In this document: positions 1 through 64,000 of the stretch, one piece after another
Position numbering within the stretch: position 1 is the first letter of the stretch
Layout of the letters: every line of letters begins with the position of its first letter
Assembly: GCF_010725725.1 (NCBI RefSeq)
Contig: NZ_AP022599.1
Span: forward strand, 5,420,750-5,484,749
Direction of reading: 5' to 3'
DNA: 64,000 nucleotides
Origin: Mycolicibacterium pulveris
GTDB taxonomy: Bacteria > Actinomycetota > Actinomycetes > Mycobacteriales > Mycobacteriaceae
Notes under the pieces: generated by a model
The model's input: the letters and a program-made list of their open reading frames with translations, nothing else
Database searches by the model: none
Told to the model about the DNA's origin: nothing
Program-made: the position numbers and the translations under genes

Positions 1-1010
1 GTCTTGGAGGCGTCACTCTTGAACTGCAGATCCACGACGTATTCGCCGCGCTGCTGATCCAGACCCGAGTTGGCGTTCTCGATCTGCTCGCCGCTGATGA
101 TCGAGGGGGCCAGCAGGTACACCTCTTCGCCGTTGGTCGAGCACGTGATCAGCGGCTGGTTCGGGTCGTCGTGGCCGGCCAGGACGTCGTCCTCGCCGCA
201 ACGGGTGGCCTGAAACTGCAGCGCCAGGATCTGGATCGTCTGGTCGGTGCTCTGACGCAACTGCTTTTCGTCGTCGATGCGCTTCTGCAGCGGCACGTCC
301 TCGGGCGACTTGGGCGCCTCGCCGGGGGGCGGCGGTGGTGCAGGGCTGGGTGACGGCGGCGCCGGGGTGCCCGGCGTCGGCGGCGGCGTCGGCGCGGGCT
401 GCGCCGGCGGTTCCTCGGGGTACGGACGCGGCTGCGGCGCGGGCGGCGGCGTCTCCTGCCCGCCCTGCGCGGGTTGCTGCCCACCTTCGGCGGGCAGCGG
501 GGCGCCCGGTTCGGCGGGAGCGGGCATCCCGGGCATGCCGGGGAGTCCGGGCATTCCCGGCAGACCCGGTATGCCACCGGGGGTGGCGGGCGGCGCGCCC
601 TCGGGCCCCTCCGTCGGCGGCTGCTGCATGGCGGGGATGGCGTGGATGACCGGCCGGATGTAGAGCCGTGCGGTCTGGCCGAGGCTGCGCGCGTCGCTGG
701 TGTCGCTGCCGGGCACGGTGATGACCAGGTTGTTGCCGTCGATGATGACCTCAGAGCCCGAGACGCCCAACCCGTTGACGCGGTCGTTGATGATCTGCTG
801 GGCCTGGTTGAGCGCCTCGCGGGTGGGCGCCGATCCGTCCGGTGTGCGCGCGGTCAGGGTGACACGGGTGCCACCCTGCAGGTCGATGCCCAATTTCGGC
901 TCGGCCTGCTTGTCTCCGGTGAGAAAGACAAGGAGGTAAGCGCCGATGAGCAACGCCAAGAACAGCGACAGATAGCGGTATGGGTGCACCGGCGCCGAAG
1001 ACGATGCCAC
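1..1010 (-). CDS. secD: SecD, Sec translocase auxiliary subunit (partial, C-terminus off window)
   Basis: SecD works with SecF and the SecYEG channel to drive late steps of protein export, using the proton motive force. Only the first 336 residues are in the window. The start is GTG at 1010, preceded by AAGGAG. Residues 13-31 form the first membrane segment, followed by the family signature [10 protein letters not shown] at 41-50. A Pro/Gly-rich insert of about 100 residues follows from residue 131 in the periplasmic P1 region, which is common in mycobacterial SecD. It lies 64 bp downstream of yajC on the same strand. The identity rests on the signature and on the yajC-secD order. Confidence 0.93.
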
Positions 1011-1074
1011 GTTTCAGGGTCTCCTTGAGGTCAGTTCGTCAGCACCGCAAAGCGTACGTGCTCTTGCTGAGTCC

Positions 1075-1407
1075 TCAGTTGTCAGTCTTCGTGTTGGGGC
1101 TGTCGGTGAGTTCGGTGGCGGTCGATTCGTCGTCCTCATCGAACTCGTCGTCGTCTTCGATGCGGTCGCGGACGGCGAGCTTCATCCAGGTCGTGACGAC
1201 TCCCGGGGCGATCTCCAACTCGACGTCGTCGTCGGTGATCGTGACGATGGTGCCTTCCAGGCCGGAGGTGGTGTGAATCCGGTCGCCGACCTGAAGCGAA
1301 TTGTGCAAATCGATGGTGGCCTGCATCGCCTTCTTCTGGCGCCGCGACGCGAAGAACATGAACGCGCCCAGCACGATGAGCAGGGGCAGGAAGATGACGA
1401 GATCCAT
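1075..1407 (-). CDS. yajC: YajC, Sec translocon accessory membrane protein
   Basis: This 110-residue protein has one N-terminal membrane segment (residues 3-20) followed by the basic stretch SRRQKKAM and a small cytoplasmic domain with VGDRIHTTSGLEGTIV, typical of YajC. The tail is strongly acidic (DDDEFDEDDE). YajC associates with SecDF and the insertase YidC. It precedes secD on the same strand, the usual operon order. The length matches the family. The upstream 262 bp to the divergent gene at 1670 must hold promoters for both directions; I see no further gene there. Confidence 0.95.
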   Translation of the reverse strand: MDLVIFLPLLIVLGAFMFFASRRQKKAMQATIDLHNSLQVGDRIHTTSGLEGTIVTITDDDVELEIAPGVVTTWMKLAVRDRIEDDDEFDEDDESTATELTDSPNTKTDN

Positions 1408-1669
1408 GAGGATGGGTTCTTTCGTTAGGTCTTGCGGTCACGGCGCGCAGACGGCAGGCCAAGCGCCTCGTAAGTGACCAGTGTGCCATTGTGCCCGCGC
1501 CGATGAATGCACGCACCCGGCGTCCCGGTCCGCACGACGAAATCCGTTGCCATCTGCCCCTATGGCCGGCGAAGCCGTCGCCAGCGCGCGGAAATTGTGA
1601 TCGAATCGGTGCAATTCGCGGTGTGGCGTGTGCTGATCCTTACCGACCTACGACGACGGGAGCGCCCCG

Positions 1670-3112
1670 ATGGCCGACACGTTGCGCGTTGAAAACTTCA
1701 TCGGCGGCGAGCGTGTCGACTCGTCGAGCGGGGCCACGATGGCGTTGGTCGACCCCAGCACCGGCGAGAGGTACGGCAGCGCCCCGATCTCCACCGAGGC
1801 CGACATCGACAGCGCCTACGCCGCGGCGGCCACGGCGTTCATCGACTGGAAGCGCACCACCCCGGCGGCGCGGCAGAAGGCGCTGCTCGACTTCGCCGAC
1901 GACGTGGAGAAACACGCCACCGAACTGGTCGAGGCCGAGGGCCGCAACACCGGCAAACCCAACCACGTCACCATGGCCGAGGAGATCCCGCCGATGGTCG
2001 ACCAGATCAGGTTCTTCGCCGGTGCGGCACGGGTGCTGGAGGGCAAGTCCGCCGGCGAGTACATGGCCGACCACACCTCGTGGATCCGCCGCGAGCCGGT
2101 CGGGGTGGTCGGCCAGGTAGCGCCGTGGAATTACCCGATGATGATGGCGATCTGGAAGTTCGTGCCCGCGATCGCCGCCGGCAACACCGTCGTGCTCAAG
2201 CCCAGCGACACCACCCCGGTGACAACGGTGATGCTCGCCGAAATCGCGGCGCGACATGTGCCGCCCGGCGTGCTCAACGTGATCTGCGGTGACCGGGACA
2301 CGGGTGCCGCGGTGATCGCGCACCCGATGCCGCAGATGGTGTCGATCACCGGTTCGGTGGCCGCGGGCCGAGCGGTGGCCGTCAGCGCAGGCGGGCATTT
2401 GAAGCGCACGCATCTGGAGTTGGGCGGCAAGGCACCGGTGCTGGTGTTCGACGACTGCGACATCGCGGCGGCCGCAGCGGGTATCGCCACGGCGGGCTAC
2501 TTCAACGCCGGGCAGGACTGCACCGCGGCCACCCGGGTGCTGGTCGACGCCAAGGTGGCCGCCGACCTGACCGATGCGCTGGCCGAGCAGGCGCGGGGCG
2601 CGACGACGACGTTCGGCAGGCCGGCTGACGACGAGGACGCCTGGGTGCCGCCGGTCAACAACGCCAACCAGCTCGAGCGGGTGCTGGGACTTCTCGGCGA
2701 GGTGCCGTCGCACGCCAGCGTGGCCGTCGGCGGAGCACGGCAGGGTGACCGGGGCTTCTACGTCGAGCCGACGGTGATCGGCGGGCTGCGCCACGACGAC
2801 CGGTTGAGCCGGCAGGAGATCTTCGGCCCGGTCATCACCGTGCAGACCTTCTCCGCCGAGGAGGAGGCGCTGGCCTGGGCCAACGGGGTGGAGTACGGGT
2901 TGGCGTCGTCGGTGTGGACCCGCGACGTGTCACGGGCGTTGCGGGTCCCGGCCGCGCTGGACTTCGGCTGCGTGTGGATCAACACCCATATTCCGCTGGT
3001 GGCCGAGATGCCCCACGGCGGCTTCAAGTCCTCCGGCCACGGCAAGGACCTGTCGATGTACGGCTTGGAGGACTACACCCGCATCAAGCATGTGATGGCC
3101 TACACGGGTTAG
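1670..3112 (+). CDS. Aldehyde dehydrogenase, probable gamma-aminobutyraldehyde dehydrogenase
   Basis: A full-length 480-residue NAD-dependent aldehyde dehydrogenase. Visible family features are the PWNYP segment near residue 158, the Rossmann glycine motif ITGSVAAGR, the general base region LELGGKAP and the catalytic cysteine in FNAGQDCTA. The FNAGQDC context and overall sequence resemble gamma-aminobutyraldehyde or betaine aldehyde dehydrogenases, so a role in putrescine breakdown to GABA is likely. In M. tuberculosis the comparable position holds gabT, a GABA transaminase, which fits the pathway. No transaminase is present here. The exact substrate is inferred from family only. Confidence 0.85.
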
Positions 3113-3122
3113 CCGCCCCGGC

Positions 3123-3431
3123 TCAGAAGACGCCGTCGGTCAACAGCGTCGCCACGAAGCGATAGATCTCATCGACGGTGAGTTCGACCCCGTCGACCTC
3201 GAGGTCGATCAGGTTCGACAACAGGTCATCGGTGGGCTTCCAGCACCGCTCGGCGATCTTGAGATCGACGTACTGATACAGCGCCTCTTCGTCTCGCGGC
3301 GACAACGGTGCGGCGGCCCACCGGGCGAACAACGGCCAGTCCTCTTCGGGGAACCCGAATGCCTCGCAGAGCGCGGTGGCTGAATTTTGGCGTGCAACAA
3401 TGGAATCGGTGATGCCAGGCCGTTCAGGCAT
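3123..3431 (-). CDS. Short cytochrome P450-like fragment (F to I helix region only)
   Basis: This 102-residue ORF resembles the middle of an actinobacterial P450: LCEAFGFPEEDWPLF, then DDLLSNLIDLEVDGVELTVDEI, then VATLLTDG, where a full enzyme continues into the AGxxTT oxygen-binding motif. Here translation stops right after it. There is no ExxR motif and no heme-binding Cys loop, so it cannot be a working P450. It has its own ATG and an upstream region with palindromes, so it may be expressed as a small protein, or it may be a relic. It ends convergently, 10 bp from the dehydrogenase stop. Confidence 0.5.
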   Translation of the reverse strand: MPERPGITDSIVARQNSATALCEAFGFPEEDWPLFARWAAAPLSPRDEEALYQYVDLKIAERCWKPTDDLLSNLIDLEVDGVELTVDEIYRFVATLLTDGVF

Positions 3432-3480
3432 GCCGGCCTCCTCAGAAGAATCGGGATTAGCGTACGTACGGTAAACGTTT

Positions 3481-3497
3481 AGATAGCCAGGCTATCT
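3481..3497. promoter_or_regulatory. Perfect 8-1-8 palindrome, candidate operator
   Basis: AGATAGCC-A-GGCTATCT is a perfect inverted repeat 50 bp upstream of the P450-like gene that starts at 3431 on the minus strand. A second palindrome, CGTACGTACG, lies at 3462-3471. Both look like dimeric repressor sites, for example of the TetR type. The regulator is unknown. Confidence 0.45.
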
Positions 3498-3593
3498 TCC
3501 CGAATCGAGGGCTGCCGTCACGCAGATCACATGTCGTGGGTGAACCTCGTCCCATCCAGGTGGCGTTGGGATCCACGTCACCGAGTGCTGGCA

Positions 3594-3635
3594 CGCAAAG
3601 TGCCCCGATGCCGTTGGGGCACGGGACACTTTGCG
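3594..3635. terminator. Nested inverted repeat, probable terminator of the 4351-3662 gene
   Basis: A 9-bp stem CGCAAAGTG/CACTTTGCG encloses a second hairpin, GTGCCCC with GGGGCAC (3600-3622), that shares bases with it, so two folds compete. It lies just past the stop of the membrane-protein gene at 3662. No U-tract follows, so intrinsic termination is not certain. Confidence 0.4.
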
Positions 3636-3661
3636 GTTGCCCGGGTCACCGGGCGCGAGTA

Positions 3662-4351
3662 TCAACGGTGCGCGAGCCGCTGTCCGCGGTGGCCGCCGTT
3701 GCTGCGAAACATGTTGCGCCAGCTGCGACGGCGCGGTTGCGCGGAATCCGCGGTCGGCCCGATGACCTCGGTGTGCTGATCGGCCATCGCGGGCTCAGAC
3801 CGGTCGGCAGATACCGCTGCTGCGGGCGCGGGCTCGGCCACGGTGGTCGTCGTACGGTCCGCCCACTCGACGTCACGCACGCTGCGCACCGAGATGCGGC
3901 CGAGCGCGGCGCCGCCCAGGAGCACGATCAGCGCGCCAAGGCCGTAGAAGTACGTCAGCTCCAGCGCCACGCGCTTGGCCTCGGTGGCCGCGACCGGCGC
4001 GCCGGCGTCGCCGATTCCGAGCGGGCCCGCCAGGGCACGGCCGATGACGAACCAGGCACCGCCGGCAACGGCGAGCCAGCCGCCGAACATGGCCGTCGCC
4101 CGGTTACGTGACACCAGCAGCATCAGACCACCCAACGCGGTCACCGCCCCGGGTAGCACCTCCAGCCAGCCCCGTCCGGTGGTCCACGTCCACGCCCGGT
4201 CCGGGCTGAACGCGAAGTTGAACAGCGGACCGATGAACGGAATGAGCGCACCCCACGCACCCAAAAGAATCAACAGCAAGCCGCTTGCGGCGCCCCGACT
4301 GCGCCGCATGTGCAGTCGGCCGCCCCTGGTGGGTACACGCGTGTTGGTCAT
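3662..4351 (-). CDS. Conserved hypothetical membrane protein
   Basis: A 229-residue protein with an N-terminal basic segment followed by four hydrophobic stretches, near residues 23-45, 65-82, 88-108 and 130-150. A hydrophilic tail of about 75 residues rich in Ala, Arg and Ser follows, probably cytoplasmic. I do not recognise a characterised family. It is divergent from the gene at 4424, with a 72-bp shared upstream region. The composition matches the neighbours, so it looks like a native mycobacterial membrane protein. Confidence 0.7.
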   Translation of the reverse strand: MTNTRVPTRGGRLHMRRSRGAASGLLLILLGAWGALIPFIGPLFNFAFSPDRAWTWTTGRGWLEVLPGAVTALGGLMLLVSRNRATAMFGGWLAVAGGAWFVIGRALAGPLGIGDAGAPVAATEAKRVALELTYFYGLGALIVLLGGAALGRISVRSVRDVEWADRTTTTVAEPAPAAAVSADRSEPAMADQHTEVIGPTADSAQPRRRSWRNMFRSNGGHRGQRLAHR

Positions 4352-4423
4352 GATGCCTCCTTGATCCCCGGCTGATTACCCACCTCGACGCCCGCGTAAT
4401 CCGGCGTCGCTAGGTTGGGCGGT

Positions 4424-5050
4424 ATGCGACTTGACGGTGGGGCAGCCCGGGCGGTGTTGGCCGACGCGTGGGAGCGGTGGTCTGGGCGCTGCAGCCAACT
4501 CAGCGCCGAGGAATGGTCCACGCCCACGCGCTGCGCGGGCTGGAATGTCGCGGCGCTGGTCGCGCACGTGTGCCCGGATTCCGCGATGTTCACCCGGCTC
4601 GCCGAGGCGGTGGTGGATCCACCGGCGGCGGTCACCGACGCCGCAATTCTGTTGCGGCGTTTCAACGAACCCGGCGGTGCCGCCCACACGCACGCCGGCA
4701 GCCTCGCCGAGCAGGCGGTGTCCGACGCCGCGGAGCTGACTCCGGAGGCGGCGGCCCGTCGATTCGCCGAATCCGCCGAAACACTGCGCGAGACAACGGC
4801 ACCGGCAGACACCGTGATTGCCTATCCGTTCGTGGGCAGCACAACGCTCGCGGTGATCGCCGAGACCGCGCTGACGGAGGCCACCGTGCATCTGCTCGAC
4901 CTCGCCGCCGCGGTCGGTGGCGTCGAACCGTCACCGCAGGCGCTGGCGGCGACCCGTGACCTGTTGATCGCCGTTCCGGACCCGACGGCCGCGGTCGAGG
5001 TGCTGGCCGGTCGGGCCGCCCCCGATGCCGCGGTGCCTGCGATCCGCTGA
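4424..5050 (+). CDS. Mycothiol-dependent maleylpyruvate isomerase-fold (DinB-like) protein
   Basis: The sequence fits the actinobacterial TIGR03083-type family: the N-terminal LSAEEWSTPTRCAGWNVAALVAHV contains the GW-V-x-L-H helix used for metal or thiol binding, and a second helical region has ETALTEATVHLLDLA. Proteins of this fold use mycothiol as cofactor or bind metal, but few have known substrates. I place the start at the ATG at 4424; an in-frame TTG at 4415 would add three residues. No operon partner is seen on this strand. Confidence 0.7.
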   Translation: MRLDGGAARAVLADAWERWSGRCSQLSAEEWSTPTRCAGWNVAALVAHVCPDSAMFTRLAEAVVDPPAAVTDAAILLRRFNEPGGAAHTHAGSLAEQAVSDAAELTPEAAARRFAESAETLRETTAPADTVIAYPFVGSTTLAVIAETALTEATVHLLDLAAAVGGVEPSPQALAATRDLLIAVPDPTAAVEVLAGRAAPDAAVPAIR

Positions 5051-5061
5051 CTTCGGCGCCG

Positions 5062-5448
5062 CTACAGCGTCACAGCGAACGCCAGCAACACGACGGCGAG
5101 CAGCGGGAAGAGGCCTTGGGTGACCGCGGCGCGCGCCTTGTCCGGCGACGACAGCAACAGCACCAGCGCGGCGGCCAGCATCGACCCGGTGCCTGCGAAG
5201 ATCAGCGCGATGCCCACCCAGTTGTATCCGATGCCACCGACGACGATTCCGGTCAGCGTGATGACCGCCAGGAACAGGTTGTAGAAGCCCTGGTTGAACG
5301 CCAATTCCTGGGTGGCGAGCGCTTGTTCTTCGGACAAACCGAATGTCGCCCTGGTGCGGGCCGACGTCCAGGTGAACGACTCCATCACCCAGATGTAGAC
5401 GTGCAGCAGCGCCGCGAGACCGGCGAAGAACAGCGCGACGAAACCCAT
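5062..5448 (-). CDS. DUF1304 family small membrane protein
   Basis: A 128-residue protein with four hydrophobic segments and the family-typical opening of a first helix followed by HVYIWVMESFTW, then QELAFNQGFYNLFLA. These match DUF1304 (YqjF-like) membrane proteins of unknown function. The ATG at 5448 overlaps the upstream gene's stop in TGATG, so the two are translationally coupled. I infer that they form a two-gene membrane module. Confidence 0.8.
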   Translation of the reverse strand: MGFVALFFAGLAALLHVYIWVMESFTWTSARTRATFGLSEEQALATQELAFNQGFYNLFLAVITLTGIVVGGIGYNWVGIALIFAGTGSMLAAALVLLLSSPDKARAAVTQGLFPLLAVVLLAFAVTL

Positions 5449-6086
5449 CACACCCCGACGCTTTCCACGCGCACGACCGGCGGCAGCGCCAGCATGAGCA
5501 CACCGGTCAACGCCAGCCACACCACGGTGCTGTAGGCGCCGGGCAGCCCGATCCAGGTGTGCAGCAGCGCGGGCACGCCGAGCACACCGAGCGCCGCCGA
5601 CCACTTCGGCAGCACCGCGGTGCGCCAGACGACGTAAGCCGTCGCGAAAATCGCTGCCGCAGCGCCGAGTTGGCTGTAGTGGTAGAGCCACACCGCCAGC
5701 CCGAGGAACGGCTGCGCGTACTCGACGACGGTCAGGTCGTCGAACTGCACGACGGCCGCGGGCACCGCCACTTCGGCGGCCAGGCCCGCGGCCGTCAACG
5801 CGATGAACACCGAGGCGCCGATGACCGCGGTGTAGACCGCGCCCGTGGCCCCGGCGGCTGACCGAAGCGTCGCCGAGAGGACCCCGAAGAACAGCATGCC
5901 GAAGACGATGTGCACCACCGGCAAGGTGCCGTTGGCGGTGAGAAACGATGCGGCGCTGTCGAAATAGGATCGCACACCGCCGGTGTCGCCGGGCGCCTCG
6001 GGGGATCCGACGAGGTAGGCGGGCACGATCGCGGCCGCCGAGGCAAGTCCGCACAGCCCGCCGACCCGTATTGTTCCGCTGCCCAT
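5448..6086 (-). CDS. Conserved hypothetical multi-pass membrane protein
   Basis: A 212-residue protein with about six hydrophobic segments. The start is ATG at 6086 with AAGGAG eight bases upstream; a longer reading frame from 6167 runs back into ruvB and is less likely. No catalytic motif is visible and I do not recognise the family. It overlaps the DUF1304 gene by one base and follows ruvB by 11 bp on the same strand, so it may be the tail of the ruvCAB transcript. Confidence 0.65.
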   Translation of the reverse strand: MGSGTIRVGGLCGLASAAAIVPAYLVGSPEAPGDTGGVRSYFDSAASFLTANGTLPVVHIVFGMLFFGVLSATLRSAAGATGAVYTAVIGASVFIALTAAGLAAEVAVPAAVVQFDDLTVVEYAQPFLGLAVWLYHYSQLGAAAAIFATAYVVWRTAVLPKWSAALGVLGVPALLHTWIGLPGAYSTVVWLALTGVLMLALPPVVRVESVGV

Positions 6087-6097
6087 CGGAATTCTCC

Positions 6098-7159
6098 TTA
6101 TTCGAACAGGCCCGGCTGACCCAATCCGCTGACCCTGGTGGGCGGGGTCATCCCCAGGTGCGTCCACGCCTGCGGGGTGGCCACCCGCCCGCGCGGGGTG
6201 CGCGCGATCATGCCCGCCCGCACCAGGAACGGTTCACACACCTCCTCGACGGTGGTGGCCTCCTCCCCCACCGCGACGGCCAGCGTCGACACCCCGACCG
6301 GGCCGCCGCCGAAACTTCTTGTGAGCGCGGACAACACCGCCCGGTCGAGCCGATCGAGACCGAGCTCGTCGACGTCGTACACCTCCAACGCCGCCTTGGC
6401 GATATCTCGGGTGATGACCCCGTCGGCCCGTACCTCGGCGTAGTCACGAACCCGGCGCAGCAACCGGTTGGCGATGCGTGGTGTCCCGCGGGAACGCCGG
6501 GCGATCTCGGCGCCGGCGTCGGCGCCCAGCTCGATGCCCAGGATGCCGGCCGAGCGCATCAGCACCTGTTCCAGTTCGGCCGGCTCGTAGAAGTCCATGT
6601 GGGCGGTGAAACCGAACCGGTCGCGCAGCGGGCCGGTCAGCGCCCCGGAGCGGGTGGTCGCCCCGACCAGCGTGAACGGCGCGACCTCCAGCGGAATCGA
6701 CGTCGCCCCAGGGCCTTTGCCGACCACGACGTCGACGCGGAAGTCCTCCATCGCCAGATACAGCATCTCCTCGGCGGGCCGGGCGATGCGGTGGATCTCG
6801 TCGATGAACAGCACGTCGTGCTCGACGAGGTTGGACAGCATCGCCGCCAGGTCGCCGGCCCGCTCGAGCGCGGGGCCGGAGGTGACCCGCAGCGACGAAC
6901 CGAGTTCGGCGGCGATGATCATCGCCAGCGACGTCTTGCCCAGCCCGGGAGGCCCGGACAGCAGGATGTGATCGGGTGTGCCGCCGCGGTTCTTGGCGCC
7001 TTCGATGACCAACTGCAGCTGTTCGCGCACCCGCGGTTGACCGATGAACTCGCCGAGCGAGCGCGGCCGCAGGCTGGCGTCGATGTCGCCCTCCCCGACG
7101 GTCAGCGCCGGCGACACCTCCCGCTCGTCGGGGTCCTCGGGTTCGTCGAACCGGCTCAC
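6098..7159 (-). CDS. ruvB: RuvB, Holliday junction branch migration ATPase
   Basis: RuvB forms hexameric rings that pump DNA through the RuvA-bound Holliday junction. The 353-residue sequence has [11 protein letters not shown] near residue 30, Walker [12 protein letters not shown], Walker B LFIDEIHR, the sensor region GATTRSG and the C-terminal winged-helix domain ([11 protein letters not shown]). It overlaps ruvA by four bases (ATGA type) and is the last gene of ruvC-ruvA-ruvB. The length is normal and all ATPase motifs are intact. Confidence 0.98.
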
Positions 7160-7743
7160 TTCTTACCTAGCATCGACAGCGCCGCGCGCAGCGCGCTCGC
7201 CTGGGTGGCTTCGGGGTCGTTGGCCAGCACCTTGTCGGTGGCCTCCTCGGCATGCTTGGCGGCAAAACCAAGGCCCACAAGGGCTTCCACCACCGGGCCG
7301 CGCACCGAGTGGCCGTTCACCGCGGCAGCGCCCGTCGGGGTGATCGCACCCATCTTGTCGCGCAGGCTGAGCACCATCAGCTCCGCGGTCTTCTTGCCCA
7401 CCTTGGGAATTCGTGTCAGCGCGGTGATGTCGCTCTCGGCGATGGCCTGGCGCAGGGTGGGGCCGTCGTACATGGCCAGCGCACCCAGCGCGATGCTGGG
7501 TCCGATCCCGGACACGCCGAGCAGCGTCAGGAACAGGTCGCGGGCGTCGCCGTCGGGGAAGCCGTACAGCGTCATCGAGTCCTCGCGCACGATCATCGCC
7601 GTGATCAGCCGTGCTTCGCTGCCGCGGCGCAGCGTGGCCAGCGCGGACGGGGTCGCCATCACCTTGTAGCCCACCCCGGCCGCCTCGATGACGACGTGGT
7701 CGAGGGCGATGTGGAGGACCTCGCCGCGAATGGATGCGATCAT
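7156..7743 (-). CDS. ruvA: RuvA, Holliday junction binding protein
   Basis: RuvA tetramers bind the four-way junction and load RuvB. The 195-residue protein starts at ATG 7743 (MIASIRGEV, the standard RuvA N-terminus) and has the OB-fold, the two helix-hairpin-helix motifs ([13 protein letters not shown] and [13 protein letters not shown]) and the C-terminal RuvB-binding domain. A longer frame that reads into ruvC is not the gene. It overlaps ruvC and ruvB by four bases on each side, so translation is coupled. Confidence 0.98.
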
Positions 7744-8327
7744 CGTGCTGCCTTCACCTTGGCCCGCTGGGCGGCCTGCTGGGCCTTTAACCTCGCGGTG
7801 TACTTGCGTTTCTGCTCGGCGGCCAGCGCTTCGGCGGCGGCCATCCGGGCGATCATCGGGGCGCGCCAGCAGTGGCAGATGGCCAGGGCCAACGCGTCGG
7901 CGGCGTCCGCGGGCGTCGGCTTGGTCTGCAGCGCGAGGATTCGGGTGACCATCGCGGTGACCTGAGCTTTGTCGGCATTGCCGTTGCCGGTGACGGCGGC
8001 CTTGACCTCGCTGGGCGTGTGGAAGTGCACGTCGATGTCGCGTTTGGCCGCCGCCAGCGCGATGACCCCGCCGGCCTGCGCGGTGCCCATCACGGTCGAC
8101 ACGTTCTGCTGGGAGAACACCCGCTCGATGGCGATGACGTCGGGTTTGTGGGTGTCCATCCAGTGCTCGACGGCGTCGCTGATGGTGAGCAGCCGGTGGT
8201 GCAGCGCCTGGTCCGAGGGGGTGCGCACGACGTCCACGTCCAGCGCGATGACTTGCCTGCCCTTGCCGCTCTCGATGACCGAAAGGCCGCAACGCGTCAA
8301 CCCGGGATCGACGCCCATCACCCGCAC
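7740..8327 (-). CDS. ruvC: RuvC, Holliday junction endonuclease
   Basis: RuvC cuts the junction that RuvAB migrates. Visible catalytic acids are the Asp in [11 protein letters not shown], the Glu in AIERVF and the Asp pair in [12 protein letters not shown] choose the GTG at 8327 because AAGGAG sits just upstream; an in-frame start at 8348 would add seven residues. The C-terminal 30 residues are basic and Ala-rich, as in other mycobacterial RuvC. It is the first gene of the operon. Confidence 0.97.
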
Positions 8328-8494
8328 GGCCGCTCCTTCTGTGAACACTTGTTCGAGAGCTTAGCGGGAGAAGTCGACACCGCCGGGCAGGACACGCTCG
8401 GGGCCTCCGCCCCTCTCGCCCAAACGGACATACGGGCGGAAAAGTGCGAGCAAATCCCGCCAAAACGTCGGTCTCGGCGCGGGAACGCTAGGAG

Positions 8495-9253
8495 TCAGTC
8501 CTCGCTGTCGAGCTGGGCCGCGACGTCGTCGGGGATGTCCATGTTGGTGTAGACCTCCTGCACGTCGTCGAGCTCTTCGAGCGCGTCGACCAGCTTGATG
8601 ATCTTGCGCGCACCTTCGAGGTCGACGGGCACGCTCACCGAGGGTTCAAAGCCGGCCTCCGCCGACTCGTAGTCGATCCCGGCCTCCTGCAGCGCGGTGC
8701 GCACCGCGACCAGATCGCCGGGCTCAGAGATCACCTGGAAGCTGTCGCCGAGGTCGTTGACCTCCTCCGCGCCGGCCTCGAGCACCGCGGTCAGCACGTC
8801 GTCCTCGCTCAGGCCGTCCTTGTCGAGGGTGACCACGCCCTTGCGGGAGAACAGATAGGCCACCGACCCGGGGTCGGCCATGTTGCCGCCGTTGCGGGTC
8901 ATCGCGACCCGGACCTCGCTGGCCGCGCGGTTGCGGTTGTCGGTGAGGCACTCGATCAGCACCGCGACGCCGTTGGGGCCGTAGCCCTCGTAGGTGATGT
9001 TCTGGTATTCGGCGCCGCCGGCTTCCTCCCCCGCGCCGCGGCGACGGGCCCGCTCAATGTTGTCGTTGGGGACCGAGTTTTTCTTCGCCTTCTGGATCGC
9101 GTCGTACAGCGTCGGGTTGCCGGCCGGGTCACCGCCGCCGACCCGCGCCGCCACCTCGACGTTCTTGATCAGTTTGGCGAACATCTTGCCGCGGCGGGCG
9201 TCGATGACGGCTTTCTTGTGCTTGGTGGTGGCCCACTTGGAATGGCCGCTCAT
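8495..9253 (-). CDS. YebC/PmpR family DNA-binding regulatory protein
   Basis: A 252-residue protein of the YebC family, beginning [15 protein letters not shown] and containing [10 protein letters not shown], both family signatures. Members are transcriptional regulators or, in some bacteria, help ribosomes through poly-proline. The acidic C-terminal region and the length are normal. It lies 167 bp upstream of ruvC on the same strand, an arrangement seen in many bacteria, but the gap suggests it has its own transcript. Confidence 0.95.
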
Positions 9254-9342
9254 TCAGGTCGTACCTCTTTCGTGCGCGCTTTTCTGCGCCAAGTTTTCAT
9301 GCGTTGAGTCCGCCCGACGAGTCTACGTGGGACTTTGATGCG

Positions 9343-9777
9343 TCACCGCACAGCGTCGGGCGGCGTCATCGCGACGATTCGGTAGTAGACGGCGGCGGGC
9401 CAGCCGATGTGGCCGGAGATGTGCACCTGGATCCACGTCGGCGCACCCGACGGATCGTCGGTGAATGCGGCAACGGCGTCGACGATCGCCGCCGTCTCGC
9501 CGCCGGCGCGAAGCGCCACCGACGTGGTCAGCGTCGCGTTCCCGAGCGCGCCTCGGGCATACGGCAGACGGTCGGGGACGAAGAATGACGCCTGAAAGCT
9601 GGGCACCCGGACGCCCTTGGGCGCGTTCGGCGCTCTGCGCAACGTCAGCCCGCTGACCTAGGGCTTGCCGTGGAACCAGACTGTGCCGGTGTAGTCGGTG
9701 CGGCGGGCCTCGCCGCCGCCGGGCAACCGCACCAGCGTGTCGACGCGCGGTTGCGGTTCCACCTCGATGAGGGTCAC
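9343..9777 (-). pseudogene. Hypothetical gene interrupted by an in-frame amber codon
   Basis: One frame reads from a GTG at 9777 through LIEVEPQPRVDTLVRLPGGG to GTVWFHGKP, meets TAG at 9660-9658, and continues in the same frame as VSGLTLRRAPNAPKGVRVP and on to the stop near 9343. Both halves look like protein and no indel is needed to join them, so a single nonsense change is the simplest reading. Alternatively the second half (99 residues from a TTG at 9642) may be translated alone. The family is not recognised. Confidence 0.45.
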
Positions 9778-9827
9778 CAACGCATCCGATCACACCTGTG
9801 GGCGTTTGCCCATCCGGTTTCACATCG

Positions 9828-9847
9828 ATCTTACTCAGCAGTAAGAT
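9828..9847. promoter_or_regulatory. Perfect inverted repeat upstream of acyl-CoA dehydrogenase, candidate TetR operator
   Basis: ATCTTACT-CAGC-AGTAAGAT is a perfect 8-4-8 inverted repeat that ends six bases before the ATG at 9854. A repressor bound here would cover the transcription or translation start. The TTACT...AGTAA core resembles sites of TetR-type regulators of lipid genes. The regulator is not in the window. Confidence 0.55.
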
Positions 9848-9853
9848 AACCGC

Positions 9854-11065
9854 ATGTCGTTCTCATTGGAGCTCTCCCCCGACCTCATCCACGTCCGGGA
9901 CTGGGTGCATGACTTCGCCGCCGACGTGATCCGACCGGCCGCTGCCGAGTGGGACGAACGCGAAGAGACACCGTGGCCGATCATTCAGGAAGCCGCCAAG
10001 GTGGGCATCTACTCCATGGAGTTCTTCGCCGAGCAGTCCGCGGAGCCGTCCGGCCTGGGCATGTTGACCGCGTTCGAGGAGATGTTCTGGGGCGACGCCG
10101 GTATCGCGCTGTCGATCATGGGTACCGGGCTGGCCGCGGCCTCCCTAGCCGCCAACGGCACCCCGGAGCAGATCGGCGAATGGGTGCCGCAGATGTTCGG
10201 CACGGTCAACGACCCCAAGGTCGCCGCGTTCTGTTCGTCGGAACCGGGCGCCGGGTCCGACGTCGGCGCCATTCTCACCCGTGCCCGCTACGACGAGGCC
10301 ACCGACGAATGGGTGCTCAACGGCACCAAGACCTGGGCCACCAACGGGGGTATCGCCGAGGTGCACGTCGTCGTGGCCTCGGTGTATCCCGAGCTCGGCA
10401 CCCGTGGGCAGGCCACCTTCATCATTCCGCCCGACACCCCCGGCTTCCGGCAGGGCCAGAAGTTCCGCAAGCACGGCATCCGGGCGTCGCACACCGCCGA
10501 GGTGGTGCTCGACGACGTGCGCATCCCGGGCAGGCTCATCGTCGGCGGCCGCGAGAAGTTCGAGGAACGCATCGCACGCGTCCGCGAGGGCAAGAGCGCG
10601 AAGAGCCAGGCCGCGCTGGCCACCTTCGAGCGCACCCGCCCGACCGTCGGCGCGATGGCCGTCGGCGTCGCCCGCGCGGCCTACGAGTATGCGCTGGAGT
10701 ACGCGTTGCAGCGCGAGCAGTTCGGCCGCAAGATCGCCGAATTCCAAGCCATCGCTTTCAAATTGGCCGACATGAAGGCGCGCATCGACGCGTCGCGGCT
10801 GCTGGTGTGGCGGGCGGGCTGGATGGCCCGCAACGGCAAGGCGTTCGACAACGCCGAGGGCTCGATGGCCAAGCTGGTGGCCAGTGAGACCGCGGTGTAT
10901 GTCACCGATGAGGCGATCCAGATTCTCGGCGGCAACGGCTACACCCGCGATTACCCGGTCGAGCGGATGCACCGCGACGCGAAGATCTTCACGATCTTCG
11001 AGGGCACCAGCGAGATCCAGCGCCTGGTGATCGGCCGCGCGGTCACCGGGTTGCCGCTGCGCTGA
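9854..11065 (+). CDS. Acyl-CoA dehydrogenase
   Basis: A 403-residue FAD-dependent acyl-CoA dehydrogenase that would catalyse the first step of beta-oxidation. It has the three-domain layout: a helical N-terminus, a middle domain with [12 protein letters not shown] and the WATNGG flavin-contact segment, and a C-terminal domain with [13 protein letters not shown], the [22 protein letters not shown] block and EGTSEIQ. The start ATG lies directly after a palindrome and has only a weak ribosome site, so the mRNA may be nearly leaderless. It is convergent with pdxT. Chain-length specificity is unknown. Confidence 0.92.
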
Positions 11066-11070
11066 CCGGC

Positions 11071-11119
11071 GATTTCGGCGCGCTGACAGCCCGTCACGGG
11101 GCATAAGCGCGCCGAAATC
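11071..11119. terminator. Bidirectional hairpin between acyl-CoA dehydrogenase and pdxT
   Basis: GATTTCGGCGCGCT (11071-11084) pairs perfectly with AGCGCGCCGAAATC (11106-11119), a 14-bp stem with a 21-base loop. It sits between two convergent stops and probably ends both transcripts. Confidence 0.65.
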
Positions 11120-11121
11120 AC

Positions 11122-11709
11122 TCAGGAGAGCAGGTCGACGAACAGTTTGTGGATGCGGCGGTCGCCGGTCATCTCCGGATGAAACGCCGTCGCGAGGCTA
11201 CGGTCCTGCCGCACCGCGACGACGTGGCCCGCCGCCTCGGCGAGCACCTGCACGCCCGGCCCGACGCGCTCCACCCACGGCGCCCGGATGAACACCGCGT
11301 GCACCGGCCCGTCGAGCCCTTCGAACGCGATGTCGCCCTCGAACGAATCAATTTGACGACCAAAAGCGTTGCGCCGCACGGTCATATCGATCGCCTCCAA
11401 TGGTGTGGCCTCGCGTCCGGCCGCGCCCGCGTCCAGGATCTCCGACGCCAGCAGGATCATGCCCGCACAGGATCCGTAGGCCGGCATCCCCTCGGCTAGC
11501 CGGGCGCGCAGCGGTTCGAGCAGCTCGAGCTCGCGCAGCAGATGGCTCATCGTGGTGGACTCCCCGCCCGGAATCACCAGCGCGTCCACCCGTTCCAGCT
11601 CGCGCAGACGCCGCACGGTCGACGCCTCGGCGCCGGCTTCGCGCAGCGCCGCGAGGTGCTCGCGGGTGTCGCCCTGCAGTGCGAGCACGCCGACGTGCGG
11701 CGTGCTCAT
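11122..11709 (-). CDS. pdxT: PdxT, glutaminase subunit of PLP synthase
   Basis: PdxT releases ammonia from glutamine for PdxS during de novo pyridoxal phosphate synthesis. The 195-residue protein starts at ATG 11709 (VGVLALQGD). It has the GGES motif (PGGESTTM), the nucleophile in GSCAGMI, and the catalytic His-Glu in FHPEMTGD. It overlaps the thioesterase gene by four bases, and pdxS lies one gene upstream: the pdxS-tesB-pdxT order of M. tuberculosis Rv2606c-Rv2604c. Confidence 0.97.
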
Positions 11710-12542
11710 GGCGTGTAGTCGCGCTTGTAGCGGGTCAGCCCCTCCTGCATCACCGCGGCCACCATCTCGCCGTACTGGTTGAAGATCTTGCCCTGGCACA
11801 GTGACCGTCCGCCCGAGGCCGACGGCGACGACTGGTCGTAGAGCAGCCACTCGTCGGCCCGGAACGGACGCATGAACCACATGGCGTGGTCCAGCGAGGC
11901 GACCTGTAGATGCTTGCGCACCTCGGGGTAGTTCACCTGCGCCGAACCGAGCAGGGTGAGGTCGCTCATGTAGGCCAGCGCGCAGATGTGCAGCACGCGG
12001 TCGTCGGGCAGCGGATCACGGTGGCGGAACCACACCTGCTGCTGGGACGCCTTGCCGGGCAACAGCGTGAGCTGATCGCGCGGAACGAGGCGCACGTCCC
12101 ACTCGGCGAACTGCGCGAACCCCGCGTCGTCGAACGCGCCCTGGGAGATGAAGTTGGGCAGGTCGTCGGGCGGCGGCGCAGCGGGCGCGGTGTCCTGGTG
12201 CTCGATGCCGCTCTGGTCGGTCTGAAACGACGCCGACATCGAGAAGATGGTCTCGCCGTGCTGGATGGCGTTGACGCGGCGGGTGACGAACGAGCCACCG
12301 TCGCGCAGCCGTTCGACGATGTAGACCGACGGGGCGCGGGCGTCACCCGGCCGCAGGAAGTAGCCGTGCAGGGAGTGCACCTCAAACCGCGGATCCACGG
12401 TGCGCACCGCCGAGACCAGCGACTGGCCGGCCACGTGTCCGCCGAATGTCCGTTGGAAGTAACCGGATTCGGGGCTGAAGACACCGCCGCGGTAGATGTT
12501 GACCTCGAGCTGCTCGAGGTCGAGGATCTGTTCGATCGACAC
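11706..12542 (-). CDS. tesB: Acyl-CoA thioesterase II (TesB)
   Basis: A 278-residue double-hotdog thioesterase that hydrolyses acyl-CoA. Typical TesB segments are [10 protein letters not shown], the N-terminal hotdog [12 protein letters not shown], and the second hotdog [22 protein letters not shown] with SGGRSLCQG. It starts with GTG at 12542. It lies inside the PLP synthase operon between pdxS and pdxT and overlaps pdxT, so it is cotranscribed with unrelated metabolism, as in other mycobacteria. Confidence 0.95.
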
Positions 12543-12551
12543 GAGATGTGT

Positions 12552-13463
12552 TTACCAGCCGCGTTCGGCGAGCCGATGCGGGGCCGCAACGTCCTCGACG
12601 TTGATGCCGACCATCGGCTCCCCGAGCCCGCGTGACACCTTTGCCAGCACGTCAGGGTCGTCGTAGAAGGTGGTGGCCTTGACGATCGCGGCGGCGCGGG
12701 CCGCCGGGTCGCCGGACTTGAAGATGCCGGAGCCGACGAACACGCCCTCGGCGCCGAGCTGCATCATCATGGCCGCGTCGGCCGGGGTGGCGATGCCGCC
12801 CGCGGTGAACAACGTCACCGGCAGCTTCCCGGCGCGCGCCACCTCGACGACCAGATCGTAGGGAGCCTGCAATTCCTTTGCGGCGACATACAATTCGTCT
12901 TCGGACATCGACGTCAGACGTCGGATCTCGCCGCCGATCTGACGCATGTGGGTGGTCGCGTTGGAGACGTCGCCGGTGCCGGCCTCGCCCTTGGAGCGGA
13001 TCATCGCCGCGCCCTCGGTGATGCGGCGCAGCGCTTCGCCGAGGTTGGTCGCACCGCACACGAACGGCACGGTGAACTTCCACTTGTCGATGTGGTGGGT
13101 GTAGTCGGCGGGGGTGAGCACCTCGGACTCGTCGATGTAGTCGACGCCGAGGCTCTGCAGGATCTGCGCCTCGACGAAATGACCGATGCGGACCTTAGCC
13201 ATCACCGGGATCGTGACCGCCGAGATGATGCCCTCGATGAGATCAGGATCACTCATCCGCGCGACCCCGCCCTGGGCCCGGATGTCGGCAGGGACGCGTT
13301 CGAGCGCCATCACGGCCACCGCGCCCGCCCCCTCGGCGATGCGCGCCTGCTCGGGGGTGACCACGTCCATGATCACGCCGCCCTTGAGCATTTCGGCCAT
13401 GCCGCGCTTGACTCGTGCGGTGCCGGTCTGCGACACGGACCCGTCGTTCGCCGCGGTTTCCAC
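12552..13463 (-). CDS. pdxS: PdxS, synthase subunit of PLP synthase
   Basis: PdxS makes pyridoxal 5-phosphate from ribose 5-phosphate, glyceraldehyde 3-phosphate and ammonia from PdxT. I use the GTG at 13463, preceded by GGAGGAGATA; a frame from 13511 is longer but lacks a site. The 303 residues include the KGGVIMDVV start of the barrel, the [12 protein letters not shown] and [13 protein letters not shown] blocks and [13 protein letters not shown] phosphate site. It is the first gene of the pdxS-tesB-pdxT operon. Confidence 0.98.
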
Positions 13464-13530
13464 TGCTATCTCCTCCAGATCGCTACTGATCCACTGTAAT
13501 GGCGGCCGCAAATGCGTTTATTCCGCAGCA

Positions 13531-14580
13531 TCAGCGGATCGATTGCAGCTGCCGTCGCGGCACGATGTCCCGCGCGTCGGCCAGCTCGTCGGCCAGTTCG
13601 TTGGCCTGAGCCAGCAGCTCGGCGAGTTGCACGGGATACACAGCTTCCCCGCTGGCGACCAACTCTTGGATCATTGTCTCATCGCACCAGCGATACCCGT
13701 GAATGTAGGACCGCTCCAGACCGGTCCGGCCGGCCGGCGAGGGTTCGAAACGGCGGGTGCGGTGCACGAAGAACATCTCCTCGCTGCGGATCACCGACCC
13801 GTTGAAGTCGATCACCGCGTCGCGCCGCCACACGGGCCCGATCATCTGGTCGGGGTCGACCCGCAGCCCGGTTTCTTCTTCCACTTCGCGCGCCGCGGCC
13901 TCGTGCAGCGTCTCACCTTGTTGTACGGCGCCGCCGACCGTGAACCACCAGCGCGGCGCCGGGTCTCCGTCAGCGCTGGCGAACGCCGGGTCCGATCCGC
14001 TCAACAGCAGCACCGCACCGGTGTCGTCCAGCAGCACGACGCGCGCCGAAAGACGCCGACTCACTCCCAGCGCGGTGTCGGCTCGTTCGGCGATCTCGAA
14101 ATATGTTGGCAGCGCGGCGGTTCCGCCCAGTCTTAGCGCCCGCACCGCGGGGCGTTCGCGCAGCGCGAGGGTGTCGCGGACGGCATCGTTGTGGAAGCGG
14201 CGCGCCAACAGCACCCGCGCCTCCGCCTCGGCGAGTTCGGCGACCAGTGCGACGGGCACCGACGCCGGGTCCACCATCGCCAGCGCCGCGGACAGCTCGT
14301 TCTCGGCGGCCTCGCGCGTCGACCGGGGAGCACGTTCGGCCGCGTCGGCCAGCGCCGCCAGCCGCTTGCCCTGTGGCCCGCCGCCATAGGCGTCGGCGGC
14401 CACCGCACGGGCGACGACGGCCCGTCGCGCCAGCGCCCCGTCCAGGACCTGCCAGGACAGGTCGTAGCGCACATGCAGGCGGTCGAGCCGGTTGGCCGTC
14501 TGCAGCGCCCATCCGCCGATCGCGAGCAACACCACGACCAGGACCGCGAGCGCGATGACCACGACCCAGGTGATGGTCAA
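13531..14580 (-). CDS. Membrane-anchored NUDIX hydrolase
   Basis: A 349-residue protein with an N-terminal membrane helix (residues 5-27), a helical region of about 130 residues, then a NUDIX domain with the complete box GGAVQQGETLHEAAAREVEEETG near residues 218-240. NUDIX enzymes cleave nucleoside diphosphates linked to other groups; the substrate is unknown. It corresponds by position to M. tuberculosis Rv2609c. The TTG start overlaps the pimA stop in TTGA, so it is probably the last gene of the pimA operon. Confidence 0.88.
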   Translation of the reverse strand: MTITWVVVIALAVLVVVLLAIGGWALQTANRLDRLHVRYDLSWQVLDGALARRAVVARAVAADAYGGGPQGKRLAALADAAERAPRSTREAAENELSAALAMVDPASVPVALVAELAEAEARVLLARRFHNDAVRDTLALRERPAVRALRLGGTAALPTYFEIAERADTALGVSRRLSARVVLLDDTGAVLLLSGSDPAFASADGDPAPRWWFTVGGAVQQGETLHEAAAREVEEETGLRVDPDQMIGPVWRRDAVIDFNGSVIRSEEMFFVHRTRRFEPSPAGRTGLERSYIHGYRWCDETMIQELVASGEAVYPVQLAELLAQANELADELADARDIVPRRQLQSIR

Positions 14581-15701
14581 CTCGCCACCTGCACCTTGAC
14601 CCCCGCCCCAGCGACGGTCTCGTAGACCCGCATGATCTGGCGGGCCACCACCGACCAGTCGTAGCGCCGGACCGCATCCGATGCCGCCTCGATGTAGCGC
14701 TCACGCAGGATGTCGTTCTCCAGCATCTCGATCAGGCCCTCGGCGAGCGCGGCGGAGTCGTCGACGGGCACCAGCCGGCCGACCGCGCCGTCCATCAGCA
14801 CCCGCCGGAAGGCGTCGAGGTCGCTGGCCACCACCGGGGTGCCGGCCGCCATCGCCTCCACGAGCACGATGCCGAAGCTCTCGCCGCCGGTGTGCGGCGC
14901 GCAGTAGACGTCGGCGCTGCGCATCGCCGACGCCTTCTCGCGGTCGTCGACCTGCCCGAGGAACCGCAGGTGCCGGGCCAGCTTCCCGGCGTTCTCGCGC
15001 AGTTCGTCGGCGTCGCCGCGGCCCACGATGAGGATCTCGATGTCCTCGAACCGCTCGACCAGCGTCGGCAGCGCCCGCAGCAGCACGGCCATGCCCTTGC
15101 GGGGCTCGTCGAACCGGCCGAGGAACAGCACCGACTTGCCCGGCCGCGGATAACCGTCCAGCAGCGGGGCGGACGCGAACGACTCGACATCAACCCCGTT
15201 GGGAATTTCGACCGCGTCGCTGCCCAACGCCTCCATCTGCCACCGCCGGGCCAGTTCGGACACCGCGATCCGGCCGACGATCTTCTCGTGCATGGGCCGA
15301 AGGATCGGTTCGAACACACTGAGCGTCAACGACTTTGTCGTCGAGGTGTGAAAGGTCGCGACGATCGGGCCTTCGGCGATGTTGAGCGCCAGCATCGACA
15401 GGCTCGGCGCGTTGGGCTCGTGCAGGTGCAGCACGTCGAAATCGCCCTCGGCCAGCCAGCGTTTGACCATGCGGTGGGTGGCGGGGCCGAACCGCAGCCG
15501 CGCCACCGAACCGTTGTACGGGATCGGCACCGCCCTGCCGCCGGACACCACGTAGTCCGGCAGGGTCACATCCGGCGACGACGGCGCCAGCACGCTGACC
15601 TCGTGCCCGCGGCTGCGCATCACCTCGGCCAGTTGCAGGACGTGGGACTGCACGCCGCCGGGCACGTCGAACGAATACGGGCACACCATGCCGATCCGCA
15701 T
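14577..15701 (-). CDS. pimA: PimA, phosphatidyl-myo-inositol mannosyltransferase
   Basis: PimA transfers mannose from GDP-mannose to position 2 of phosphatidylinositol on the inner face of the plasma membrane, starting PIM, LM and LAM synthesis. The 374-residue GT4 glycosyltransferase starts at ATG 15701 (MRIGMVCPYSFDVPGGVQ). It shows the GRFDEPRKGM donor-site segment and the E-x7-E motif in GESFGIVLVEAMAAG. The start overlaps the patA stop (TGATG). It sits in the conserved thrS-HIT-pgsA1-patA-pimA order. Confidence 0.98.
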   Translation of the reverse strand: MRIGMVCPYSFDVPGGVQSHVLQLAEVMRSRGHEVSVLAPSSPDVTLPDYVVSGGRAVPIPYNGSVARLRFGPATHRMVKRWLAEGDFDVLHLHEPNAPSLSMLALNIAEGPIVATFHTSTTKSLTLSVFEPILRPMHEKIVGRIAVSELARRWQMEALGSDAVEIPNGVDVESFASAPLLDGYPRPGKSVLFLGRFDEPRKGMAVLLRALPTLVERFEDIEILIVGRGDADELRENAGKLARHLRFLGQVDDREKASAMRSADVYCAPHTGGESFGIVLVEAMAAGTPVVASDLDAFRRVLMDGAVGRLVPVDDSAALAEGLIEMLENDILRERYIEAASDAVRRYDWSVVARQIMRVYETVAGAGVKVQVAS

Positions 15702-16633
15702 CAGCTCGCTCCCAGCTTGGCGCGCCGCTCGGCGGGCAGATCGGCCAGCCATTGCGGCTGAATCATGTGCCAGTCTGCCGGGTGCGCGGCGATGTTGCGG
15801 GCGAACCGGTCAGCCAGCGCCTGGGTGATGACGGTGACGTCCCCTGACGAGGTGTCCACCGGCGGGTACACCCCCATGCCCCAACCGTCCCCCTCGAACC
15901 AGCAGTGCGCAGGCAACAGCACCGCCCCGGTCTCGATGGCCAGCTTCGCCGATCCGGCGGGCATGCGGGTCGGTTCGCCGAAGAAGTCGACCTGCACACC
16001 GTTGCGGCTGAGGTCCCGTTCGGCCATCAGGCACACGATCCGGTTGTCGGCCAGGCGTTCGCGCAGGATGTCGTACGGCGGGCGTTCGCCACCGGACGAC
16101 GGCAGCACCTCGAAACCCAGGCTCTCCCGGTAGGCCACGAACCGGTGGTAGAGCGATTCGGGTTTGAGCCGTTCGGCGACGGTGGTGAACGGGCCGTGGT
16201 TCTGCACCAGCCACACCCCGGCCATGTCCCAATTGCCGCTGTGCGGCAGCGCCAGCACCACTCCGCGGCCGCGCTCCAGCGCGGCCCACACCCGGTCGAC
16301 GTCGTGCACGAAAAGCTCGCGTCCCAGGGCCTCGTGGTCCATGGTCGGCAGCCGGAACGCCTCGCGCCAATACCGGGCGTACGACGCCAGCGACGCCCGG
16401 ATCAAGCCGTCCGGCACCCGGTCGGGCGTGACGCCGATGACCCGGGCGAGGTTCTTGCGCAACTGTTCTGGGCCGCCGCCGCGCGCAGCGTAGTGGGCTC
16501 CGGCGCCGAACGCATTGCGCGCCACGACCTCCGGCATGGCGCGCACCAGGCGCCAGCCGGCCGCGAAGCCCCAGTCCGTCAACCGTCCGCTCAACGGGTT
16601 GCCCGTCTGCGGTTCCGGCTGGGTGCTCGTCAC
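15701..16633 (-). CDS. patA: PatA, phosphatidylinositol mannoside acyltransferase
   Basis: This enzyme acylates the mannose of PIM1 or PIM2 with palmitoyl-CoA and belongs to the lipid A acyltransferase (HtrB-like) family. The GTG at 16633 gives 310 residues. The acyltransferase H-x4-D motif is in LPHSGNWDMAG near residue 127, followed by the family block VCLMAERDLSRNGVQVDFFGEP. It is flanked by pgsA1 (four-base overlap) and pimA (one-base overlap), so the three PIM steps are made from one message. Confidence 0.96.
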   Translation of the reverse strand: MTSTQPEPQTGNPLSGRLTDWGFAAGWRLVRAMPEVVARNAFGAGAHYAARGGGPEQLRKNLARVIGVTPDRVPDGLIRASLASYARYWREAFRLPTMDHEALGRELFVHDVDRVWAALERGRGVVLALPHSGNWDMAGVWLVQNHGPFTTVAERLKPESLYHRFVAYRESLGFEVLPSSGGERPPYDILRERLADNRIVCLMAERDLSRNGVQVDFFGEPTRMPAGSAKLAIETGAVLLPAHCWFEGDGWGMGVYPPVDTSSGDVTVITQALADRFARNIAAHPADWHMIQPQWLADLPAERRAKLGAS

Positions 16634-17307
16634 GCCGGCTCCTCCCCCGGCGGGTGGGGTTCGCGGGCGTCGGGTTTGGTCAGCAGATCCATCGCGCCGG
16701 GCGAGGTGCGCACGCTGTGCACCCGCTGCCCGAGCGTGATGAGGCTGGTGATCGCCAGCACCCACATCGCCACGTGCAGCGCCCACGGCTGCGGGAAGAA
16801 CGGCAGGTCCGAGACGCCGGCCCCGACCAGCACGATGATCAGCCGTTCGGGCCGTTCGATCAGCCCGCCCTCCCCGGAGAGCCCGCTCGCCTCGGCGCGG
16901 GCCTTGATGTAGGAGATGACCTGCGAGGTGACCAGGCAGATCGCGGTCGCCACCACCAGCGAGGTGCTGTGCAGGCCGAACGCGGCCCACCACAGCAGCC
17001 CGCAGAAGATCGCGCCGTCGCCGATGCGGTCGCAGGTGGCGTCGAGCACGGCACCGAACCGGGTGCCGCCGCCGCGCTCCCGGGCCATCGCGCCGTCGAG
17101 CATGTCGGCGAGCACGAAGAACCACACGGCGACCGCGCCCCACCACAGCTGGCCGATCGGGAACAGGATCAGCGCGCCCAGCACCGAGCCGGCGGTGCCG
17201 AAGATGGTGATCATGTCCGGGGTCAGGCCCGCCCGCAGCGCGGCCTTGGCGATCGGCTTACTGAGCTTCTCGTAGGCCGCGCGGGTCATCAGGTAGAAGT
17301 TGCTCAC
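16630..17307 (-). CDS. pgsA1: PgsA1, CDP-alcohol phosphatidyltransferase for phosphatidylinositol phosphate
   Basis: An integral membrane enzyme that makes phosphatidylinositol phosphate from CDP-diacylglycerol and inositol phosphate, feeding PimA. The 225-residue protein starts at GTG 17307. The CDP-alcohol motif D-G-x2-A-R-x8-G-x3-D-x3-D is complete in LDGAMARERGGG and GAVLDATCDR (residues about 71-95), followed by several membrane segments. It overlaps the HIT gene and patA by four bases each. Confidence 0.97.
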   Translation of the reverse strand: MSNFYLMTRAAYEKLSKPIAKAALRAGLTPDMITIFGTAGSVLGALILFPIGQLWWGAVAVWFFVLADMLDGAMARERGGGTRFGAVLDATCDRIGDGAIFCGLLWWAAFGLHSTSLVVATAICLVTSQVISYIKARAEASGLSGEGGLIERPERLIIVLVGAGVSDLPFFPQPWALHVAMWVLAITSLITLGQRVHSVRTSPGAMDLLTKPDAREPHPPGEEPA

Positions 17308-17894
17308 TTCTGTTTCGCCCACTCCGTTGCCAGCAGTTGACGGGTCTCGCGCAGCAGCTGCGGCACCACCTTGGCGCCGCCGATGATCGTGATGAAGTTC
17401 GCATCGCCGATCCAGCGCGGCACCACGTGCATGTGCAGGTGTTCGGCCAGCGAGCCGCCCGACACCCTGCCCAGGTTGAGCCCGACGTTGAAGCCCATCG
17501 GGTTCGAGACGCTCTTGATCACCCGAATGGACTTCTGGGTGAACGCCATCAGCTCGGCGCTCTCGGCCTCGGTGAGGTCCTCCAGCTCTGACACCCGCCG
17601 GTAGGGCACCACCATGAGATGGCCGGGGTTGTACGGGTACAGGTTGAGCACCACGTACACCAGCTCGCCGCGGGCCACCATCAGGCCGTCCTCGTCGGAG
17701 AGCGTCGGGATCTCGGTGAACGGCCTTGATCCACCGCTCTTTTCGTGCCGCGTCGGGGTTTCGGCGATGTAGCTCATCCGGTGCGGCGTCCACAGCCGCT
17801 GCAGGTGGTCGGGCTCGCCGACGCCGTGGTCGACGATCGTGCGGTCGTCCTGTTCGGCTGCCGGTCTGTCGCGCAGGCTTTCGTCACTTGTCAC
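17304..17894 (-). CDS. HIT family protein, AP4A phosphorylase type
   Basis: A 196-residue histidine triad protein with the active site [10 protein letters not shown] near residue 155 and upstream [16 protein letters not shown]. The M. tuberculosis homologue, Rv2613c, is known as a diadenosine tetraphosphate phosphorylase. Starts with GTG at 17894. It overlaps thrS and pgsA1 by four bases, placing a nucleotide-handling enzyme between tRNA charging and phospholipid synthesis. A direct role in PIM synthesis is not implied. Confidence 0.93.
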
Positions 17895-19945
17895 GACTTG
17901 CCGCCCACCTTGAGTAGTTCCGCGGTGGGAGCGGTGTTTTCCCGGCTCGCCACCCAGTTGACGATGGCTTGGATGGCGTCGTCGCGTGGCACCCCGTTGA
18001 GCTGGGTGCGGTCGCCGAAGCGGAAGCTGACCGCGTCGGCCTCGGCGTCGCGGTCGCCGGCCACCAACATGAACGGCACCTTCTGGTTGGTGTGGTTGAC
18101 GATCTTCTTGGCCATCCGGTCGTCGCTGGTGTCCACTTCGGCCCGGATACCACGCAGTTTCAGTTGCGCGGCAACGCCGTTGAGGTACGGGATGTGGTCG
18201 TCGGAGACCGGGATGCCGACCACCTGCACCGGCGCCAGCCACGCCGGGAACGCGCCGGCGTAGTGCTCGGTGAGGACGCCGAAGAACCGCTCGATGGAGC
18301 CGAACAGGGCGCGGTGGATCATCACCGGCCGCTGCCTTGTCCCGTCGGCGGCGGTGTACTCCAGCTCGAAGCGTTCGGGGAAGTTGAAGTCCAGCTGGAT
18401 GGTCGACATCTGCCAGCTGCGTCCCAGCGCGTCTTTGACCTGCACCGAGATCTTCGGCCCGTAGAACGCCGCGCCCCCGGGATCGGGCACCAGCTCCAGA
18501 CCCGAGGCCTCCCCGACCTCGGCCAGCACCGCGGTGGCCTCTTCCCAGAGTTCGTCTGAGCCGACGAACTTTTCGGGATCCTTGGTGGACAGCTCGAGGT
18601 AGAAGTCGGTCAGGCCGTAGTCAGCGAGCAGGTCCAGCACGAACCTCAGCAGCGAGGTCAGCTCGCCGCGCATCTGGTCGCGGGTGCAGTAGATGTGCGC
18701 GTCGTCCATCGTCAGCCCGCGCACCCGGGTCAGCCCGTGGACGACGCCGGACAACTCGTAGCGGTAGACGGTGCCGAATTCGAACAGCCGCAACGGCAGT
18801 TCGCGATAGGACCGCCCGCGCGACCTGAAGATCAGGCAGTGCATCGGGCAGTTCATCGGCTTGAGGTAGTAGTCCTGGCCCGGCTTGCGCACCGTGCCGT
18901 CCTCGTTGTACTCGGCGTCCAGGTGCATCGGCGGGAACATGCCGTCGGCGTACCAGTCCAGGTGCCCGGAGATCTTGAACAGCTCGGCCTTGGTGATGTG
19001 CGGGGTGTTGACGAACTGATAGCCGGCCTCGCTGTGCTTGCGCCGCGAATAGTCCTCCAGCTCGCGCCGGATGATGCCGCCCTTCGGGTGGAAAACGGCT
19101 AAGCCGGAACCGATTTCGTCAGGGAAGCTGAACAGGTCGAGTTCGGCGCCGAGCTTGCGGTGGTCGCGGCGCTGGGCTTCCTCGATCAGCTCCAGGTGAT
19201 GCTCGAGGGCTTCCTGCGACTCCCAGGCGGTGCCGTAGATGCGCTGCAGGCTGGGGTTGTTCTGGTTGCCGCGCCAGTAGGCCGCCGACGTGCGGGTCAA
19301 CTTGAACGCCGGAATGTAGCGCGTGGTCGGAATGTGCGGGCCGCGGCACAGATCGCCCCATTCCCGTTCTCTGGTGCGGGGATTGAGGTTGTCGTAGGCG
19401 GTGAGCTCGTCGCCACCGACCTCCATCACCTCCGGGTCGCCGGACTTGTCGTCGACCAATTCCAGTTTGTAGGGCTCGCCGGCAAGTTCTTCGCGCGCTT
19501 GCTCTTTGGACTCATAGACCCGCCGCGAGAACAGCTGGCCTTCCTTGATGATCTGGCGCATACGCTTCTCGAGCGCCGCCAGATCCTCGGGGGTGAACGC
19601 GCGCTCGACGTCGAAGTCGTAGTAGAACCCGTCGGTGATGGGCGGGCCGATGCCGAGCTTGGCCTCGGGGAACAGGTCCTGGACGGCCTGGGCGAGCACG
19701 TGTGCGGTGGAGTGACGCAGCACGCTGCGGCCCTCCTCGGTGTTGGCGGCCACCGGCGTCACCTCGACGTCGGAATCCGGCGTCCACGACAGGTCACGCA
19801 ACCGGCCCTCGGGGTCGCGCACGACGACGATCGCGTCGGGCGCGCCGCGGCTGGGCAGGCCCGCTTCCCGTACCGCCGCCCCCGCGGTGGTCCCGGCAGC
19901 GACCCGGATCGGGGCTGCAGGGGCGTGGTTGACGGCGGCGCTCAT
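17891..19945 (-). CDS. thrS: Threonyl-tRNA synthetase
   Basis: Charges tRNA-Thr. The 684-residue protein starts at ATG 19945 with GGAGAG upstream; an in-frame start at 19981 is longer but lacks a site. It has a short TGS-like N-terminus, the editing domain ([11 protein letters not shown] and GFYYDFD), the class II catalytic core with [11 protein letters not shown] and [17 protein letters not shown], and a C-terminal anticodon-binding domain ([19 protein letters not shown]). It heads the operon down to pimA. I looked for a T-box leader and found none. Confidence 0.98.
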
Positions 19946-20018
19946 CGGTGACTCTCCAAGCTCTCGGGGGAAATTTTCCAACCAACTCAGGACGCGACCA
20001 TGCTATCTAGGCGCTCGC

Positions 20019-20453
20019 TCAGGATCCCAAGCCAATAGGGCTGTTCAGCCAGGTCCGCTCGATGCCGACCAGCCCGGCGCCCCAACCCAGCGCGCCGAGC
20101 AGCCACAGCGTCGCCACCACGACCAACGCGGTGAACAGGCCGCCGAGCGCCTGCACGGACCAGTGCTGACGGCGTAACCATGCCATCACCTCGTCGTAGC
20201 GCCTGCGGACCAGAAGAAGGGCGCGTCGCGCCCACATGAACTCGGTGGACAGGATGCCCAACCCGACGAACACGATGGCCCAGCCCGGCCCCGGGTACGG
20301 GATCGCCACGATGCCGACGGCCAGCACCAACACGCCGACGACCCCGACCACGATGCGGTAGATGAACTCGATGCGGCGGCGCCGGCGCAGCCGGTCGCGC
20401 CAGCGCAGGAAGCGGTTGACCCGCTGGTCTTGCTGGTCCTGCTGGTCGGTCAC
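20019..20453 (-). CDS. TIGR02611 family small membrane protein
   Basis: A 144-residue protein starting at GTG 20453. After a Gln/Asp-rich and Arg-rich head it has two membrane segments: VVGVVGVLVLAVGIVAIPYPGPGWAIVFVGLGIL, with the PYPGPGW motif typical of this PGPGW-type family, and a second hydrophobic pair near the C-terminus (LFTALVVVATLWLLG). Function unknown. It overlaps the thioesterase gene by four bases (GTGA). Confidence 0.8.
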   Translation of the reverse strand: MTDQQDQQDQRVNRFLRWRDRLRRRRRIEFIYRIVVGVVGVLVLAVGIVAIPYPGPGWAIVFVGLGILSTEFMWARRALLLVRRRYDEVMAWLRRQHWSVQALGGLFTALVVVATLWLLGALGWGAGLVGIERTWLNSPIGLGS

Positions 20454-21067
20454 GGTTGGCCCGGCTTGAGCTTGACGAACAGCGCCTGGGCGTCGGCGAG
20501 CACGGTGTCGCCGTCGAGCACCCGGCCCTCGATGAAGATCTTTCGGCCCTCGACGCGCTCGATGCCGGCGTCGACCTGCAGTTCCTTCTCGATCGGCACG
20601 ATCTGGCGGTAGTTGACGTGCAGGAACGCGGTGCGCTGCCGTGGCCCCTCGGTCAGCCGGAACGCGGTGTAGCCCAGCACGGAGTCGAACATCTGCGCAA
20701 TGCACCCGCCGTGCACGGCGCCGTTGCGGCCGAGGTGAAAACGGCGGAAGCGCACGATACCCTGCACGCGCCCGGCGTCGGTCTTGTGGTACTCCCCCGG
20801 GATCCCGAGCACGCTGCCCCGGTTCGGCAGGTCCAGACGCCGGCCCGACGGCGACGTCCACTCGTCGACCTCGTAGGGCGCCAGCAGCTGGGAGAGCTTG
20901 TCGAGCAGGTCGGCGGCCTCGGTGATCACCTCGTCGGGGGCGTCGACCGCGCGGGCGTGGTCCTGCAGTGTGCGAACCCCTTCGACGAACCTGCCGTAGT
21001 CCGGGCCGCCCTTGGCGGTGGGCTGCGGCGGATTGAACCCGCCACCGGGATGTGCGTCGATGCTCAC
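20450..21067 (-). CDS. PaaI-type hotdog thioesterase
   Basis: A 205-residue protein with a helical N-terminus and a single hotdog domain. The family block NGAVHGGCIAQMFDSVLGYTAF carries the HGG active-site loop, and HVNYRQIVPIEKEL is the central strand. It probably hydrolyses acyl-CoA; the substrate is unknown. It is coupled to the downstream TIGR02611 gene by a GTGA overlap. It lies 24 bp downstream of the aldo/keto reductase on the same strand. Confidence 0.85.
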   Translation of the reverse strand: MSIDAHPGGGFNPPQPTAKGGPDYGRFVEGVRTLQDHARAVDAPDEVITEAADLLDKLSQLLAPYEVDEWTSPSGRRLDLPNRGSVLGIPGEYHKTDAGRVQGIVRFRRFHLGRNGAVHGGCIAQMFDSVLGYTAFRLTEGPRQRTAFLHVNYRQIVPIEKELQVDAGIERVEGRKIFIEGRVLDGDTVLADAQALFVKLKPGQP

Positions 21068-21091
21068 CCGCTCACCGTATTGCCTGCGCCG

Positions 21092-21961
21092 TTATTCGGC
21101 GGAACCGGCTTTGCTCAGCGTTTCGAACTCGGCGTCGGACAACTCGATCGTCGCCGCGGCGACGTTCTCCTCGAGATGGGCGACTTTGGAGGTGCCCGGG
21201 ATCGGCAGCATCACCGGGGAGCGTTTGAGCAGCCACGCCAGCGCCAGCTGCGACGGGGACGCGTCGTGGTCGGCGGCGATGCGTTGCAGCGGGCCGTCGG
21301 GCGCCGCCAACGGGCCGGCCGCCAGCGGAAACCACGGGATGAACCCGATGCGTTGGGCTTCGCAGGCCGCCAGCACCGGTTCGGCGGTGCGCATGGTGAG
21401 GTTGTACATGTTCTGCACCGACACGATGTCGGCGACCTTCTGCGCGGCCTCGAGCTGCTCGACGGTGACCTCCGAGAGCCCGATGTGGCGGATCTTGCCC
21501 TCCTGCTGCAGCGCGACCAGCTCGCCCAGCTGATCCTCGAGCGGGAACTTGTCGTCGATGCGGTGCAGCTGGAACAGGTCAACGGTGTCGACGCCGAGGC
21601 GGCGCAGGCTCATCTCGCATTCCTGACGCAGGTACGGGGGGTAGCCGAGCACCGGCCACACGTCGGGCCCGGTGCGCAGCAGACCCGCCTTGGTGGCGAT
21701 CACGACGCCGTCGTAGGGATGCAGCGCTTCTCGGATCAGCTTCTCGGAGACGTAGGGCCCGTAGGAGTTGGCGGTGTCGATGAAGTTGACCCCCAACTCG
21801 ACGGCGCGGCGCAGCACCCGCAGGCACTCGTCGCGGTCCTCCGGCGGGCCCCAGGTGCCCTTTCCGGTCAACCGCATGGCGCCGAAGCCGAGGCGGTTGA
21901 TGGTCAGGTCGCCGCCGAGGGCGAACGTTCCCGATGCCTGCGCGATGCTCGTCGTGGTCAT
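21092..21961 (-). CDS. Aldo/keto reductase
   Basis: A 289-residue NADPH-dependent oxidoreductase with a TIM barrel. The catalytic Asp and Tyr lie in [17 protein letters not shown], the barrel Lys in [10 protein letters not shown], and the His in DLFQLHRID. The C-terminal cofactor block is [17 protein letters not shown]. It resembles the YajO or Tas-like group. The substrate is unknown. It is divergent from the DUF1990 gene with a 61-bp shared upstream region. Confidence 0.92.
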
Positions 21962-22022
21962 AACCCGAACGTACGCCGCTGTACGGCCCGCCCCAGCTAT
22001 GGCGCCGGTAGCCTCTGCCAGG

Positions 22023-22520
22023 GTGAAGCTGAATGAGCTGGCGTCGCTGCCGTTGACCTACGCCGAGGTCGGCGCGACGGCGGGACCGTTGCCGCAGGGT
22101 TATCAGCACGTGCAGAAGAGCGCCGTGATCGGCCGGGGCCGGAAGCGGTTCGAGGCGGCCGCCGCGGCGGGGATGCGCTGGGGCATGCTGCGCGGCGCCG
22201 GAATCAAGGTCGAGGCGACGACGGAGACCGCGCAGGTCGGCTCGGAGGTGATCGTCCACCTCGGGCCCGTGCGGGCGCCGTGCCGGGTGGTCTACGTCGT
22301 CGACGAGCCCGATCGGCGCGGATTCGCCTACGGCACGCTGCCGGGCCACGCCGAATCCGGCGAGGAGTTGTTCCTGGTCCGGTACGACCCCGACAGCGAC
22401 GAGGTGTATGCGGAGGTGACGGCATTCTCGCGGCACGCCACCTGGTGGAGCCGGTTGGCGTCACCGCTGACGGCGCTGATCCAGCGGATCGTCACAGGCC
22501 GGTATCTGCGCGCGCTTTGA
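22023..22520 (+). CDS. DUF1990 family protein
   Basis: A 165-residue protein of the DUF1990 family, with [14 protein letters not shown] and [15 protein letters not shown]. The GTG at 22023 is chosen because the longer frame from 21768 lies inside the reductase on the other strand. Family members have no known biochemical role, though a plant-associated UPF0548 label exists. It stands alone between two minus-strand genes. Confidence 0.82.
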
Positions 22521-22572
22521 GCTCAGTCCCCCTCATCGGAATACGCTGGGAAAAAGCGTGTTTCGTTCCCTG

Positions 22573-23439
22573 TCAGCCAGAAACGATCCGCGGAACCTCG
22601 ACCGGAGCTTGCGGTGCAACCGGGCGAGGAATCTCGACGTTGTTCTCCTGCACGATCACCGGATCGCCGACCTTGACGACGTCGAAGTACCACTCGGCGT
22701 CCTGGGGGCTCAGCCCGATGCAGCCATGGCTGGTGTTCTCGTATCCCATCGCGTTGACGGCCCACGGGGCAGAGTGCACGAAGATGCCACGCTGGGTGAG
22801 GCGAACGGCGTGGTCGACGATCAAGTGGTAGCCGTCCTCGGCGTCGACAGGAATGCCGACACTGCTCGAATCCATAACCACGTCACGGTCTTTGGACAAA
22901 ACCGGAAAGGTGCCGACAGGCGTCGGGTACTTCTCTCTGCCCATCGTCGCCGGGAACACCCCCGGTTCGCCGAAGTGGGGGCGGTGATGCGGTGCCGGCA
23001 GGGTCTGCGGCTCGACACCGTCGATGGTCACCGTGAACGTGTGCTCGGCGATGTTGGCGACGGCGACGACGGCGGCACCGGTCACGATGCTCGTTTTCAC
23101 GCCACCCACCGAAAGCGCCACCGTGCTGTGCGCGGGCCAGAACTCGTCGGGAGTCCATTGCACGACGTTGCTTTCGAGCCATTCGAACTTGCCGGTCATG
23201 GCCGGTGACGAGGTGATGTTGAGAGCTTGTTCCGCCGCACGCTTGTCGACGATCGGCGCGCGGAACGACACCACCACCGGATGCGCCACGCCGACCACCT
23301 GATCTGGCGAAGGCAGGATCGAGGTGATGACGTTTGTCAACGACCGGTTGGCCGCCGCCACGCTTTGATCAGCCGGGACGGCGACGACGCTGGTAGCGAC
23401 CACGATGGCAACAAGAACACACCGAACAACCCCACGCAC
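22573..23439 (-). CDS. L,D-transpeptidase with N-terminal Ig-like domain
   Basis: A 288-residue exported enzyme that would form 3-3 peptidoglycan crosslinks. Residues 1-28 are a signal peptide (VVRCVLVAIVVATSVVAVPA). A bacterial Ig-like domain follows (HPVVVSFRAPIVDK), then the YkuD catalytic domain with the His in IFVHSAPWAVNAMG and the nucleophile Cys in SHGCIGLSPQDAEWYFD. No lipobox is seen, so it is secreted or anchored by the signal peptide. The residues after the nucleophile (IGLS) differ slightly from the commoner SHGC-x-N/R. Confidence 0.93.
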   Translation of the reverse strand: MRGVVRCVLVAIVVATSVVAVPADQSVAAANRSLTNVITSILPSPDQVVGVAHPVVVSFRAPIVDKRAAEQALNITSSPAMTGKFEWLESNVVQWTPDEFWPAHSTVALSVGGVKTSIVTGAAVVAVANIAEHTFTVTIDGVEPQTLPAPHHRPHFGEPGVFPATMGREKYPTPVGTFPVLSKDRDVVMDSSSVGIPVDAEDGYHLIVDHAVRLTQRGIFVHSAPWAVNAMGYENTSHGCIGLSPQDAEWYFDVVKVGDPVIVQENNVEIPRPVAPQAPVEVPRIVSG

Positions 23440-23747
23440 GTATTTGGGCTCCCTTGAAATTTCTCTCGTGTAAATAAGATGCTATGGGTACCGCGATCAT
23501 TGGATAGGTAAGGGCGCGTGGGCAATTCGGTTAAGTATCAGTCACGGTTCGGCCACGGCCCGCGTTTGTCTCGAACCAGTCGCTGAAACGCGCGGCTTCA
23601 GTGACTGCGATGGACCCTTCGATCAATGGCTGATTCTTCTGGTAGTCAATAGGTTTGGCTACCTACCCTGCACTACTCATTACGTAGGCCGGCCGCGGTC
23701 CGCGGCGTCATCCGCGACGAGTACTAGATCTGTTGCCGCGCAGATAG
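23440..23747. other. Intergenic region, no gene seen
   Basis: About 310 bp upstream of the L,D-transpeptidase and downstream of the proline-rich protein. The first 60 bases upstream of 23439 are A/T-rich for this genome and probably contain the transpeptidase promoter. No convincing open frame, RNA gene or repeat was found. Confidence 0.5.
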
Positions 23748-23786
23748 TTTGGCCCGGTGACGAGTGCATCTCGTCACCGGGCCAAA
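23748..23786 (-). terminator. Strong hairpin terminator after the proline-rich protein gene
   Basis: A perfect 16-bp stem, TTTGGCCCGGTGACGA (23748-23763) with its complement at 23771-23786, and a 7-base loop. It lies 27 bp beyond the stop of the minus-strand gene at 23813. It lacks a clean U-tract, as is common for mycobacterial terminators. Confidence 0.65.
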
Positions 23787-23812
23787 GCCGGTACAGGGTT
23801 GGTTGCGTACGG

Positions 23813-24310
23813 TCAGCCCGCCGGGCCGGGCATGATCGGCTGCCCGGGCTGTGGTGCTCCCTCAGGAACCGGGCCCGTCGGCTGCCCCTTGCCGCTCGCA
23901 CCCCCCATCTCCGTCAGCGGAGCGCCCACAGGCAGCGGAGCCGCCACGGGGGCACCACCCGCCGCTCCCATCGGAGGAGCAAGCGGCGGCACGACCGGCG
24001 GCGGAACCACCGGCGGCGGAATCGGCGGGACCAGCGGCGGCGGCACCAGCGGCGGCGGAACCACCGGTGGCACCACCGGCGGAGGCGCCACCGGAACCGG
24101 CCCGGGCAACGCCATTGGCACTCCGGCCATATCGGTCAGCGGCAGGCAGGCGCCCGCCGGCGCCGGCGCCTCACCGGCTGATGTCTCAACACAGTCGTAG
24201 CCCCCGGTCTTAAAGGGGACGGCCGAAGCCGCTGGGCTCAACGCCATGGCTACCCCACACAACCCAGCCCCAATAACGGCTGTGATGTTGACTCGATCAA
24301 AGACCGTCAT
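23813..24310 (-). CDS. Secreted proline-rich protein with PPVVPP repeats
   Basis: A 165-residue protein starting at ATG 24310, with AAGGGA nine bases upstream; the ATG at 24328 is less well placed. It has a signal peptide (ITAVIGAGLCGVAMALSPAASA), two cysteines in the mature N-terminal part (YDCVETS and GACLPL), then a low-complexity centre of PPVVPP and PPLVPP units and a Gly/Pro tail. It is probably cell-wall associated. I do not recognise a named family. Biased codons would produce antisense frames here, but the signal peptide and site favour this strand. Confidence 0.65.
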   Translation of the reverse strand: MTVFDRVNITAVIGAGLCGVAMALSPAASAVPFKTGGYDCVETSAGEAPAPAGACLPLTDMAGVPMALPGPVPVAPPPVVPPVVPPPLVPPPLVPPIPPPVVPPPVVPPLAPPMGAAGGAPVAAPLPVGAPLTEMGGASGKGQPTGPVPEGAPQPGQPIMPGPAG

Positions 24311-24711
24311 CGACGTCGATCCCTTCATTCACATACAAAACATTCCGCATCCGCTCATGCAGCAGAACTGCACGCCGTACCGGAGTCGCGGCTATGCGAC
24401 CGCGTAAATTTCAACACCCAAATACCCCCGACGCGCCACGCCGCACCGCACCGTTTCCAAATGGTGACCCGCATGGGAGCGTTGAGTGTCATTCGGCCTG
24501 CCTGGCACCCATCGAGGTTGCTGGATGTGACGGAAATCGCCTAGCTGCAGCGCTTTTGGTTATCCAACCGTTGCCAACAAGAGTCGCTCTCGTCATCGAC
24601 GGAGGCGCGAAACTGTGCCTTCAGGGAAGACGACAATCGACGGGCAACGTTTCGTTCGGCGACATGGGGGCATTTCTGCTTAGACGGAGCACTCGAGTCA
24701 GGGGTTGATAG
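24311..24711. other. Intergenic region, no gene supported
   Basis: About 400 bp of moderately lower GC between divergent genes. A plus-strand frame at 24394-24708 lacks a ribosome site and protein-like composition. The region must carry promoters for the secreted protein (minus) and the holin-like gene (plus). No tRNA or repeat was seen. Confidence 0.45.
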
Positions 24712-24714
24712 GTG

Positions 24715-25116
24715 ATGGCTGTGGAATCCAGGCCCGCCGCCGACGCGTCGATCGGCGAGTTGATGGGCCAGTTGTCGACGCAAACGTCGCGATTGGTGCG
24801 CGACGAGCTGCGGCTAGCGCAGAAAGAGTTCCAGGACTCGGCCAAGCACGCCGGAATCGGCGCCGGCCTGTTCAGCGTGGCGGGCCTGCTCGCCTTCTTC
24901 GGGTTCGCGACGCTGATCACCGCCGGTATCGCCGCCCTGGCGCTGATACTGCCGGTGTGGGCGGCCGCGCTGATCGTCGGCGGCGTGTTGTTCCTCGCGG
25001 CGGGCATCGCCGCGCTGGTGGGACGTAAACAGACAGACGAGGTCACGCCGGCGGCACCGCGCACGGTCCAGACGGTGAAGGCCGACATCGACGAGCTGAA
25101 AGGGGCACGGTCATGA
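24715..25116 (+). CDS. DUF1469 / phage holin superfamily III-like membrane protein
   Basis: A 133-residue protein with an amphipathic N-terminal helix (GELMGQLSTQTSRLVRDELRLAQKEF) and two adjacent membrane segments separated by a short turn (residues about 47-100). This is the layout of the actinobacterial DUF1469 family, called holin-like but usually chromosomal and not phage-derived. Starts at ATG 24715. It overlaps the DUF3618 gene by four bases, a pairing that is common in actinobacteria. Confidence 0.82.
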   Translation: MAVESRPAADASIGELMGQLSTQTSRLVRDELRLAQKEFQDSAKHAGIGAGLFSVAGLLAFFGFATLITAGIAALALILPVWAAALIVGGVLFLAAGIAALVGRKQTDEVTPAAPRTVQTVKADIDELKGARS

Positions 25117-25412
25117 CCACGCCCAATGGCGGCCGCCCCGAGCCGGGCCCCTCGGCGGGGATCGAAGACATCGAGGCCGACATCGAGCAGACCCGCGCGG
25201 AGCTGGGCCAGACGGTGCAGGCGCTGTCGTCGAAGCTCGACGTCAAGGAACGCACCAAACAGAAGGCCGCCGACACCAAGGAGCGGGTGGCCGAGAAGGC
25301 CGACACGCTGAGGCACACCGCGACCGACAACCCGTCACGCACGGTGCCGATCGCCGTGGCTGCGGTTCTCGCGCTGGTGGTCGGGATCGTGATTTGGCGG
25401 CGCCGACACTAG
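25113..25412 (+). CDS. DUF3618 family protein
   Basis: A 99-residue protein with IEADIEQTRAELGQTVQALSSKLDVKERTKQKA, the family signature, then a basic amphipathic stretch and a C-terminal membrane helix followed by WRRRH. The topology suggests a tail-anchored protein with a cytoplasmic coiled coil. Overlap with the preceding DUF1469 gene implies a joint membrane role, of unknown nature. Confidence 0.85.
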   Translation: MTTPNGGRPEPGPSAGIEDIEADIEQTRAELGQTVQALSSKLDVKERTKQKAADTKERVAEKADTLRHTATDNPSRTVPIAVAAVLALVVGIVIWRRRH

Positions 25413-25434
25413 GAGCGCGCAGGAAATAGGGGGG

Positions 25435-25506
25435 TGGTCCCGACTGGGATCGAACCAGTGACCTTCCGCGTGTGAGGCGGACGCTCTCCCGCTGAGCTAC
25501 GAGACC
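25435..25506 (-). tRNA. tRNA-Val (anticodon CAC)
   Basis: On the minus strand the cloverleaf is complete: acceptor GGTCTCG with CGGGACC, anticodon stem TCCGC/GCGGA around a CTCACAC loop, and T-arm GGTTCGATCC. The anticodon CAC reads GUG. CCA is not fully encoded. Confidence 0.95.
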
Positions 25507-25808
25507 GGCAGGCCCGACCCCGAGAGGGTCGAACGACGTCGAAGACTAGCACGTACGAGGGTACCGGCCCGAATCGCCGAGGCCGTCTTGCTGGCGGTTC
25601 GCGGGCCTGGGGCCACTGCGCCGGCGGCCCGCGATCAAACACGCGATGGCGGTACGGGCCAGCGCTTCTCGGCCGGATGTCGTGAGTTACGGCTAGTCTG
25701 GTGGGTGACCCGAGCGGCGAGGCGACGACGCCGTCTCGGGATTTGTGCAGGTACGCCTGCGTGGACTATCGTCGTGCTTCGCGACGGGCGACGTGTCGTT
25801 CGTGGCGC
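25507..25808. other. Intergenic region between tRNA genes
   Basis: About 300 bp between the minus-strand tRNA-Val and the plus-strand tRNA trio. A small hairpin, CGACCC-CGAGA-GGGTCG, lies near 25514-25530. Promoters for both tRNA units must be here. No gene seen. Confidence 0.45.
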
Positions 25809-25881
25809 GCGGATGTAGCGCAGTTGGTAGCGCATCACCTTGCCAAGGTGAGGGTCGCGGGTTCGAATCCCGTCATCCGCT
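25809..25881 (+). tRNA. tRNA-Gly (anticodon GCC)
   Basis: Acceptor GCGGATG pairs with CATCCGC. The anticodon arm is CACCT-TGCCAAG-GTGAG, giving GCC, and the T-arm is GGGTTCGAATCCC. It is first of three plus-strand tRNAs, a Gly-Cys-Val order matching glyV-cysU-valU of M. tuberculosis. Confidence 0.96.
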
Positions 25882-25908
25882 CGAAGGTGCGGTGGCATCA
25901 ACCCCAGC

Positions 25909-25979
25909 GGTGGAGTGGCCGAGTGGTGAGGCAACGGCCTGCAAAGCCGTGCACACGGGTTCGATTCCCGTCTCCACCT
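25909..25979 (+). tRNA. tRNA-Cys (anticodon GCA)
   Basis: Acceptor GGTGGAG pairs with CTCCACC. The anticodon loop CTGCAAA gives GCA, and the T-arm is GGGTTCGATTCCC. It lies 28 bp after tRNA-Gly. Confidence 0.96.
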
Positions 25980-25994
25980 CAACGAAGGACCCCG

Positions 25995-26066
25995 GCGCGA
26001 TTAGCTCAGCGGGAGAGCGCTTCCCTGACACGGAAGAGGTCACTGGTTCAATCCCAGTATCGCGCA
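25995..26066 (+). tRNA. tRNA-Val (anticodon GAC), integration target
   Basis: Acceptor GCGCGAT pairs with ATCGCGC. The anticodon loop is CTGACAC (GAC) and the T-arm GGTTCAATCC. An encoded CCA follows at 26067-26069. The 3' part from 26042 is repeated at 35697, so the gene is the attB of the island and is restored by the left junction. It corresponds to valU, which I recall as the phiRv2 attachment gene in M. tuberculosis. Confidence 0.96.
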
Positions 26067-26087
26067 CCACAGTTTTTGCAGGTCAAG
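26042..26087 (+). repeat. attL, left attachment site of the island
   Basis: Direct repeat partner of 35697-35742. The first 34 bases are identical, one mismatch occurs at 26076 (T versus G), and 11 more bases match (TGCAGGTCAAG). It begins in the T-arm of tRNA-Val at ACTGGTTCAATCC and extends past the CCA end. Confidence 0.93.
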
Positions 26088-26117
26088 GCTATTTTTGCGT
26101 CCTGAACTGCCGGCGGC

Positions 26118-26136
26118 GCGGGCTATCTGCGGGCTA
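26118..26136 (+). promoter_or_regulatory. Paired arm-type integrase sites, left side
   Basis: GCGGGCTA occurs at 26118 and 26129, an 11-bp step, inside the island close to attL. The same pair, with one differing base between the copies, occurs at 35561-35579 by the integrase gene. Repeats in this place are expected for the arm-binding domain of a tyrosine integrase. Confidence 0.6.
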
Positions 26137-26179
26137 ACGGTTCTTTCGGCGGGCTGATCCCGACGAGAGGAACTGCACG

Positions 26180-29100
26180 ATGGGTGCTGAACCAAACCGC
26201 CCGACCGAAGCGCACACGAACACGGTTGAGCTGCTAATTCGTTACTGGCTGGACAGCCGAGTGTCCGATTACCCCACTACCCTAGATTTCGTGGCGGGAT
26301 TGTTCGGCAGAAACAAGGTGCGCGAGCTGGCGCAGCAGATCAAGACGGACGACATCAAGTCGTATGTTGACCTGGTCCAGGCCTGGCTGGACGACTACCG
26401 CAACGGCTCGTTACGCGACGACAACGAGACCGATCGCGAGCAGCAGTACAACCAGGACTTCTTCATGAAGATCTTGGGTTACGTCGCCAAGCCAGTGGTT
26501 CCGTTCACGTTCACTCCGAAGGACAAGACATCGGTGAAGGGTGGACAGAAAGCCGACGCTGTCCTTCGCTTCAACGACCCGGCAGCCGGTATCGACATCG
26601 TGTCTGCCGTCGTGGAACTGAAGCCCGCCAACGTCGATCTTGATAAGCCTCAGCAGCGCGAGGGAAACCTGACCCCCGTTCAGCAGGCATTCAAGTACAA
26701 GCCCATGTACCCGTCGTGCCCATTCGTGGTCGTCAGCAACTTCTATGAGTTCCGGCTGTACAACAACAACCAGCTGGATTACGAGCGGTGGACCTTGGAC
26801 GACCTGGTCGATCCCGAGGGCGACTACATCAAGTTCAAGTCGTGGTTTGTGCTGATGCGGGCCGACAACATGGTGTCGGCGACGGGTGTCTCCCCCACCG
26901 AAGCGCTGCTATCCCGCATCAGGCAGGAGCAGGAGGAGATCGGCAAGGAGTTCTACGCCGAGTATAAGGACGCTCGGATAGAGCTGCTTCAGGACATCTG
27001 GCGGAACAATCCGGCCACCCGCCACCAGTTCGACATCGCGATCCGGAAGGTCCAGACCATCATCGACCGGATTGTGTTCTCGTGCTTTGCCGAGGACAGA
27101 GGACTTCTTCCCGACAACGTCATCGGTCTCGTACTCGACCACGCCGAGCACTCACTCTTCGGCGAGTCCATTTTTGATCACTTCAAGCGATTCTTCCGTG
27201 CCGTCGATCAGGGCAACGAACCACTGGGCATCCCGACCGGCTACAACGGCGGACTCTTCGCGGAAGATGAGTGGATCGACTCGCTAAAGATCTCAGATGA
27301 GGCCATGCGGCGGTTGACGAGGCTGGGACGCTTCGACTTCCAAGAGGACCTCAGCGTCAACATCTTGGGACACATCTTCGAACAGTCAATTACCAACCTA
27401 GAAGAAATCCGTCGCAAGGTTCGAGATCAAGAAGACCTCGGAGAGTTAAAGAGCGACCCCGCCGGAGCCCGCCACCGTGAGGGGATTTACTACACACCGG
27501 ACTACATCGTCCAGCATATCGTCGACAACACCCTCGGCAAATGGCTACACGAACGGGAGTTGGAGTGCCAAGCGAAACACGGCCTGACCGGTCGGTTGGG
27601 CGAAAAGGGCTACGAACAACGACAGCAACGGGCGTACTTGGAATACCTTGTAATCCTTCAAAGCGTCAGGGTACTGGATCTAGCCTGTGGCAGCGGCGCA
27701 TTCTTGGTGTACGTCTTCGACTACCTATTGAAGGAGAACCAGCGGGTTAACTACATCCTGGGCAACATCTTCGAGGTTAATGAAGAATCGGTGCGAAAGA
27801 TTCTCTCCGACAATATTTTCGGAGTTGATATCAATGAGGAATCTGTCGAGATCACCAAGCTGAGCCTCTGGCTGAAGACAGCGCAGAAGGGCAAGAAGCT
27901 AACCGCGCTTGATGACAACATTAAGTGCGGCAACTCGCTGGTAAGCGATCCTACTTCCACCGATAAGCCCTTCTCCTGGCCTGACGCATTCCCAAAGGTC
28001 ATGAGCAATGGCGGGTTTGATGTTGTCGTTGGCAATCCGCCGTACGTCAGCGCGATCGAGATGACCAGACACTTACCGGATCGAGAGCGACGCCACATGC
28101 GAGCGGCATACGACACGGCCGTCGGCGCGGTCGACTTGTACGTCTACTTCTTCGAGCGCGGAATTGAGTTACTCAAGCCGGGAGGCAAGCTCGGCTACAT
28201 CTCACCGAATCGTTGGCTGTCGATTGGCTATGGAGCAGCGCTCCGGAGATGGCTAATCGAGCACGTGCGCATCGAGTCAATCTTGAACGCGTCGGACACT
28301 CGTGTTTTCGAGGATGCCGCAACGTATCCCGTCGTCACGACCATGACAAAAGGCAAACCAGAGCGGCGCTATCGGATCATCGCTGGACATCTTCAAGAAA
28401 GGACTGCCGTACCGCTTGCGGTGCAACATGATTCGATGAAGCTGGCAGTCCTGCCCGAGAACATCATGGGTTTCCTGCTCAACGACAAATTGCCATTGAC
28501 AGAGAAGATCTTCGAACAATCGGAACCACTTGACAGGGTGGGTGAAATCAACGCCACTTCGACGGCAGCGGAAGCCGACGAGTACGGGGCGCATGTGAGC
28601 GACACGACCGGCATCCGCATTATCAACACGGGCACAATCGATCCGTACGCCAGCATGTGGGGACTGCGCCAGTTCAGAAAGCAAGGCCGGACGTTCCTTG
28701 AGCCCTATCTGGACTTGTCCGAAGTAAGCGACCAACGACGCAAGCTTTATCAGTCACCCAAAATTATCTTCGCGAAGATCGCGTTACGAACCGAGGCGTT
28801 CTACGACGAAAACGGTGAGTACGCCTCAATTGACACCAATTGCATTCACTCCTTCAACGAGCAATTCCTCCCTGAATACGTTCTCGCATGGGTGAATTCG
28901 CGGTTATATAACTATGTCTTCAGCTGCCTGTTCGACGGGGCGCGAATGGAAGGTGGCTACCTCGGCTTCTCATCGCCGAATCTGCGGTGCACGCCAATCA
29001 AGCAGATAGCTCTGGAAGACCAAGAGCGGCTTGTCGTTCCGGCGAATCGGTTGCGCGAGCTTTACCGGGAACGCGCTGAGGCCGACGACTTCTTCAGGAA

Positions 29101-29383
29101 ACTGATCAAGACGACCTTCGGCCTCACTACATGGCCGAACGCCAACATCCCCTGGTGGACGCTAGAAGCGACCGACTTCGTCCGCAATTTCCGGAGGCGC
29201 TTCACCACGGATCAAGTTGAAGATCTGATGGCAGCTCACAACCGTCACTCGAAGATCGTCGGTGACATGGTCACCGAAATCACGAAGCTGAACCAGCAGA
29301 TCGACCGAAGCTTCTACAAATTATTCGGCTTGACCCGCCGTGAGGTGGGAATGGTCGAGGCTATGCCATTCAGCTATCTCTGA
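26180..29383 (+). CDS. Type IIG (Eco57I-like) restriction-modification enzyme
   Basis: A 1067-residue fusion of nuclease and adenine methyltransferase. The N-terminal domain has a PD-(D/E)xK-type core, KADAVLRF then VVELKPANV (residues about 130-155). A helical linker follows. The methyltransferase has motif I LDLACGSGAFLVYVF near residue 500 and motif IV GNPPYVS near 620. The C-terminal third should be the target-recognition domain. One protein therefore modifies and cuts. A site GAGAGGAA precedes the ATG. The gene is visibly richer in A/T than its neighbours and reads opposite to the other island genes, so it looks like separately acquired cargo for phage defence. Confidence 0.9.
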   Translation: MGAEPNRPTEAHTNTVELLIRYWLDSRVSDYPTTLDFVAGLFGRNKVRELAQQIKTDDIKSYVDLVQAWLDDYRNGSLRDDNETDREQQYNQDFFMKILGYVAKPVVPFTFTPKDKTSVKGGQKADAVLRFNDPAAGIDIVSAVVELKPANVDLDKPQQREGNLTPVQQAFKYKPMYPSCPFVVVSNFYEFRLYNNNQLDYERWTLDDLVDPEGDYIKFKSWFVLMRADNMVSATGVSPTEALLSRIRQEQEEIGKEFYAEYKDARIELLQDIWRNNPATRHQFDIAIRKVQTIIDRIVFSCFAEDRGLLPDNVIGLVLDHAEHSLFGESIFDHFKRFFRAVDQGNEPLGIPTGYNGGLFAEDEWIDSLKISDEAMRRLTRLGRFDFQEDLSVNILGHIFEQSITNLEEIRRKVRDQEDLGELKSDPAGARHREGIYYTPDYIVQHIVDNTLGKWLHERELECQAKHGLTGRLGEKGYEQRQQRAYLEYLVILQSVRVLDLACGSGAFLVYVFDYLLKENQRVNYILGNIFEVNEESVRKILSDNIFGVDINEESVEITKLSLWLKTAQKGKKLTALDDNIKCGNSLVSDPTSTDKPFSWPDAFPKVMSNGGFDVVVGNPPYVSAIEMTRHLPDRERRHMRAAYDTAVGAVDLYVYFFERGIELLKPGGKLGYISPNRWLSIGYGAALRRWLIEHVRIESILNASDTRVFEDAATYPVVTTMTKGKPERRYRIIAGHLQERTAVPLAVQHDSMKLAVLPENIMGFLLNDKLPLTEKIFEQSEPLDRVGEINATSTAAEADEYGAHVSDTTGIRIINTGTIDPYASMWGLRQFRKQGRTFLEPYLDLSEVSDQRRKLYQSPKIIFAKIALRTEAFYDENGEYASIDTNCIHSFNEQFLPEYVLAWVNSRLYNYVFSCLFDGARMEGGYLGFSSPNLRCTPIKQIALEDQERLVVPANRLRELYRERAEADDFFRKLIKTTFGLTTWPNANIPWWTLEATDFVRNFRRRFTTDQVEDLMAAHNRHSKIVGDMVTEITKLNQQIDRSFYKLFGLTRREVGMVEAMPFSYL

Positions 29384-29394
29384 TAAGGGGGCCG

Positions 29395-29655
29395 CTATCG
29401 GCGCGTCGGTCCGTCCCAGACAGTCAAGGGCTCGTCGGGCGTGACGATTGCTTCTTCCACTTTCCGCTGATCCTTCCCAGTCGGCCAAGACCTCGTGGAG
29501 CACCAGTCTGCCCTCGCGGCGCACCACAGCGCGTGTGCCCTGGTGGCCCACCACGGATCACTATCGCCACCAGGGGGTAGCCAACTTTCAGGATCGAAAG
29601 TCAACAGCTCCGGAGGCGGCATGCTGATCGCCGGTCGTTTGACGCGGTAGCCCAC
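29395..29655 (-). CDS. Hypothetical small island protein
   Basis: An 86-residue ORF ending 12 bp from the convergent restriction-modification stop and starting 12 bp downstream of the terminase gene. It has a Trp-rich centre (ESWLPPGGDSDPWWATRAHALW) and a short basic N-terminus. No family recognised. Its position as the last gene of the minus-strand transcript, next to the small terminase, would suit a packaging or head-related protein, but that is only an inference. Confidence 0.5.
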   Translation of the reverse strand: MGYRVKRPAISMPPPELLTFDPESWLPPGGDSDPWWATRAHALWCAARADWCSTRSWPTGKDQRKVEEAIVTPDEPLTVWDGPTRR

Positions 29656-29666
29656 TACTTGCCTCC

Positions 29667-29960
29667 TCAGGTAGCGCTGTCTAGGACACCCTTAGGCAGC
29701 CCCAAACTGGCGACTAGCTTCGCCAACACCAACGACTGTTGCCGCGCCTCGACCGCCGCCGGGTGCACACGCGGGCCCTGATTTGAGTCGATAATTGCGC
29801 CGGTTTCGGCGACTTTGCGCCGCAATTCCGCGATTAGATCACGTGCCCTACAGGCCTCCTCAAGCAGCGCCAGTTCGGGCGGGTCGAGGTCGAAATCGGC
29901 GGTCACGGCGTCCCACAGACGTCGCCCGGCGGTGGCCAGGCCGCGCGGTCTACTGGTCAT
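29667..29960 (-). CDS. Phage terminase small subunit, P27 type
   Basis: A 97-residue protein with the actinophage P27-like pattern: LWDAVTADFDLDPPELALLEEACRARD, a linker helix, then HPAAVEARQQSLVLAKLVASLGLP. Small terminases recognise the packaging site and recruit the large subunit. No large subunit is present in the island, so packaging would need a helper phage enzyme. In phage satellites, a satellite-coded small terminase redirects helper packaging, which is the main reason for reading this island as a satellite. Start ATG at 29960. Confidence 0.8.
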   Translation of the reverse strand: MTSRPRGLATAGRRLWDAVTADFDLDPPELALLEEACRARDLIAELRRKVAETGAIIDSNQGPRVHPAAVEARQQSLVLAKLVASLGLPKGVLDSAT

Positions 29961-30041
29961 AGTGTCCTCTCAAGCGCCCGAATTCTCTGAATCCTCGGGG
30001 ATAGAAATTCGCCTATGCCGTCGAGGTGCGGCGTGGCGGGA

Positions 30042-30136
30042 CTGGGGGGTATCCCCCAGGGTGTTGCCTGGTGTCTTGCTGTGGGTGTGCCTGCGCAGCG
30101 GGCCCGACGCCTCCGGGTTGGTGTGCCGGGCCCGCT
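30042..30136. terminator. Two hairpins upstream of the terminase gene
   Basis: CTGGGGG-GTAT-CCCCCAG (30042-30059) is a perfect 7-bp stem with a tetraloop. AGCGGGCCCG (30097-30106) pairs with CGGGCCCGCT (30127-30136). They lie in a 262-bp gap between island genes and may attenuate or process the transcript, or mark a packaging-related site. Confidence 0.4.
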
Positions 30137-30222
30137 GGCGGCGCGGCGAGGCGGCTCTCCAGCGGGGAGAAAGGAAAAACCCGGCTGGTCGTGCCTGCCT
30201 TGCCGCTGCTTCATCGGGCGTG

Positions 30223-30975
30223 TCAGATCGCTACGTGGCCGATGCCGTGCTGGTTTTGGCGGCGGCGTTCGCCGGCGGCCTGGTGCTCGGCAACGATCGG
30301 CGCGGCAGCTTCGGCCGCCTCGGCGGCGCTTGGGTACCAGAGTTGGCCGCCGCGCTTGAGCCCGGTGATGAGCGTGTCGAGGACGTTGTCGCCGTGCAGA
30401 TTGCGCACCTTGCGGGGCTCGCGCCAACGGGTGCAGTCGACGCCGTGCGGGCGCGGGTCGATCTCGGGCGGGGTGAGGTACACGTCGCGGAATTGGTACA
30501 GCTCGTTGAGCTGGCTGCCGGTGAGTTCTTTGTCGGCGACTAGGCGGGCGGCATCGGTTTTGCCTTCGCGGATCAGTGTGTCGAGGCGGGCGTCGCCGAG
30601 TTCGGCGATGCGTTCGAGCTTGCTGATGCAGTCGTCGGCGACCTCGGCCAGGGCAGCGTGGATTTCGTTGCGGCAGTCGAGGATCGCATCGAGCGCGTTG
30701 GCGGCGGCGGTGAGGCGGGCTTGTGCCCATGCGTCGCGGACGCGGCCGTGTGCGAGTTGGCGTAGTGCGAGCTGGTCGAGCTGATCGAGGCTGGCACCGT
30801 CGAGGACTGCGTCGTGCAGTGTGTGCGGCGATGGGTCAGGCACCGGGTTGGCTTCGATACGGTCGAGCAGTTCGACGGCTCGGGCGACGGGCTTAGGGAG
30901 GTCGACGTCGTGCTCGGCGAACTTTTTGAGGGCGGCGCGCAGCCGGTAGGGTGCGCCTTCGCGGCGGTTCCACAT
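30223..30975 (-). CDS. Hypothetical island protein, helical
   Basis: A 250-residue protein starting at ATG 30975 after GGAGACA; the longer frame upstream is a shadow of the neighbour. It is mostly helical with long Ala/Leu/Arg-rich stretches (ARLTAAANALDAILDCRNEIHAALAEVADDC) and a more structured C-terminal half containing YLTPPEIDPRPHGVDCTRW. No family recognised. It is the largest unassigned gene of the island, between regulatory genes and the terminase. Confidence 0.65.
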   Translation of the reverse strand: MWNRREGAPYRLRAALKKFAEHDVDLPKPVARAVELLDRIEANPVPDPSPHTLHDAVLDGASLDQLDQLALRQLAHGRVRDAWAQARLTAAANALDAILDCRNEIHAALAEVADDCISKLERIAELGDARLDTLIREGKTDAARLVADKELTGSQLNELYQFRDVYLTPPEIDPRPHGVDCTRWREPRKVRNLHGDNVLDTLITGLKRGGQLWYPSAAEAAEAAAPIVAEHQAAGERRRQNQHGIGHVAI

Positions 30976-30989
30976 ATGGTTGTCTCCGT

Positions 30990-31220
30990 TTACTTTTGGC
31001 GGTTGGCGGGGTTGCCGTATTCGCGTAGCGCGGCGGCTGCGGATTCCTTGGTGGCTCGGCCTCGGCGGTCTGCGCCTCGGGCGCGGCGCAGCGCTGCGGC
31101 GGCGCGGGCTTTCGGGTCTGTCGGTTCGGGCGGCGGGCGTAGCCGCGCGAGCAGCGTGTCGACGTCTTGTTCGCTCATGTCGGCGATCTGCTGCTCGACT
31201 TCGGGCGGTAGTTGTGTCAT
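30990..31220 (-). CDS. Hypothetical small protein
   Basis: A 76-residue protein beginning MTQLPPEVEQQIADMSEQDVDTLL, acidic at the N-terminus and very Arg/Ala-rich after residue 35. The start ATG at 31220 overlaps the stop of the HTH gene (ATGA), so the pair is coupled. No family recognised; a small adaptor or DNA-associated protein is possible. Confidence 0.6.
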   Translation of the reverse strand: MTQLPPEVEQQIADMSEQDVDTLLARLRPPPEPTDPKARAAAALRRARGADRRGRATKESAAAALREYGNPANRQK

Positions 31221-31624
31221 GCGTCAATCTCCTTGTGGTTCCTCATGGCTTGGATCGTTGCGGCTGGGAACATCCAGCGGCCGTGGATTTTTTGGCCGCC
31301 GAGCGCCTGGGCGCGGCGCTGCACCGTGCGGTGGTCGACGTCGAGCAGTTCTGCGGCGCGGCCGGTGGTGATCCAGTCATGCTGCAAGTCTTGCAGGCGG
31401 CCACCCGAAACCTGTCGTGTAGGCGACTCGACATGTGTTGTGCGGTGGACCGTTTCGAGGCGGCGCAGCAGCGCAATTACGGGTTGCGGTACTGGGCGGC
31501 CCGCTGCTGCGTGGCCGCGCCGGTAGGCGTCGACGGCGTGCAGGGCGGCGCGGACTTCGTCGCGGGTCAACCCGACGGCGACGGCGGCGGCCTGGTCCTC
31601 GCGGTCGGCGGCTGGGCGGGTCAT
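31217..31624 (-). CDS. Helix-turn-helix DNA-binding protein of the island
   Basis: A 135-residue protein. The C-terminal part is a MerR/excisionase-like HTH: WITTGRAAELLDVDHRTVQRRAQALGGQKIHGRWMFP, ending in a wing and a short helix. The N-terminal part is helical. It overlaps the neighbours by four bases on each side. It is a candidate regulator of island genes, or a second recombination directionality factor. Confidence 0.7.
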   Translation of the reverse strand: MTRPAADREDQAAAVAVGLTRDEVRAALHAVDAYRRGHAAAGRPVPQPVIALLRRLETVHRTTHVESPTRQVSGGRLQDLQHDWITTGRAAELLDVDHRTVQRRAQALGGQKIHGRWMFPAATIQAMRNHKEIDA

Positions 31625-31929
31625 GTCGCGTTCCTCGACGTCGTCGGCCGGTCCTCGCCGTCGCCGACGGCGGCGAGCTGCTTGACGTAGCGGCGCGGGT
31701 AAAAGCTCTCGCGGCGCTTGCCGTAGGCGATGGTGCAGCGCGGGCCGCCGCCACCGGCGCGGACTTTCGCGGCGGTCGTGTCGTCGACGGGCTGTGGGTC
31801 GAATAGTTTGAGTTCTTGGCCGCGCCAGACACGCCCGAGTCCGTCGATGCGGTCGACGCTGCGCACGCGGCGGCCATCGGCGCTGACTTGGTGGTGGGGG
31901 TATCCGTCGATCGGCAGCCAGTCGGTCAC
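31621..31929 (-). CDS. NUMOD4-like domain protein without an HNH nuclease
   Basis: A 102-residue protein starting at GTG 31929 with GGAGG upstream. VTDWLPIDGYPHHQVSADGRRVRSVDR matches the NUMOD4 DNA-binding module that usually precedes an HNH homing endonuclease. Here the module is followed only by a loop-rich Gly region and a short basic end, so no nuclease is present. It may bind DNA as a stand-alone regulator. Coupled to both neighbours by four-base overlaps. Confidence 0.62.
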   Translation of the reverse strand: MTDWLPIDGYPHHQVSADGRRVRSVDRIDGLGRVWRGQELKLFDPQPVDDTTAAKVRAGGGGPRCTIAYGKRRESFYPRRYVKQLAAVGDGEDRPTTSRNAT

Positions 31930-32126
31930 GATGCGCCTCCGCGTGGCATGAGTGCGGCGACGCCGACGGTGGCGAGGCCGCGGCGGGCGACGGCCGCCGG
32001 GTCGGCGAGGCGGGCGAGCTGCTCGACCTCGGGGTCGTAGTTGTCGTCGGCCGCCGGGCCGCCGGTTGTAGATGGAGATGTCATCGACTTCTGTGCCCGG
32101 CGGCGGCCGCCGGTGGAGGTGGTCAT
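31926..32126 (-). CDS. Hypothetical small island protein
   Basis: A 66-residue protein with a basic Ser/Thr/Arg head and a short helical centre (DPEVEQLARLADPAAVARRGLATVGVAALM). It is the first gene of the overlapping string 32126-30990 and starts at an ATG preceded by GAAGGAA. Function unknown. Confidence 0.55.
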   Translation of the reverse strand: MTTSTGGRRRAQKSMTSPSTTGGPAADDNYDPEVEQLARLADPAAVARRGLATVGVAALMPRGGAS

Positions 32127-32267
32127 GGCTGGGGTTCCTTCGCTTTCTTTTCGCTAGCTGATTGGTGCCGTCGGGGAAGGGGGGTTTTGGCCTCCGATTC
32201 GACGCCGTCGGTGTTTGCTGGCGGGCTGTTGAGTGAAGCAGCAGCCGGGGCCGCAGGGTGACGGCTT

Positions 32268-32423
32268 CCCAGTCGTGCCCAGTCGTGCCCTCAGTCGGGC
32301 CCACACACATGGGAGGGCACGAGTGGCACGACTGGACTGACCAGGCAGTATGTACTTAGATTTTGAGTCAAGAGCCCAGTCGTGCCCTGTGTGAGCGTCT
32401 GGGCCCGACTGAGGGACCGACTG
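32268..32423. other. Iteron cluster with A/T-rich core, candidate island replication origin
   Basis: CCCAGTCGTGCCC occurs at 32268-32280, 32278-32290 and 32375-32387, with an inverted copy GGCACGACTGG at 32325-32335. CCCTCAGTCGGGCCC (32288-32302) is repeated inverted at 32401-32415. Between the two groups lies the A/T-rich stretch 32346-32370. The cluster fills a 323-bp gap with no gene, directly downstream of the RepA-like ATPase gene. This layout is what an initiator-bound origin with an unwinding element looks like. It may also contain the promoter for the gene at 32126. Confidence 0.62.
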
Positions 32424-32449
32424 GATTGCTGGCCTGCGCCCGGCGGCTG

Positions 32450-33832
32450 TCATTGGGCGGCCTTCCGTAGCGACCAGAATGTGCGCGACGGCACTTCGCG
32501 GGTGCGTTCGATGTGCACGCCGATCCGGTGCCCGGCGGTCCGCAACATCTTCGCGCTGAATCCGAGTTCGGCGGCCGCCGCCAGCACGTCCTCGCGTGGT
32601 ACGCGCCCGGTGGCCGCTAGGTAGCCCTTGAGCCATTTCTTGCACTCGTCGGTGCCTGAGCGGGTGTGGCTGCTGCGTTCGGCGATCAGCAGCTCGCGCA
32701 CGGTCGTTTCGGTGGGGCCGATCAGTTCGAAGCGGGCTACGTCGTCGGTGTTGCCGTCGTCGAGTTTCACGCGGTGGCTGCCGATCCGGTAGGCGAGCGA
32801 CAGGTCTTCGAATCCGGCCGAGTTTTTCGCTTGCGACATGACGCGGGTGCCGTCGTCGGCTTCACGATCAATTGCGAATCCGAATACGCAGCGCGCTAAT
32901 TCTCCGAATGCTGACGATCCGGTGATGGATGCGACAACGTCGCCTGTCGGTGCTTTTGTCATGTGGCAGATGCCTACGACGGTGCCGTCGATCGCTTCGG
33001 CGATGCGTACCCAGGGGTCGAGGTAGTCGCGTACTTCGTTGTTGCGGTTTATGTCTGCGTCGCCGGTGATGGTGCCCATCAGCGGGTCGAGGAACACCGC
33101 GCGAATGTTTTTGGCGGTGAACATTTTGGCGAGGGCGGCCTCGTCGGTGATTGAGCGGATGCGTGCGGGGTCGCCGTTGCGTTCGATGAAGTAGACGCGG
33201 TCCATGTCTGCACCGGCGGCTTTGAGTGACGGCGCGACGGTGTAGTGCCATGCTTCCTCAGTGGCGATGTAGGCGACGTTGACGGGTTGGCCTTCCCAGC
33301 AGCCCGGCAGGGTGCCTTGCGTCCATCCTGCGGCGAACCAGCGGGCTGCAGTGGACTTCCCGGCGGCCGGTCTGCCGCCGAACAGGGTGATTGCGGCTTT
33401 GAGGATGCGGCCCCGGCCGTCGTATTCCCACACCCAGTCTGCTTTCCGCGTGTGGACGGTGGAGGCCTTCACGAGCCGCATTTCTGCGGTCGACTCGGCC
33501 GCCAGTTCGAGTCCGGCGGTGACTGCGGCTTGCGCGGCCGGGTTGGCGTTGTACAGGTCGAGCGGATGCTGGCGGGTGTTGCGCCCGGTGAGCGCGTCGA
33601 CGGCTTCGTGTTGGGTCATGTGATCCTCGCTGGATGGTGCTGGGACACCGGGGCCGCCCGTGTGCCAGTGATCGAAGCACGGGTAGGCGATGTGTTGCCC
33701 GTGGTCGATGTGGTCGTTGATGTAGTCGATCCAGTCGGCGCGGTCGGCCTGGTACGCCGCGATTTCGTCAGCGGTTGCTGCCTCGGCGGCGCAGAGGAGC
33801 CGTGTCGCGGGGTGTCCGGTATGGTCTGTCAT
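32450..33832 (-). CDS. RepA-like AAA ATPase / hexameric helicase
   Basis: A 460-residue protein starting at ATG 33832. A helical N-terminal region of about 130 residues is followed by a RecA-type core: Walker A FGGRPAAGKSTAARW, the ATEEAWH segment, Walker B AVFLDPLMG, and VVGICHMTK. This fits the AAA_25/RepA family used by plasmids, phages and satellites for replication. The C-terminal part (GRVPREDVLAAAAELGFSAKMLRTAGHRIGV) is a winged-helix-like DNA-binding domain. The adjacent iterons are its probable target. Confidence 0.82.
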   Translation of the reverse strand: MTDHTGHPATRLLCAAEAATADEIAAYQADRADWIDYINDHIDHGQHIAYPCFDHWHTGGPGVPAPSSEDHMTQHEAVDALTGRNTRQHPLDLYNANPAAQAAVTAGLELAAESTAEMRLVKASTVHTRKADWVWEYDGRGRILKAAITLFGGRPAAGKSTAARWFAAGWTQGTLPGCWEGQPVNVAYIATEEAWHYTVAPSLKAAGADMDRVYFIERNGDPARIRSITDEAALAKMFTAKNIRAVFLDPLMGTITGDADINRNNEVRDYLDPWVRIAEAIDGTVVGICHMTKAPTGDVVASITGSSAFGELARCVFGFAIDREADDGTRVMSQAKNSAGFEDLSLAYRIGSHRVKLDDGNTDDVARFELIGPTETTVRELLIAERSSHTRSGTDECKKWLKGYLAATGRVPREDVLAAAAELGFSAKMLRTAGHRIGVHIERTREVPSRTFWSLRKAAQ

Positions 33833-33929
33833 GCGTAGGCATTCCGATCTCCTGGTGTGGGGAGGGGTTTGCTTTTTATGGGTGGATCGCCGCCGGGCCC
33901 TGGTGTTGTGCCCGGCGGCGATCGCCGTT

Positions 33930-34124
33930 TCAGGCTGCCGGGATGGGTTCAAGCAGCTGCTCGACGTCGGCGCGGCGCAGCCGGATTGAGCGGCCGTCGC
34001 GGACGCGGTAGGCGGTGATCCGGCCTTCGGCGATCCATAGCCGCACTGAGCGGTCGGTTACCTGTAGTTCGTCGGCGACCTGGGCTACGGTCATCCATTT
34101 GGGTTGAGTTTGCTTGCGGGACAT
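33930..34124 (-). CDS. Excisionase-like HTH protein
   Basis: A 64-residue protein with WMTVAQVADELQVTDRSVRLWIAEGRITAYRVRDGRSIRLRRADVEQLL, a winged MerR-type helix-turn-helix typical of excisionases (recombination directionality factors). Start ATG at 34124, preceded by AAGGGGAAAA. The gene lies between the integrase and the ATPase on the same strand. It should direct the integrase toward excision. Confidence 0.82.
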   Translation of the reverse strand: MSRKQTQPKWMTVAQVADELQVTDRSVRLWIAEGRITAYRVRDGRSIRLRRADVEQLLEPIPAA

Positions 34125-34428
34125 CGGTTTTCCCCTTCTTGGGTTTGGGGTCGACCGGGCATAAAAATTGGGGCCGGTCGACACACGTGTTTCCTGGTGT
34201 GTCGCCCGGCCCCGATGAGCACACCGCCCCCGAACCCGGTGTCACCGCGAACCGCGCCATATGTAGCTGTTGCGGCGCTGCTGGTCAAATGCTTGGCAGG
34301 TGTTTTCGCGTCCCTAGTCGGGGTGTCGCTAGGCGGCACGGCCTGCTGCTGAAAATGAAGTGTACTACATGTTTTCCGCGCACATGATTGTGAAACCTGT
34401 TGTGTATCAACACTTCGTGTAGGCAGGT
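34125..34428. other. Intergenic region between integrase and excisionase genes
   Basis: About 300 bp holding the terminator listed below and, at the integrase end, CGTGTAG-GCAGGT-CTACACG (34416-34435), an inverted repeat overlapping the integrase stop. The remainder probably carries the promoter for the excisionase-replication transcript. No gene seen. Confidence 0.5.
34160..34213 (-). terminator. Intrinsic terminator between integrase and excisionase genes
   Basis: The arms 34170-34186 and 34197-34213 form a 17-bp stem with one mismatch and a 10-base loop. Read on the minus strand, the stem is followed by AATTTTTAT. It would stop integrase transcripts before the excisionase gene and so separate integration from excision and replication. 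Confidence 0.78.
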
Positions 34429-35547
34429 CTACACGCCGGTGTTGACCAGCCTCGACAGCAGCTCGGCTATCTCCCGGTCGCGGCCCTGCGCGGCGTGCTG
34501 GTAGCGCATCGCCGCCGCCGGGGTTGAGTGCCCGAGCCGCGCCATCAGTTCGGCCAGCGTCGCACCCGTAGAGGCGGCCAGCACCGCCCCTGAGTGCCGC
34601 AAATCATGGAAACGTAGGTCGGGCCGCCCGGCGGCTTCACGCGCCGCATAGAACCGCCTGTAGAGCGACGCCGGGGCGAGGTGGCCGCCGTGCTGGGCGG
34701 GGAATAGCAGCGCGTCGCCACCGGGGCCGACATGGCGGTCCAGGTGCTCGACGACGGCGGGCAACAGGTGCGGCGGCACATGCACATCGCGCACACCAGC
34801 ATCGGACTTGGGAGTTGTCACCTTGAACTGGCCGCCGGTGCGTACCACGGCGCGCTCCACGCGTATCACTCCGGCGGCCGGGTCGACGTCTCGGCGGCGT
34901 AGCTCGGTCAGCTCACCGAAACGCAGCGCGCACCACGACGCGAGCAAAACCATCACCCGATACTGGTCGGGCATCGCGTCGGTGAGCGCGGCCAGCTCGT
35001 CGAGCGTCGCGGGCCGAATCCGATGCACTCGTTTCGCTGAACCCGCGCCGCGAATCACGCACGGGTTAGCGGGGATTCGGCCGTCACCGGCTGCTGTGCC
35101 CATGATCGTCCGCAGAAGCCCGTAGGCGTGGGCGCGCAGCGTCGGCGTCTCGTCACCCATCGCCGAGTGCCAGCGGCGAACGTCGTCGGCGGTGATCGAC
35201 GCCAGCGGCAGCGCGCCGAGCGGCGGGAGAATCTGCGTGTCGAGCAGCCGCCGGTAATGCTCGCGGGTGCGGTCCTTGAGTTGGCGGTGTTCGAGCCACC
35301 GCTCGGCGTACGCGGCGAGTGTGAGTTTGCGCCTGGGCGACGGCGTCCCGGCGGCCGCCGTGGGGGGCTCCCACACCTTGCGCACTATGTCGGCGTGCTG
35401 CAGTGCGAGCCAGGCGCGGGCGTCGCGCTTCGTCAGGAACAGGGTGGGGGCGCTGTGGCGGCGGCCGTCGGGGCCGTAGTAGCGGGCCCTGTAGCGGCCG
35501 CTGCGCTCCTTTTCGACCGAGCCAAACACACCAGGCTTGCGGGCCAC
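34429..35547 (-). CDS. int: Tyrosine site-specific integrase
   Basis: A 372-residue phage integrase. The N-terminal arm-binding domain is near residues 1-60 (GRYRARYYGPDGRR), the core-binding SAM-like domain near 75-165, and the catalytic domain carries Arg in SWCALRFGELTEL, HDLRHSG (H-x-x-R), LGHSTP and the nucleophile Tyr in AAMRYQHA. All catalytic residues are present. The start is 150 bp from attR, as usual for island integrases, and paired arm-type repeats lie just upstream of it. Confidence 0.95.
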   Translation of the reverse strand: MARKPGVFGSVEKERSGRYRARYYGPDGRRHSAPTLFLTKRDARAWLALQHADIVRKVWEPPTAAAGTPSPRRKLTLAAYAERWLEHRQLKDRTREHYRRLLDTQILPPLGALPLASITADDVRRWHSAMGDETPTLRAHAYGLLRTIMGTAAGDGRIPANPCVIRGAGSAKRVHRIRPATLDELAALTDAMPDQYRVMVLLASWCALRFGELTELRRRDVDPAAGVIRVERAVVRTGGQFKVTTPKSDAGVRDVHVPPHLLPAVVEHLDRHVGPGGDALLFPAQHGGHLAPASLYRRFYAAREAAGRPDLRFHDLRHSGAVLAASTGATLAELMARLGHSTPAAAMRYQHAAQGRDREIAELLSRLVNTGV

Positions 35548-35560
35548 CGGGCGACCTCCT

Positions 35561-35579
35561 GCGGGCTATATGCGGGCTA
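35561..35579 (+). promoter_or_regulatory. Paired arm-type integrase sites, right side
   Basis: GCGGGCTA at 35561 and 35572, the same 11-bp step as at 26118-26136, and 18 of 19 bases are identical to that pair. It lies between the integrase start and attR, so bound integrase could also repress its own gene. Confidence 0.6.
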
Positions 35580-35696
35580 TCAGAGCATACCGGCGTGCCG
35601 CTAGCTTCCGCTACGTTCCGGCTGTACTGTGTGGAGTTAGCGCAGGTCAATGCCGATTTGCGCTGGTCAACAACGTGATATCAGCAAACTGATTGA

Positions 35697-35742
35697 ACTG
35701 GTTCAATCCCAGTATCGCGCACCACAGTTTGTGCAGGTCAAG
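35697..35742 (+). repeat. attR, right attachment site of the island
   Basis: Copy of 26042-26087 with one mismatch at 35731. It holds only the 3' 25 bases of the tRNA-Val gene plus its CCA and flank, not a full tRNA. Host sequence resumes after it. Confidence 0.93.
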
Positions 35743-35835
35743 TTACGTTTCTAGAGTCGGCGTTATCACGAACGGCCCGCCTGGGATGGAGGGGCTTCGC
35801 TTCTCAGCCTGGCCAAGACGATAGCTAGGACGCCG

Positions 35836-36591
35836 CTAGCCGAGTGAATCCCAGAAATCCCTGAGCACCGCCGCGCCGCGGGCCGGATCCTCCACCATCC
35901 ACCAGTGGCCCAGTCCGTCGAGCACTTCGGTGCGGGCTCCCGCTCGCTCCGCCGCCCGGCCCCGGTTTTCGGTCGAGCCAATGTAGGGGTCGTCGGTGGC
36001 CAGCAGCGAAAGGCCCGGTTTGGCCGCCGCGTTCTCCAGGTCACGGCCGGCCTCCGCCATAGCGGGTTGTGCAGCCGAGCGATACAGCTGCAGGATCGCC
36101 CGCCCCATCTCCGGACCCTGAGCCGGGGCGATCTTCATCGCGATGTCCAGCGGTATGCCGAACGTGGCCATCCGTTCGGCCCTGTCTTGGACGCTGCCGC
36201 CCAGCAGCTCGTCGACAAGCTTCTCCCCCTCGACCGGCGTCTGCCACACCCGAGCCAGGTCATGCCACACGTATTCGGGGTCGAACAACCCGACCACATC
36301 GCTTGCCCAGCTGCGCACCAGTTCCGGACGATGCATCACCACGTTCACCACATGCCCGCCGCCCCAGTCGTGCCCGACGAGGTCGACCGGCTCGCCGATG
36401 CCCTCCAACTCGTCTTCGAGCCAGTCGCGGTAGGCAAGGTAGGTCGCCGGGAACCCGGCGGGCAACGGCGCACCGAAGCCGGGTGGTGACAGGCACACCA
36501 CGTCGTCGCGTCCCAGGGCATCGATCAGCGGGCCCCAGATCGCGTCGGTTTCTGGATTACCGTGCACCAGAACGACAGTCATGACCGCCAT
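35836..36591 (-). CDS. Alpha/beta hydrolase
   Basis: A 251-residue protein with the hydrolase fold: VLVHGNPETDAIW oxyanion segment, the nucleophile elbow GHDWGGGH (Asp nucleophile, as in haloalkane dehalogenases and epoxide hydrolases) and the catalytic His in DGLGHWWMVEDP. An Asp nucleophile favours epoxide or halide substrates over esters. Two in-frame ATGs, at 36591 and 36582, are possible. It is the first host gene right of the island and may be cotranscribed with the oxidoreductase upstream. Confidence 0.85.
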   Translation of the reverse strand: MAVMTVVLVHGNPETDAIWGPLIDALGRDDVVCLSPPGFGAPLPAGFPATYLAYRDWLEDELEGIGEPVDLVGHDWGGGHVVNVVMHRPELVRSWASDVVGLFDPEYVWHDLARVWQTPVEGEKLVDELLGGSVQDRAERMATFGIPLDIAMKIAPAQGPEMGRAILQLYRSAAQPAMAEAGRDLENAAAKPGLSLLATDDPYIGSTENRGRAAERAGARTEVLDGLGHWWMVEDPARGAAVLRDFWDSLG

Positions 36592-36703
36592 CCTCGCACG
36601 CGGCCGCCGCGTGAGGACGTGTTTGGCTGCGGCCCATCGCTGCGCCGCGAGGGGTGCTCACCGCGGCTTCGCTGCCGGACGGTCGCTCCAGAAAGCGCCG
36701 GGG

Positions 36704-38110
36704 TCACGGCGTTACGCCGTCCACGACACCCGCCACCACAGCTGACTCGGGCTGCGGAGCGCGGCGGTGACGTTGGTTGACGGCCGCAACACGGTAGAGG
36801 AACGACGGGTCGAAGAGGCGGGATGGCGGCTCGACCAGCCCGACAACTGCAAAGAACCGGGCATGGATCACGGGATCGTTTTCGCAGGCAGTCAGCACCC
36901 ACTCGGAGAACCGGTTCGCAAGCCGCATCGCACGGGTCCGTCGTCCTTCGACCTCGGGAAAGGCCAGATCAGACCCTGCGGCCAGTCGCCAGGCCACCCC
37001 GATCGATTTCGCCGCCGCCCGAAAGTAGCGTCGCGGCAGCCCGACGGTGCCGCGGCGCAACGCGTCGCGCAACGCGAGAGCGTCCATCGCCGCCACCGAC
37101 ATGCCTTGGCCGTAAACCGGATTGAAGCTGCACATCGCATCACCGGTGACCACGAGCCCGTCGGGGAAGCGCCGCATCTTGTCGTAGCGCCGCCACTGGC
37201 TCGACGGCAGCCGGTGTTGCACCACCGGGGCTATGGGTTCACCTGCCTGCACGGCCGCCAGCAGGTGCGCGGGGGTGTAGTCCCGGGCGAAGGCCACCAT
37301 GCCGGCCAGATCGCGGGGTGGTTGGTGCCCAGCCATCCCGAAGACCGTGAAGATCCAGGCGTTGTTCTCATAGCCGAGCAGAAACGCTCCCGACGGCCTG
37401 CCAGGAGCCGCGCCGATGAGCATCATCATCTCCTTCACAGTCCCCGGCGGTATCCGCAGCATCTGGCTCACGTATGTGGTGTGCGTGACGATGTGGTCCT
37501 CAGCCGGTCGCCCGTACCCGAGGCTTTCCAACAAGGCCGGCGTGTGGGCAGCACGGCCCATGGCATCGACCACGAGATCGGCCGTCAGCTCCTTCTCGAC
37601 ACCATTGTCTCGCTGCACCACCCGAACGCCGGTGACCCGCTTATGATCTGGCGTTGCGGTCAGCTCGGCCACGTCGTAACCGTCGACGATCGTCACATTG
37701 TCGATAGCGCGCAGCCGTCGTCGGACATGGCACTCCAACAGCGGCCTGCTCGCCTGATACATCGCGTCCGCCTTGGGATCGATGACGGCTTTGCCGGATC
37801 GTGGCATCACGTGCCCGTTAAGGGAGACGTAAAGCCGGGAGTATTCGGCGTCGTCCCAAACCGGAGCACCGTCGGCGACCAATTCATCGAGAATCCCCGG
37901 GAACAGCTCATCCAACGTCTTCGCGCCCCGCGCCAGCAGGGCATGGACATGGCGGCCCTGCGGCACCCCTCGCCTGTTGGCCGGTTTGTCGGGCAGCACA
38001 TCACGCTCGACGACCATGACGCTCCGATAGCAGTCGGCCAACACCCTGGCCGCGAGCAGTCCGCTCATGCTCGCCCCCAGCACCACCGCGCGCTCTCCGA
38101 GTACAGCCAT
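36704..38110 (-). CDS. FAD-dependent oxidoreductase / monooxygenase
   Basis: A 468-residue flavoprotein. The N-terminal dinucleotide fold is VVLGASMSGLLAARVLAD (G-x-S-x-S-G-L variant of GxGxxG), followed by the acidic VVERDVL end. The second FAD block is GLVVTGDAMCSFNPVYGQGMSVAAMDALALRD, typical of aromatic hydroxylase-like oxidases. Substrate unknown. It is divergent from the first LuxR-type regulator, with a shared 240-bp promoter region containing the palindrome at 38225. Confidence 0.88.
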   Translation of the reverse strand: MAVLGERAVVLGASMSGLLAARVLADCYRSVMVVERDVLPDKPANRRGVPQGRHVHALLARGAKTLDELFPGILDELVADGAPVWDDAEYSRLYVSLNGHVMPRSGKAVIDPKADAMYQASRPLLECHVRRRLRAIDNVTIVDGYDVAELTATPDHKRVTGVRVVQRDNGVEKELTADLVVDAMGRAAHTPALLESLGYGRPAEDHIVTHTTYVSQMLRIPPGTVKEMMMLIGAAPGRPSGAFLLGYENNAWIFTVFGMAGHQPPRDLAGMVAFARDYTPAHLLAAVQAGEPIAPVVQHRLPSSQWRRYDKMRRFPDGLVVTGDAMCSFNPVYGQGMSVAAMDALALRDALRRGTVGLPRRYFRAAAKSIGVAWRLAAGSDLAFPEVEGRRTRAMRLANRFSEWVLTACENDPVIHARFFAVVGLVEPPSRLFDPSFLYRVAAVNQRHRRAPQPESAVVAGVVDGVTP

Positions 38111-38224
38111 CCCGACTCCTCACCTCATCGAAGCCGGAATCGCGGCGCACCCCTTGAAACGGACGGCTGTTCCCGCCGCGAGTCCGGCGGTTAGAAGTAT
38201 TTGGCTGCACCGATGGGGTGCCTA

Positions 38225-38240
38225 GAGTAATTGACTACTC
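38225..38240. promoter_or_regulatory. Shared operator candidate, copy 1
   Basis: GAGTAATTGACTACTC is an imperfect inverted repeat between the divergent FAD oxidoreductase and regulator genes. It matches 13 of 16 bases with the element at 43688-43703, which lies between the second regulator and the P450. Dyad symmetry of this size is what a dimeric LuxR-type HTH would bind. Confidence 0.55.
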
Positions 38241-38347
38241 GATATTCCCAGGGCCTCCGCAATCGGCGCTCGACCAGCGGGCGTTTTCTGTGACTCAGCG
38301 CCTCACCCAGACATAAAGTTGGCTCACGTTGCGGGAGGGGCGTGCCC

Positions 38348-41002
38348 GTGGACAGAGGGTGGGCTGAGGTGTCGGATTGGCCTTTCGTCGGCCGCGCTAC
38401 GGAGTTCGGTCGGGCGATCGACGCTGTGCGGCCAGGCTCTGGGTTTCGTGGCGTGGTGTTGGTGGGTGACGCCGGGGTCGGCAAGACAACGCTTGCGCGG
38501 GCAATCGCCGAGGCGCTGGAATCGGACGGGCTCGCACCGCGGTTTGCGCTCGGCACCGACACGGGGCGGGCGGTGCCGCTGGGCGCGTTCCACCGTACGT
38601 TGGAGGTTGAGAATCCCCACGAGCCTGCGGTGATGCTGGCCGCCGCCCATCGCGCCTTGGGGCATGAACACAACGTGGTGCTTGTGGTCGATGATGCGCA
38701 TTTGCTTGATCCGTTGTCGGCGTTACTCGTTCAGCAGCTCGCCACCAGGGGTGCCGCGCCGTTGATCGTGACGGCCAGATCGGGAGAGGACGTTCCTGAC
38801 GCGGTGACCGCGCTGTGGAAGGAGCGACTGCTGTTGCGCGTCGATCTGCATGCGTTCGGCCGCGCCCAGACTCAGGAGCTGCTTGGCACGGTGCTCGGCG
38901 ACGAGATCGACAGCAGCGTGGTTGACCACTTACAGGATCTCACCGGCGGAAGCCCGCTTGTACTGCGAGGTTTGATCGACACCGCGCGCGAGGACGGTAC
39001 GTTCGTGCGCCAGGGTGGACGGTGGCGGCTCCACGGCCGGCCGCGAGTAGACGCGGATCTGGGTGAGCTCATCCAGGCCCGACTGGCCGATCTATCGCCA
39101 GATGAGTTCGAGGTGCTCGAGCTCGTCTCGACGGCTGAGGTGTTGGACTGGAACGTTCTTCGTAGCCTGTGCGACGCCGCGGTGATCGCGCGGACCGAAC
39201 GCAGCGGTGCGATTCAGTTCGTCGATGACGGATTACACACCATGGTCCGGCCAGGTCATCCGATCTTCGGGGAGGTGATCCGCGAACGCTGCGGAGCAGA
39301 ACGGATCCGCCAGCTGAACACGATACTGGCTCAAGGCGTTTCGGATGCCTTGCGCACAGATGCGACGCACGCCAGTTCCCTCGGGGCCGACGTGCGCAGC
39401 CGGATCCAGTTGGCTCGGTTCATGATGCTCAGCAATACGACGCCGGATCTGGAGTTGATCACTGATGCAGCGGCCGGGGCAATGACGATGTCACATCTGG
39501 ATCTCGCTGAAGACCTCGCGCGCTTCGCCTTTGATCACGGCGGCGGCCTGCCATCGGCGATCGTGCTGGCCGACGCCATCAGTTGGCAGGGCCGAGGGCA
39601 GGAGGCCGAGGCGATTCTCGCCTCCTTTGATCCCGACGGCGCTGATGCATCGATCACGGTGCGTTGGGGATGCTTGCGGGGGGCGAACCTGTTCTTCGGC
39701 TGCGGAGACGCCGATTCAGCGAAAGCGGTGCTGGCCACTGTGCGCGAGCGGGTGGAATCGCCAGCGCTGCTGAGTTATGTCACCGCGATGGAGGTCACAC
39801 TCGCCTTCTTCGGCGGCGAGGTACCCACGGCGATCCGCCTCGGGCGAGCCGTGCTCGCCACGGAAATGGTCCCGATGGCCACGGTGTGGGCGGCCATGGC
39901 CACCGCCGCGGCGCTGTCGCTGTCGGGACAGTTCGCAGACGTTGGCCCGATTGCCCAGCAGGGCCTGCAAGCGGCCCGACACTGTGAATCCGGACCGCAG
40001 CGCTACAGCATCGGCCTGGCCGAGGTGCTCGCATTCACCGCGACGGGCGATCTGGATGCCGCCGAGCACACATGTGAACGCTATTCGGCGATGACGGGTG
40101 GTGTGCTGCAGGCCGAGGCGATCGTCAACGCCCTGGCCGGCCGGGTGAACCTCGCGCGAGGACGGATTCCGGCCGCATGCGACGCGCTGCAGACGTCGCT
40201 GTGGACAATGTCGGAGTCACTGCCCCCGGGCTGGGTGATGCTGGTCGCCGCATGGCTGACCCAGGCAGAAGCGGCCCGCGGCAACGCCGAAGAGGCGACG
40301 GCGGCGCTTGCGCGGGCCGAGGGCGCCAACGGCCCACAGGTCGATGTGTTCGTGCCGGAGTTGGAGCTGGCGCGGTCGTGGCAGCGTGCCTGTGTTGGAG
40401 AAACGACCACCGCGCGCGACCACGCGCTGCGTGCCGCCCAGACGGCGCGCATGAGAGGGATGCATGCGGTGGAAATGTCCGCCCTGCACACCGCGGTCCG
40501 TTTCGGCGACCGGTCACAGTCCACCCGGCTTCGTCAACTCGCCGCCCAACTGGACAATCCCTTGGCCGCCGCGATCGCGACGCACAGTAGCGGATTGGCT
40601 GAGCACGACGGTGACCGGCTAGACGCCGCTGCCGACCAATTCGAGCACCTCGGTGCCGCCGCGATGGCCGCGGACGCCCGGGCTCACGCCGCAAGCGAAC
40701 ACGCCCGGGCGGGCGCACGGGCCAACGAGCTCGAGTCCATCACGCGTGCTCACTGGCTGGCCCGCCGCAACGGCCTCCGAAGCCCGGCCGTGGCGGCGAT
40801 TGAAGACGCGCTACCGATCTCCGACCGCGAACAGGAAATTGCCGTGCTGGTGGGCGAGGGTCTGACCAATCGCGAGATCGCCGAACGGCTCGAACTGTCG
40901 GTGCGCACTGTCGATAGCCACCTGTATCGGATCTTTGCCAAGCTGGGCATCGGCGACCGCGACCAGCTCGCTCGATTGGTTCGCATCCGCCGTGCGACCT
41001 GA
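38348..41002 (+). CDS. LuxR-family regulator with N-terminal ATPase (LAL type), copy 1
   Basis: A regulator of about 884 residues. Its AAA-like ATPase has Walker A GDAGVGKTTLARA near residue 43 and Walker B VVLVVDDAHLLD near 116. A long helical, TPR-like sensor region follows. The C-terminal LuxR HTH is ISDREQEIAVLVGEGLTNREIAERLELSVRTVDSHLYRIF. I prefer the GTG at 38348, seven bases after GGGAGGGG; a GTG at 38342 adds two residues. It is convergent with a paralogue at 43626-41020, so the two were probably produced by duplication. Confidence 0.9.
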   Translation: MDRGWAEVSDWPFVGRATEFGRAIDAVRPGSGFRGVVLVGDAGVGKTTLARAIAEALESDGLAPRFALGTDTGRAVPLGAFHRTLEVENPHEPAVMLAAAHRALGHEHNVVLVVDDAHLLDPLSALLVQQLATRGAAPLIVTARSGEDVPDAVTALWKERLLLRVDLHAFGRAQTQELLGTVLGDEIDSSVVDHLQDLTGGSPLVLRGLIDTAREDGTFVRQGGRWRLHGRPRVDADLGELIQARLADLSPDEFEVLELVSTAEVLDWNVLRSLCDAAVIARTERSGAIQFVDDGLHTMVRPGHPIFGEVIRERCGAERIRQLNTILAQGVSDALRTDATHASSLGADVRSRIQLARFMMLSNTTPDLELITDAAAGAMTMSHLDLAEDLARFAFDHGGGLPSAIVLADAISWQGRGQEAEAILASFDPDGADASITVRWGCLRGANLFFGCGDADSAKAVLATVRERVESPALLSYVTAMEVTLAFFGGEVPTAIRLGRAVLATEMVPMATVWAAMATAAALSLSGQFADVGPIAQQGLQAARHCESGPQRYSIGLAEVLAFTATGDLDAAEHTCERYSAMTGGVLQAEAIVNALAGRVNLARGRIPAACDALQTSLWTMSESLPPGWVMLVAAWLTQAEAARGNAEEATAALARAEGANGPQVDVFVPELELARSWQRACVGETTTARDHALRAAQTARMRGMHAVEMSALHTAVRFGDRSQSTRLRQLAAQLDNPLAAAIATHSSGLAEHDGDRLDAAADQFEHLGAAAMAADARAHAASEHARAGARANELESITRAHWLARRNGLRSPAVAAIEDALPISDREQEIAVLVGEGLTNREIAERLELSVRTVDSHLYRIFAKLGIGDRDQLARLVRIRRAT

Positions 41003-41019
41003 CCACGCACTGTCCTCGG

Positions 41020-43626
41020 TCACAACCGTTCTGGGGCAGCGCGCTGCAGCCATGCGATCAGCTCATCCCGGGTGTTCGTGCCGGTGCGTTGGCAAGCGCG
41101 AAACAGGTGTCCCTCCACCGTCCGCACCGACGTGACGAGTCGCGCCGCAATCTCCCGGTTCGAAAGCCCGCTGGCGGCAAGCGCTATCACCTCACGCTGG
41201 CGACGGGTCAATACGGCCGAGCACGTCATCGCGCGGAAGGTCATTGTGTCCGCGCCAGTCTCGGCGGCCAAGCGTCGAGCCCTTGACGCAGCGGCGTTCG
41301 ACGCTGAGTGCAGTCCGCGCCGGTCCAACACCACGGCCGCCTGCGCCGCGGCATCGACCGCCGCGACGCGGTCGCCGAACTCTTCGTAGAGGTTCGACGC
41401 GGCAACTAAGCCCGGACCGTCGGCTTTCCGCAGTGCTTTGGCATGGGCGTATGCGGCACCGACGCGCGGGCCTTGCACCGTGGACGCGAGTTCGCGCAGA
41501 CGATCAGCGGTATTGGTGCTGCCGAACTGCGTCGCGGCCTGAAGGCAGAAGACTTCGTGCGCGGTCCGCCCGTGCTTTCGCGCGGCGCGGGCCGCGGCTA
41601 TTGCGAAGGTTGTTGCCAGGCTGACGGATCCATTCACCGAGTGAAGCCACGCCTGCGCCAGACGCGACTCGGACTGCCAAAGCACGACCTCGCCGTCGAA
41701 TGTTCTCAGCGTTTTGTCGTAAGTCTGCTGAGCGGTCAGTCGATCTCCCGACATGGCGAGCGCGGTGGTGAGCCACAAGCCCGACAGCTCGCATACTGAG
41801 ACAGACAGATCCGGAAACTTGACGACTCGGGCCAGTGACTCCCGAAACCACCGCTGCGCCGAAACAAGGTGCCCGCACGACAGTTCGGCCAGCCCCATGA
41901 GCATGGCCGTGAACGCGTGCGAGACATCGATATCTTGGGATTGCCCGCGCAGCCGCGCGGCGACGGCGCGCAGCGATTCGAGTGCGCCGACCAGGCGGAG
42001 TCCGGCCATCTCCATCAAGCCGAGGGAAAATCGCAGTTGTGAAGCCTCGGGGGCCGAGAGCGCGAGTTCGTAGCCGCGTGCGGCGGCCTCGCGCAGCTGA
42101 TCGATCCGCCCCAGGTCGCCGTATCCGATTACCGCGGCCCAACATCCGAACATCGCCGCCAGCGGCTGCAGAGCGTTGCTCGACGACGCCGTTGCGGCGA
42201 GGTCGACTGCCTCCGACGGCCGGCCCAGCTGTGCCCAGATCGAGGCGCGCAGCGCGTCGCACGACGGTGCCAGGCCACACGCCGCCGCGGCGTCTGACAC
42301 CTCGTCGAGCACCGCTTCAGCCGCGTGCGGATTCCCGACGTTCCATGTGAGGATCGCCGCTCTCATCAGCGCGATCTGCGCGAGCTCGCCGTCATCGGCG
42401 GTGGCCATGAGCGCAGCCAGCATGTCGTCGCATCCGCTTCCGCCGCCGGCCATGCCCAGTGCCAGCGCGTGGGTGAGTTGTGCGGCGCGGCCGCCGCCGG
42501 CCTGCACCGCGCCTCCAGAGAGCTCAATCGCCAAGTCCAGGTCGAGGAGCTGAAGCGCGGCCTCTGCGGCAGTCCGCAACAGCTCCGGATCTCGGCTGCC
42601 GTCAGCGTCCATCACCAAGACGCCGCGGCGGACCAGTTGCACCGGTGATTGTGAGGGCAGCGCTCCGATCGCGTCGGCCACCCGGCCCCGCAGGTGTCTC
42701 AGACGCGCTGTACCGGCCTGATCACGCCGCACCTCCCCGAACAATGGGTGCGTGAGATGAACCAGCCCGGCCGCGGGATCGACCGTCACAAACCCGTGGG
42801 TTACCGCCGCCTCCAAACCCGATGTCCCCAGAAGGCTGTGCAGCACCGGCACTTCCACGGGATCACAGACGGCGAGAACATCGAGCACGTCGATCACCGA
42901 ATCCTCGAGGCGCCCGATTGACGAGCCGATCAGATCAACCAGCAACGGGGACAGACGTGGCGCGCCGTCCCATACCCACACGCCATAACGTTGGGTCAGC
43001 CGACCGGCAGCGATCTCGTCGGCGATCAACTGCCGCAGGTACAGAGCGTTACCTCGCGTGTACGACCAGAAGCGTTGTGCGCTGGACGATTCGAGCGGCC
43101 CGTCGAGCACTTGCTCCAGCAGTGAGGTCACCTCAGCGGCGGTCAGCGCCGGTATCTCGATGCGCGGCGGCCGTGCGCTGCCCCACAGCGACGCGATCGT
43201 ATCGGGGACGGCGTGGCCGTCACGAACCGTCATGAGCACCGGTGCGATCCGGTCCTTCACCAGCTGGCTGATCACGGCGGCGGACTGCTCGTCGAGTAAG
43301 TGGACGTCGTCGACACAGACGAGAACCGCCATCGGCACCTCGTCTCCGGTGAGCGCCTCGATGATCTCCTGCACCCGGCGCAGTGGATCAGGCCCGCAGT
43401 CCGCCGCGAACTCGGCGAGCGCCCCCAACGGCACTGACCGCCCCGTCTGGGTGGCCGCGATCCATCGGGCGATCCGATACCGGGACCGCCCCACGAACTC
43501 ATGTGCCAGGCGGCTCTTGCCGACGCCGGCCGATCCGGTCAGCACCACGGCGCCCGATTCCGCGATCGCGGCATCCATCGCGGCGAGTTCGTCTACGCGC
43601 CCGACGAGCGGCCATCTGGTTGGCAC
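41020..43626 (-). CDS. LuxR-family regulator with N-terminal ATPase (LAL type), copy 2
   Basis: A regulator of about 868 residues from GTG 43626; the frame runs further to 43827 but would overlap the P450 gene and the shared operator. Walker A is TGSAGVGKSRLAHE, Walker B VLVCVDDVHLLDE. The sensor region is helical and repetitive. The C-terminal HTH is LTRRQREVIALAASGLSNREIAARLVTSVRTVEGHLFRA. It resembles the plus-strand regulator at 38348 in layout and in motifs such as GRSVPLGALAEF versus GRAVPLGAFHRT. It likely controls the adjacent P450. Confidence 0.9.
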   Translation of the reverse strand: MPTRWPLVGRVDELAAMDAAIAESGAVVLTGSAGVGKSRLAHEFVGRSRYRIARWIAATQTGRSVPLGALAEFAADCGPDPLRRVQEIIEALTGDEVPMAVLVCVDDVHLLDEQSAAVISQLVKDRIAPVLMTVRDGHAVPDTIASLWGSARPPRIEIPALTAAEVTSLLEQVLDGPLESSSAQRFWSYTRGNALYLRQLIADEIAAGRLTQRYGVWVWDGAPRLSPLLVDLIGSSIGRLEDSVIDVLDVLAVCDPVEVPVLHSLLGTSGLEAAVTHGFVTVDPAAGLVHLTHPLFGEVRRDQAGTARLRHLRGRVADAIGALPSQSPVQLVRRGVLVMDADGSRDPELLRTAAEAALQLLDLDLAIELSGGAVQAGGGRAAQLTHALALGMAGGGSGCDDMLAALMATADDGELAQIALMRAAILTWNVGNPHAAEAVLDEVSDAAAACGLAPSCDALRASIWAQLGRPSEAVDLAATASSSNALQPLAAMFGCWAAVIGYGDLGRIDQLREAAARGYELALSAPEASQLRFSLGLMEMAGLRLVGALESLRAVAARLRGQSQDIDVSHAFTAMLMGLAELSCGHLVSAQRWFRESLARVVKFPDLSVSVCELSGLWLTTALAMSGDRLTAQQTYDKTLRTFDGEVVLWQSESRLAQAWLHSVNGSVSLATTFAIAAARAARKHGRTAHEVFCLQAATQFGSTNTADRLRELASTVQGPRVGAAYAHAKALRKADGPGLVAASNLYEEFGDRVAAVDAAAQAAVVLDRRGLHSASNAAASRARRLAAETGADTMTFRAMTCSAVLTRRQREVIALAASGLSNREIAARLVTSVRTVEGHLFRACQRTGTNTRDELIAWLQRAAPERL

Positions 43627-43687
43627 AGCAGGATCATATTGCGCAAATCCGCAGCTCAACTGGTATTTGACCAGGGCGACAAAGTTC

Positions 43688-43703
43688 GAGTAGTCGACTA
43701 CCC
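43688..43703. promoter_or_regulatory. Shared operator candidate, copy 2
   Basis: GAGTAGTCGACTACCC contains the perfect 12-bp palindrome GTAGTCGACTAC. It lies 62 bp upstream of the regulator start and 72 bp upstream of the P450 start, and resembles the element at 38225-38240. Confidence 0.58.
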
Positions 43704-43774
43704 TATGCCCGCGGCGTTCCGCGGCAGCACCCTCGAACAAACCACTACTCCGGATCGCATCGAGGGAGCCGACC

Positions 43775-45154
43775 ATGGTCGAGACAGTCGAACGAACCGA
43801 TCTGCACACCCTGCCGCTGGCGCCCAAGAATCCCCTGCCCTACCGGCAGCAGTTGAAGGCCGTCAGAAGCTTTCACAGCGGGTTGGAGACGTTGCGCGAT
43901 GCGGGCGGCCCGGTGACCCGACTCACGTTGGCACCCAAGTGGCTTGCGCCCACGGTGGTCATCGCCACCTCACCGCAGGGCGCCCGCGACATCCTCGGCC
44001 GGGGTGGCGGACACATCGAAAAGACGCGTGTGCATGCGGAGATGCGCCACCTGCTCGGCCCGAACCTCTTCGACCTCACCCATGAACCGTGGCTGCCGCG
44101 CCGACGTGCCCTGCAGCCGATGTTCACCAAACAGCACGTCCGCGAGTTCGCCGGACACATGGCCGAAGCCGCGCAGACAGTCGCTGACACCTGGACGGAC
44201 GGCGCCGAAGTCGATCTCGATACGGAATGCCGCAAGCTGACACTGCGCGCATTGGGCCGCTCAGTGCTCGGGATCGATTTGGACGCACACGCGGAGGTCA
44301 TCGCCGAACCGCTGCATGTGACGACCGAATACATCACGGATCGGGCGATGCGCCCGATCAACGCCCCGCGCTGGCTGCCGACCCCCGCGCGCCGGCGGGC
44401 GCGCACCGCCAGCGCGACACTGCACCGGTTGGCCGACGACATCCTTCAGGAGTGTCGCGCCGATCCCACACGGGAGGCACCGCTGGTGCATGCGCTGATC
44501 GCGGCCAGCGATCCCGCCACCGGACAGACCCTGTCCGACAACGAGATCCGCGACGAGCTCATCGCTTTCATGTTGGCCGGCCATGACACCACCGCCACCA
44601 CGCTCGCCTACGCCATGTGGGCGTTGGGTCATCACATCGACATGCAGGACAAGGTCCGCGCCGAGGCTCTCGCGGTCGGCGACCACGAGCTGACCCCCGA
44701 CGACGTGCCCGCCCTCAGATACACCGTTCAGGTGCTTCACGAGGCTTTGCGGCTGTGCCCGCCGGGAGCGGCGACGGCCAGGATGGCGATGCAGGACGTC
44801 GAAGTCGACGGCTACCGCGTCGAGGCCGGCACCATGCTGGTGGTGGGCATCTATGCCCTGCACCGGGATCCGGCGCTGTGGGACCACCCGCTGGATTTCG
44901 ACCCCGACCGCTTCAGCCCGCGAAACTCCGAGGGCCGCGACCGCTGGCAGTATCTGCCTTTCGGCGCGGGGCCGCGCTCCTGCATCGGCGATCACTTCGC
45001 CATGCTCGAAGCCACCCTCGCGCTCGCCACCGTCGTCCGCTGCACCGAAATCCGGTCCAAGAACCCCGATTTCCCCATAATCACGCCATTCACCACCGTT
45101 GCCGCAGAACCGATCCGCGCCACCGTCACCGCACGAGGCGGCCGTCGCCGCTGA
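43775..45154 (+). CDS. Cytochrome P450
   Basis: A 459-residue heme monooxygenase. The I-helix oxygen-binding motif is LAGHDTTATT, the ExxR motif is in LHEALRLCPPG, and the heme loop is LPFGAGPRSCIGDHFA with the axial Cys. The length and the PFGxGPRxCIG form place it with the class of fatty-acid or terpene-type P450s (CYP4/CYP102-like fold), but the substrate is unknown. No ferredoxin or reductase gene is adjacent, so electrons must come from elsewhere. Divergent from the second LuxR-type regulator. Confidence 0.93.
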   Translation: MVETVERTDLHTLPLAPKNPLPYRQQLKAVRSFHSGLETLRDAGGPVTRLTLAPKWLAPTVVIATSPQGARDILGRGGGHIEKTRVHAEMRHLLGPNLFDLTHEPWLPRRRALQPMFTKQHVREFAGHMAEAAQTVADTWTDGAEVDLDTECRKLTLRALGRSVLGIDLDAHAEVIAEPLHVTTEYITDRAMRPINAPRWLPTPARRRARTASATLHRLADDILQECRADPTREAPLVHALIAASDPATGQTLSDNEIRDELIAFMLAGHDTTATTLAYAMWALGHHIDMQDKVRAEALAVGDHELTPDDVPALRYTVQVLHEALRLCPPGAATARMAMQDVEVDGYRVEAGTMLVVGIYALHRDPALWDHPLDFDPDRFSPRNSEGRDRWQYLPFGAGPRSCIGDHFAMLEATLALATVVRCTEIRSKNPDFPIITPFTTVAAEPIRATVTARGGRRR

Positions 45155-45223
45155 TCGATCTGCCCAACATCACCGGCGGCGTACCCGTCAACTTCGGAAG
45201 GGAAGTTTGCTTAGCTGATAGGT

Positions 45224-45964
45224 GTGAGTACGGTGATCTACCGCCTTGTCGCCGCCGTCGTCGCCGCGGCGGCGCTGGCATTGCCGACGGCAACACCGCA
45301 GGCCGCGCACGCGCAGCCCGTCGACGCCACCGCCGTCGTCCTGCGCGTCGTCGACGGCGACACCATCGACATCCGCGACGAGGTTCGCGGCCGGCTGCGG
45401 GTGCGCATCCTCGGCATCGACACCCCGGAAACCAAGAAGCCCAACTCCCCCGTCGAGTGCTGGGGACCCGAGGCCACCGAGTTCGCCACGTCCACCATGC
45501 TCGGCCAGCGCGTCGCGCTGGTGACCGATCCGACCCAGGACCGCACCGACCGCTACGGCCGCACCCTGGCCTACCTCGTGCGTGAAGACGGCTTCGACTA
45601 CGCCGTGGAGGCCGCCCGCGCCGGCGCCGCGCGCAGTTACGTCTACGGCGGTCGGCCCGTCAGTCGCTACGACGCGATCGTCGCCGCCGAACGCGAGGCC
45701 CGCGAAGCCCGCCGCGGATTGTGGGGACCGCCCTGCAACGGCCTCACCACGGCGGCCGACACCGTGCCCGCAGCGACCCAGCCCCGCCCCTTCTTCGACC
45801 CGGCCCCACCCCCGAGCGCCGCGCCCGCGCCGCCGTCGACCTCGATCTACTACCCCAACTGCGCCGCGGCGCGCGCGGCAGGCGCAGCCCCCCTGCGCGT
45901 GGGCGAGCCGGGCTATCGTTCCGGCCTTGACGGCGACGGCGACGGCATCGCGTGCGAACGCTGA
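45224..45964 (+). CDS. Secreted thermonuclease-like protein with Excalibur domain
   Basis: A 246-residue exported nuclease. A signal peptide covers residues 1-30 (ending AAHA). The SNase domain has VVDGDTIDI, VRILGIDTPE and DRYGRTLAYL, with the catalytic Arg and Glu region present. A Pro/Ala linker follows, and a C-terminal Excalibur calcium-binding domain (YYPNCAAARAAG and LDGDGDGIACE). It would cut extracellular DNA or RNA. The Excalibur DxDxDGxxCE motif is complete. Confidence 0.92.
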   Translation: MSTVIYRLVAAVVAAAALALPTATPQAAHAQPVDATAVVLRVVDGDTIDIRDEVRGRLRVRILGIDTPETKKPNSPVECWGPEATEFATSTMLGQRVALVTDPTQDRTDRYGRTLAYLVREDGFDYAVEAARAGAARSYVYGGRPVSRYDAIVAAEREAREARRGLWGPPCNGLTTAADTVPAATQPRPFFDPAPPPSAAPAPPSTSIYYPNCAAARAAGAAPLRVGEPGYRSGLDGDGDGIACER

Positions 45965-46011
45965 CGGTCCACCCGCCACGTCAACGACCAAGAAGCGGGT
46001 AGGTTTTGCTC

Positions 46012-46395
46012 ATGCGGCTCACCGCGGCGTTCTTCGCCAACCACGTCGAGGTCGTCGACGGCATGCTCAACCTCACCGGCGGATTCTGGGCCAGCACCAC
46101 CGTCGCGGCCACGGCGACCGCGTTCCAAACCGACGTCGTGGTGCTCTGCGACGTCGACGATTCCGACGTGGGCCAGACGTACTCGTTGGTGATCGACGCC
46201 GAGGGACCCAACGCGCAGCGCCTGCCCAGTTACACCTCCAACTTGACCGTCGACGCGCCGATGAAGTTCATGTGCATGCCCGCGCTGGTGCTGCCCGTCA
46301 ACCCCGGCGGCGGACACCACGTCTACCGGTTCCGCATCGCCGGCCAACACGAGCGCATCGACGTGCCGTTGACGGTAAGACTGGCCCGGCCGTGA
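46012..46395 (+). CDS. Conserved hypothetical protein (DUF6941-like)
   Basis: A 127-residue protein with start ATG at 46012 (MRLTAAFFANHVEVVDGMLNLTGGFW). The alternation of hydrophobic strands suggests a beta-rich fold. I recall similar short actinobacterial proteins grouped as DUF6941. No signal peptide or catalytic motif. Function unknown. Confidence 0.65.
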   Translation: MRLTAAFFANHVEVVDGMLNLTGGFWASTTVAATATAFQTDVVVLCDVDDSDVGQTYSLVIDAEGPNAQRLPSYTSNLTVDAPMKFMCMPALVLPVNPGGGHHVYRFRIAGQHERIDVPLTVRLARP

Positions 46396-46492
46396 CCCGC
46401 CGGCGAGTGCGCCCCCGGGAAAGCACACGTCGAGGCGCCCGTACCCACTACGCTTCTGCCAAGACAGGGGCCATGACGACCTAAGGGTGGAC

Positions 46493-46912
46493 ATGATTCG
46501 CGAAATCCTCGCCGCTGTGGCAGTCGCCGGTGCTGCCATCAGCATGGCGCCCGCCGCATCCGCCGACGACCTGATGTATCTGGACAAGCCGGGCCGCTAC
46601 CCCAGCGACGTTCCGGGGATGAATTACGACGCCCGCCTCGCCGGGCCCTGCACGAACATGGAGCGCTTCACCTTCGGTCGCGGACCAGGCGGCGAGGTTC
46701 TGCAATGCCGTTGGATCGAAAACCAGTGGCCGCCGGTGTACACCGGGTTCTGGGTCGCGGCCTACCAGTTGTACGGCGTCCAGGAAATCGGTTCGCCCTG
46801 CCCGAAGCCGCAGTCGGCCGCGCAGGCCCCCGACGGGCGGCCGCTGCTGTGCCGCGGGCCCGAAGGGTGGCAGCCGGGCTTCTTCACCCGCGCCGGGTTC
46901 TTCCCGAGATAG
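46493..46912 (+). CDS. Small secreted protein of mycobacterial type
   Basis: A 139-residue protein with a signal peptide (ILAAVAVAGAAISMAPAASA) and a mature region with four Cys (AGPCTNMERF, LQCRWIEN, GSPCPKPQS, LLCRGPEGW) likely paired in two disulfides. The ending GWQPGFFTRAGFFP recurs in mycobacterial exported proteins. Function unknown. It is convergent with the AraC-type gene; the stops are separated by a base or two. Confidence 0.72.
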   Translation: MIREILAAVAVAGAAISMAPAASADDLMYLDKPGRYPSDVPGMNYDARLAGPCTNMERFTFGRGPGGEVLQCRWIENQWPPVYTGFWVAAYQLYGVQEIGSPCPKPQSAAQAPDGRPLLCRGPEGWQPGFFTRAGFFPR

Positions 46913-46913
46913 C

Positions 46914-47351
46914 TCAGTCCCGCAGTGTCCGACTCGGTGACTGCCCGAACGTCTGCTTGTAGATCCGGCTGAAGCGACCAGCGTGGGCGAAGCCCCAGCG
47001 CCCGGCGATGGCCATCACCGTGTCCACGGCTGGGTCGGCCTTCCGCAAATCGCGGTGCGCGTGACACAGCCGCACGCGACGGAGATATTCCAGCGGCGTG
47101 GTGTCCATGTGGCGCCGAAACGTGTACTGCACCGAGCGCGGGGTGACGTTGACGGCCGCGGCAATATCGTTGAGCGAGATGTCATTATCGGCGTTCTCGT
47201 GAATAAACGCGATCGCTCGCCGCAGCAGCGCCGACTGCGTACCCGAGGCTCTGACTTTCTTCCCCATGTTGGGGCGACGGATACCCGCGAGGGCGCGAGC
47301 AAAAACGATTCGGTGGACCATGTCACGTTCTTCGACACCCATTGGCGTCAA
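46914..47351 (-). CDS. Short AraC-family transcriptional regulator
   Basis: A 145-residue protein that is mostly the AraC DNA-binding domain: ISLNDIAAAVNVTPRSVQYTFRRHMDTTPLEYLRRVRLCHAHRDL, then the second HTH VMAIAGRWGFAHAGRFSRIYKQTFGQSPSRT. Only about 45 residues precede it, so the usual ligand-binding domain is missing. It is divergent from clpC2, and the palindromes at 47347-47391 lie at its start, so both genes may share control. Confidence 0.85.
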   Translation of the reverse strand: MTPMGVEERDMVHRIVFARALAGIRRPNMGKKVRASGTQSALLRRAIAFIHENADNDISLNDIAAAVNVTPRSVQYTFRRHMDTTPLEYLRRVRLCHAHRDLRKADPAVDTVMAIAGRWGFAHAGRFSRIYKQTFGQSPSRTLRD

Positions 47352-47391
47352 CCATCGGTTGACGAAACGCTAGCGTCAACCTAGAGTTGAC
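47347..47391. promoter_or_regulatory. Tandem palindromes between araC-type gene and clpC2
   Basis: GTCAACC-ATC-GGTTGAC (47347-47363) and GTCAACC-TAG-AGTTGAC (47375-47391) are two 17-bp dyads with centres 28 bp apart. The second ends three bases before the clpC2 ATG. ClpC2 has an HTH in its N-terminal part and is reported to repress its own gene in mycobacteria, so these are likely its operators. Confidence 0.65.
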
Positions 47392-47394
47392 CAC

Positions 47395-48108
47395 ATGACG
47401 AAGCCCGCCAAGATCCAGAACCCCGTGCGTCTCGACGATCTGATCCAGGTCATCAAAGAGGTGCACAGCGAGCCGCTCGATCAGCTCACCGACGCGGTGC
47501 TCGCCGCCGACGCCCTCGGCGAGATCGCCGACCACCTCATCGGCCACTTCGTCGACCAGGCCCGCCGCTCGGGGGCGTCGTGGACCGAGATCGGCAAGTG
47601 CATGGGCGTGACCAAACAGGCCGCCCAGAAGCGCTTCGTGCCCAAGGCCGACGCGCTGGATCCCAACGCCGGGTTCAGCCGGTTCACTCCCCGGGCGCGC
47701 AATGTCGTCGTGGTCGCCCAGAACAGGGCGCAGGAAGCCGGCAACGCCGAAATCACCCCGGATCATCTGCTGCTCGGCCTGTTCGACGACTCCGAAGGTC
47801 TGGCCGTCAAACTGCTCGCCGGCCAAGGCGTCGATGCCGCGACCGTGTCCGACGCCGTCGAGCTTCCGCCGCGCACCGAGGGCGAGCTGCCAGCGCTGAC
47901 TCCGTTCAACGGCGCCGCCAAGAAGGTGCTCGAACTGACCTTCCGGCAAGCACTTCGCCTGGGCCACAACTACGTTGGCACCGAACACATTCTGCTGGCG
48001 CTGCTGGAGGCCGAGGACGACGACGGTGTGCTGCACCGCCTCGGCGTCGACCGGGACCGCTTCGAGGCAGACCTGGTCACCGCGCTGGAACCGTTCACCA
48101 AAGGCTGA
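47395..48108 (+). CDS. clpC2: ClpC2-like protein: HTH plus Clp N-terminal domain, no ATPase
   Basis: A 237-residue protein. The N-terminal 85 residues carry an HTH (SGASWTEIGKCMGVTKQAAQKRF). The rest is a Clp_N double repeat: AEITPDHLLLGLFDDSEG and LGHNYVGTEHILLALLEAEDD. No ATPase domain is present. In mycobacteria ClpC2 is reported to bind cyclomarin-type ligands through Clp_N, protecting ClpC1, and to autoregulate. It matches Rv2667 by position, next to the exported protein and GNAT genes. Confidence 0.88.
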   Translation: MTKPAKIQNPVRLDDLIQVIKEVHSEPLDQLTDAVLAADALGEIADHLIGHFVDQARRSGASWTEIGKCMGVTKQAAQKRFVPKADALDPNAGFSRFTPRARNVVVVAQNRAQEAGNAEITPDHLLLGLFDDSEGLAVKLLAGQGVDAATVSDAVELPPRTEGELPALTPFNGAAKKVLELTFRQALRLGHNYVGTEHILLALLEAEDDDGVLHRLGVDRDRFEADLVTALEPFTKG

Positions 48109-48158
48109 CCGCGGGCAACCGGCGGTAACACGTTTCAGTGTGTGCGATCATTTCGGCC

Positions 48159-48653
48159 ATGCGTCGCTGGTTCGTGCTCCTGATCGCGGCGATGTCGGCC
48201 GCCGCCGTCGTCGTGGCCGCCCCCGCCTCGGCGGCGACGACGCCCATCGGACGCCTCGGCGAGACGCTGCGGGTGGACTTCGAGGGCCTGGTCGCCGACA
48301 TCACCGTGCACGGCATCGCGCCCTCGCCGGTCCCGCCCGGTTTCGGCTATCCGCCCCGGGCGCCGCGCTATGAGGTCTGGCGAGGCGACGTCACCGTGCA
48401 TCCGATCGCGGTGCCCACGCCGTACGCCCAGGCGATCACCTACCAGTTCCGCGGTGTCACGCCGACCGGCGACGCCTACGAACCGCGCAACACCGACGCC
48501 CCGGATTCGTTGCAGCGCGCGCTGAACAACGCCCCCGCCGGCTCCACGGTCAGCGGTGGCGTGTGGTGGGACTGCTACCGCGATCTGATCTCCAACGTGG
48601 TGCTCATCGACCGGGTCACCGGGAAGCACCTGGCGCAGTGGAACGTGTCCTGA
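48159..48653 (+). CDS. Conserved exported protein (Rv2668-like)
   Basis: A 164-residue protein beginning at ATG 48159 with a signal peptide (FVLLIAAMSAAAVVVAAPASA). The mature part starts TTPIGRLGETLRVDFEGLVADITVHG and ends with WWDCYRDLISNVVLIDRVTGKHLAQWNV; it looks beta-rich, like other small mycobacterial exported proteins. By synteny it corresponds to Rv2668. Function unknown. Confidence 0.72.
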   Translation: MRRWFVLLIAAMSAAAVVVAAPASAATTPIGRLGETLRVDFEGLVADITVHGIAPSPVPPGFGYPPRAPRYEVWRGDVTVHPIAVPTPYAQAITYQFRGVTPTGDAYEPRNTDAPDSLQRALNNAPAGSTVSGGVWWDCYRDLISNVVLIDRVTGKHLAQWNVS

Positions 48654-48656
48654 CGC

Positions 48657-49190
48657 TTGGGTATTGACGTCGCGGCGGCCACCGAAGCCGATCTTGTCGA
48701 CCTCGCCGACGTGGCGGCCACGACCTTCCCGCTGGCCTGTCCGCCGTCGGTGACGCCGCAGAACATCGCCGCGTTCATCGCCGAGAACCTGTCCGAAGAA
48801 CGGTTCCGCGAATACCTCGCCGATTCCGACCGCACCGTGCTGGTGGCGCGCCGGGATGACCGCATCGTGGGTTACGCCATGTTGATTCACGGGGTTCCCG
48901 ACGACGACGACGTCCAGCGTGCGGTCCCTTCGCGCCCGGCCGTCGAGGTGTCGAAGCTGTACGTGCTGCCCGACCACCACGGTGCCGGTGTCTCGGCGGC
49001 GCTGATGCGCGCGGCGCTGGCTGAGGCCGCCGAGCTGGGTGCGGCCTGTGTATGGCTCGGGGTCAACCAACAGAATCAGCGCGCTCAGCGCTTCTACGCC
49101 AAACACGGGTTTCGCGTCAACGGCACCAAGACGTTTCGGCTCGGTGCCGGGATCGAGAACGACTTCGTGATGGTGCGCGAGCTTTCCTGA
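48657..49190 (+). CDS. GNAT family N-acetyltransferase
   Basis: A 177-residue acetyltransferase. The acetyl-CoA site is VSKLYVLPDHHGAGVSAALMRAALAEA (the R/Q-x-x-G-x-G/A motif in variant form), followed by ACVWLGVNQQNQRAQRFYAKHGFRV. The start is a TTG at 48657, which lacks a clear site. It matches Rv2669 by position. The substrate is unknown. Confidence 0.85.
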   Translation: MGIDVAAATEADLVDLADVAATTFPLACPPSVTPQNIAAFIAENLSEERFREYLADSDRTVLVARRDDRIVGYAMLIHGVPDDDDVQRAVPSRPAVEVSKLYVLPDHHGAGVSAALMRAALAEAAELGAACVWLGVNQQNQRAQRFYAKHGFRVNGTKTFRLGAGIENDFVMVRELS

Positions 49191-49193
49191 GCG

Positions 49194-49251
49194 CGAGCAG
49201 ACGTGAAAACCCCCAAAAGCAGGCCATTTAGGGGGTTTTCACGTCTGCTCG
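49194..49251. terminator. Perfect 21-bp inverted repeat between GNAT and zapE
   Basis: The arms 49194-49214 and 49231-49251 are perfectly complementary, with a 16-base loop. Each arm contains AAAACCCCC or GGGGGTTTT, so both directions have a T-run. The zapE stop at 49239 lies inside the right arm. It should terminate both convergent genes. Confidence 0.8.
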
Positions 49252-50273
49252 CCGGAAGAAGAGTCGCGGGACAACGCCAGCAGCCGAGACGTCGCGCGCA
49301 GATACTTCTTGCGGAAGCCCCCGGCGAGCATGTCGTCGCTGAAGATGGTGTCGAGCTTCGCGCCCGAGGCGACCACCGGAATGCCGGCGTCATACAGTCG
49401 GTCGGTCAACGACACCAGCCGCAGCGCCACGTTCTGGTCCTCGATCGGGTGCACACCGGTGACGAACACCGCGGCGACGTCCTCGATCAGCGTCAGATAG
49501 CGCGACGGATGCATGGTGGCCAGGTGCGCGCACAGCGCGTCGAACTCGTCGAGCGTCGCCCCGGGCACCTGCGCGGCGCGCCGGGCGACCTCGTCGTCGG
49601 TGAGCGGCTCGGGCGCGGGCGGAAGGCCGCGGTGCCGGTAGTCGGGCCCGTCGATGCGTACCGTGTCGAAAATAGCTGCCAGCGTGTGGATCTCACGCAG
49701 GAAGTCCTGGGCCGCGAACCGGCCCTCGCCGAGCTGCTCGGGCAGCGTGTTGGAGGTGGCCGCCACCGACACCCCGCGCTCGACGAGCGCCGACAGCAAC
49801 CGCGAGATCAGCGTCGTGTTGCCCGGATCGTCCAGCTCGAACTCGTCGATGCACACCACCACGTAGTCGGCCAACAGGTCGATACATTCGGTGAAGCCGA
49901 AAACACCTGCCAGTTGGGTTAATTCGCCGAACGTCGCGAACGCCTTCGGCTCGGGAAGTCGGTAGTACGACGACGCCAGCAGGTGCGTCTTGCCGACGCC
50001 GAACCCGCCGTCGAGATACAGCCCGACCCCGGGCCGCACCTCGCGGCGGCCGAACAACTTCTTCCTGCCCGCCCGCCGGTCCACGGCCTGCGCGCAGAAC
50101 CGCAGGCACGACTGCACGGCAGCGGCCTGCGACGGTTCGGCCGGATCGGGAATGTAGCTGTCGAAGCTGACGTCGGCGAAGGTGAGCGGCGGAACCAACT
50201 GGGCGATCAACCGCTCCGGGGTGACGTCGGGGTGGCGGTCGACCAGACGTCTCAGACCGCTGGACCCATGCAT
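49239..50273 (-). CDS. zapE: ZapE/AFG1-like cell division ATPase
   Basis: A 344-residue AAA-type P-loop ATPase. Walker A is GGFGVGKTHLLA, Walker B VVCIDEFELDD with the downstream TTLISRLLS, and the sensor region is VAATSNTLPEQLGEGRF. ZapE/AFG1 proteins act at the FtsZ ring in E. coli or as mitochondrial chaperones. The M. tuberculosis counterpart is Rv2670c. Divergent from ribD-like gene. Confidence 0.88.
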   Translation of the reverse strand: MHGSSGLRRLVDRHPDVTPERLIAQLVPPLTFADVSFDSYIPDPAEPSQAAAVQSCLRFCAQAVDRRAGRKKLFGRREVRPGVGLYLDGGFGVGKTHLLASSYYRLPEPKAFATFGELTQLAGVFGFTECIDLLADYVVVCIDEFELDDPGNTTLISRLLSALVERGVSVAATSNTLPEQLGEGRFAAQDFLREIHTLAAIFDTVRIDGPDYRHRGLPPAPEPLTDDEVARRAAQVPGATLDEFDALCAHLATMHPSRYLTLIEDVAAVFVTGVHPIEDQNVALRLVSLTDRLYDAGIPVVASGAKLDTIFSDDMLAGGFRKKYLRATSRLLALSRDSSSGEQT

Positions 50274-50307
50274 GCACGCACCCTATCGACGTGCTTCGAT
50301 CGTGTTC

Positions 50308-51081
50308 ATGTCCGATACCGCCGCCGGGATGCACTTCAGCGTCCTGGGCCCCACCGACAGCGTCGACGACGGCCGGGTGTCCGACTTCTACGCCTATCCC
50401 GACGACCTGCGGCGCTGCTGGGTGCGCGGCAACATGATCGCCAGCATCGACGGTGGCGCCACCACCGACGGCAAGGCCGGTGGAATGGCCGATGCCGGCG
50501 ACCGCGTGCTGTTCCGGTTGATGCGCTACGCCGCCGACGTCGTCGTCGTCGGCGCGGCCACCGTGCGCGTCGAGAACTATTCCGGCGTGCAGGTGCCCAT
50601 CGCCCACCGCAGCGCCCGTCAGCGCCGCGGCCAGGCCGAGGTGCCGCCGATCGCCGTCGTCACCCGATCCGGCAACCTCGACCCCGACGCCCGCTTCTTC
50701 ACCCGCACCGACGTGCCCCCGCTGATCCTGACCTGCGCTGACGCCTATCAGAACACCCGCGGCAGGTTGAGCGGGGTCGCCGAGGTGATCAACGCATCGG
50801 GACCGCGATCCGATCGCGTCGACTCCACCGCGCTGCTGAAAGTCCTGGCCGAACGCGGCCTGTACCGGGTGCTCTCCGAGGGCGGTCCGCAGGTGCTGGG
50901 CATGCTGATCGAGAACGACCAACTCGACGAGCTCTGCCTGACCGTGGCGCCGCTGCTTCTCGGCGGGCAGGCCCCGCGCATCGCCACCGCACCCGGTGAG
51001 GTGCGCACCCGCATGCGCCCGGCCCACCTGCTCCGCGACGACGCCGGCTACCTCTACACCCGCTACGTACGGGCGGAGTGA
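50308..51081 (+). CDS. Pyrimidine reductase-like protein (RibD C-terminal domain, Rv2671 type)
   Basis: A 257-residue NADPH-dependent reductase-fold protein starting at ATG 50308. RibD_C features are NMIASIDGGATTDGKAG, VVVVGAATVRVENYSG, and GPQVLGMLIENDQLDELCLTVAPLLLGG. There is no deaminase domain, so it is not a bifunctional RibD. The M. tuberculosis homologue Rv2671 can substitute for dihydrofolate reductase and is linked to p-aminosalicylate resistance. Its stop overlaps a possible upstream start of the lipoprotein gene. Confidence 0.88.
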   Translation: MSDTAAGMHFSVLGPTDSVDDGRVSDFYAYPDDLRRCWVRGNMIASIDGGATTDGKAGGMADAGDRVLFRLMRYAADVVVVGAATVRVENYSGVQVPIAHRSARQRRGQAEVPPIAVVTRSGNLDPDARFFTRTDVPPLILTCADAYQNTRGRLSGVAEVINASGPRSDRVDSTALLKVLAERGLYRVLSEGGPQVLGMLIENDQLDELCLTVAPLLLGGQAPRIATAPGEVRTRMRPAHLLRDDAGYLYTRYVRAE

Positions 51082-51107
51082 GCGCGCACGTCAGTACTGT
51101 GGTCGAC

Positions 51108-52673
51108 ATGAATCGGCGCAAACAGCTGGTCGGGACCCTGAGCCTGGCGACCGTCGCGGCGGTCATCGCCGGATGTGCGCCCGGGCTGGCCGCCAACCCG
51201 CGGTTCGCCACCGATTCCGGCGCGGGCCCCCAGGGCCAGCCGGAGACCACCCAGGCGCCGGCCGGTCCGCCGCCGATCGAGGCCCCCAAGAACGAGTTGG
51301 CGTGGCGGGACTGCACGTCGCGGGTGTTCAGCGAAGCCGGGGTGCCCGCGGTCCCCGGGGTCACGCTGGACTGCGCCAGCTACGACGCCGACCTGGATCC
51401 CATCAACGGCGCCGCGGGCACCGTGAGCATCGGGGTGGTGCGCGCCCGCGGCCCGGAGACCCCCGAGGACGCGGGCCCGCTGGTGATGACCACGGGCACG
51501 AACCTGCCGTCGTCGCAGCAGTTGCCGGTGTGGTTGGCGCGGTCGGGCCCGGACCTGCTCAAGAGCCATCCGATCGTGGCCGTCGACCGCCGCGGCATGG
51601 GCCTCGGGAGCTCGTTGGAATGCCGCGACCTGTTCGACCGCCAGCAGATGGCCGATCAGGCGCAGTTCCAGTCGGGTGACGATCCGGTCGCCAACCTGCG
51701 CGAGATCGTCCAGCAGGCCACCACGAACTGCACCGACGCCATCGCCCCCGGCGACTCTGCGTACTCCAATGCCCACGCCGCAGAGGATCTCGAGCGGCTG
51801 CGCAGCACGTGGGACGTGCCGACGCTGGCGCTGCTGGGCATCGGCAACGGCGCGCAGGTGGCGCTGGCCTACGCCGGCAGCCACCCCAATAAGGTAGGCC
51901 GGTTGGTGCTCGACTCCCCCTTGCCGCTGGGCATCGCCGCCGAGGCGGCGATGGAGCAGCGCGTCAAGGGCGAACAGGCCGCGCTCGACGCGTGGGCGGC
52001 GCAATGCGCGGCGGCGAATTGCCCGCTGGCTCCGGACCCCAAGGCCGCCGTCGACGCGCTTCTCGACGACGCGCGCGAGGGCCGCGGACCGGCCGGGGCC
52101 TCCGTCTCGGCGGTCGCCAACGCGATCTCCACCGCGCTGGCCTATCCGCGTGGGGACCGGGTGGATGCCGCGAACTCGCTGGCTTCGGCGGTCGCCGCGG
52201 CCCGCGCCGGGGACCCCGGGCCGATGTCGGACCTGATCAGCCGCGCCGAGGCGATGCGCGACACCGACGGTCAGTTCGTCAACCGGTGCAGCGATTCGCT
52301 GAGCCGACCGACACCCGACCGGGTGCGCGAACTGGTCGTGGAGTGGGACAAGCTCTACCCACAGTTCGGCCGGGTGGGCGCCCTTGAACTGGTGCAGTGC
52401 CTGAGCTGGCCCAGCGGCTCGGCGCCCGAGGAGCCCAAGAACCTCAAGATCCCCGTGCTGCTGCTCGGCACCCAGCACGACCCGATCGTCGGCAACGAGG
52501 GCGTCGCCGCCGTCGCGGCCACGGCCATCAACGCGGGATCCCCCAACCGGCGGGTGATGTGGCAGGGCATCGGGCACGGCGCGTCGATCTATTCGCCGTG
52601 CGCGCTGCCACCGGTGATCGGCTATCTGGACACCGGCAACCTGCCCGAGACCGACACGTTCTGCCCGGCCTGA
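51108..52673 (+). CDS. Lipoprotein of the Hip1/TAP-like peptidase family, nucleophile Ser replaced
   Basis: A 521-residue alpha/beta hydrolase with a lipobox VIAGC near residue 25, so it is membrane-anchored outside. It has the peptidase layout (Rv2672-like): HPIVAVDRRGMGLGSS, nucleophile elbow LGIGNGAQ, TAP-like C-terminal region with QHDPIVGN (Asp) and IGHGASIYSPC (His). The elbow has Asn 247 where family peptidases have Ser, so normal serine catalysis is not possible. It may be a pseudoenzyme or bind peptides. Start ATG at 51108. Confidence 0.85.
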   Translation: MNRRKQLVGTLSLATVAAVIAGCAPGLAANPRFATDSGAGPQGQPETTQAPAGPPPIEAPKNELAWRDCTSRVFSEAGVPAVPGVTLDCASYDADLDPINGAAGTVSIGVVRARGPETPEDAGPLVMTTGTNLPSSQQLPVWLARSGPDLLKSHPIVAVDRRGMGLGSSLECRDLFDRQQMADQAQFQSGDDPVANLREIVQQATTNCTDAIAPGDSAYSNAHAAEDLERLRSTWDVPTLALLGIGNGAQVALAYAGSHPNKVGRLVLDSPLPLGIAAEAAMEQRVKGEQAALDAWAAQCAAANCPLAPDPKAAVDALLDDAREGRGPAGASVSAVANAISTALAYPRGDRVDAANSLASAVAAARAGDPGPMSDLISRAEAMRDTDGQFVNRCSDSLSRPTPDRVRELVVEWDKLYPQFGRVGALELVQCLSWPSGSAPEEPKNLKIPVLLLGTQHDPIVGNEGVAAVAATAINAGSPNRRVMWQGIGHGASIYSPCALPPVIGYLDTGNLPETDTFCPA

Positions 52674-52694
52674 CCGCTTCCGCCGGAGGCCTCG

Positions 52695-53969
52695 GTGTAC
52701 GGTGCGCTGGTGCGTGATCTTGTCCTGACCGCTTTCCGACCTCGCACCTCTCCGCCGAGCACAGCGGCCGTGCTGCGGTCGATACTGTGGCCGATCGCCA
52801 TCCTCGCGATCATCCACCGCAGCTACGTGTTGGCCACCAACGGCTACATCACCGACGACTTCGCACCCGTCTACCGCGCGGTGGTGAACTTCAAGCTGGG
52901 CCTCGACATCTACAACGAGCACTTCGACCACGTCGACCCGCACTACCTCTACCCGCCGGGCGGCACGCTGATCATGGCGCCGTTCGGATATCTTCCGCCC
53001 GAGGCGTCACGCTACTGGTTCATCTTCTTCAACACGTTGGCGATCGTGCTGGCGGCGTACTTCCTGCTGCGGTTGTTCAAGTTCTCGCTCGACTCGGTGG
53101 CCGCGCCGGCGCTGCTGCTGGCGATGTTCTGCACCGAAAGCGTCACGAACACCCTGGTTTTCGGCAATATCAACGGCTGCATCCTGTTGCTGGAGGTGCT
53201 GTTCTTCCGGTGGCTGCTCGACGGCGTGCGAAGCCACGAGTGGTGGGCCGGGGTGGCGATCGGGCTGACCCTGGTGGTCAAACCCCTACTGGCGCCGCTG
53301 CTGTTGCTTCCGCTGTTGAACAGGCAGTGGCGATCGTTGGTGACGGCGTTCGCGGTGCCTGCGGTGTTCAACATCGTGGCGTGGCCGTTGATCAGCGACC
53401 CGATGAACTTCGTCACCCGCACGCTGCCCTACATCATGTCCACCCGTGATTACTTCAACAGCTCGATCCTGGGCAACGGGGTGTATTACGGGCTGCCCAT
53501 GTGGCTGATCATGTTGCTGCGCATCACCTTTGTGGTGTTGGGCGCGATCAGCCTGTGGCTGCTGTACCGCTACTACCGCACCCGCGACCAGATGTTCTGG
53601 ATGCTGACTTCCTCTGGCGTGCTGCTCATTACGTCGTGGCTGGTGCTGTCGCTGGGACAGGGCTACTACTCGATGATGCTGTTCCCGTTCCTGATGACCG
53701 TGGTGCTGCCGAACTCGGTGCTGCGCAACTGGCCGGCGTGGCTGGGCATCTACGGGTTCATGACGATGGACCGTTGGCTGCTGGGTCACTGGCCAACGAC
53801 CGGGCGGGCGTTGGAGTACCTGAAGATCACCTACGGCTGGTCGCTGGTCATGGTGGTGGTGTTCTCGGTGTTGCTGTTCCGCTACCTCGACGCCAAGAAC
53901 GAGGATCGACTCGACGACGGCATCGACCCGCCGTGGATGAAGGAGCTTCGCGAGCCCGCACCCGCCTAG
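52695..53969 (+). CDS. aftC: AftC, arabinofuranosyltransferase
   Basis: A 424-residue GT-C membrane glycosyltransferase with about ten membrane segments. The luminal acid motif region is TDDFAPVYRAVVNFKLGLDIY, followed by HYLYPPGGTL. AftC adds alpha-1,3-branch arabinofuranose to arabinogalactan and lipoarabinomannan, using decaprenyl-phosphoryl-arabinose. It is syntenic with Rv2673, lying between the Rv2672-like lipoprotein and msrB. The length is normal. Confidence 0.93.
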   Translation: MYGALVRDLVLTAFRPRTSPPSTAAVLRSILWPIAILAIIHRSYVLATNGYITDDFAPVYRAVVNFKLGLDIYNEHFDHVDPHYLYPPGGTLIMAPFGYLPPEASRYWFIFFNTLAIVLAAYFLLRLFKFSLDSVAAPALLLAMFCTESVTNTLVFGNINGCILLLEVLFFRWLLDGVRSHEWWAGVAIGLTLVVKPLLAPLLLLPLLNRQWRSLVTAFAVPAVFNIVAWPLISDPMNFVTRTLPYIMSTRDYFNSSILGNGVYYGLPMWLIMLLRITFVVLGAISLWLLYRYYRTRDQMFWMLTSSGVLLITSWLVLSLGQGYYSMMLFPFLMTVVLPNSVLRNWPAWLGIYGFMTMDRWLLGHWPTTGRALEYLKITYGWSLVMVVVFSVLLFRYLDAKNEDRLDDGIDPPWMKELREPAPA

Positions 53970-53970
53970 C

Positions 53971-54146
53971 TGTAATGACCAGGCAGGTTGTGAACGGCGT
54001 GGCGTGAGGAAGTAGGTGAGGACCTCCGGTATCGGTGTGGTTACCACACTCACATCGATCACCGAGAGGTCCTCATGTCTCACGCTAATGCCTTTTTGAC
54101 CCCCAAGGGACGACTGCGGCTGGCTCTCGTCGCGCGGCAGAAACGC
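53971..54146 (+). mobile_element. IS481-family remnant, left end only
   Basis: A segment of about 175 bp starting TGTAATGACCAGGCAGG, with dyads GAGGACCTC/GAGGTCCTC and GTGTGGT-TACCACAC, followed by an ATG and MSHANAFLTPKGRLRLAL, which is the start of IS481-type transposases (MSHANA-LTPxGR). The match ends after about 20 codons. The rest of the transposase and the right end are absent, replaced directly by the msrB upstream region. A promoter from the IS end could feed msrB. Confidence 0.7.
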
Positions 54147-54159
54147 TACCGTGGAAGGT

Positions 54160-54573
54160 ATGACCACACCGGCTCCCAAACTGCAGCTCACCGACGACGA
54201 GTGGCGCAGAAAGCTCACCCCCGAAGAGTTCCACGTGCTGCGCCAGGCCGGCACCGAACGCCCGTTCACCGGCGAGTACACCAACACCAAGACCGAGGGT
54301 GTCTACGAGTGCCGGGCCTGCGGCGCCGAGCTGTTCCGCAGCACCGAGAAATTCGAATCGCACTGCGGATGGCCGTCGTTCTACGACCCGGCGGACTCCG
54401 ACGCGGTGATCCTGCGGCCGGACGACTCGCTGGGGATGCGCCGCGTCGAGGTGATCTGCGCCAACTGCCACAGCCACCTGGGCCATGTCTTCGAGGGCGA
54501 GGGCTACCCGACCCCGACCGACAAGCGGTACTGCATCAACTCGATTTGTCTGCGGTTGGTGCCGAAGCGGTAG
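54160..54573 (+). CDS. msrB: MsrB, peptide methionine (R)-S-oxide reductase
   Basis: A 137-residue repair enzyme that reduces methionine-R-sulfoxide. Zinc is held by CRAC and CANC pairs, the active-site block is ESHCGWPSFYDP and GHVFEGEG, and the catalytic Cys is in RYCINSICL. Start ATG at 54160 (a GTG at 54151 adds three residues). The 3' end overlaps, on the opposite strand, the prophage repressor end by 38 bp, marking the attachment site. The reading frame stays intact, so the prophage has not destroyed it. Confidence 0.95.
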   Translation: MTTPAPKLQLTDDEWRRKLTPEEFHVLRQAGTERPFTGEYTNTKTEGVYECRACGAELFRSTEKFESHCGWPSFYDPADSDAVILRPDDSLGMRRVEVICANCHSHLGHVFEGEGYPTPTDKRYCINSICLRLVPKR

Positions 54574-55009
54574 GAGCACCCTCGGCGAGCGCGACGTAGC
54601 GGGCCGCGTCCTCGTCAACCGACCCGTCTTGCACGGTGGTCAACTCCCGGTCAGAGCGGGGGGCGCTCACGATAGGTGACGTCCGAGGACGGAAGTGGTG
54701 AACTTGGGCCCCGCCAGCTTGAGGCCCAGAAAAAGGGTTGGCTGGCGCGGCCGGCGGGTCAGGGGGGAGGAGCCGGTGGCCGGTCATCAACCACACCAGG
54801 TTGCATTGGGCGACCTGGGCGATCTGTTTGCAGATTGCTTCGTAGTCTTGTGGGCGCCGGCCGTGTAGCTCCCATTCCCTCCACGACTGCGGTTTGACGC
54901 CGCAGGCCAGCGCTGCTTCTTTCATGTTCCAGCGCTTGCCGTGGCGAATGAGCGCGAGTCGCACAGAGAAGTCCTCGGTATCCGGCACCCAGTCCATCTG
55001 AGTCGTCAT
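54536..55009 (-). CDS. Prophage immunity repressor, 3' end at the host junction
   Basis: A 157-residue protein starting at ATG 55009. The N-terminal half is an HTH domain: FSVRLALIRHGKRWNMKEAALACGVKPQSWREWELHGRRPQDYEAICKQIA, as in mycobacteriophage repressors. The C-terminal part is low-complexity and ends ASAPTADKSS, encoded across the msrB 3' end, so the last codons must derive from the attachment region or the host. In several mycobacteriophages attP lies inside the repressor and integration trims a degradation tag. This gene has exactly that geometry. It transcribes toward msrB. Confidence 0.82.
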   Translation of the reverse strand: MTTQMDWVPDTEDFSVRLALIRHGKRWNMKEAALACGVKPQSWREWELHGRRPQDYEAICKQIAQVAQCNLVWLMTGHRLLPPDPPAAPANPFSGPQAGGAQVHHFRPRTSPIVSAPRSDRELTTVQDGSVDEDAARYVALAEGAPTASAPTADKSS

Positions 55010-55127
55010 GTTCACGACTATGCACAATGCGGGCAAATCGCGCAAGTCGTGCGCAGCAATTGTTATCTAGCGCGACACACGATTTCTAGTGCTTGACACG
55101 ATCTATCGCCAGTGCCATCGTGTCTGC
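55010..55127. promoter_or_regulatory. Prophage genetic switch region with operator-like dyad
   Basis: A 118-bp divergent region. GACACGAT (55095-55102) and ATCGTGTC (55117-55124) form an inverted repeat around a possible early promoter with -35 TTGACA at 55093-55098. Another half-site, CACGAT, is at 55078-55083. The repressor and the HTH protein at 55128 are expected to bind here. Confidence 0.6.
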
Positions 55128-55313
55128 ATGCCAGAAGTCGTGCTACTCACGACAACCCAAGTCGCAAAACGATTCAAAGTTGACAGCTCCGCTGTGCGCC
55201 GATGGGTTGCCGAAGGTCGATTGAAGCCCACCATCACCACACCCGGCGGGCACTACCGCTTCTCTGAAACCGACATCGACGCGTTCACCCAGCGCACCGA
55301 GGCCAGCGCATGA
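55128..55313 (+). CDS. MerR-type HTH protein, Cro or excisionase-like
   Basis: A 61-residue protein from ATG 55128 that is almost entirely a winged HTH: LLTTTQVAKRFKVDSSAVRRWVAEGRLKPTITTPGGHYRFSETDIDAF. Such proteins serve as excisionase or Cro-like repressor in mycobacteriophages. It is the first rightward gene, opposite the repressor, and overlaps the antirepressor by four bases, so it is likely expressed early on induction. Confidence 0.8.
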   Translation: MPEVVLLTTTQVAKRFKVDSSAVRRWVAEGRLKPTITTPGGHYRFSETDIDAFTQRTEASA

Positions 55314-56152
55314 CCGCCGAGCTGGTGCCGTTCACGTACGGCGATGCACCTATCCGCGTCGTGATGGTCAACGGCGAGCCGTGGTTCGCCGCCCCTGACG
55401 TCGCTAAGGCCCTCGGCTACCGCGATGCATGGAACCTGGTTCGCCGCCTCGACGAGGACGAGGCTACTCACTCAGTGAGTACCCCCGGCGGGCCGCAGAA
55501 CATCACGATCATCAGCGAGTCCGGCCTGTACGTGGCGGTCCTCGGCTCACAGGTGCCCGGTGCCCGTGACTTCAAGCGTTGGGTCACGCGGGTGGTGCTT
55601 CCGCAGATCCGCAAGACGGGCAGTTACGCCGCCGAGCTCGACTTGTCGGATCCGATCGCCGCTATCGAGGCGGCGCACGCACGCACCGGGCAGGCCATCG
55701 AGGTCGCGAAGGCTGAACGTGCCCGCGCCGAGCGGGCCGAGGCTGAGGCGAAGGCGCTCACCGCGGCGATTGAGCGGGACGCCCCGCTGGTGGCGAAAGC
55801 CGAGGCGCACACCGTCTCAGACTCGGCGGTGCACCGGCAGGAGTTCGCCCGCGAGGTCCAAACCTGGGGCCGCAAACAGGGCTTGGAGATCAAGCAGGCC
55901 GCGGTGTTCCGGTTCCTCGGGCACATCGGGTTGTTCATCCGCGGTGACCGTACTGACACCGCGCACGCGACCAGCGATGCGATCAAGCGCGGTCTGGCGT
56001 TCACCGACAAAGGCACCGCCCGCAACGGGCATGCCTGGGCGACAGGCAAGTTGACCGCGGCCGGCCAGGATTATGCGTGGCGGCGGATCACCAGGCATGT
56101 GGCTGAGCACGGCTCGTTGGAGTTGCCGCGCGAACTGCGGGGGTCGGCGTGA
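55310..56152 (+). CDS. Phage antirepressor, BRO-N and KilAC domains
   Basis: A 280-residue protein. The BRO-N domain covers residues 5-105 (PIRVVMVNGEPWFAAPDVAKALGYR and YVAVLGSQVPGARDFKRWVTRVVLPQIRKTGSY). A charged helical linker follows, and a KilAC-like C-terminal domain (TWGRKQGLEIKQAAVFRFLGHIGLFIRG). Antirepressors inactivate the lysogenic repressor or act as early regulators. It is coupled to both neighbours by four-base overlaps. Confidence 0.88.
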   Translation: MTAELVPFTYGDAPIRVVMVNGEPWFAAPDVAKALGYRDAWNLVRRLDEDEATHSVSTPGGPQNITIISESGLYVAVLGSQVPGARDFKRWVTRVVLPQIRKTGSYAAELDLSDPIAAIEAAHARTGQAIEVAKAERARAERAEAEAKALTAAIERDAPLVAKAEAHTVSDSAVHRQEFAREVQTWGRKQGLEIKQAAVFRFLGHIGLFIRGDRTDTAHATSDAIKRGLAFTDKGTARNGHAWATGKLTAAGQDYAWRRITRHVAEHGSLELPRELRGSA

Positions 56153-56487
56153 AGTTCTCCGGCGACTACCTGTATCGCGTCCGCGTTGTGCGGTACCCCG
56201 ATGGTGCTTTCGAGCCGGTCGGCCCGTTTGACCCGGAACATCCCGAAGACGCGATCTGGGAGCCGGTGCCGGGGTGGCGGCCACCGGGTTGGCGTCCTAC
56301 CGGGAACTACACGCAGATCATGGGCACCGACGAGTTCGTGTGGCCGGTGACCAACAAGGTGTATGCGTCGCGGGCGACGGCGAAGAAACGCGCTGACCTG
56401 ATCGAATCGTTCGGCGCGTCAGTGGTTGTGGAGCGGTCCAGCCGCATCACCTGGCCTGATTCGGACGTATCGGAGCCAGCAGCATGA
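56149..56487 (+). CDS. Hypothetical prophage protein
   Basis: A 112-residue protein starting with GTG at 56149, overlapping the antirepressor. It contains several Trp/Pro turns (EPVPGWRPPGWRPTGNY) and ends with a helical segment (RATAKKRADLIESFGASVVVERS). No family recognised. The compact mixed composition suggests a small folded protein. Confidence 0.62.
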   Translation: MKFSGDYLYRVRVVRYPDGAFEPVGPFDPEHPEDAIWEPVPGWRPPGWRPTGNYTQIMGTDEFVWPVTNKVYASRATAKKRADLIESFGASVVVERSSRITWPDSDVSEPAA

Positions 56488-56879
56488 CCGCCACCACGGA
56501 CGTGCGGTTCGGGTCGGGTAGTCACTCACCGGGGCCCGACCCGAACCGCTCCGATGGTGTTGCGCCGGATGCGAAGTCGGTGCTGGCCGATATGGCGCGG
56601 CTGCTCGACAAATACCTACTCACTGCGGCCGACGAGGATCAGCGGGCGCAGATCGTGTCGATGGCGTCGTTGTGGCGGCATTTGTCGGCGTACACGCACG
56701 CCCTGACGAACGAGGTGGCGCATTTCGCGGCTGAGGCTGCGGATGCGCGGGCTGAGTGCGCGCGGTTGCGGGCCGAGCTTGCTGATGCGGCGGTGGCGCG
56801 GCAGGAGCGCGGCCACGAAATCGCTTTGGAGGCCGAGGCTTCCGACGACCTGGACCGCGATGAGTGGTGGCTGCGATGA
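56484..56879 (+). CDS. Hypothetical prophage protein with coiled coil
   Basis: A 131-residue protein, ATG at 56484 in a four-base overlap. The N-terminal 25 residues are polar; a helix-rich middle (VLADMARLLDKYLLTAADEDQRAQI) leads to a predicted coiled coil rich in Ala, Glu and Arg (AAEAADARAECARLRAELADAAVARQ). Function unknown. Confidence 0.62.
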   Translation: MTATTDVRFGSGSHSPGPDPNRSDGVAPDAKSVLADMARLLDKYLLTAADEDQRAQIVSMASLWRHLSAYTHALTNEVAHFAAEAADARAECARLRAELADAAVARQERGHEIALEAEASDDLDRDEWWLR

Positions 56880-57199
56880 CGTTGCGTGGTGCCTGCCGGG
56901 CGTTGGGTTACGTGCTCGCCGATGTTGGGCAGGTCGTGCCGTGGCAGGCGTTGCGGTGCATCGGTGGTCGCGATCTCGCGCGCCGCCAGGCGCGGGCAGC
57001 GTTCGCGCACGACGCGGCCGAAGGGCTCAGCGAGGTCGAGGCCGAGACAGAGGTACACGAACCAGGCTTGTCACCTGCAGCTGGCGCAAGCACAGGTGGC
57101 AGCCCGGCCGGGGCTGAGTCCCCCCCCGCTCCCCCGGCCGGGCACCCCGACCCGTATGTGCCGCCACGCGCGGCGATCTGGCTGCTGCTGCTGATGTGA
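56876..57199 (+). CDS. Hypothetical prophage protein
   Basis: A 107-residue protein with ATG 56876 overlapping the previous stop. A helical N-terminal half (VGQVVPWQALRCIGGRDLARRQARAAFAHD) is followed by a Pro/Gly/Ser-rich linker and a short hydrophobic end (AAIWLLLLM), which could anchor the tail in a membrane. No family recognised. Confidence 0.58.
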   Translation: MTLRGACRALGYVLADVGQVVPWQALRCIGGRDLARRQARAAFAHDAAEGLSEVEAETEVHEPGLSPAAGASTGGSPAGAESPPAPPAGHPDPYVPPRAAIWLLLLM

Positions 57200-57312
57200 T
57201 CCGCGCCTACGTCGCTAAGCATCAGCACGCGATGGACCCCCGGCTGGCTGACCGGTTGGGCGCGCTCGCCGACCGGCTCGCCAGCGGAGCCAACGCGGAC
57301 TCCAACCCATAA
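57196..57312 (+). CDS. Very small prophage protein (38 residues)
   Basis: GTG at 57196 overlaps the preceding stop as GTGA. The product VIRAYVAKHQHAMDPRLADR continues as one amphipathic helix and ends GANADSNP. Supported mainly by the four-base overlap, which follows the pattern of all neighbours, and by its protein-like composition. Confidence 0.5.
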   Translation: MIRAYVAKHQHAMDPRLADRLGALADRLASGANADSNP

Positions 57313-57386
57313 GTAAGGGGTCGCCGCCCGCGCTACCGGACGGCGACCCAAGGACACCGGAATCAGTCGAGGAAAGGAAAATCCCG

Positions 57387-57758
57387 ATGTCACACACGAT
57401 GATAAGGCAGCCCCGTTGGGCGGGTCGGAGTGTGCACGTGCGCAAGGCCAGGCGTGTGCTCGCCGCCACAGCTGCTGCCGCGACGCTCGCCGGTACGGGC
57501 GTGTTGTGGGCCGCTGACGCTGATGCGCTTCCCGATCCGCACGTGCCGCAGCCGCCGTTCTGGTGCCCCGGCAACGGGCCCGGCCTGTCAGCCAGCGGGT
57601 GGGGCGGCTATTGCGAGGGCAAAACGTTCCCGGACGGCACCCGCCTGAACACGTTCCGGGTCGGCTACTGGTGGCAGCCTCTGCGCTGCATCATCCCTGA
57701 CGGCACACCGAATCCGCCGCTGGCCGGCCCCGGTGGGTGCGCGGGGGTGCTCGGATGA
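57387..57758 (+). CDS. Secreted prophage protein
   Basis: A 123-residue protein with its own strong site (AAAGGAAAA) after a 74-bp gap. A basic head precedes a signal peptide (LAATAAAATLAGTGVLWAADADA). The mature part has four Cys and many Pro/Trp (PPFWCPGNGPGLSASGWGGYCEGKTF and WQPLRCIIPDG). It resembles small exported mycobacterial proteins. In a lysogen it could alter the cell surface, for example superinfection exclusion; this is inference. Confidence 0.65.
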   Translation: MSHTMIRQPRWAGRSVHVRKARRVLAATAAAATLAGTGVLWAADADALPDPHVPQPPFWCPGNGPGLSASGWGGYCEGKTFPDGTRLNTFRVGYWWQPLRCIIPDGTPNPPLAGPGGCAGVLG

Positions 57759-58057
57759 GGATTGAGACGACGACCCATCAGTCAGGGCTGGGCGAGATCC
57801 GCGCGGTCGGCGAGTTCGGGACGCTGGCGTTGGCCATCGAGTTTCGTCGTTACCGCGCCGAGGATGGCACGTATTGGCGGGTGTTGCCGGTGCATAGCCC
57901 TGTCGGGGTGGGTGATCCGGTGTTGGCTGCGGAGTTGGAGTCGGGGGCGGCTGCCCGGTCGTGGGTGACGTACTTGGGTGAGCTTATCGAGCGTGAGCAG
58001 TCGCAGCGTGAGCAGCTCAACCGGGCGGCTGTCGAGCGTGAGTGGGTCGAGCGGTGA
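57755..58057 (+). CDS. Hypothetical prophage protein
   Basis: A 100-residue protein with ATG at 57755 overlapping the secreted protein's stop. The first 80 residues alternate hydrophobic strands and turns (GEIRAVGEFGTLALAIEFRRYRAEDGTYWRVL), then a charged helix closes it (IEREQSQREQLNRAAVEREW). No family recognised. Confidence 0.6.
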   Translation: MRIETTTHQSGLGEIRAVGEFGTLALAIEFRRYRAEDGTYWRVLPVHSPVGVGDPVLAAELESGAAARSWVTYLGELIEREQSQREQLNRAAVEREWVER

Positions 58058-58395
58058 ACGCGCCGGTGATGGTGTTCGGGCCGGATGATTTCGCGGCGAC
58101 GTTGGCGGCTGCCCGGTTGCATGAGCCGGAGCGCGGTGTGGCGGTAGACGTTCCGGGCGGCGGTGTGCTGATGGTGCCGCCGCGTCGACGCCGTTGGTGG
58201 TATCGGGGTGCGCATCGGCAGAACGGTTTCCGGCTGTCTGTGCGGGACTTGGTGCCCAGCATGCGGGTGGTGGACACGCCGTCGGGGCGGGCGGTGGTGC
58301 CGTATGCGCCGATGGACCGCTACATGCGCCACGTCGGGATGCGAATCATTCGGCGGCACCTCGACAAGGTTGGTGGTGACGCGCGTGATGTCTAG
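58054..58395 (+). CDS. Hypothetical prophage protein
   Basis: A 113-residue protein starting with GTG 58054 in a four-base overlap. The centre is basic and Trp-rich (VPPRRRRWWYRGAHRQNGFRLSV), and the end helical and basic (RYMRHVGMRIIRRHLDKVG). It may bind nucleic acid; no family recognised. Confidence 0.58.
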   Translation: MNAPVMVFGPDDFAATLAAARLHEPERGVAVDVPGGGVLMVPPRRRRWWYRGAHRQNGFRLSVRDLVPSMRVVDTPSGRAVVPYAPMDRYMRHVGMRIIRRHLDKVGGDARDV

Positions 58396-58630
58396 CTCGT
58401 CCAGCATCGAGAGTTGCCCGTACTGCGGCCGGATGGTTTCGACGAAGAACAACCGGTTTAAGTTCCACAGCCGCCGCCGCAAGGCCGCCTACGACCAGTG
58501 CCCGATGAGTTTCCAACGCGTACCCATCACCGGGGAAACCCCCACCGCCTACGTGTCCCGCGCGCATCTGGTCGCTGATCTGGCTCAGCAGGTTCAGGAC
58601 GAAGACCCGCCGTGGTGTGGACGTATCTGA
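58388..58630 (+). CDS. Small zinc-finger-like prophage protein
   Basis: An 80-residue protein, ATG at 58388. A zinc-knuckle candidate is ESCPYCGRMVST followed by HSRRRKAAYDQCPMS, giving C-x2-C and H/C ligands. The middle is basic. DNA or RNA binding is likely but the role is unknown. Confidence 0.6.
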   Translation: MSSSSSIESCPYCGRMVSTKNNRFKFHSRRRKAAYDQCPMSFQRVPITGETPTAYVSRAHLVADLAQQVQDEDPPWCGRI

Positions 58631-58761
58631 CTGCGTTGCCTGCCAACGAGTTACAGCGGTTGATGATGGTCGCGTTGGCCGCGATTCCGGTGGACCGCCG
58701 TGTCGAGGACATGTTCGCGTGGGTGTGCGACCTGCCGGTCGCGAAAGGCGTGGGCGCATGA
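58615..58761 (+). CDS. Very small prophage protein (48 residues)
   Basis: GTG at 58615 lies inside the previous gene's end, in another frame, and the stop overlaps the next ATG as ATGA. The product (VWTYLTALPANELQRLMMVA onward, ending VAKGVGA) is a helical hairpin-like sequence. The coupling at its 3' end supports it. Confidence 0.5.
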   Translation: MWTYLTALPANELQRLMMVALAAIPVDRRVEDMFAWVCDLPVAKGVGA

Positions 58762-59042
58762 GCACCGCGACCCTGCCTGCTGTCGACACCGGCGCCGACA
58801 GCAGCACGCTCGACGGGCTGGAGTTCGCGCCGCGCTGCGACGTGACCGTGGTGATACAACTGTTCCGGCGCATCGACATCTGGGCGCACAAGTGCCGCCA
58901 GCCCGCCAAGTGGGTGGCGAACACCCCATGCTGCGGCGGTGTTTTCGTGGTGTGCGACCACCACCATGAGCACCTCAACGACTGGGAATGCCCGGTGTGC
59001 CAACGCCGTGTGCCGTGGCTGATCGGGTGGAGGCCGCTGTGA
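58758..59042 (+). CDS. Small Cys/His-rich prophage protein
   Basis: A 94-residue protein from ATG 58758. Ligand clusters are HKCRQPAKW, NTPCCGG, CDHHHEHL and ECPVCQRR, enough for one or two zinc sites. The ending VPWLIGWRPL is hydrophobic. Zinc-binding proteins of this sort are common in early regions of mycobacteriophages. Function unknown. Confidence 0.62.
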   Translation: MSTATLPAVDTGADSSTLDGLEFAPRCDVTVVIQLFRRIDIWAHKCRQPAKWVANTPCCGGVFVVCDHHHEHLNDWECPVCQRRVPWLIGWRPL

Positions 59043-59176
59043 CCCGGCTGGTGTGGGCGGTGGGCGTGTTCGTGCTGTCGCTGCACCTGTTCGGGCCGAC
59101 CGCTACCGGCATCGCAGCCGCGATCATCGTCCTGGCCTGGTTGGTCGGCGACGTGCGGGAGCGGGTGCGGCGGTGA
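59039..59176 (+). CDS. Small prophage membrane protein
   Basis: A 45-residue protein from GTG 59039, overlapping the previous stop as GTGA. It contains two hydrophobic stretches (LVWAVGVFVLSLHLFG and GIAAAIIVLAWLVGD) and a basic tail, so it should span the membrane twice. It is outside the lysis region, so a holin role is not supported. Confidence 0.6.
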   Translation: MTRLVWAVGVFVLSLHLFGPTATGIAAAIIVLAWLVGDVRERVRR

Positions 59177-59415
59177 CCGTTTCGACGCTCGACCTGACAC
59201 CGCACAAGGCGGGGTGCGTGTGCACACGCTGCTGCGACAACGACACCATCCGCGACGACAACACCAGTCGCGCGCAACGCGACCGCCATGAGCACGGCGT
59301 CGCGCTCGGCGTCGTCACCGGCACCCAGCGCGTCACCGACTGCCCGCACGACTACCGCCGCGGCATGTGCTGGTACTGCGGCGACGACGAACCACGCAAG
59401 GACCGCAATGCCTGA
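59173..59415 (+). CDS. Small Cys-rich prophage protein
   Basis: An 80-residue protein from GTG 59173. Metal ligand groups are GCVCTRCCDND near residue 15 and DCPHDYRRGMCWYCGDDEP near the end. With the genes at 58388 and 58758 it makes three Cys-rich proteins within 1 kb. It overlaps the exonuclease start by eight bases. Confidence 0.6.
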   Translation: MTVSTLDLTPHKAGCVCTRCCDNDTIRDDNTSRAQRDRHEHGVALGVVTGTQRVTDCPHDYRRGMCWYCGDDEPRKDRNA

Positions 59416-60349
59416 CAAGACCGACGCCAACGGCATCCCCACCGAAGACGGCATCTACGGGTGGATCGGCGAGCACGCCTATCACGCCGACCGCGGCTCC
59501 CTGTCCGTCAGCGGGGCGAAGCTGCTGCTACCACCGTCCTGCCCCGCGAAGTTCCGCGAGCAGATGGACAACCCGCCACCACCGAAACGGGTCTACGACT
59601 TCGGCAGCTTCTTCCACCTGATCGTGCTCGGCAAGGGCGTCGACATCGTGGAGATCGACGCCGACAACTATCGCACCAAAGCCGCCCGCGAGCAGCGCGA
59701 CGCCGCGCACGCCGCCGGTAAGGTGCCGGTGCTGGTCGGCGCAGGCGCCAACGATGACTTCGCCGCCGAGATGGGCAAGGCGCAGGCGATGGCCGACTCG
59801 GTCCTCGCGCACCCGATCGCCGGCGAGCTGCTTACCCACCCGCGCAATCTGGTCGAGCAGGCGATCTACGCGACCGACCCGGAAACCGGTGTGCGGCTAC
59901 GCGGCCGCACCGACTGCCTGCACTTCGCCGACGACGGCCGGGTGACGATCATCGACGTCAAAACCAGCGCGACCGTGAACCCGGCCGAGATGGTCCGTAG
60001 GTGGTTCAAACTCAACTACTTCATGCAGGACGCCTGGTATCGCGACCTGCTCGTCGCGGCTGGGCTGGCCGACGACCCCGACTTTGTGTTCGTCGGTGTG
60101 GAGAAGGAACCGCCGTACCTGGTGACGGTGGCCCGCTACACCGAGTTGGCGCGTGAGGAGGGGCGGCGCCGTAACCGTCGCGCGATCGACCTCTACGCGC
60201 AGTGCGTGGAGTCCGGGCAGTGGCCCGGCTACAGCACTGAGATTGTGCCGCTTGGTCTTCCGGGCTGGGTGGAGCACCAGATCGCGTCCGCTGCGACTGA
60301 GGAAGCGGCGCACGACCTTATCGCCGAGTTGGAAGGGATCTATCAGTAA
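59408..60349 (+). CDS. RecE/YqaJ-like exonuclease of the phage recombination pair
   Basis: A 313-residue PD-(D/E)xK exonuclease. Motifs are LSVSGAKLLL (N-terminal), RGRTDCLHFADDGRVTIIDVKTS (catalytic D and D-x-K) and the Q-x3-Y-like helix YFMQDAWYRD. It should degrade one strand from DNA ends to give the single strand on which RecT acts. ATG at 59408. The stop overlaps the recT start (TAATG), so the pair is coupled. Confidence 0.88.
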   Translation: MPDKTDANGIPTEDGIYGWIGEHAYHADRGSLSVSGAKLLLPPSCPAKFREQMDNPPPPKRVYDFGSFFHLIVLGKGVDIVEIDADNYRTKAAREQRDAAHAAGKVPVLVGAGANDDFAAEMGKAQAMADSVLAHPIAGELLTHPRNLVEQAIYATDPETGVRLRGRTDCLHFADDGRVTIIDVKTSATVNPAEMVRRWFKLNYFMQDAWYRDLLVAAGLADDPDFVFVGVEKEPPYLVTVARYTELAREEGRRRNRRAIDLYAQCVESGQWPGYSTEIVPLGLPGWVEHQIASAATEEAAHDLIAELEGIYQ

Positions 60350-61401
60350 TGACCAGCACCGATGTTGTGCGTCAGACGCCGAAGCAGAAGACGCTCGCCA
60401 AGCTCATCGTCGATATGACGCCGGAGTTGGAGAAGGCGTTGCCGAAACACGTCACGCCTGAGCGGATGGCGCGGATCGCGGTGACGGTGGTGCGCGCGAC
60501 GCCGAAGCTGGCCGAGTGCTCGCCGGCGTCGTTCCTCGGTGCGCTGCTGACCGCGTCGCAGTTGGGGTTGGAGCCGGGTCCGACGGGTGAGGCGTACTTC
60601 GTGCCCTACGGCAACGTGTGCACGTTCATCCCCGGCTACAGGGGCCTGATCAAGCTGGCCCGCCAGTCCGGTCAGGTTTCGGACATCTACGCCGAAATCG
60701 TCTACAGCAACGACAAATACAAGGTGACGCTTGGCCTGAACCGCGACATCGAGCACGAAATCGTCGACCGCAACAACCGCGGTGAGCCGACCGATGTGTA
60801 TGCGGTGGCGAAGTTCAAGGACGGCACGACGACGTTCGTCACGATGACGAAGGCTGAGGTCGAGGCGATCCGGGCGCGGTCGAGGGCGTCTAAGGATGGG
60901 CCGTGGGCTACGGACTGGAACGCGATGGCAAAGAAGACCGCTGTGCGGCAGTTGGCGAAGTGGCTGCCGCTGTCGCCCGAGTTCAACACCGCTGTGAGCC
61001 TTGATGGTTCGACACGAACTGATGTGGGTCCGTTGGTGGATGCGCAGACTGAGTTCGTCGACGGTGAAGTGGTCGGCGACCAGCAGGCCATCGAGGGCGG
61101 CGAGTCGGGGCCTGGTCAAGACGGCGGTAACGACCAGAGTGAGGGCGCTGAGCCGTCGTCGGGCGCCGAGGTCCAATCTGACTCTGGTGACCAGGCCGAC
61201 CCGCCCGCCGACGTGGTGTACGCCGGGCGTAACGAGCTCAAGACACTCGCGCAGATACGCGCCGCCGAGCAGCACGACGACGCGAGCTGGAAAGCCTTCG
61301 TCGCCAACAGCATCGGCCGCGAAGTCGCCAACGACAAGCAACTGACGATGGCCGAGGCCGAGCAGATCATCGCCATATTCAACGAGGACGCCGGCCAGTG
61401 A
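60349..61401 (+). CDS. recT: RecT single-strand annealing protein
   Basis: A 350-residue RecT-family recombinase. Signature segments are SFLGALLTASQLGLEPG, YFVPYGNVCTFIPGYRGLIKLARQSGQV and WATDWNAMAKKTAVRQLAKWLPLS. The C-terminal 100 residues are acidic, Gly/Ser-rich and probably flexible, ending in a short helical module. It anneals complementary strands for phage recombination and replication. Partner of the adjacent exonuclease. Confidence 0.95.
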   Translation: MTSTDVVRQTPKQKTLAKLIVDMTPELEKALPKHVTPERMARIAVTVVRATPKLAECSPASFLGALLTASQLGLEPGPTGEAYFVPYGNVCTFIPGYRGLIKLARQSGQVSDIYAEIVYSNDKYKVTLGLNRDIEHEIVDRNNRGEPTDVYAVAKFKDGTTTFVTMTKAEVEAIRARSRASKDGPWATDWNAMAKKTAVRQLAKWLPLSPEFNTAVSLDGSTRTDVGPLVDAQTEFVDGEVVGDQQAIEGGESGPGQDGGNDQSEGAEPSSGAEVQSDSGDQADPPADVVYAGRNELKTLAQIRAAEQHDDASWKAFVANSIGREVANDKQLTMAEAEQIIAIFNEDAGQ

Positions 61402-61610
61402 TGTCGCCGTCTGAGCATTACGCGGAGGCTGACCGGTTGCTGGCTGAGGTGGCCGGTAAGGAGCCGATCGCGCCGATCGTACAGGCGAAGGTCGCGCTGG
61501 CGGCTGCGCACGCGGCGTTGGCGCAGTGCCACAGCTGGATCGTCGACGACGAATACGACGGCTGCTATCCGGTCGTCGAAACCCGCTACGCCACAGGCGA
61601 CCGCCTGTAG
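61398..61610 (+). CDS. Hypothetical prophage protein
   Basis: A 70-residue protein, GTG at 61398 (or ATG at 61401) overlapping the recT end. It is helical (HYAEADRLLAEVAG, VQAKVALAAAHAALAQCHSWI) with an acidic end containing DDEYDGCYP. No family recognised; position suggests a small replication or recombination accessory protein. Confidence 0.6.
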   Translation: MMSPSEHYAEADRLLAEVAGKEPIAPIVQAKVALAAAHAALAQCHSWIVDDEYDGCYPVVETRYATGDRL

Positions 61611-61643
61611 GTCACCACCCCTCGGAAAGGAACCAACCGGGCC

Positions 61644-62489
61644 ATGACGATCACCGTCGCAACATCGAAACTCATCGACACGCTGACCGACGCGTTGCAA
61701 ACCGCCGACGACATCGTGGGCGGTATCCACTTCGCCACCCAGCGCGCGCCGTACAAGTCCGAGCCCGGCGACACCGACCTGCTGGTCGCCACATCGACCG
61801 ACCGATACACCATCGGGCACACCTGGATTCCGGTTGATGGTGACCTGATCCCCACCGTGTGGCCCGTCGAGTCCGCCAAGACCGTGCTGGCGATCTGTAA
61901 ATCGTTGGGCCGCAAGGGTGACGAGCACACCGTCGACATTGATGCCACGGCCGCGCCGCCTCCGGAAGAACCGACGGAAGGTGAACACCCAGGATGGACG
62001 GTCACGTTGTCGGAGACGCCGGCGCTGTTCGACTCTGATACTGAGTTCCAGTTCCATGCGCACGCCGAAACACGGTTTCCGACCGCGATGGTGCACCGCG
62101 CATTGTCGGGGCTGTTGGAGTCGAAGGAGCCGCCGGAACCGTCGCTGCTGACGCAGTGGGGTGCGAATGTGTTGGCTCCGCTTGTGGCGGTGGCGAAGCG
62201 GCGTAAGCAGCCGATCCGGTTGTTCCGGCAGCCGCTCACTGAGGCGCATCTGGTGCAGATCGGTGATACGTGGTTGGGGGTGGCGTATCCGATTAAGCCG
62301 TTGCCGGGTGAGGCGTCGGAGGAACCTTCGGTCGAGCCGATCCTGACGCCGCCTGCGGGCGCGGTCGACGAGCTGCGTGAGGCGATCGCAGAGATGAAGG
62401 CGTCCGGTGTCACCGTCACTGTCGACAACCCGCGGGGCGCGGTCGCGCAGACGATCGCCGACGCCGCCGCCGAGGTTGGTGCCGAATGA
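61644..62489 (+). CDS. Prophage protein, possibly DnaN-like sliding clamp
   Basis: A 281-residue protein with a good site (AAAGGAA) before ATG 61644. The segment DTDLLVATSTDRYTIGHTWIPVDGD followed by VESAKTVLAICKSLG resembles the sequence pattern of beta-clamp subdomains (LxxxATDxYR then helix). Later regions alternate strands, and the C-terminus carries a helix with GVTVTVDNPRGAVAQTI. Some mycobacteriophages code for clamp-like proteins. The assignment is tentative; the alternative is an uncharacterised early protein. Confidence 0.45.
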   Translation: MTITVATSKLIDTLTDALQTADDIVGGIHFATQRAPYKSEPGDTDLLVATSTDRYTIGHTWIPVDGDLIPTVWPVESAKTVLAICKSLGRKGDEHTVDIDATAAPPPEEPTEGEHPGWTVTLSETPALFDSDTEFQFHAHAETRFPTAMVHRALSGLLESKEPPEPSLLTQWGANVLAPLVAVAKRRKQPIRLFRQPLTEAHLVQIGDTWLGVAYPIKPLPGEASEEPSVEPILTPPAGAVDELREAIAEMKASGVTVTVDNPRGAVAQTIADAAAEVGAE

Positions 62490-62848
62490 GCGCGCCGCGG
62501 CGGTTCCGCAAGAAGCCCGTCGAGATCGAGGCGTGGCAGCTACCGGAATGGGATAAGCCGAACTGGTTTGACCCGGATTCGGAGCTCGTCTTCGATGTGG
62601 GCCACTACGTCGACACTTGCGTAGCCATCGCTGAATGGTGCGGCGGCACCAGCCACATGATGTGCAACGCGGACGAGCAAGCGCACTCAGGATGCCACCA
62701 GGTTGGGCCGCATATCTTGATTCCAACGCTTGAGGGTGTGATGGTGGCTCGGCCCGGCGACTACATCATCAAGGGCGTGCAGGGTGAGTTCTACCCGTGT
62801 AAGCCAGCCATTTTCGAGGCTACCTACGACCGGGTGGGTACCGCCTGA
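62486..62848 (+). CDS. Conserved phage protein (PGDYIIKGVxGEFYPCKP type)
   Basis: A 120-residue protein, ATG 62486 overlapping the previous gene. It opens RRFRKKPVEIEAWQLP and ends with the widely conserved block MVARPGDYIIKGVQGEFYPCKPAIFEATY, found in many small phage proteins. The middle contains several Cys/His. Function is unknown despite the wide spread. Confidence 0.75.
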   Translation: MSAPRRFRKKPVEIEAWQLPEWDKPNWFDPDSELVFDVGHYVDTCVAIAEWCGGTSHMMCNADEQAHSGCHQVGPHILIPTLEGVMVARPGDYIIKGVQGEFYPCKPAIFEATYDRVGTA

Positions 62849-62858
62849 TGGTGACGGG

Positions 62859-63362
62859 TTGGGGCAGCGGCCCGTCACGACTGCGGCTGACCGGGAGCGT
62901 GTGATCGAACTGCTCGCCGCTCTCGGCGGCGCGGCCGGTTCGGGCACGTACACGTTGACGATTCCCGGTGTGCCCTACAGCAAGTCACGGCCACGGTTCA
63001 ACCCGAAACAGCGCCGCGCCTACCACAACCCCGACGACAAACGCGCCGAACAAACCACCGGCGTGTACCTACGGGCGACCGTGCGGCAACCGTTCACCGG
63101 CAACGTCGCGCTGGCGTGCGTGTTCTTCCGGCCGACGAAGCAACGCGTCGACGTCGACAACCTTTTGAAGCACGTTTGCGACGCCGCCAACGGTGTCCTC
63201 TGGGTCGACGACTGCCAGTGCACCGGCCTGTCCGGTGTGCTCGACCTCGACCGCGATGATCCGCGCACCGTCGTCGCGATCGCACCGCATGTCAGCGGCA
63301 TGGTCCGCGACCTATCCCAACAACCGAAGAATCCGAAAGGCGGTCTGCCGCTATGGGACTGA
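62859..63362 (+). CDS. RusA-like Holliday junction resolvase
   Basis: A protein of up to 167 residues. The RusA motif is clear: RVDVDNLLKHVCDAANGVLWVDDCQ supplies the catalytic Asp residues and Lys, after IPGVPYSKSRPRFN. The start is uncertain: TTG at 62859 follows the previous stop by 10 bp, while GTG at 62901 has GGGAG close by. It probably resolves recombination intermediates made by the exonuclease-RecT pair. Confidence 0.85.
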   Translation: MGQRPVTTAADRERVIELLAALGGAAGSGTYTLTIPGVPYSKSRPRFNPKQRRAYHNPDDKRAEQTTGVYLRATVRQPFTGNVALACVFFRPTKQRVDVDNLLKHVCDAANGVLWVDDCQCTGLSGVLDLDRDDPRTVVAIAPHVSGMVRDLSQQPKNPKGGLPLWD

Positions 63363-63625
63363 AACGACGGCCGATCTATGTGAGCCAGCGGGAGAATCCG
63401 CGCGGCGACTTCTGGTACACGGTTCGTGGCGGCAACGGCGAAAACGTGCTGACGTCGAAGATGTACCGCGAGCGTTGGCGCGCAATCAGGGCAGCGCGGG
63501 CGTTCATCGCCTCGATCGCACCCGCACCGGTCACGTTCACCTACTGGACCGGGCCGACACCGCAGGCGGAACGCGACGGCCGCGGCCGCGGCAGGGTCGA
63601 GCATCACACGGAGCGGATTCGCTGA
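63353..63625 (+). CDS. DUF1508 domain protein
   Basis: A 90-residue protein with IYVSQRENPRGDFWYTVRGGNGENVLTSKMYRERWRAIRAARAFI, a DUF1508 (YegP-like) unit: short strands followed by a helix. Function unknown; such domains occur in phage and host proteins. ATG 63353 lies inside the rusA end. Confidence 0.72.
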   Translation: MGLKRRPIYVSQRENPRGDFWYTVRGGNGENVLTSKMYRERWRAIRAARAFIASIAPAPVTFTYWTGPTPQAERDGRGRGRVEHHTERIR

Positions 63626-63649
63626 TGCTGAACTGGTCGAGCCGACCAC

Positions 63650-63848
63650 ATGGTCGGCACGTTGACGGCGGTGGGGGCGCGCGGCCTCTACAGCGTGCAA
63701 CGCGTCGGCAACGAGTGGGTGCTGCAAGGCGTCGGCCACGACGACCTGCCGATGCTGGCACTTCCACGGCAAGCCGTTCCAGACGCTCACGTCGGCCCAA
63801 ACGTACGCCCAAGGATCGACCGCCGCGCACCCATCGAATCACAGGTAG
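63650..63848 (+). pseudogene. Small prophage gene with a probable one-base frameshift
   Basis: The frame from ATG 63650 reads MVGTLTAVGARGLYSVQRVG to GHDDLPM, all protein-like. Near 63755 the protein-like signal moves to another frame, which reads WHFHGKPFQTLTSAQTYAQG and stops at 63846. Removing one base (C 63755) joins them into a coherent product of 65 residues. It could be a decayed gene, a sequencing error or programmed frameshifting; the first two are more likely. Confidence 0.4.
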
Positions 63849-63877
63849 GAAGCGAGAACTCGGCTGGCGGTGGAGTC

Positions 63878-63994
63878 GTGGCTTTGACGGTGGAGCAACG
63901 CTGGCTGCTGATGACGATGGGCGGCCGGCAGATCGTCGACGCTGATCGGGCCGGGTGGCGTGAATCATCTGATGCAGTCCCGCTGGAGCAGTAG
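63878..63994 (+). CDS. Very small prophage protein (38 residues)
   Basis: GTG at 63878 follows GGTGGAG. The product begins VALTVEQRWLLMTMGGRQIV and ends PLEQ. It is the last frame in the window. Composition is protein-like but there is no family evidence. Confidence 0.4.
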   Translation: MALTVEQRWLLMTMGGRQIVDADRAGWRESSDAVPLEQ

Positions 63995-64000
63995 CCGGGT

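Follow-up and report, generated by a model that had tools for sequence, protein, structure and literature searches.

A 9.7-kb island at tRNA-Val in Mycolicibacterium pulveris as a probable cos-type satellite of TM4-like mycobacteriophages

According to PMC6092414, PICIs combine a specific attachment site and an integrase with a rep gene followed by an origin in which an AT-rich region is flanked by two sets of iterons. They also carry satellite-exclusive genes and show phage-dependent induction, interference and packaging in phage particles. In the Gram-positive layout given there, xis and rep are transcribed opposite to the int/repressor side. The cos-type SaPIs described in PMC5052747, such as SaPIbov5, contain the helper cos, have their own integrase and replication genes and no capsid set of their own, and retain only the 3' part of terS; their lone capsid homologue, Ccm, changes the head size. 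In pac SaPIs, a satellite TerS is proposed to recruit the helper large terminase (TerL), and packaging is headful from a pac site (PMC6092414, PMC5052747). The Gram-negative Rpp PICIs of PMC6739421 keep the helper cosN and have a changed cosB, and a TerS-binding protein redirects packaging. In Mycobacterium, PMC10654092 surveyed candidate PICIs and phiRv1/phiRv2, small integrase-bearing elements of which some lie at tRNA genes. That survey's own definition was an integrase plus a major capsid gene, with SatelliteFinder also run, so that a capsid-less class falls outside this definition.

Here we describe a small integrase-bearing island at a tRNA gene of Mycolicibacterium pulveris, within a 64-kb stretch of contig NZ_AP022599.1 (the window; Table 1). 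Its sequence suggests, with a probability of about 0.8, a PICI-like cos-type satellite of temperate TM4-like (Weiservirinae) mycobacteriophages, in which the helper cut site has been kept and TerS and its recognition sequence have been swapped. As in cos SaPIs, a helper-type cos lies inside the element, integrase and replication genes are its own, and a capsid set is absent; the Ccm of PMC5052747 has a parallel in the lone capsid gene found in sister element L036 and, judged by similarity, in L288 and L292. The island differs from them in its full TerS frame beside cos and in the predicted all-helical protein p251 at the place of the capsid gene. With pac SaPIs it shares a TerS that may recruit the helper TerL, whereas it has a helper-type cosN rather than a pac site. 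Like PICMI it is small, without capsid-remodelling genes and presumably in need of helper particles; unlike the island, PICMI is described in PMC10803314 as having no cos, pac or terS found, and headful concatemers are suggested there.

Table 1. Features of the island in window coordinates
Feature	Position	Strand	Remarks
tRNA-Val(gac)	25995..26069	+	Integration target, left intact; ARAGORN
attL	26042..26087	+	46-bp direct repeat over tRNA 3' end; 45/46 identical to attR
Type IIG restriction-modification enzyme	26180..29383	+	Cargo, 1,067 aa; PADLOC PDLC03609 7.8e-115, PF07669 2.2e-47
orf86	29395..29655	-	Small protein after TerS; own HMM from five relatives' sequences; no family hit
TerS	29667..29960	-	P27-type terminase small subunit, 97 aa; PF05119, phrog_1496
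GATTCAGAGAATTCGGGC	29976..29993	-	Adjoins cosN, phages have T-tract there; candidate TerS-recognition (cosB-like) element
cos site	29994..30032	-	Weiservirinae (TM4-like) type; 41.6 bits, phage-only profile
Overhang by analogy, CTCGACGGCAT	30015-30025	-	In cos site; position checked
G-rich palindrome	30042..30059	.	Upstream of cosN; the phages have one too
p251	30223..30978	-	New protein, predicted all-helical; in place of capsid gene of sister element L036
p76	30990..31220	-	Neighbour of p251, conserved across relatives
p135	31217..31624	-	Helix-turn-helix protein; PF12728 1.3e-4, below family cut-off; conserved
Short NUMOD4-motif protein	31621..31959	-	Start codon unsure; PF07463 3.8e-4, below cut-off; conserved
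Candidate replication origin	32270..32411	.	Six iterons, two sets flanking AT-rich stretch
RepA-like AAA_25 helicase / replication ATPase	32450..33832	-	AAA_25 3.6e-17, phrog_10729 1.6e-147
Excisionase	33930..34124	-	Start possibly 34184; TIGR01764 3e-13
Tyrosine integrase	34429..35547	-	PF00589 6.9e-17, phrog_1 4.2e-71; HDLRH and GHSTPAAAMRY motifs present
attR	35697..35742	+	45/46 identical to attL

The 9.7-kb element is bounded by 46-bp direct repeats spaced 9,655 bp apart at tRNA-Val, so that site-specific attachment goes with an integrase as in PICIs. The preliminary description had proposed such an island with direct repeats, integrase, excisionase and replication ATPase, and the repeat match and the profiles bore out each part; phiRv2 may occupy the same tRNA-Val site. 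The profile scans took in ten island ORFs, with p251 lying within a longer ORF (30223-31227). None of the ten matched a capsid, portal, large-terminase, tail or lysis family in Pfam or PHROGs, as had been claimed, and the capsid gene of cf-PICIs or of the integrase-plus-capsid class is thus not among them. No gene among the ten is interrupted; a check for pseudogenes in int, rep and terS found all three uninterrupted and the int and rep motifs kept. The minus strand carries all three of int, xis and rep, with no recognisable repressor between them, so the layout is PICI-like and not that of a classical Gram-positive PICI. A promoter scan gave 0 sigma-70-like sites, against 1.6 expected by chance, and the terminator-like sites were uninformative.

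The predicted origin next to rep has the arrangement described for PICIs. Six of the nine CAGTCG[TG]GC copies in the whole 64 kb lie within it, split four and two across an AT-rich stretch at 32347, and none of 300 dinucleotide shuffles reached the best 8-mer count of this region, which agrees with the iterons noticed earlier. The closest phage relative of RepA is gp66 of phage Boilgate (75.8% identity over 70% of the longer ORF, which runs to 33952), a Weiservirinae member and hence of the same subfamily as the cos-site phages discussed below. A RepA search of viral contigs gave no confirmed relative.

The lone P27-type TerS of the preliminary description was recovered by Pfam (PF05119, 1.2e-5, 26.1 bits against a cut-off of 24.7) and PHROGs (phrog_1496, 1.6e-19), with TIGR01558 (NCBIfam) at 18.1, below its cut-off of 45.6. 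Among 50,697 phage records it had no tblastn match at E 1e-5. Homology to the TerS of Larva and TM4, the two helper-group TerS compared, was not detectable, so any fit with the TerL of the helper is putative. A TerS search of genome contigs led to six named loci (four actinobacterial genera and one Myxococcota MAG), which were used only for scans and the TerS tree. In this tree the TerS of the window, L097 and L034 group together with support (99/94), the grouping of five p251 rows is weak (87/75), and L095 and L094 are placed elsewhere. The adjoining orf86 also occurs in L034, L035, L036, L096 and L097 by its own HMM. In the genus sample, 18 of 38 TerS places lie beside capsid genes, so a P27-type TerS does not by itself mark an element as capsid-less.

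Directly upstream of terS lies a 39-bp cos site, which scores close to the five phage cos sites from which the profile was built (41.6 bits vs 41.8-50.4), as would a helper-type site in a cos-type Weiservirinae satellite. On non-member phages the profile gave 9.8 and -3.5. In 2.9 Mb of fetched loci, both strands, it found six distinct places, each upstream of a satellite terS, and beyond these nothing above 18 bits; the loci had been selected by their TerS, p251 or tRNA-Val site, the profile layout (two halves, 0-3 base gap) was fixed after the islands had been seen, and june was found through its likeness to the island. When 45 bases of the site were compared with the 50,697 phage records, 8 matched, the best being june (Weiservirinae) at a noncoding place (E 0.02). 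A genus-wide cos pattern was present in 8/396 genomes, with 0 for the reversed control, and at least 120 stretches in viral contigs match a 17-base pattern. The TM4 record has a 10-base end repeated at both ends. A similar palindrome stands at the end of the non-member phage Zetzy, and the G-rich palindrome is therefore not specific. We consider it probable from these comparisons that the cos site identifies the helper group. A Weiservirinae cos beside the island's own TerS, in an element without shell genes, indicates that the island probably rides in the particles of those phages.

The sequence adjoining cosN is a candidate cosB-like element for TerS recognition. A T-run of at least 4 beside cosN occurs in none of eight elements with a P27 TerS, in 4/5 without it and in 5/5 phages; with a run of at least 5 the counts are 0/8 and 3/5 (p 0.035), where the cut-off was chosen after the data had been seen and the Fisher values ignore relatedness. 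This altered sequence would also suit a satellite whose short TerS-like protein of 97 aa acts like Rpp, pairing with the helper TerS and shifting its DNA specificity without replacing it, and Rpp-type PICIs likewise combine the helper's cosN with an altered cosB (PMC6092414, PMC6739421). We regard this as unlikely, as the island protein is itself recognised by TerS family profiles and is dissimilar to both helper-group TerS compared, whereas Rpp shares a DNA-binding domain with TerS (PMC6739421). A redirection of packaging, which the island would share with the Rpp PICIs, is due there to a TerS-binding protein, and would be due here to a TerS whose family matches neither of the two helper-group TerS. 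Somewhat more doubtful still is that the helper TerS and TerL serve the cos by themselves, the island TerS being meant for another helper or a relic. Elements L289-L293 do have this cos with neither a P27 TerS (HMM) nor a Larva/TM4 TerS (tblastn), and in other elements related TerS are again found next to capsid genes; however, the T-tract is absent in exactly the carriers of P27 TerS, and terS is an open frame adjoining cos in the compared elements.

p251 is modelled as all-helical and gave no informative structural match, nor any tblastn match in the 50,697 phage records at E 0.01. TerS and p251 are thus satellite-exclusive genes in the PICI sense, and other island genes do match phages. p251 is present in 13/396 congeneric genomes and adjoins TerS in seven, five of which pass the cos scan. 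The order p135-p76-p251-TerS is also uninterrupted in L034, L035, L096 and L097. Because p251 occupies the place of the lone capsid gene of the sister elements, its probable role is to adapt the helper capsid or to compete for it.

The suggested check whether the gene set recurs without a capsid gene had a positive outcome: PF05065 was found in none of the 13 p251 loci, of which two are on contigs below 7 kb and one is at a contig end, and L096 lies in the same tRNA-Val. PF05065 can miss capsids, and L136 has a 364-aa ORF that resembles a capsid N-terminus by eye, has no PHROG match and went unreported by PF05065, so that the lack of a PF05065 hit says less than the lack of a capsid would. Recurrence of capsid-less islands at tRNA-Val holds for L096, but the site is not reserved for them, as 8 of 16 other occupied sites fetched have a PF05065 capsid. 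A search for the empty site via right-flank DNA, with about 1.5 kb of flank per locus, found a tRNA in 0/17 loci, and a site pattern was taken instead; it is present in 370/396 genomes, 71 of which (hand count) have at least two copies, some on opposite strands. Not every relative is complete: L095 is decayed, with a cos below 18 bits, and L097 retains just part of rep and a truncated int hit.

The decay of L095, L097 and also L291, the small size of the island and a helicase close to a phage gene would fit a decayed prophage. We consider this the least probable reading: no gene among the ten ORFs is broken and no head or tail remnant is found there, the gene order around p251 persists in relatives, TerS and p251 have no match among the phage records, and decay would hardly be expected to spare a cos next to a foreign TerS.

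The type IIG gene is the largest of the island, one third of its length, and is convergent to the other genes, with a GC content of 55.6% vs 67.2% for the rest. Profiles and motifs (DLACGSGAF at 500, NPPY at 619, N-terminal ELK at 146) predict fused nuclease, adenine methylase and specificity regions; at the nuclease end, PF20464 and PF04313 are below their cut-offs and stand with the ELK motif. The preliminary description includes neither this gene nor p251 nor the cos site. RM genes occur in 4/5 elements with p251 and TerS whose cargo end is covered, the fifth, L095, having been judged by eye, and RM or other defence-like cargo occurs in several relatives. Such cargo would also suit a defence island moved by its integrase alone with phage genes as passengers, which is very improbable, since the conserved cos and TerS point to packaging and the cargo varies while the p251-cos-TerS block is constant (five elements with a scored site).

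A satellite that borrows all structural proteins, as first proposed, is therefore still the best reading: the element recurs without capsid, its int, rep and terS are uninterrupted, and cos points to a probable helper group. After infection by the helper or induction, the island would excise and replicate. Its TerS would bind the sequence beside its own cosN and recruit the helper large terminase (and HNH nuclease); the helper enzyme would cut the shared cosN, and island DNA would enter helper procapsids, where p251 would adapt or compete for the capsid. The restriction enzyme may defend the lysogen and so pay for carriage. That an unrelated TerS/recognition pair steals the kept helper cut site and re-addresses the helper motor, with p251 controlling capsid size instead of a capsid homologue, has in our view an even chance of being correct. 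The host genome has two TerL_nuclease places, and a PF10145 tail gene, the one family searched, is absent from it, so no resident helper is evident.

For the candidate mycobacterial PICIs called by a capsid gene, helper induction is undemonstrated according to PMC10654092. The cos site of the present island points to a helper group that includes laboratory phages (TM4, Larva and june), and the satellite hypothesis is therefore testable in Mycobacterium smegmatis. The island would be a natural case of a swap of TerS and recognition site around a fixed cut site, and would place restriction-modification genes among the satellite cargo of Mycobacterium. The Weiservirinae correspond to cluster K. 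Therapeutic use of phages in this genus has included some of cluster K (PMC11373665). If cos theft by an unrelated pair is true, such mycobacterial satellites would form a family whose helpers are named laboratory phages.

The window forms the end of the single contig of the 5.48-Mb genome. Direct repeats had been proposed to flank the island in the preliminary description; they are indeed present and differ at one of 46 bases; the left copy overlaps an intact tRNA-Val(gac). Read from the right, the island encodes a tyrosine integrase, an excisionase, an AAA_25 helicase, an iteron array, a NUMOD4-motif protein and a helix-turn-helix protein, followed by the proteins p76 and p251, a gap containing the cos site, the P27-type terminase small subunit TerS and the small protein orf86. 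All genes from the integrase to orf86 lie on the minus strand. The cargo slot beyond orf86 holds a type IIG restriction-modification (RM) enzyme of 1,067 aa, convergent to the other island genes, with a GC content of 55.6% versus 67.2% in the rest of the island. The ten scanned ORFs yielded no matches to head, tail, large-terminase or lysis proteins, in agreement with the earlier view that such genes are absent. Our best reading of the island is a capsid-less, cos-type, PICI-like satellite of TM4-like mycobacteriophages.

Coordinates of the island (in the window) and of features in fetched loci (L, in the locus)
Feature	Coordinates	Content
Island	26042-35742	between att repeats
L038	6799-9660	tape-measure protein in small element at same tRNA-Val, with TerS
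L128	10446-11759	tape-measure relative in small element at same tRNA-Val, with HNH relative
L093	7831-8460	DUF7341/DUF7340 protein (phrog_1467, function unknown) downstream of p251 and HNH; element at same tRNA-Val
L098	7405-10093	p251, weak HNH, then weak large terminase (PF03237 0.0066), replacing P27 TerS; no PF05065 capsid
L099	9890-12366	p251, then large terminase (phrog_9 3.3e-81), replacing P27 TerS; no PF05065 capsid
L293	6051-16590	large proteins of 1,060 aa and 1,202 aa next to cos site; overhang CTCGTAGGCAT
L288	10958-12927	past TerS of capsid-bearing L288: 286-aa ORF, methylase-like by eye (TSPPY motif), then 370-aa ORF
L071	8539-18745	own genome, second element, in tRNA-His; related integrase (44%), Xis, helicase (45%); 1,018-aa SIR2/STAND defence-like protein
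L145	3324-13500	own genome, satellite-like; integrase, PF05065 capsid, TM4-portal relative (25%), TerL_nuclease match
L072	6605-12497	own genome, satellite-like; integrase, PF05065 capsid

Of 396 genomes, 370 contain the tRNA-Val 3' end pattern, and 71 of these have at least two copies (counted by hand). From the places listed, we fetched 16 sites (L127-L142) whose two copies are separated by 8-17 kb. An island-integrase match of 51.8-68.4% identity is found at 16/16, in two overlapping pieces at L141, and this common integrase family accompanies differing gene content. As the PF05065 capsid is present in 8/16 and absent from 8/16, tRNA-Val(gac) is a hotspot in the genus for elements with and without a PF05065 capsid alike. 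No TerS relative was found in the tRNA-His element of the same genome.

Of 148 congeneric genomes, 35 contain TerS relatives, at 38 places in all; 18 of these places (our own count) have a PF05065 capsid on the same contig about 4 kb or less away. Protein p251 is found in 13 of 396 congeneric genomes, some matches being weak (E up to 6e-4). Recurrence without capsid genes, a question raised in the preliminary description, is borne out by the absence of the PF05065 capsid from 13/13 p251 loci, two of which are contigs under 7 kb and one a contig end. At TerS places, p251 and the capsid are mutually exclusive (0/7 versus 18/35; Fisher 0.014, relatedness ignored). The window, L034, L035, L096, L097 and L095 share the order p135-p76-p251-TerS, in which p135 is the helix-turn-helix protein; the 3.2-kb contig L094, with p251 and TerS, brings the p251-TerS carriers to seven genomes. 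L096 is inserted in the same tRNA-Val as the island, with an integrase 57% identical to the island's and a 21-base repeat; L097 is located in tRNA-Gly. Two members are incomplete: L095 has p251 split over two frames and transposase-like genes, and L097 has a C-terminal rep fragment only and an integrase match without the first 142 query residues. On a TerS tree of 106 columns the p251 carriers require at least three changes, so repeated movement or loss of p251 is possible. At the p251 locus of L093, HNH stands in place of P27 TerS, and the HNH of L098 is weak. The p251-large terminase combination of L098 and L099 is a possible second packaging type, and the DUF7341/DUF7340 protein of L093 has a possible packaging role.

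Over 70% of its length, the island helicase shares 75.8% identity with the primase/polymerase/helicase of phage Boilgate. It matches 84 phage records; the 30 listed are all Mycobacterium phages, and Microbacterium phages account for 43 of the 84. Directly 3' of its gene are six copies of CAGTCG[TG]GC, with an AT-rich stretch between four copies and two copies, an arrangement similar to the PICI origin in PMC6092414. The best 8-mer count in this region is equalled by 0/300 shuffles. Among seven such regions (the window and six relatives), five gave 0/300 and L071 2/300; L096 has no iterons in the corresponding region (186/300). The replication gene varies among members, being an AAA_25 helicase in the window, a primase-polymerase with AAA_25 in L096 and a D5-type gene in L034.

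In seven elements, the gap upstream of terS contains an alignable block of about 40 bases. Nine regions yielded five 10-mers common to at least three of them, versus a control mean of 0.2, a count equalled by 0/200 random draws. When 45 bases of the site were compared by Blast with 50,697 phage records, eight matched at E <= 10, the top match being phage june at a noncoding position (E 0.02). Boilgate, Larva, TM4 and Rando14 each show the site once record end and start are joined; it is split because the records were opened at cos. CTCGCGGCAT stands at both ends of the TM4 record and therefore marks the overhang. The taxonomy lines of these phages read Weiservirinae, which we take to be cluster K.

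A cos profile trained on these five phages, which score 41.8-50.4 bits as the training set, was scanned over both strands of 2.9 Mb (window, L034-L104, L127-L146). Six distinct places (13 rows, from overlapping loci) exceed 18 bits, every one upstream of terS: the window (41.6), L097 (36.8), L035 (32.9), L036 (30.1), L034 (25.4) and L096 (24.9), with the gap layout fixed with the islands in view, june found via the island and the loci non-random. L095 falls below 18 bits, and the non-member phages Zetzy (whole record) and Saguaro (ends) score 9.8 and -3.5. A pattern of 19 fixed bases, one mismatch allowed, is found in 8/396 genomes (the window, genome G033 and six new places, L288-L293), and its reversed control in 0 of 396. 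By gene calls and tblastn, the new places look like small mobile elements; tblastn found in none the TerL of Larva, TM4 or june, nor the portal of Larva or TM4. A capsid relative occurs in both L288 and L292, accompanied by P27 TerS in L288 but not in L292; L292 further encodes a D5 protein that shares 71% identity with that of L034. L291 looks decayed, and the picture is least clear for L290 and L293; the large proteins of L293 are possibly defence cargo.

The p251 alignment comprises sixteen sequences, and an AlphaFold2 model from nine is all-helical (pLDDT 87.5). Fold comparison of the model gave no informative match, and p251 has no match among the phage records. In L036, an acidic protein and a lone capsid gene (PF05065 2.8e-19) take the position of p76 and p251. 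This order is repeated in L288 and L292, whose capsids were recognised by 28% identity to that of L036. We propose that p251 might provide an alternative means of head-size control or of interference, because Ccm of cos SaPIs, a lone capsid homologue, produces small heads according to PMC5052747.

RM genes are found in 4/5 members whose cargo end is covered. L034 has a C5 methylase and a 281-aa protein without match, L096 a methylase and a restriction enzyme (PDLC03512 1.8e-125), and L097 a D12 methylase and a DpnII match barely above cut-off; inspection of the L095 ORF list by eye showed no RM cargo. Judging from L288, RM cargo may extend to capsid-bearing sister elements.

The phages carry T6-T7 right of the cut site. 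A run of at least four T within 25 bases is found in 5/5 phages, 4/5 elements without P27 TerS and 0/8 with it (Fisher 0.007), and at least five T in 3/5 versus 0/8 (Fisher 0.035), counts that include related and decayed rows. In place of the T-run, a similar [GA]ATTC...GAA.TT[CT]GG stretch is found in four of these eight carriers of P27 TerS (window, L034, L035, L288), and the remaining four differ. No match between the island TerS family and the TerS of Larva or TM4 was obtained in a two-sequence HMM search (E 0.07 and 0.1) or by hhalign (probability 0.2 and 0.1%). The missing T-run in P27 TerS carriers and this unlikeness of TerS led us to propose that the cleavage site would be common with the phages, while the recognition site and TerS may have been exchanged together.

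We found no description of a class with helper-type cosN and its own TerS in the open-licence literature, including PMC10654092 and PMC10023795, subscription literature lying mostly outside this search. In published descriptions, pac SaPIs carry TerS, cos SaPIs carry the helper cos but lack a full TerS, and Gram-negative PICIs carry cosN, a changed cosB (the recognition part) and Rpp. The island's family carries a helper-type cosN together with its own TerS.
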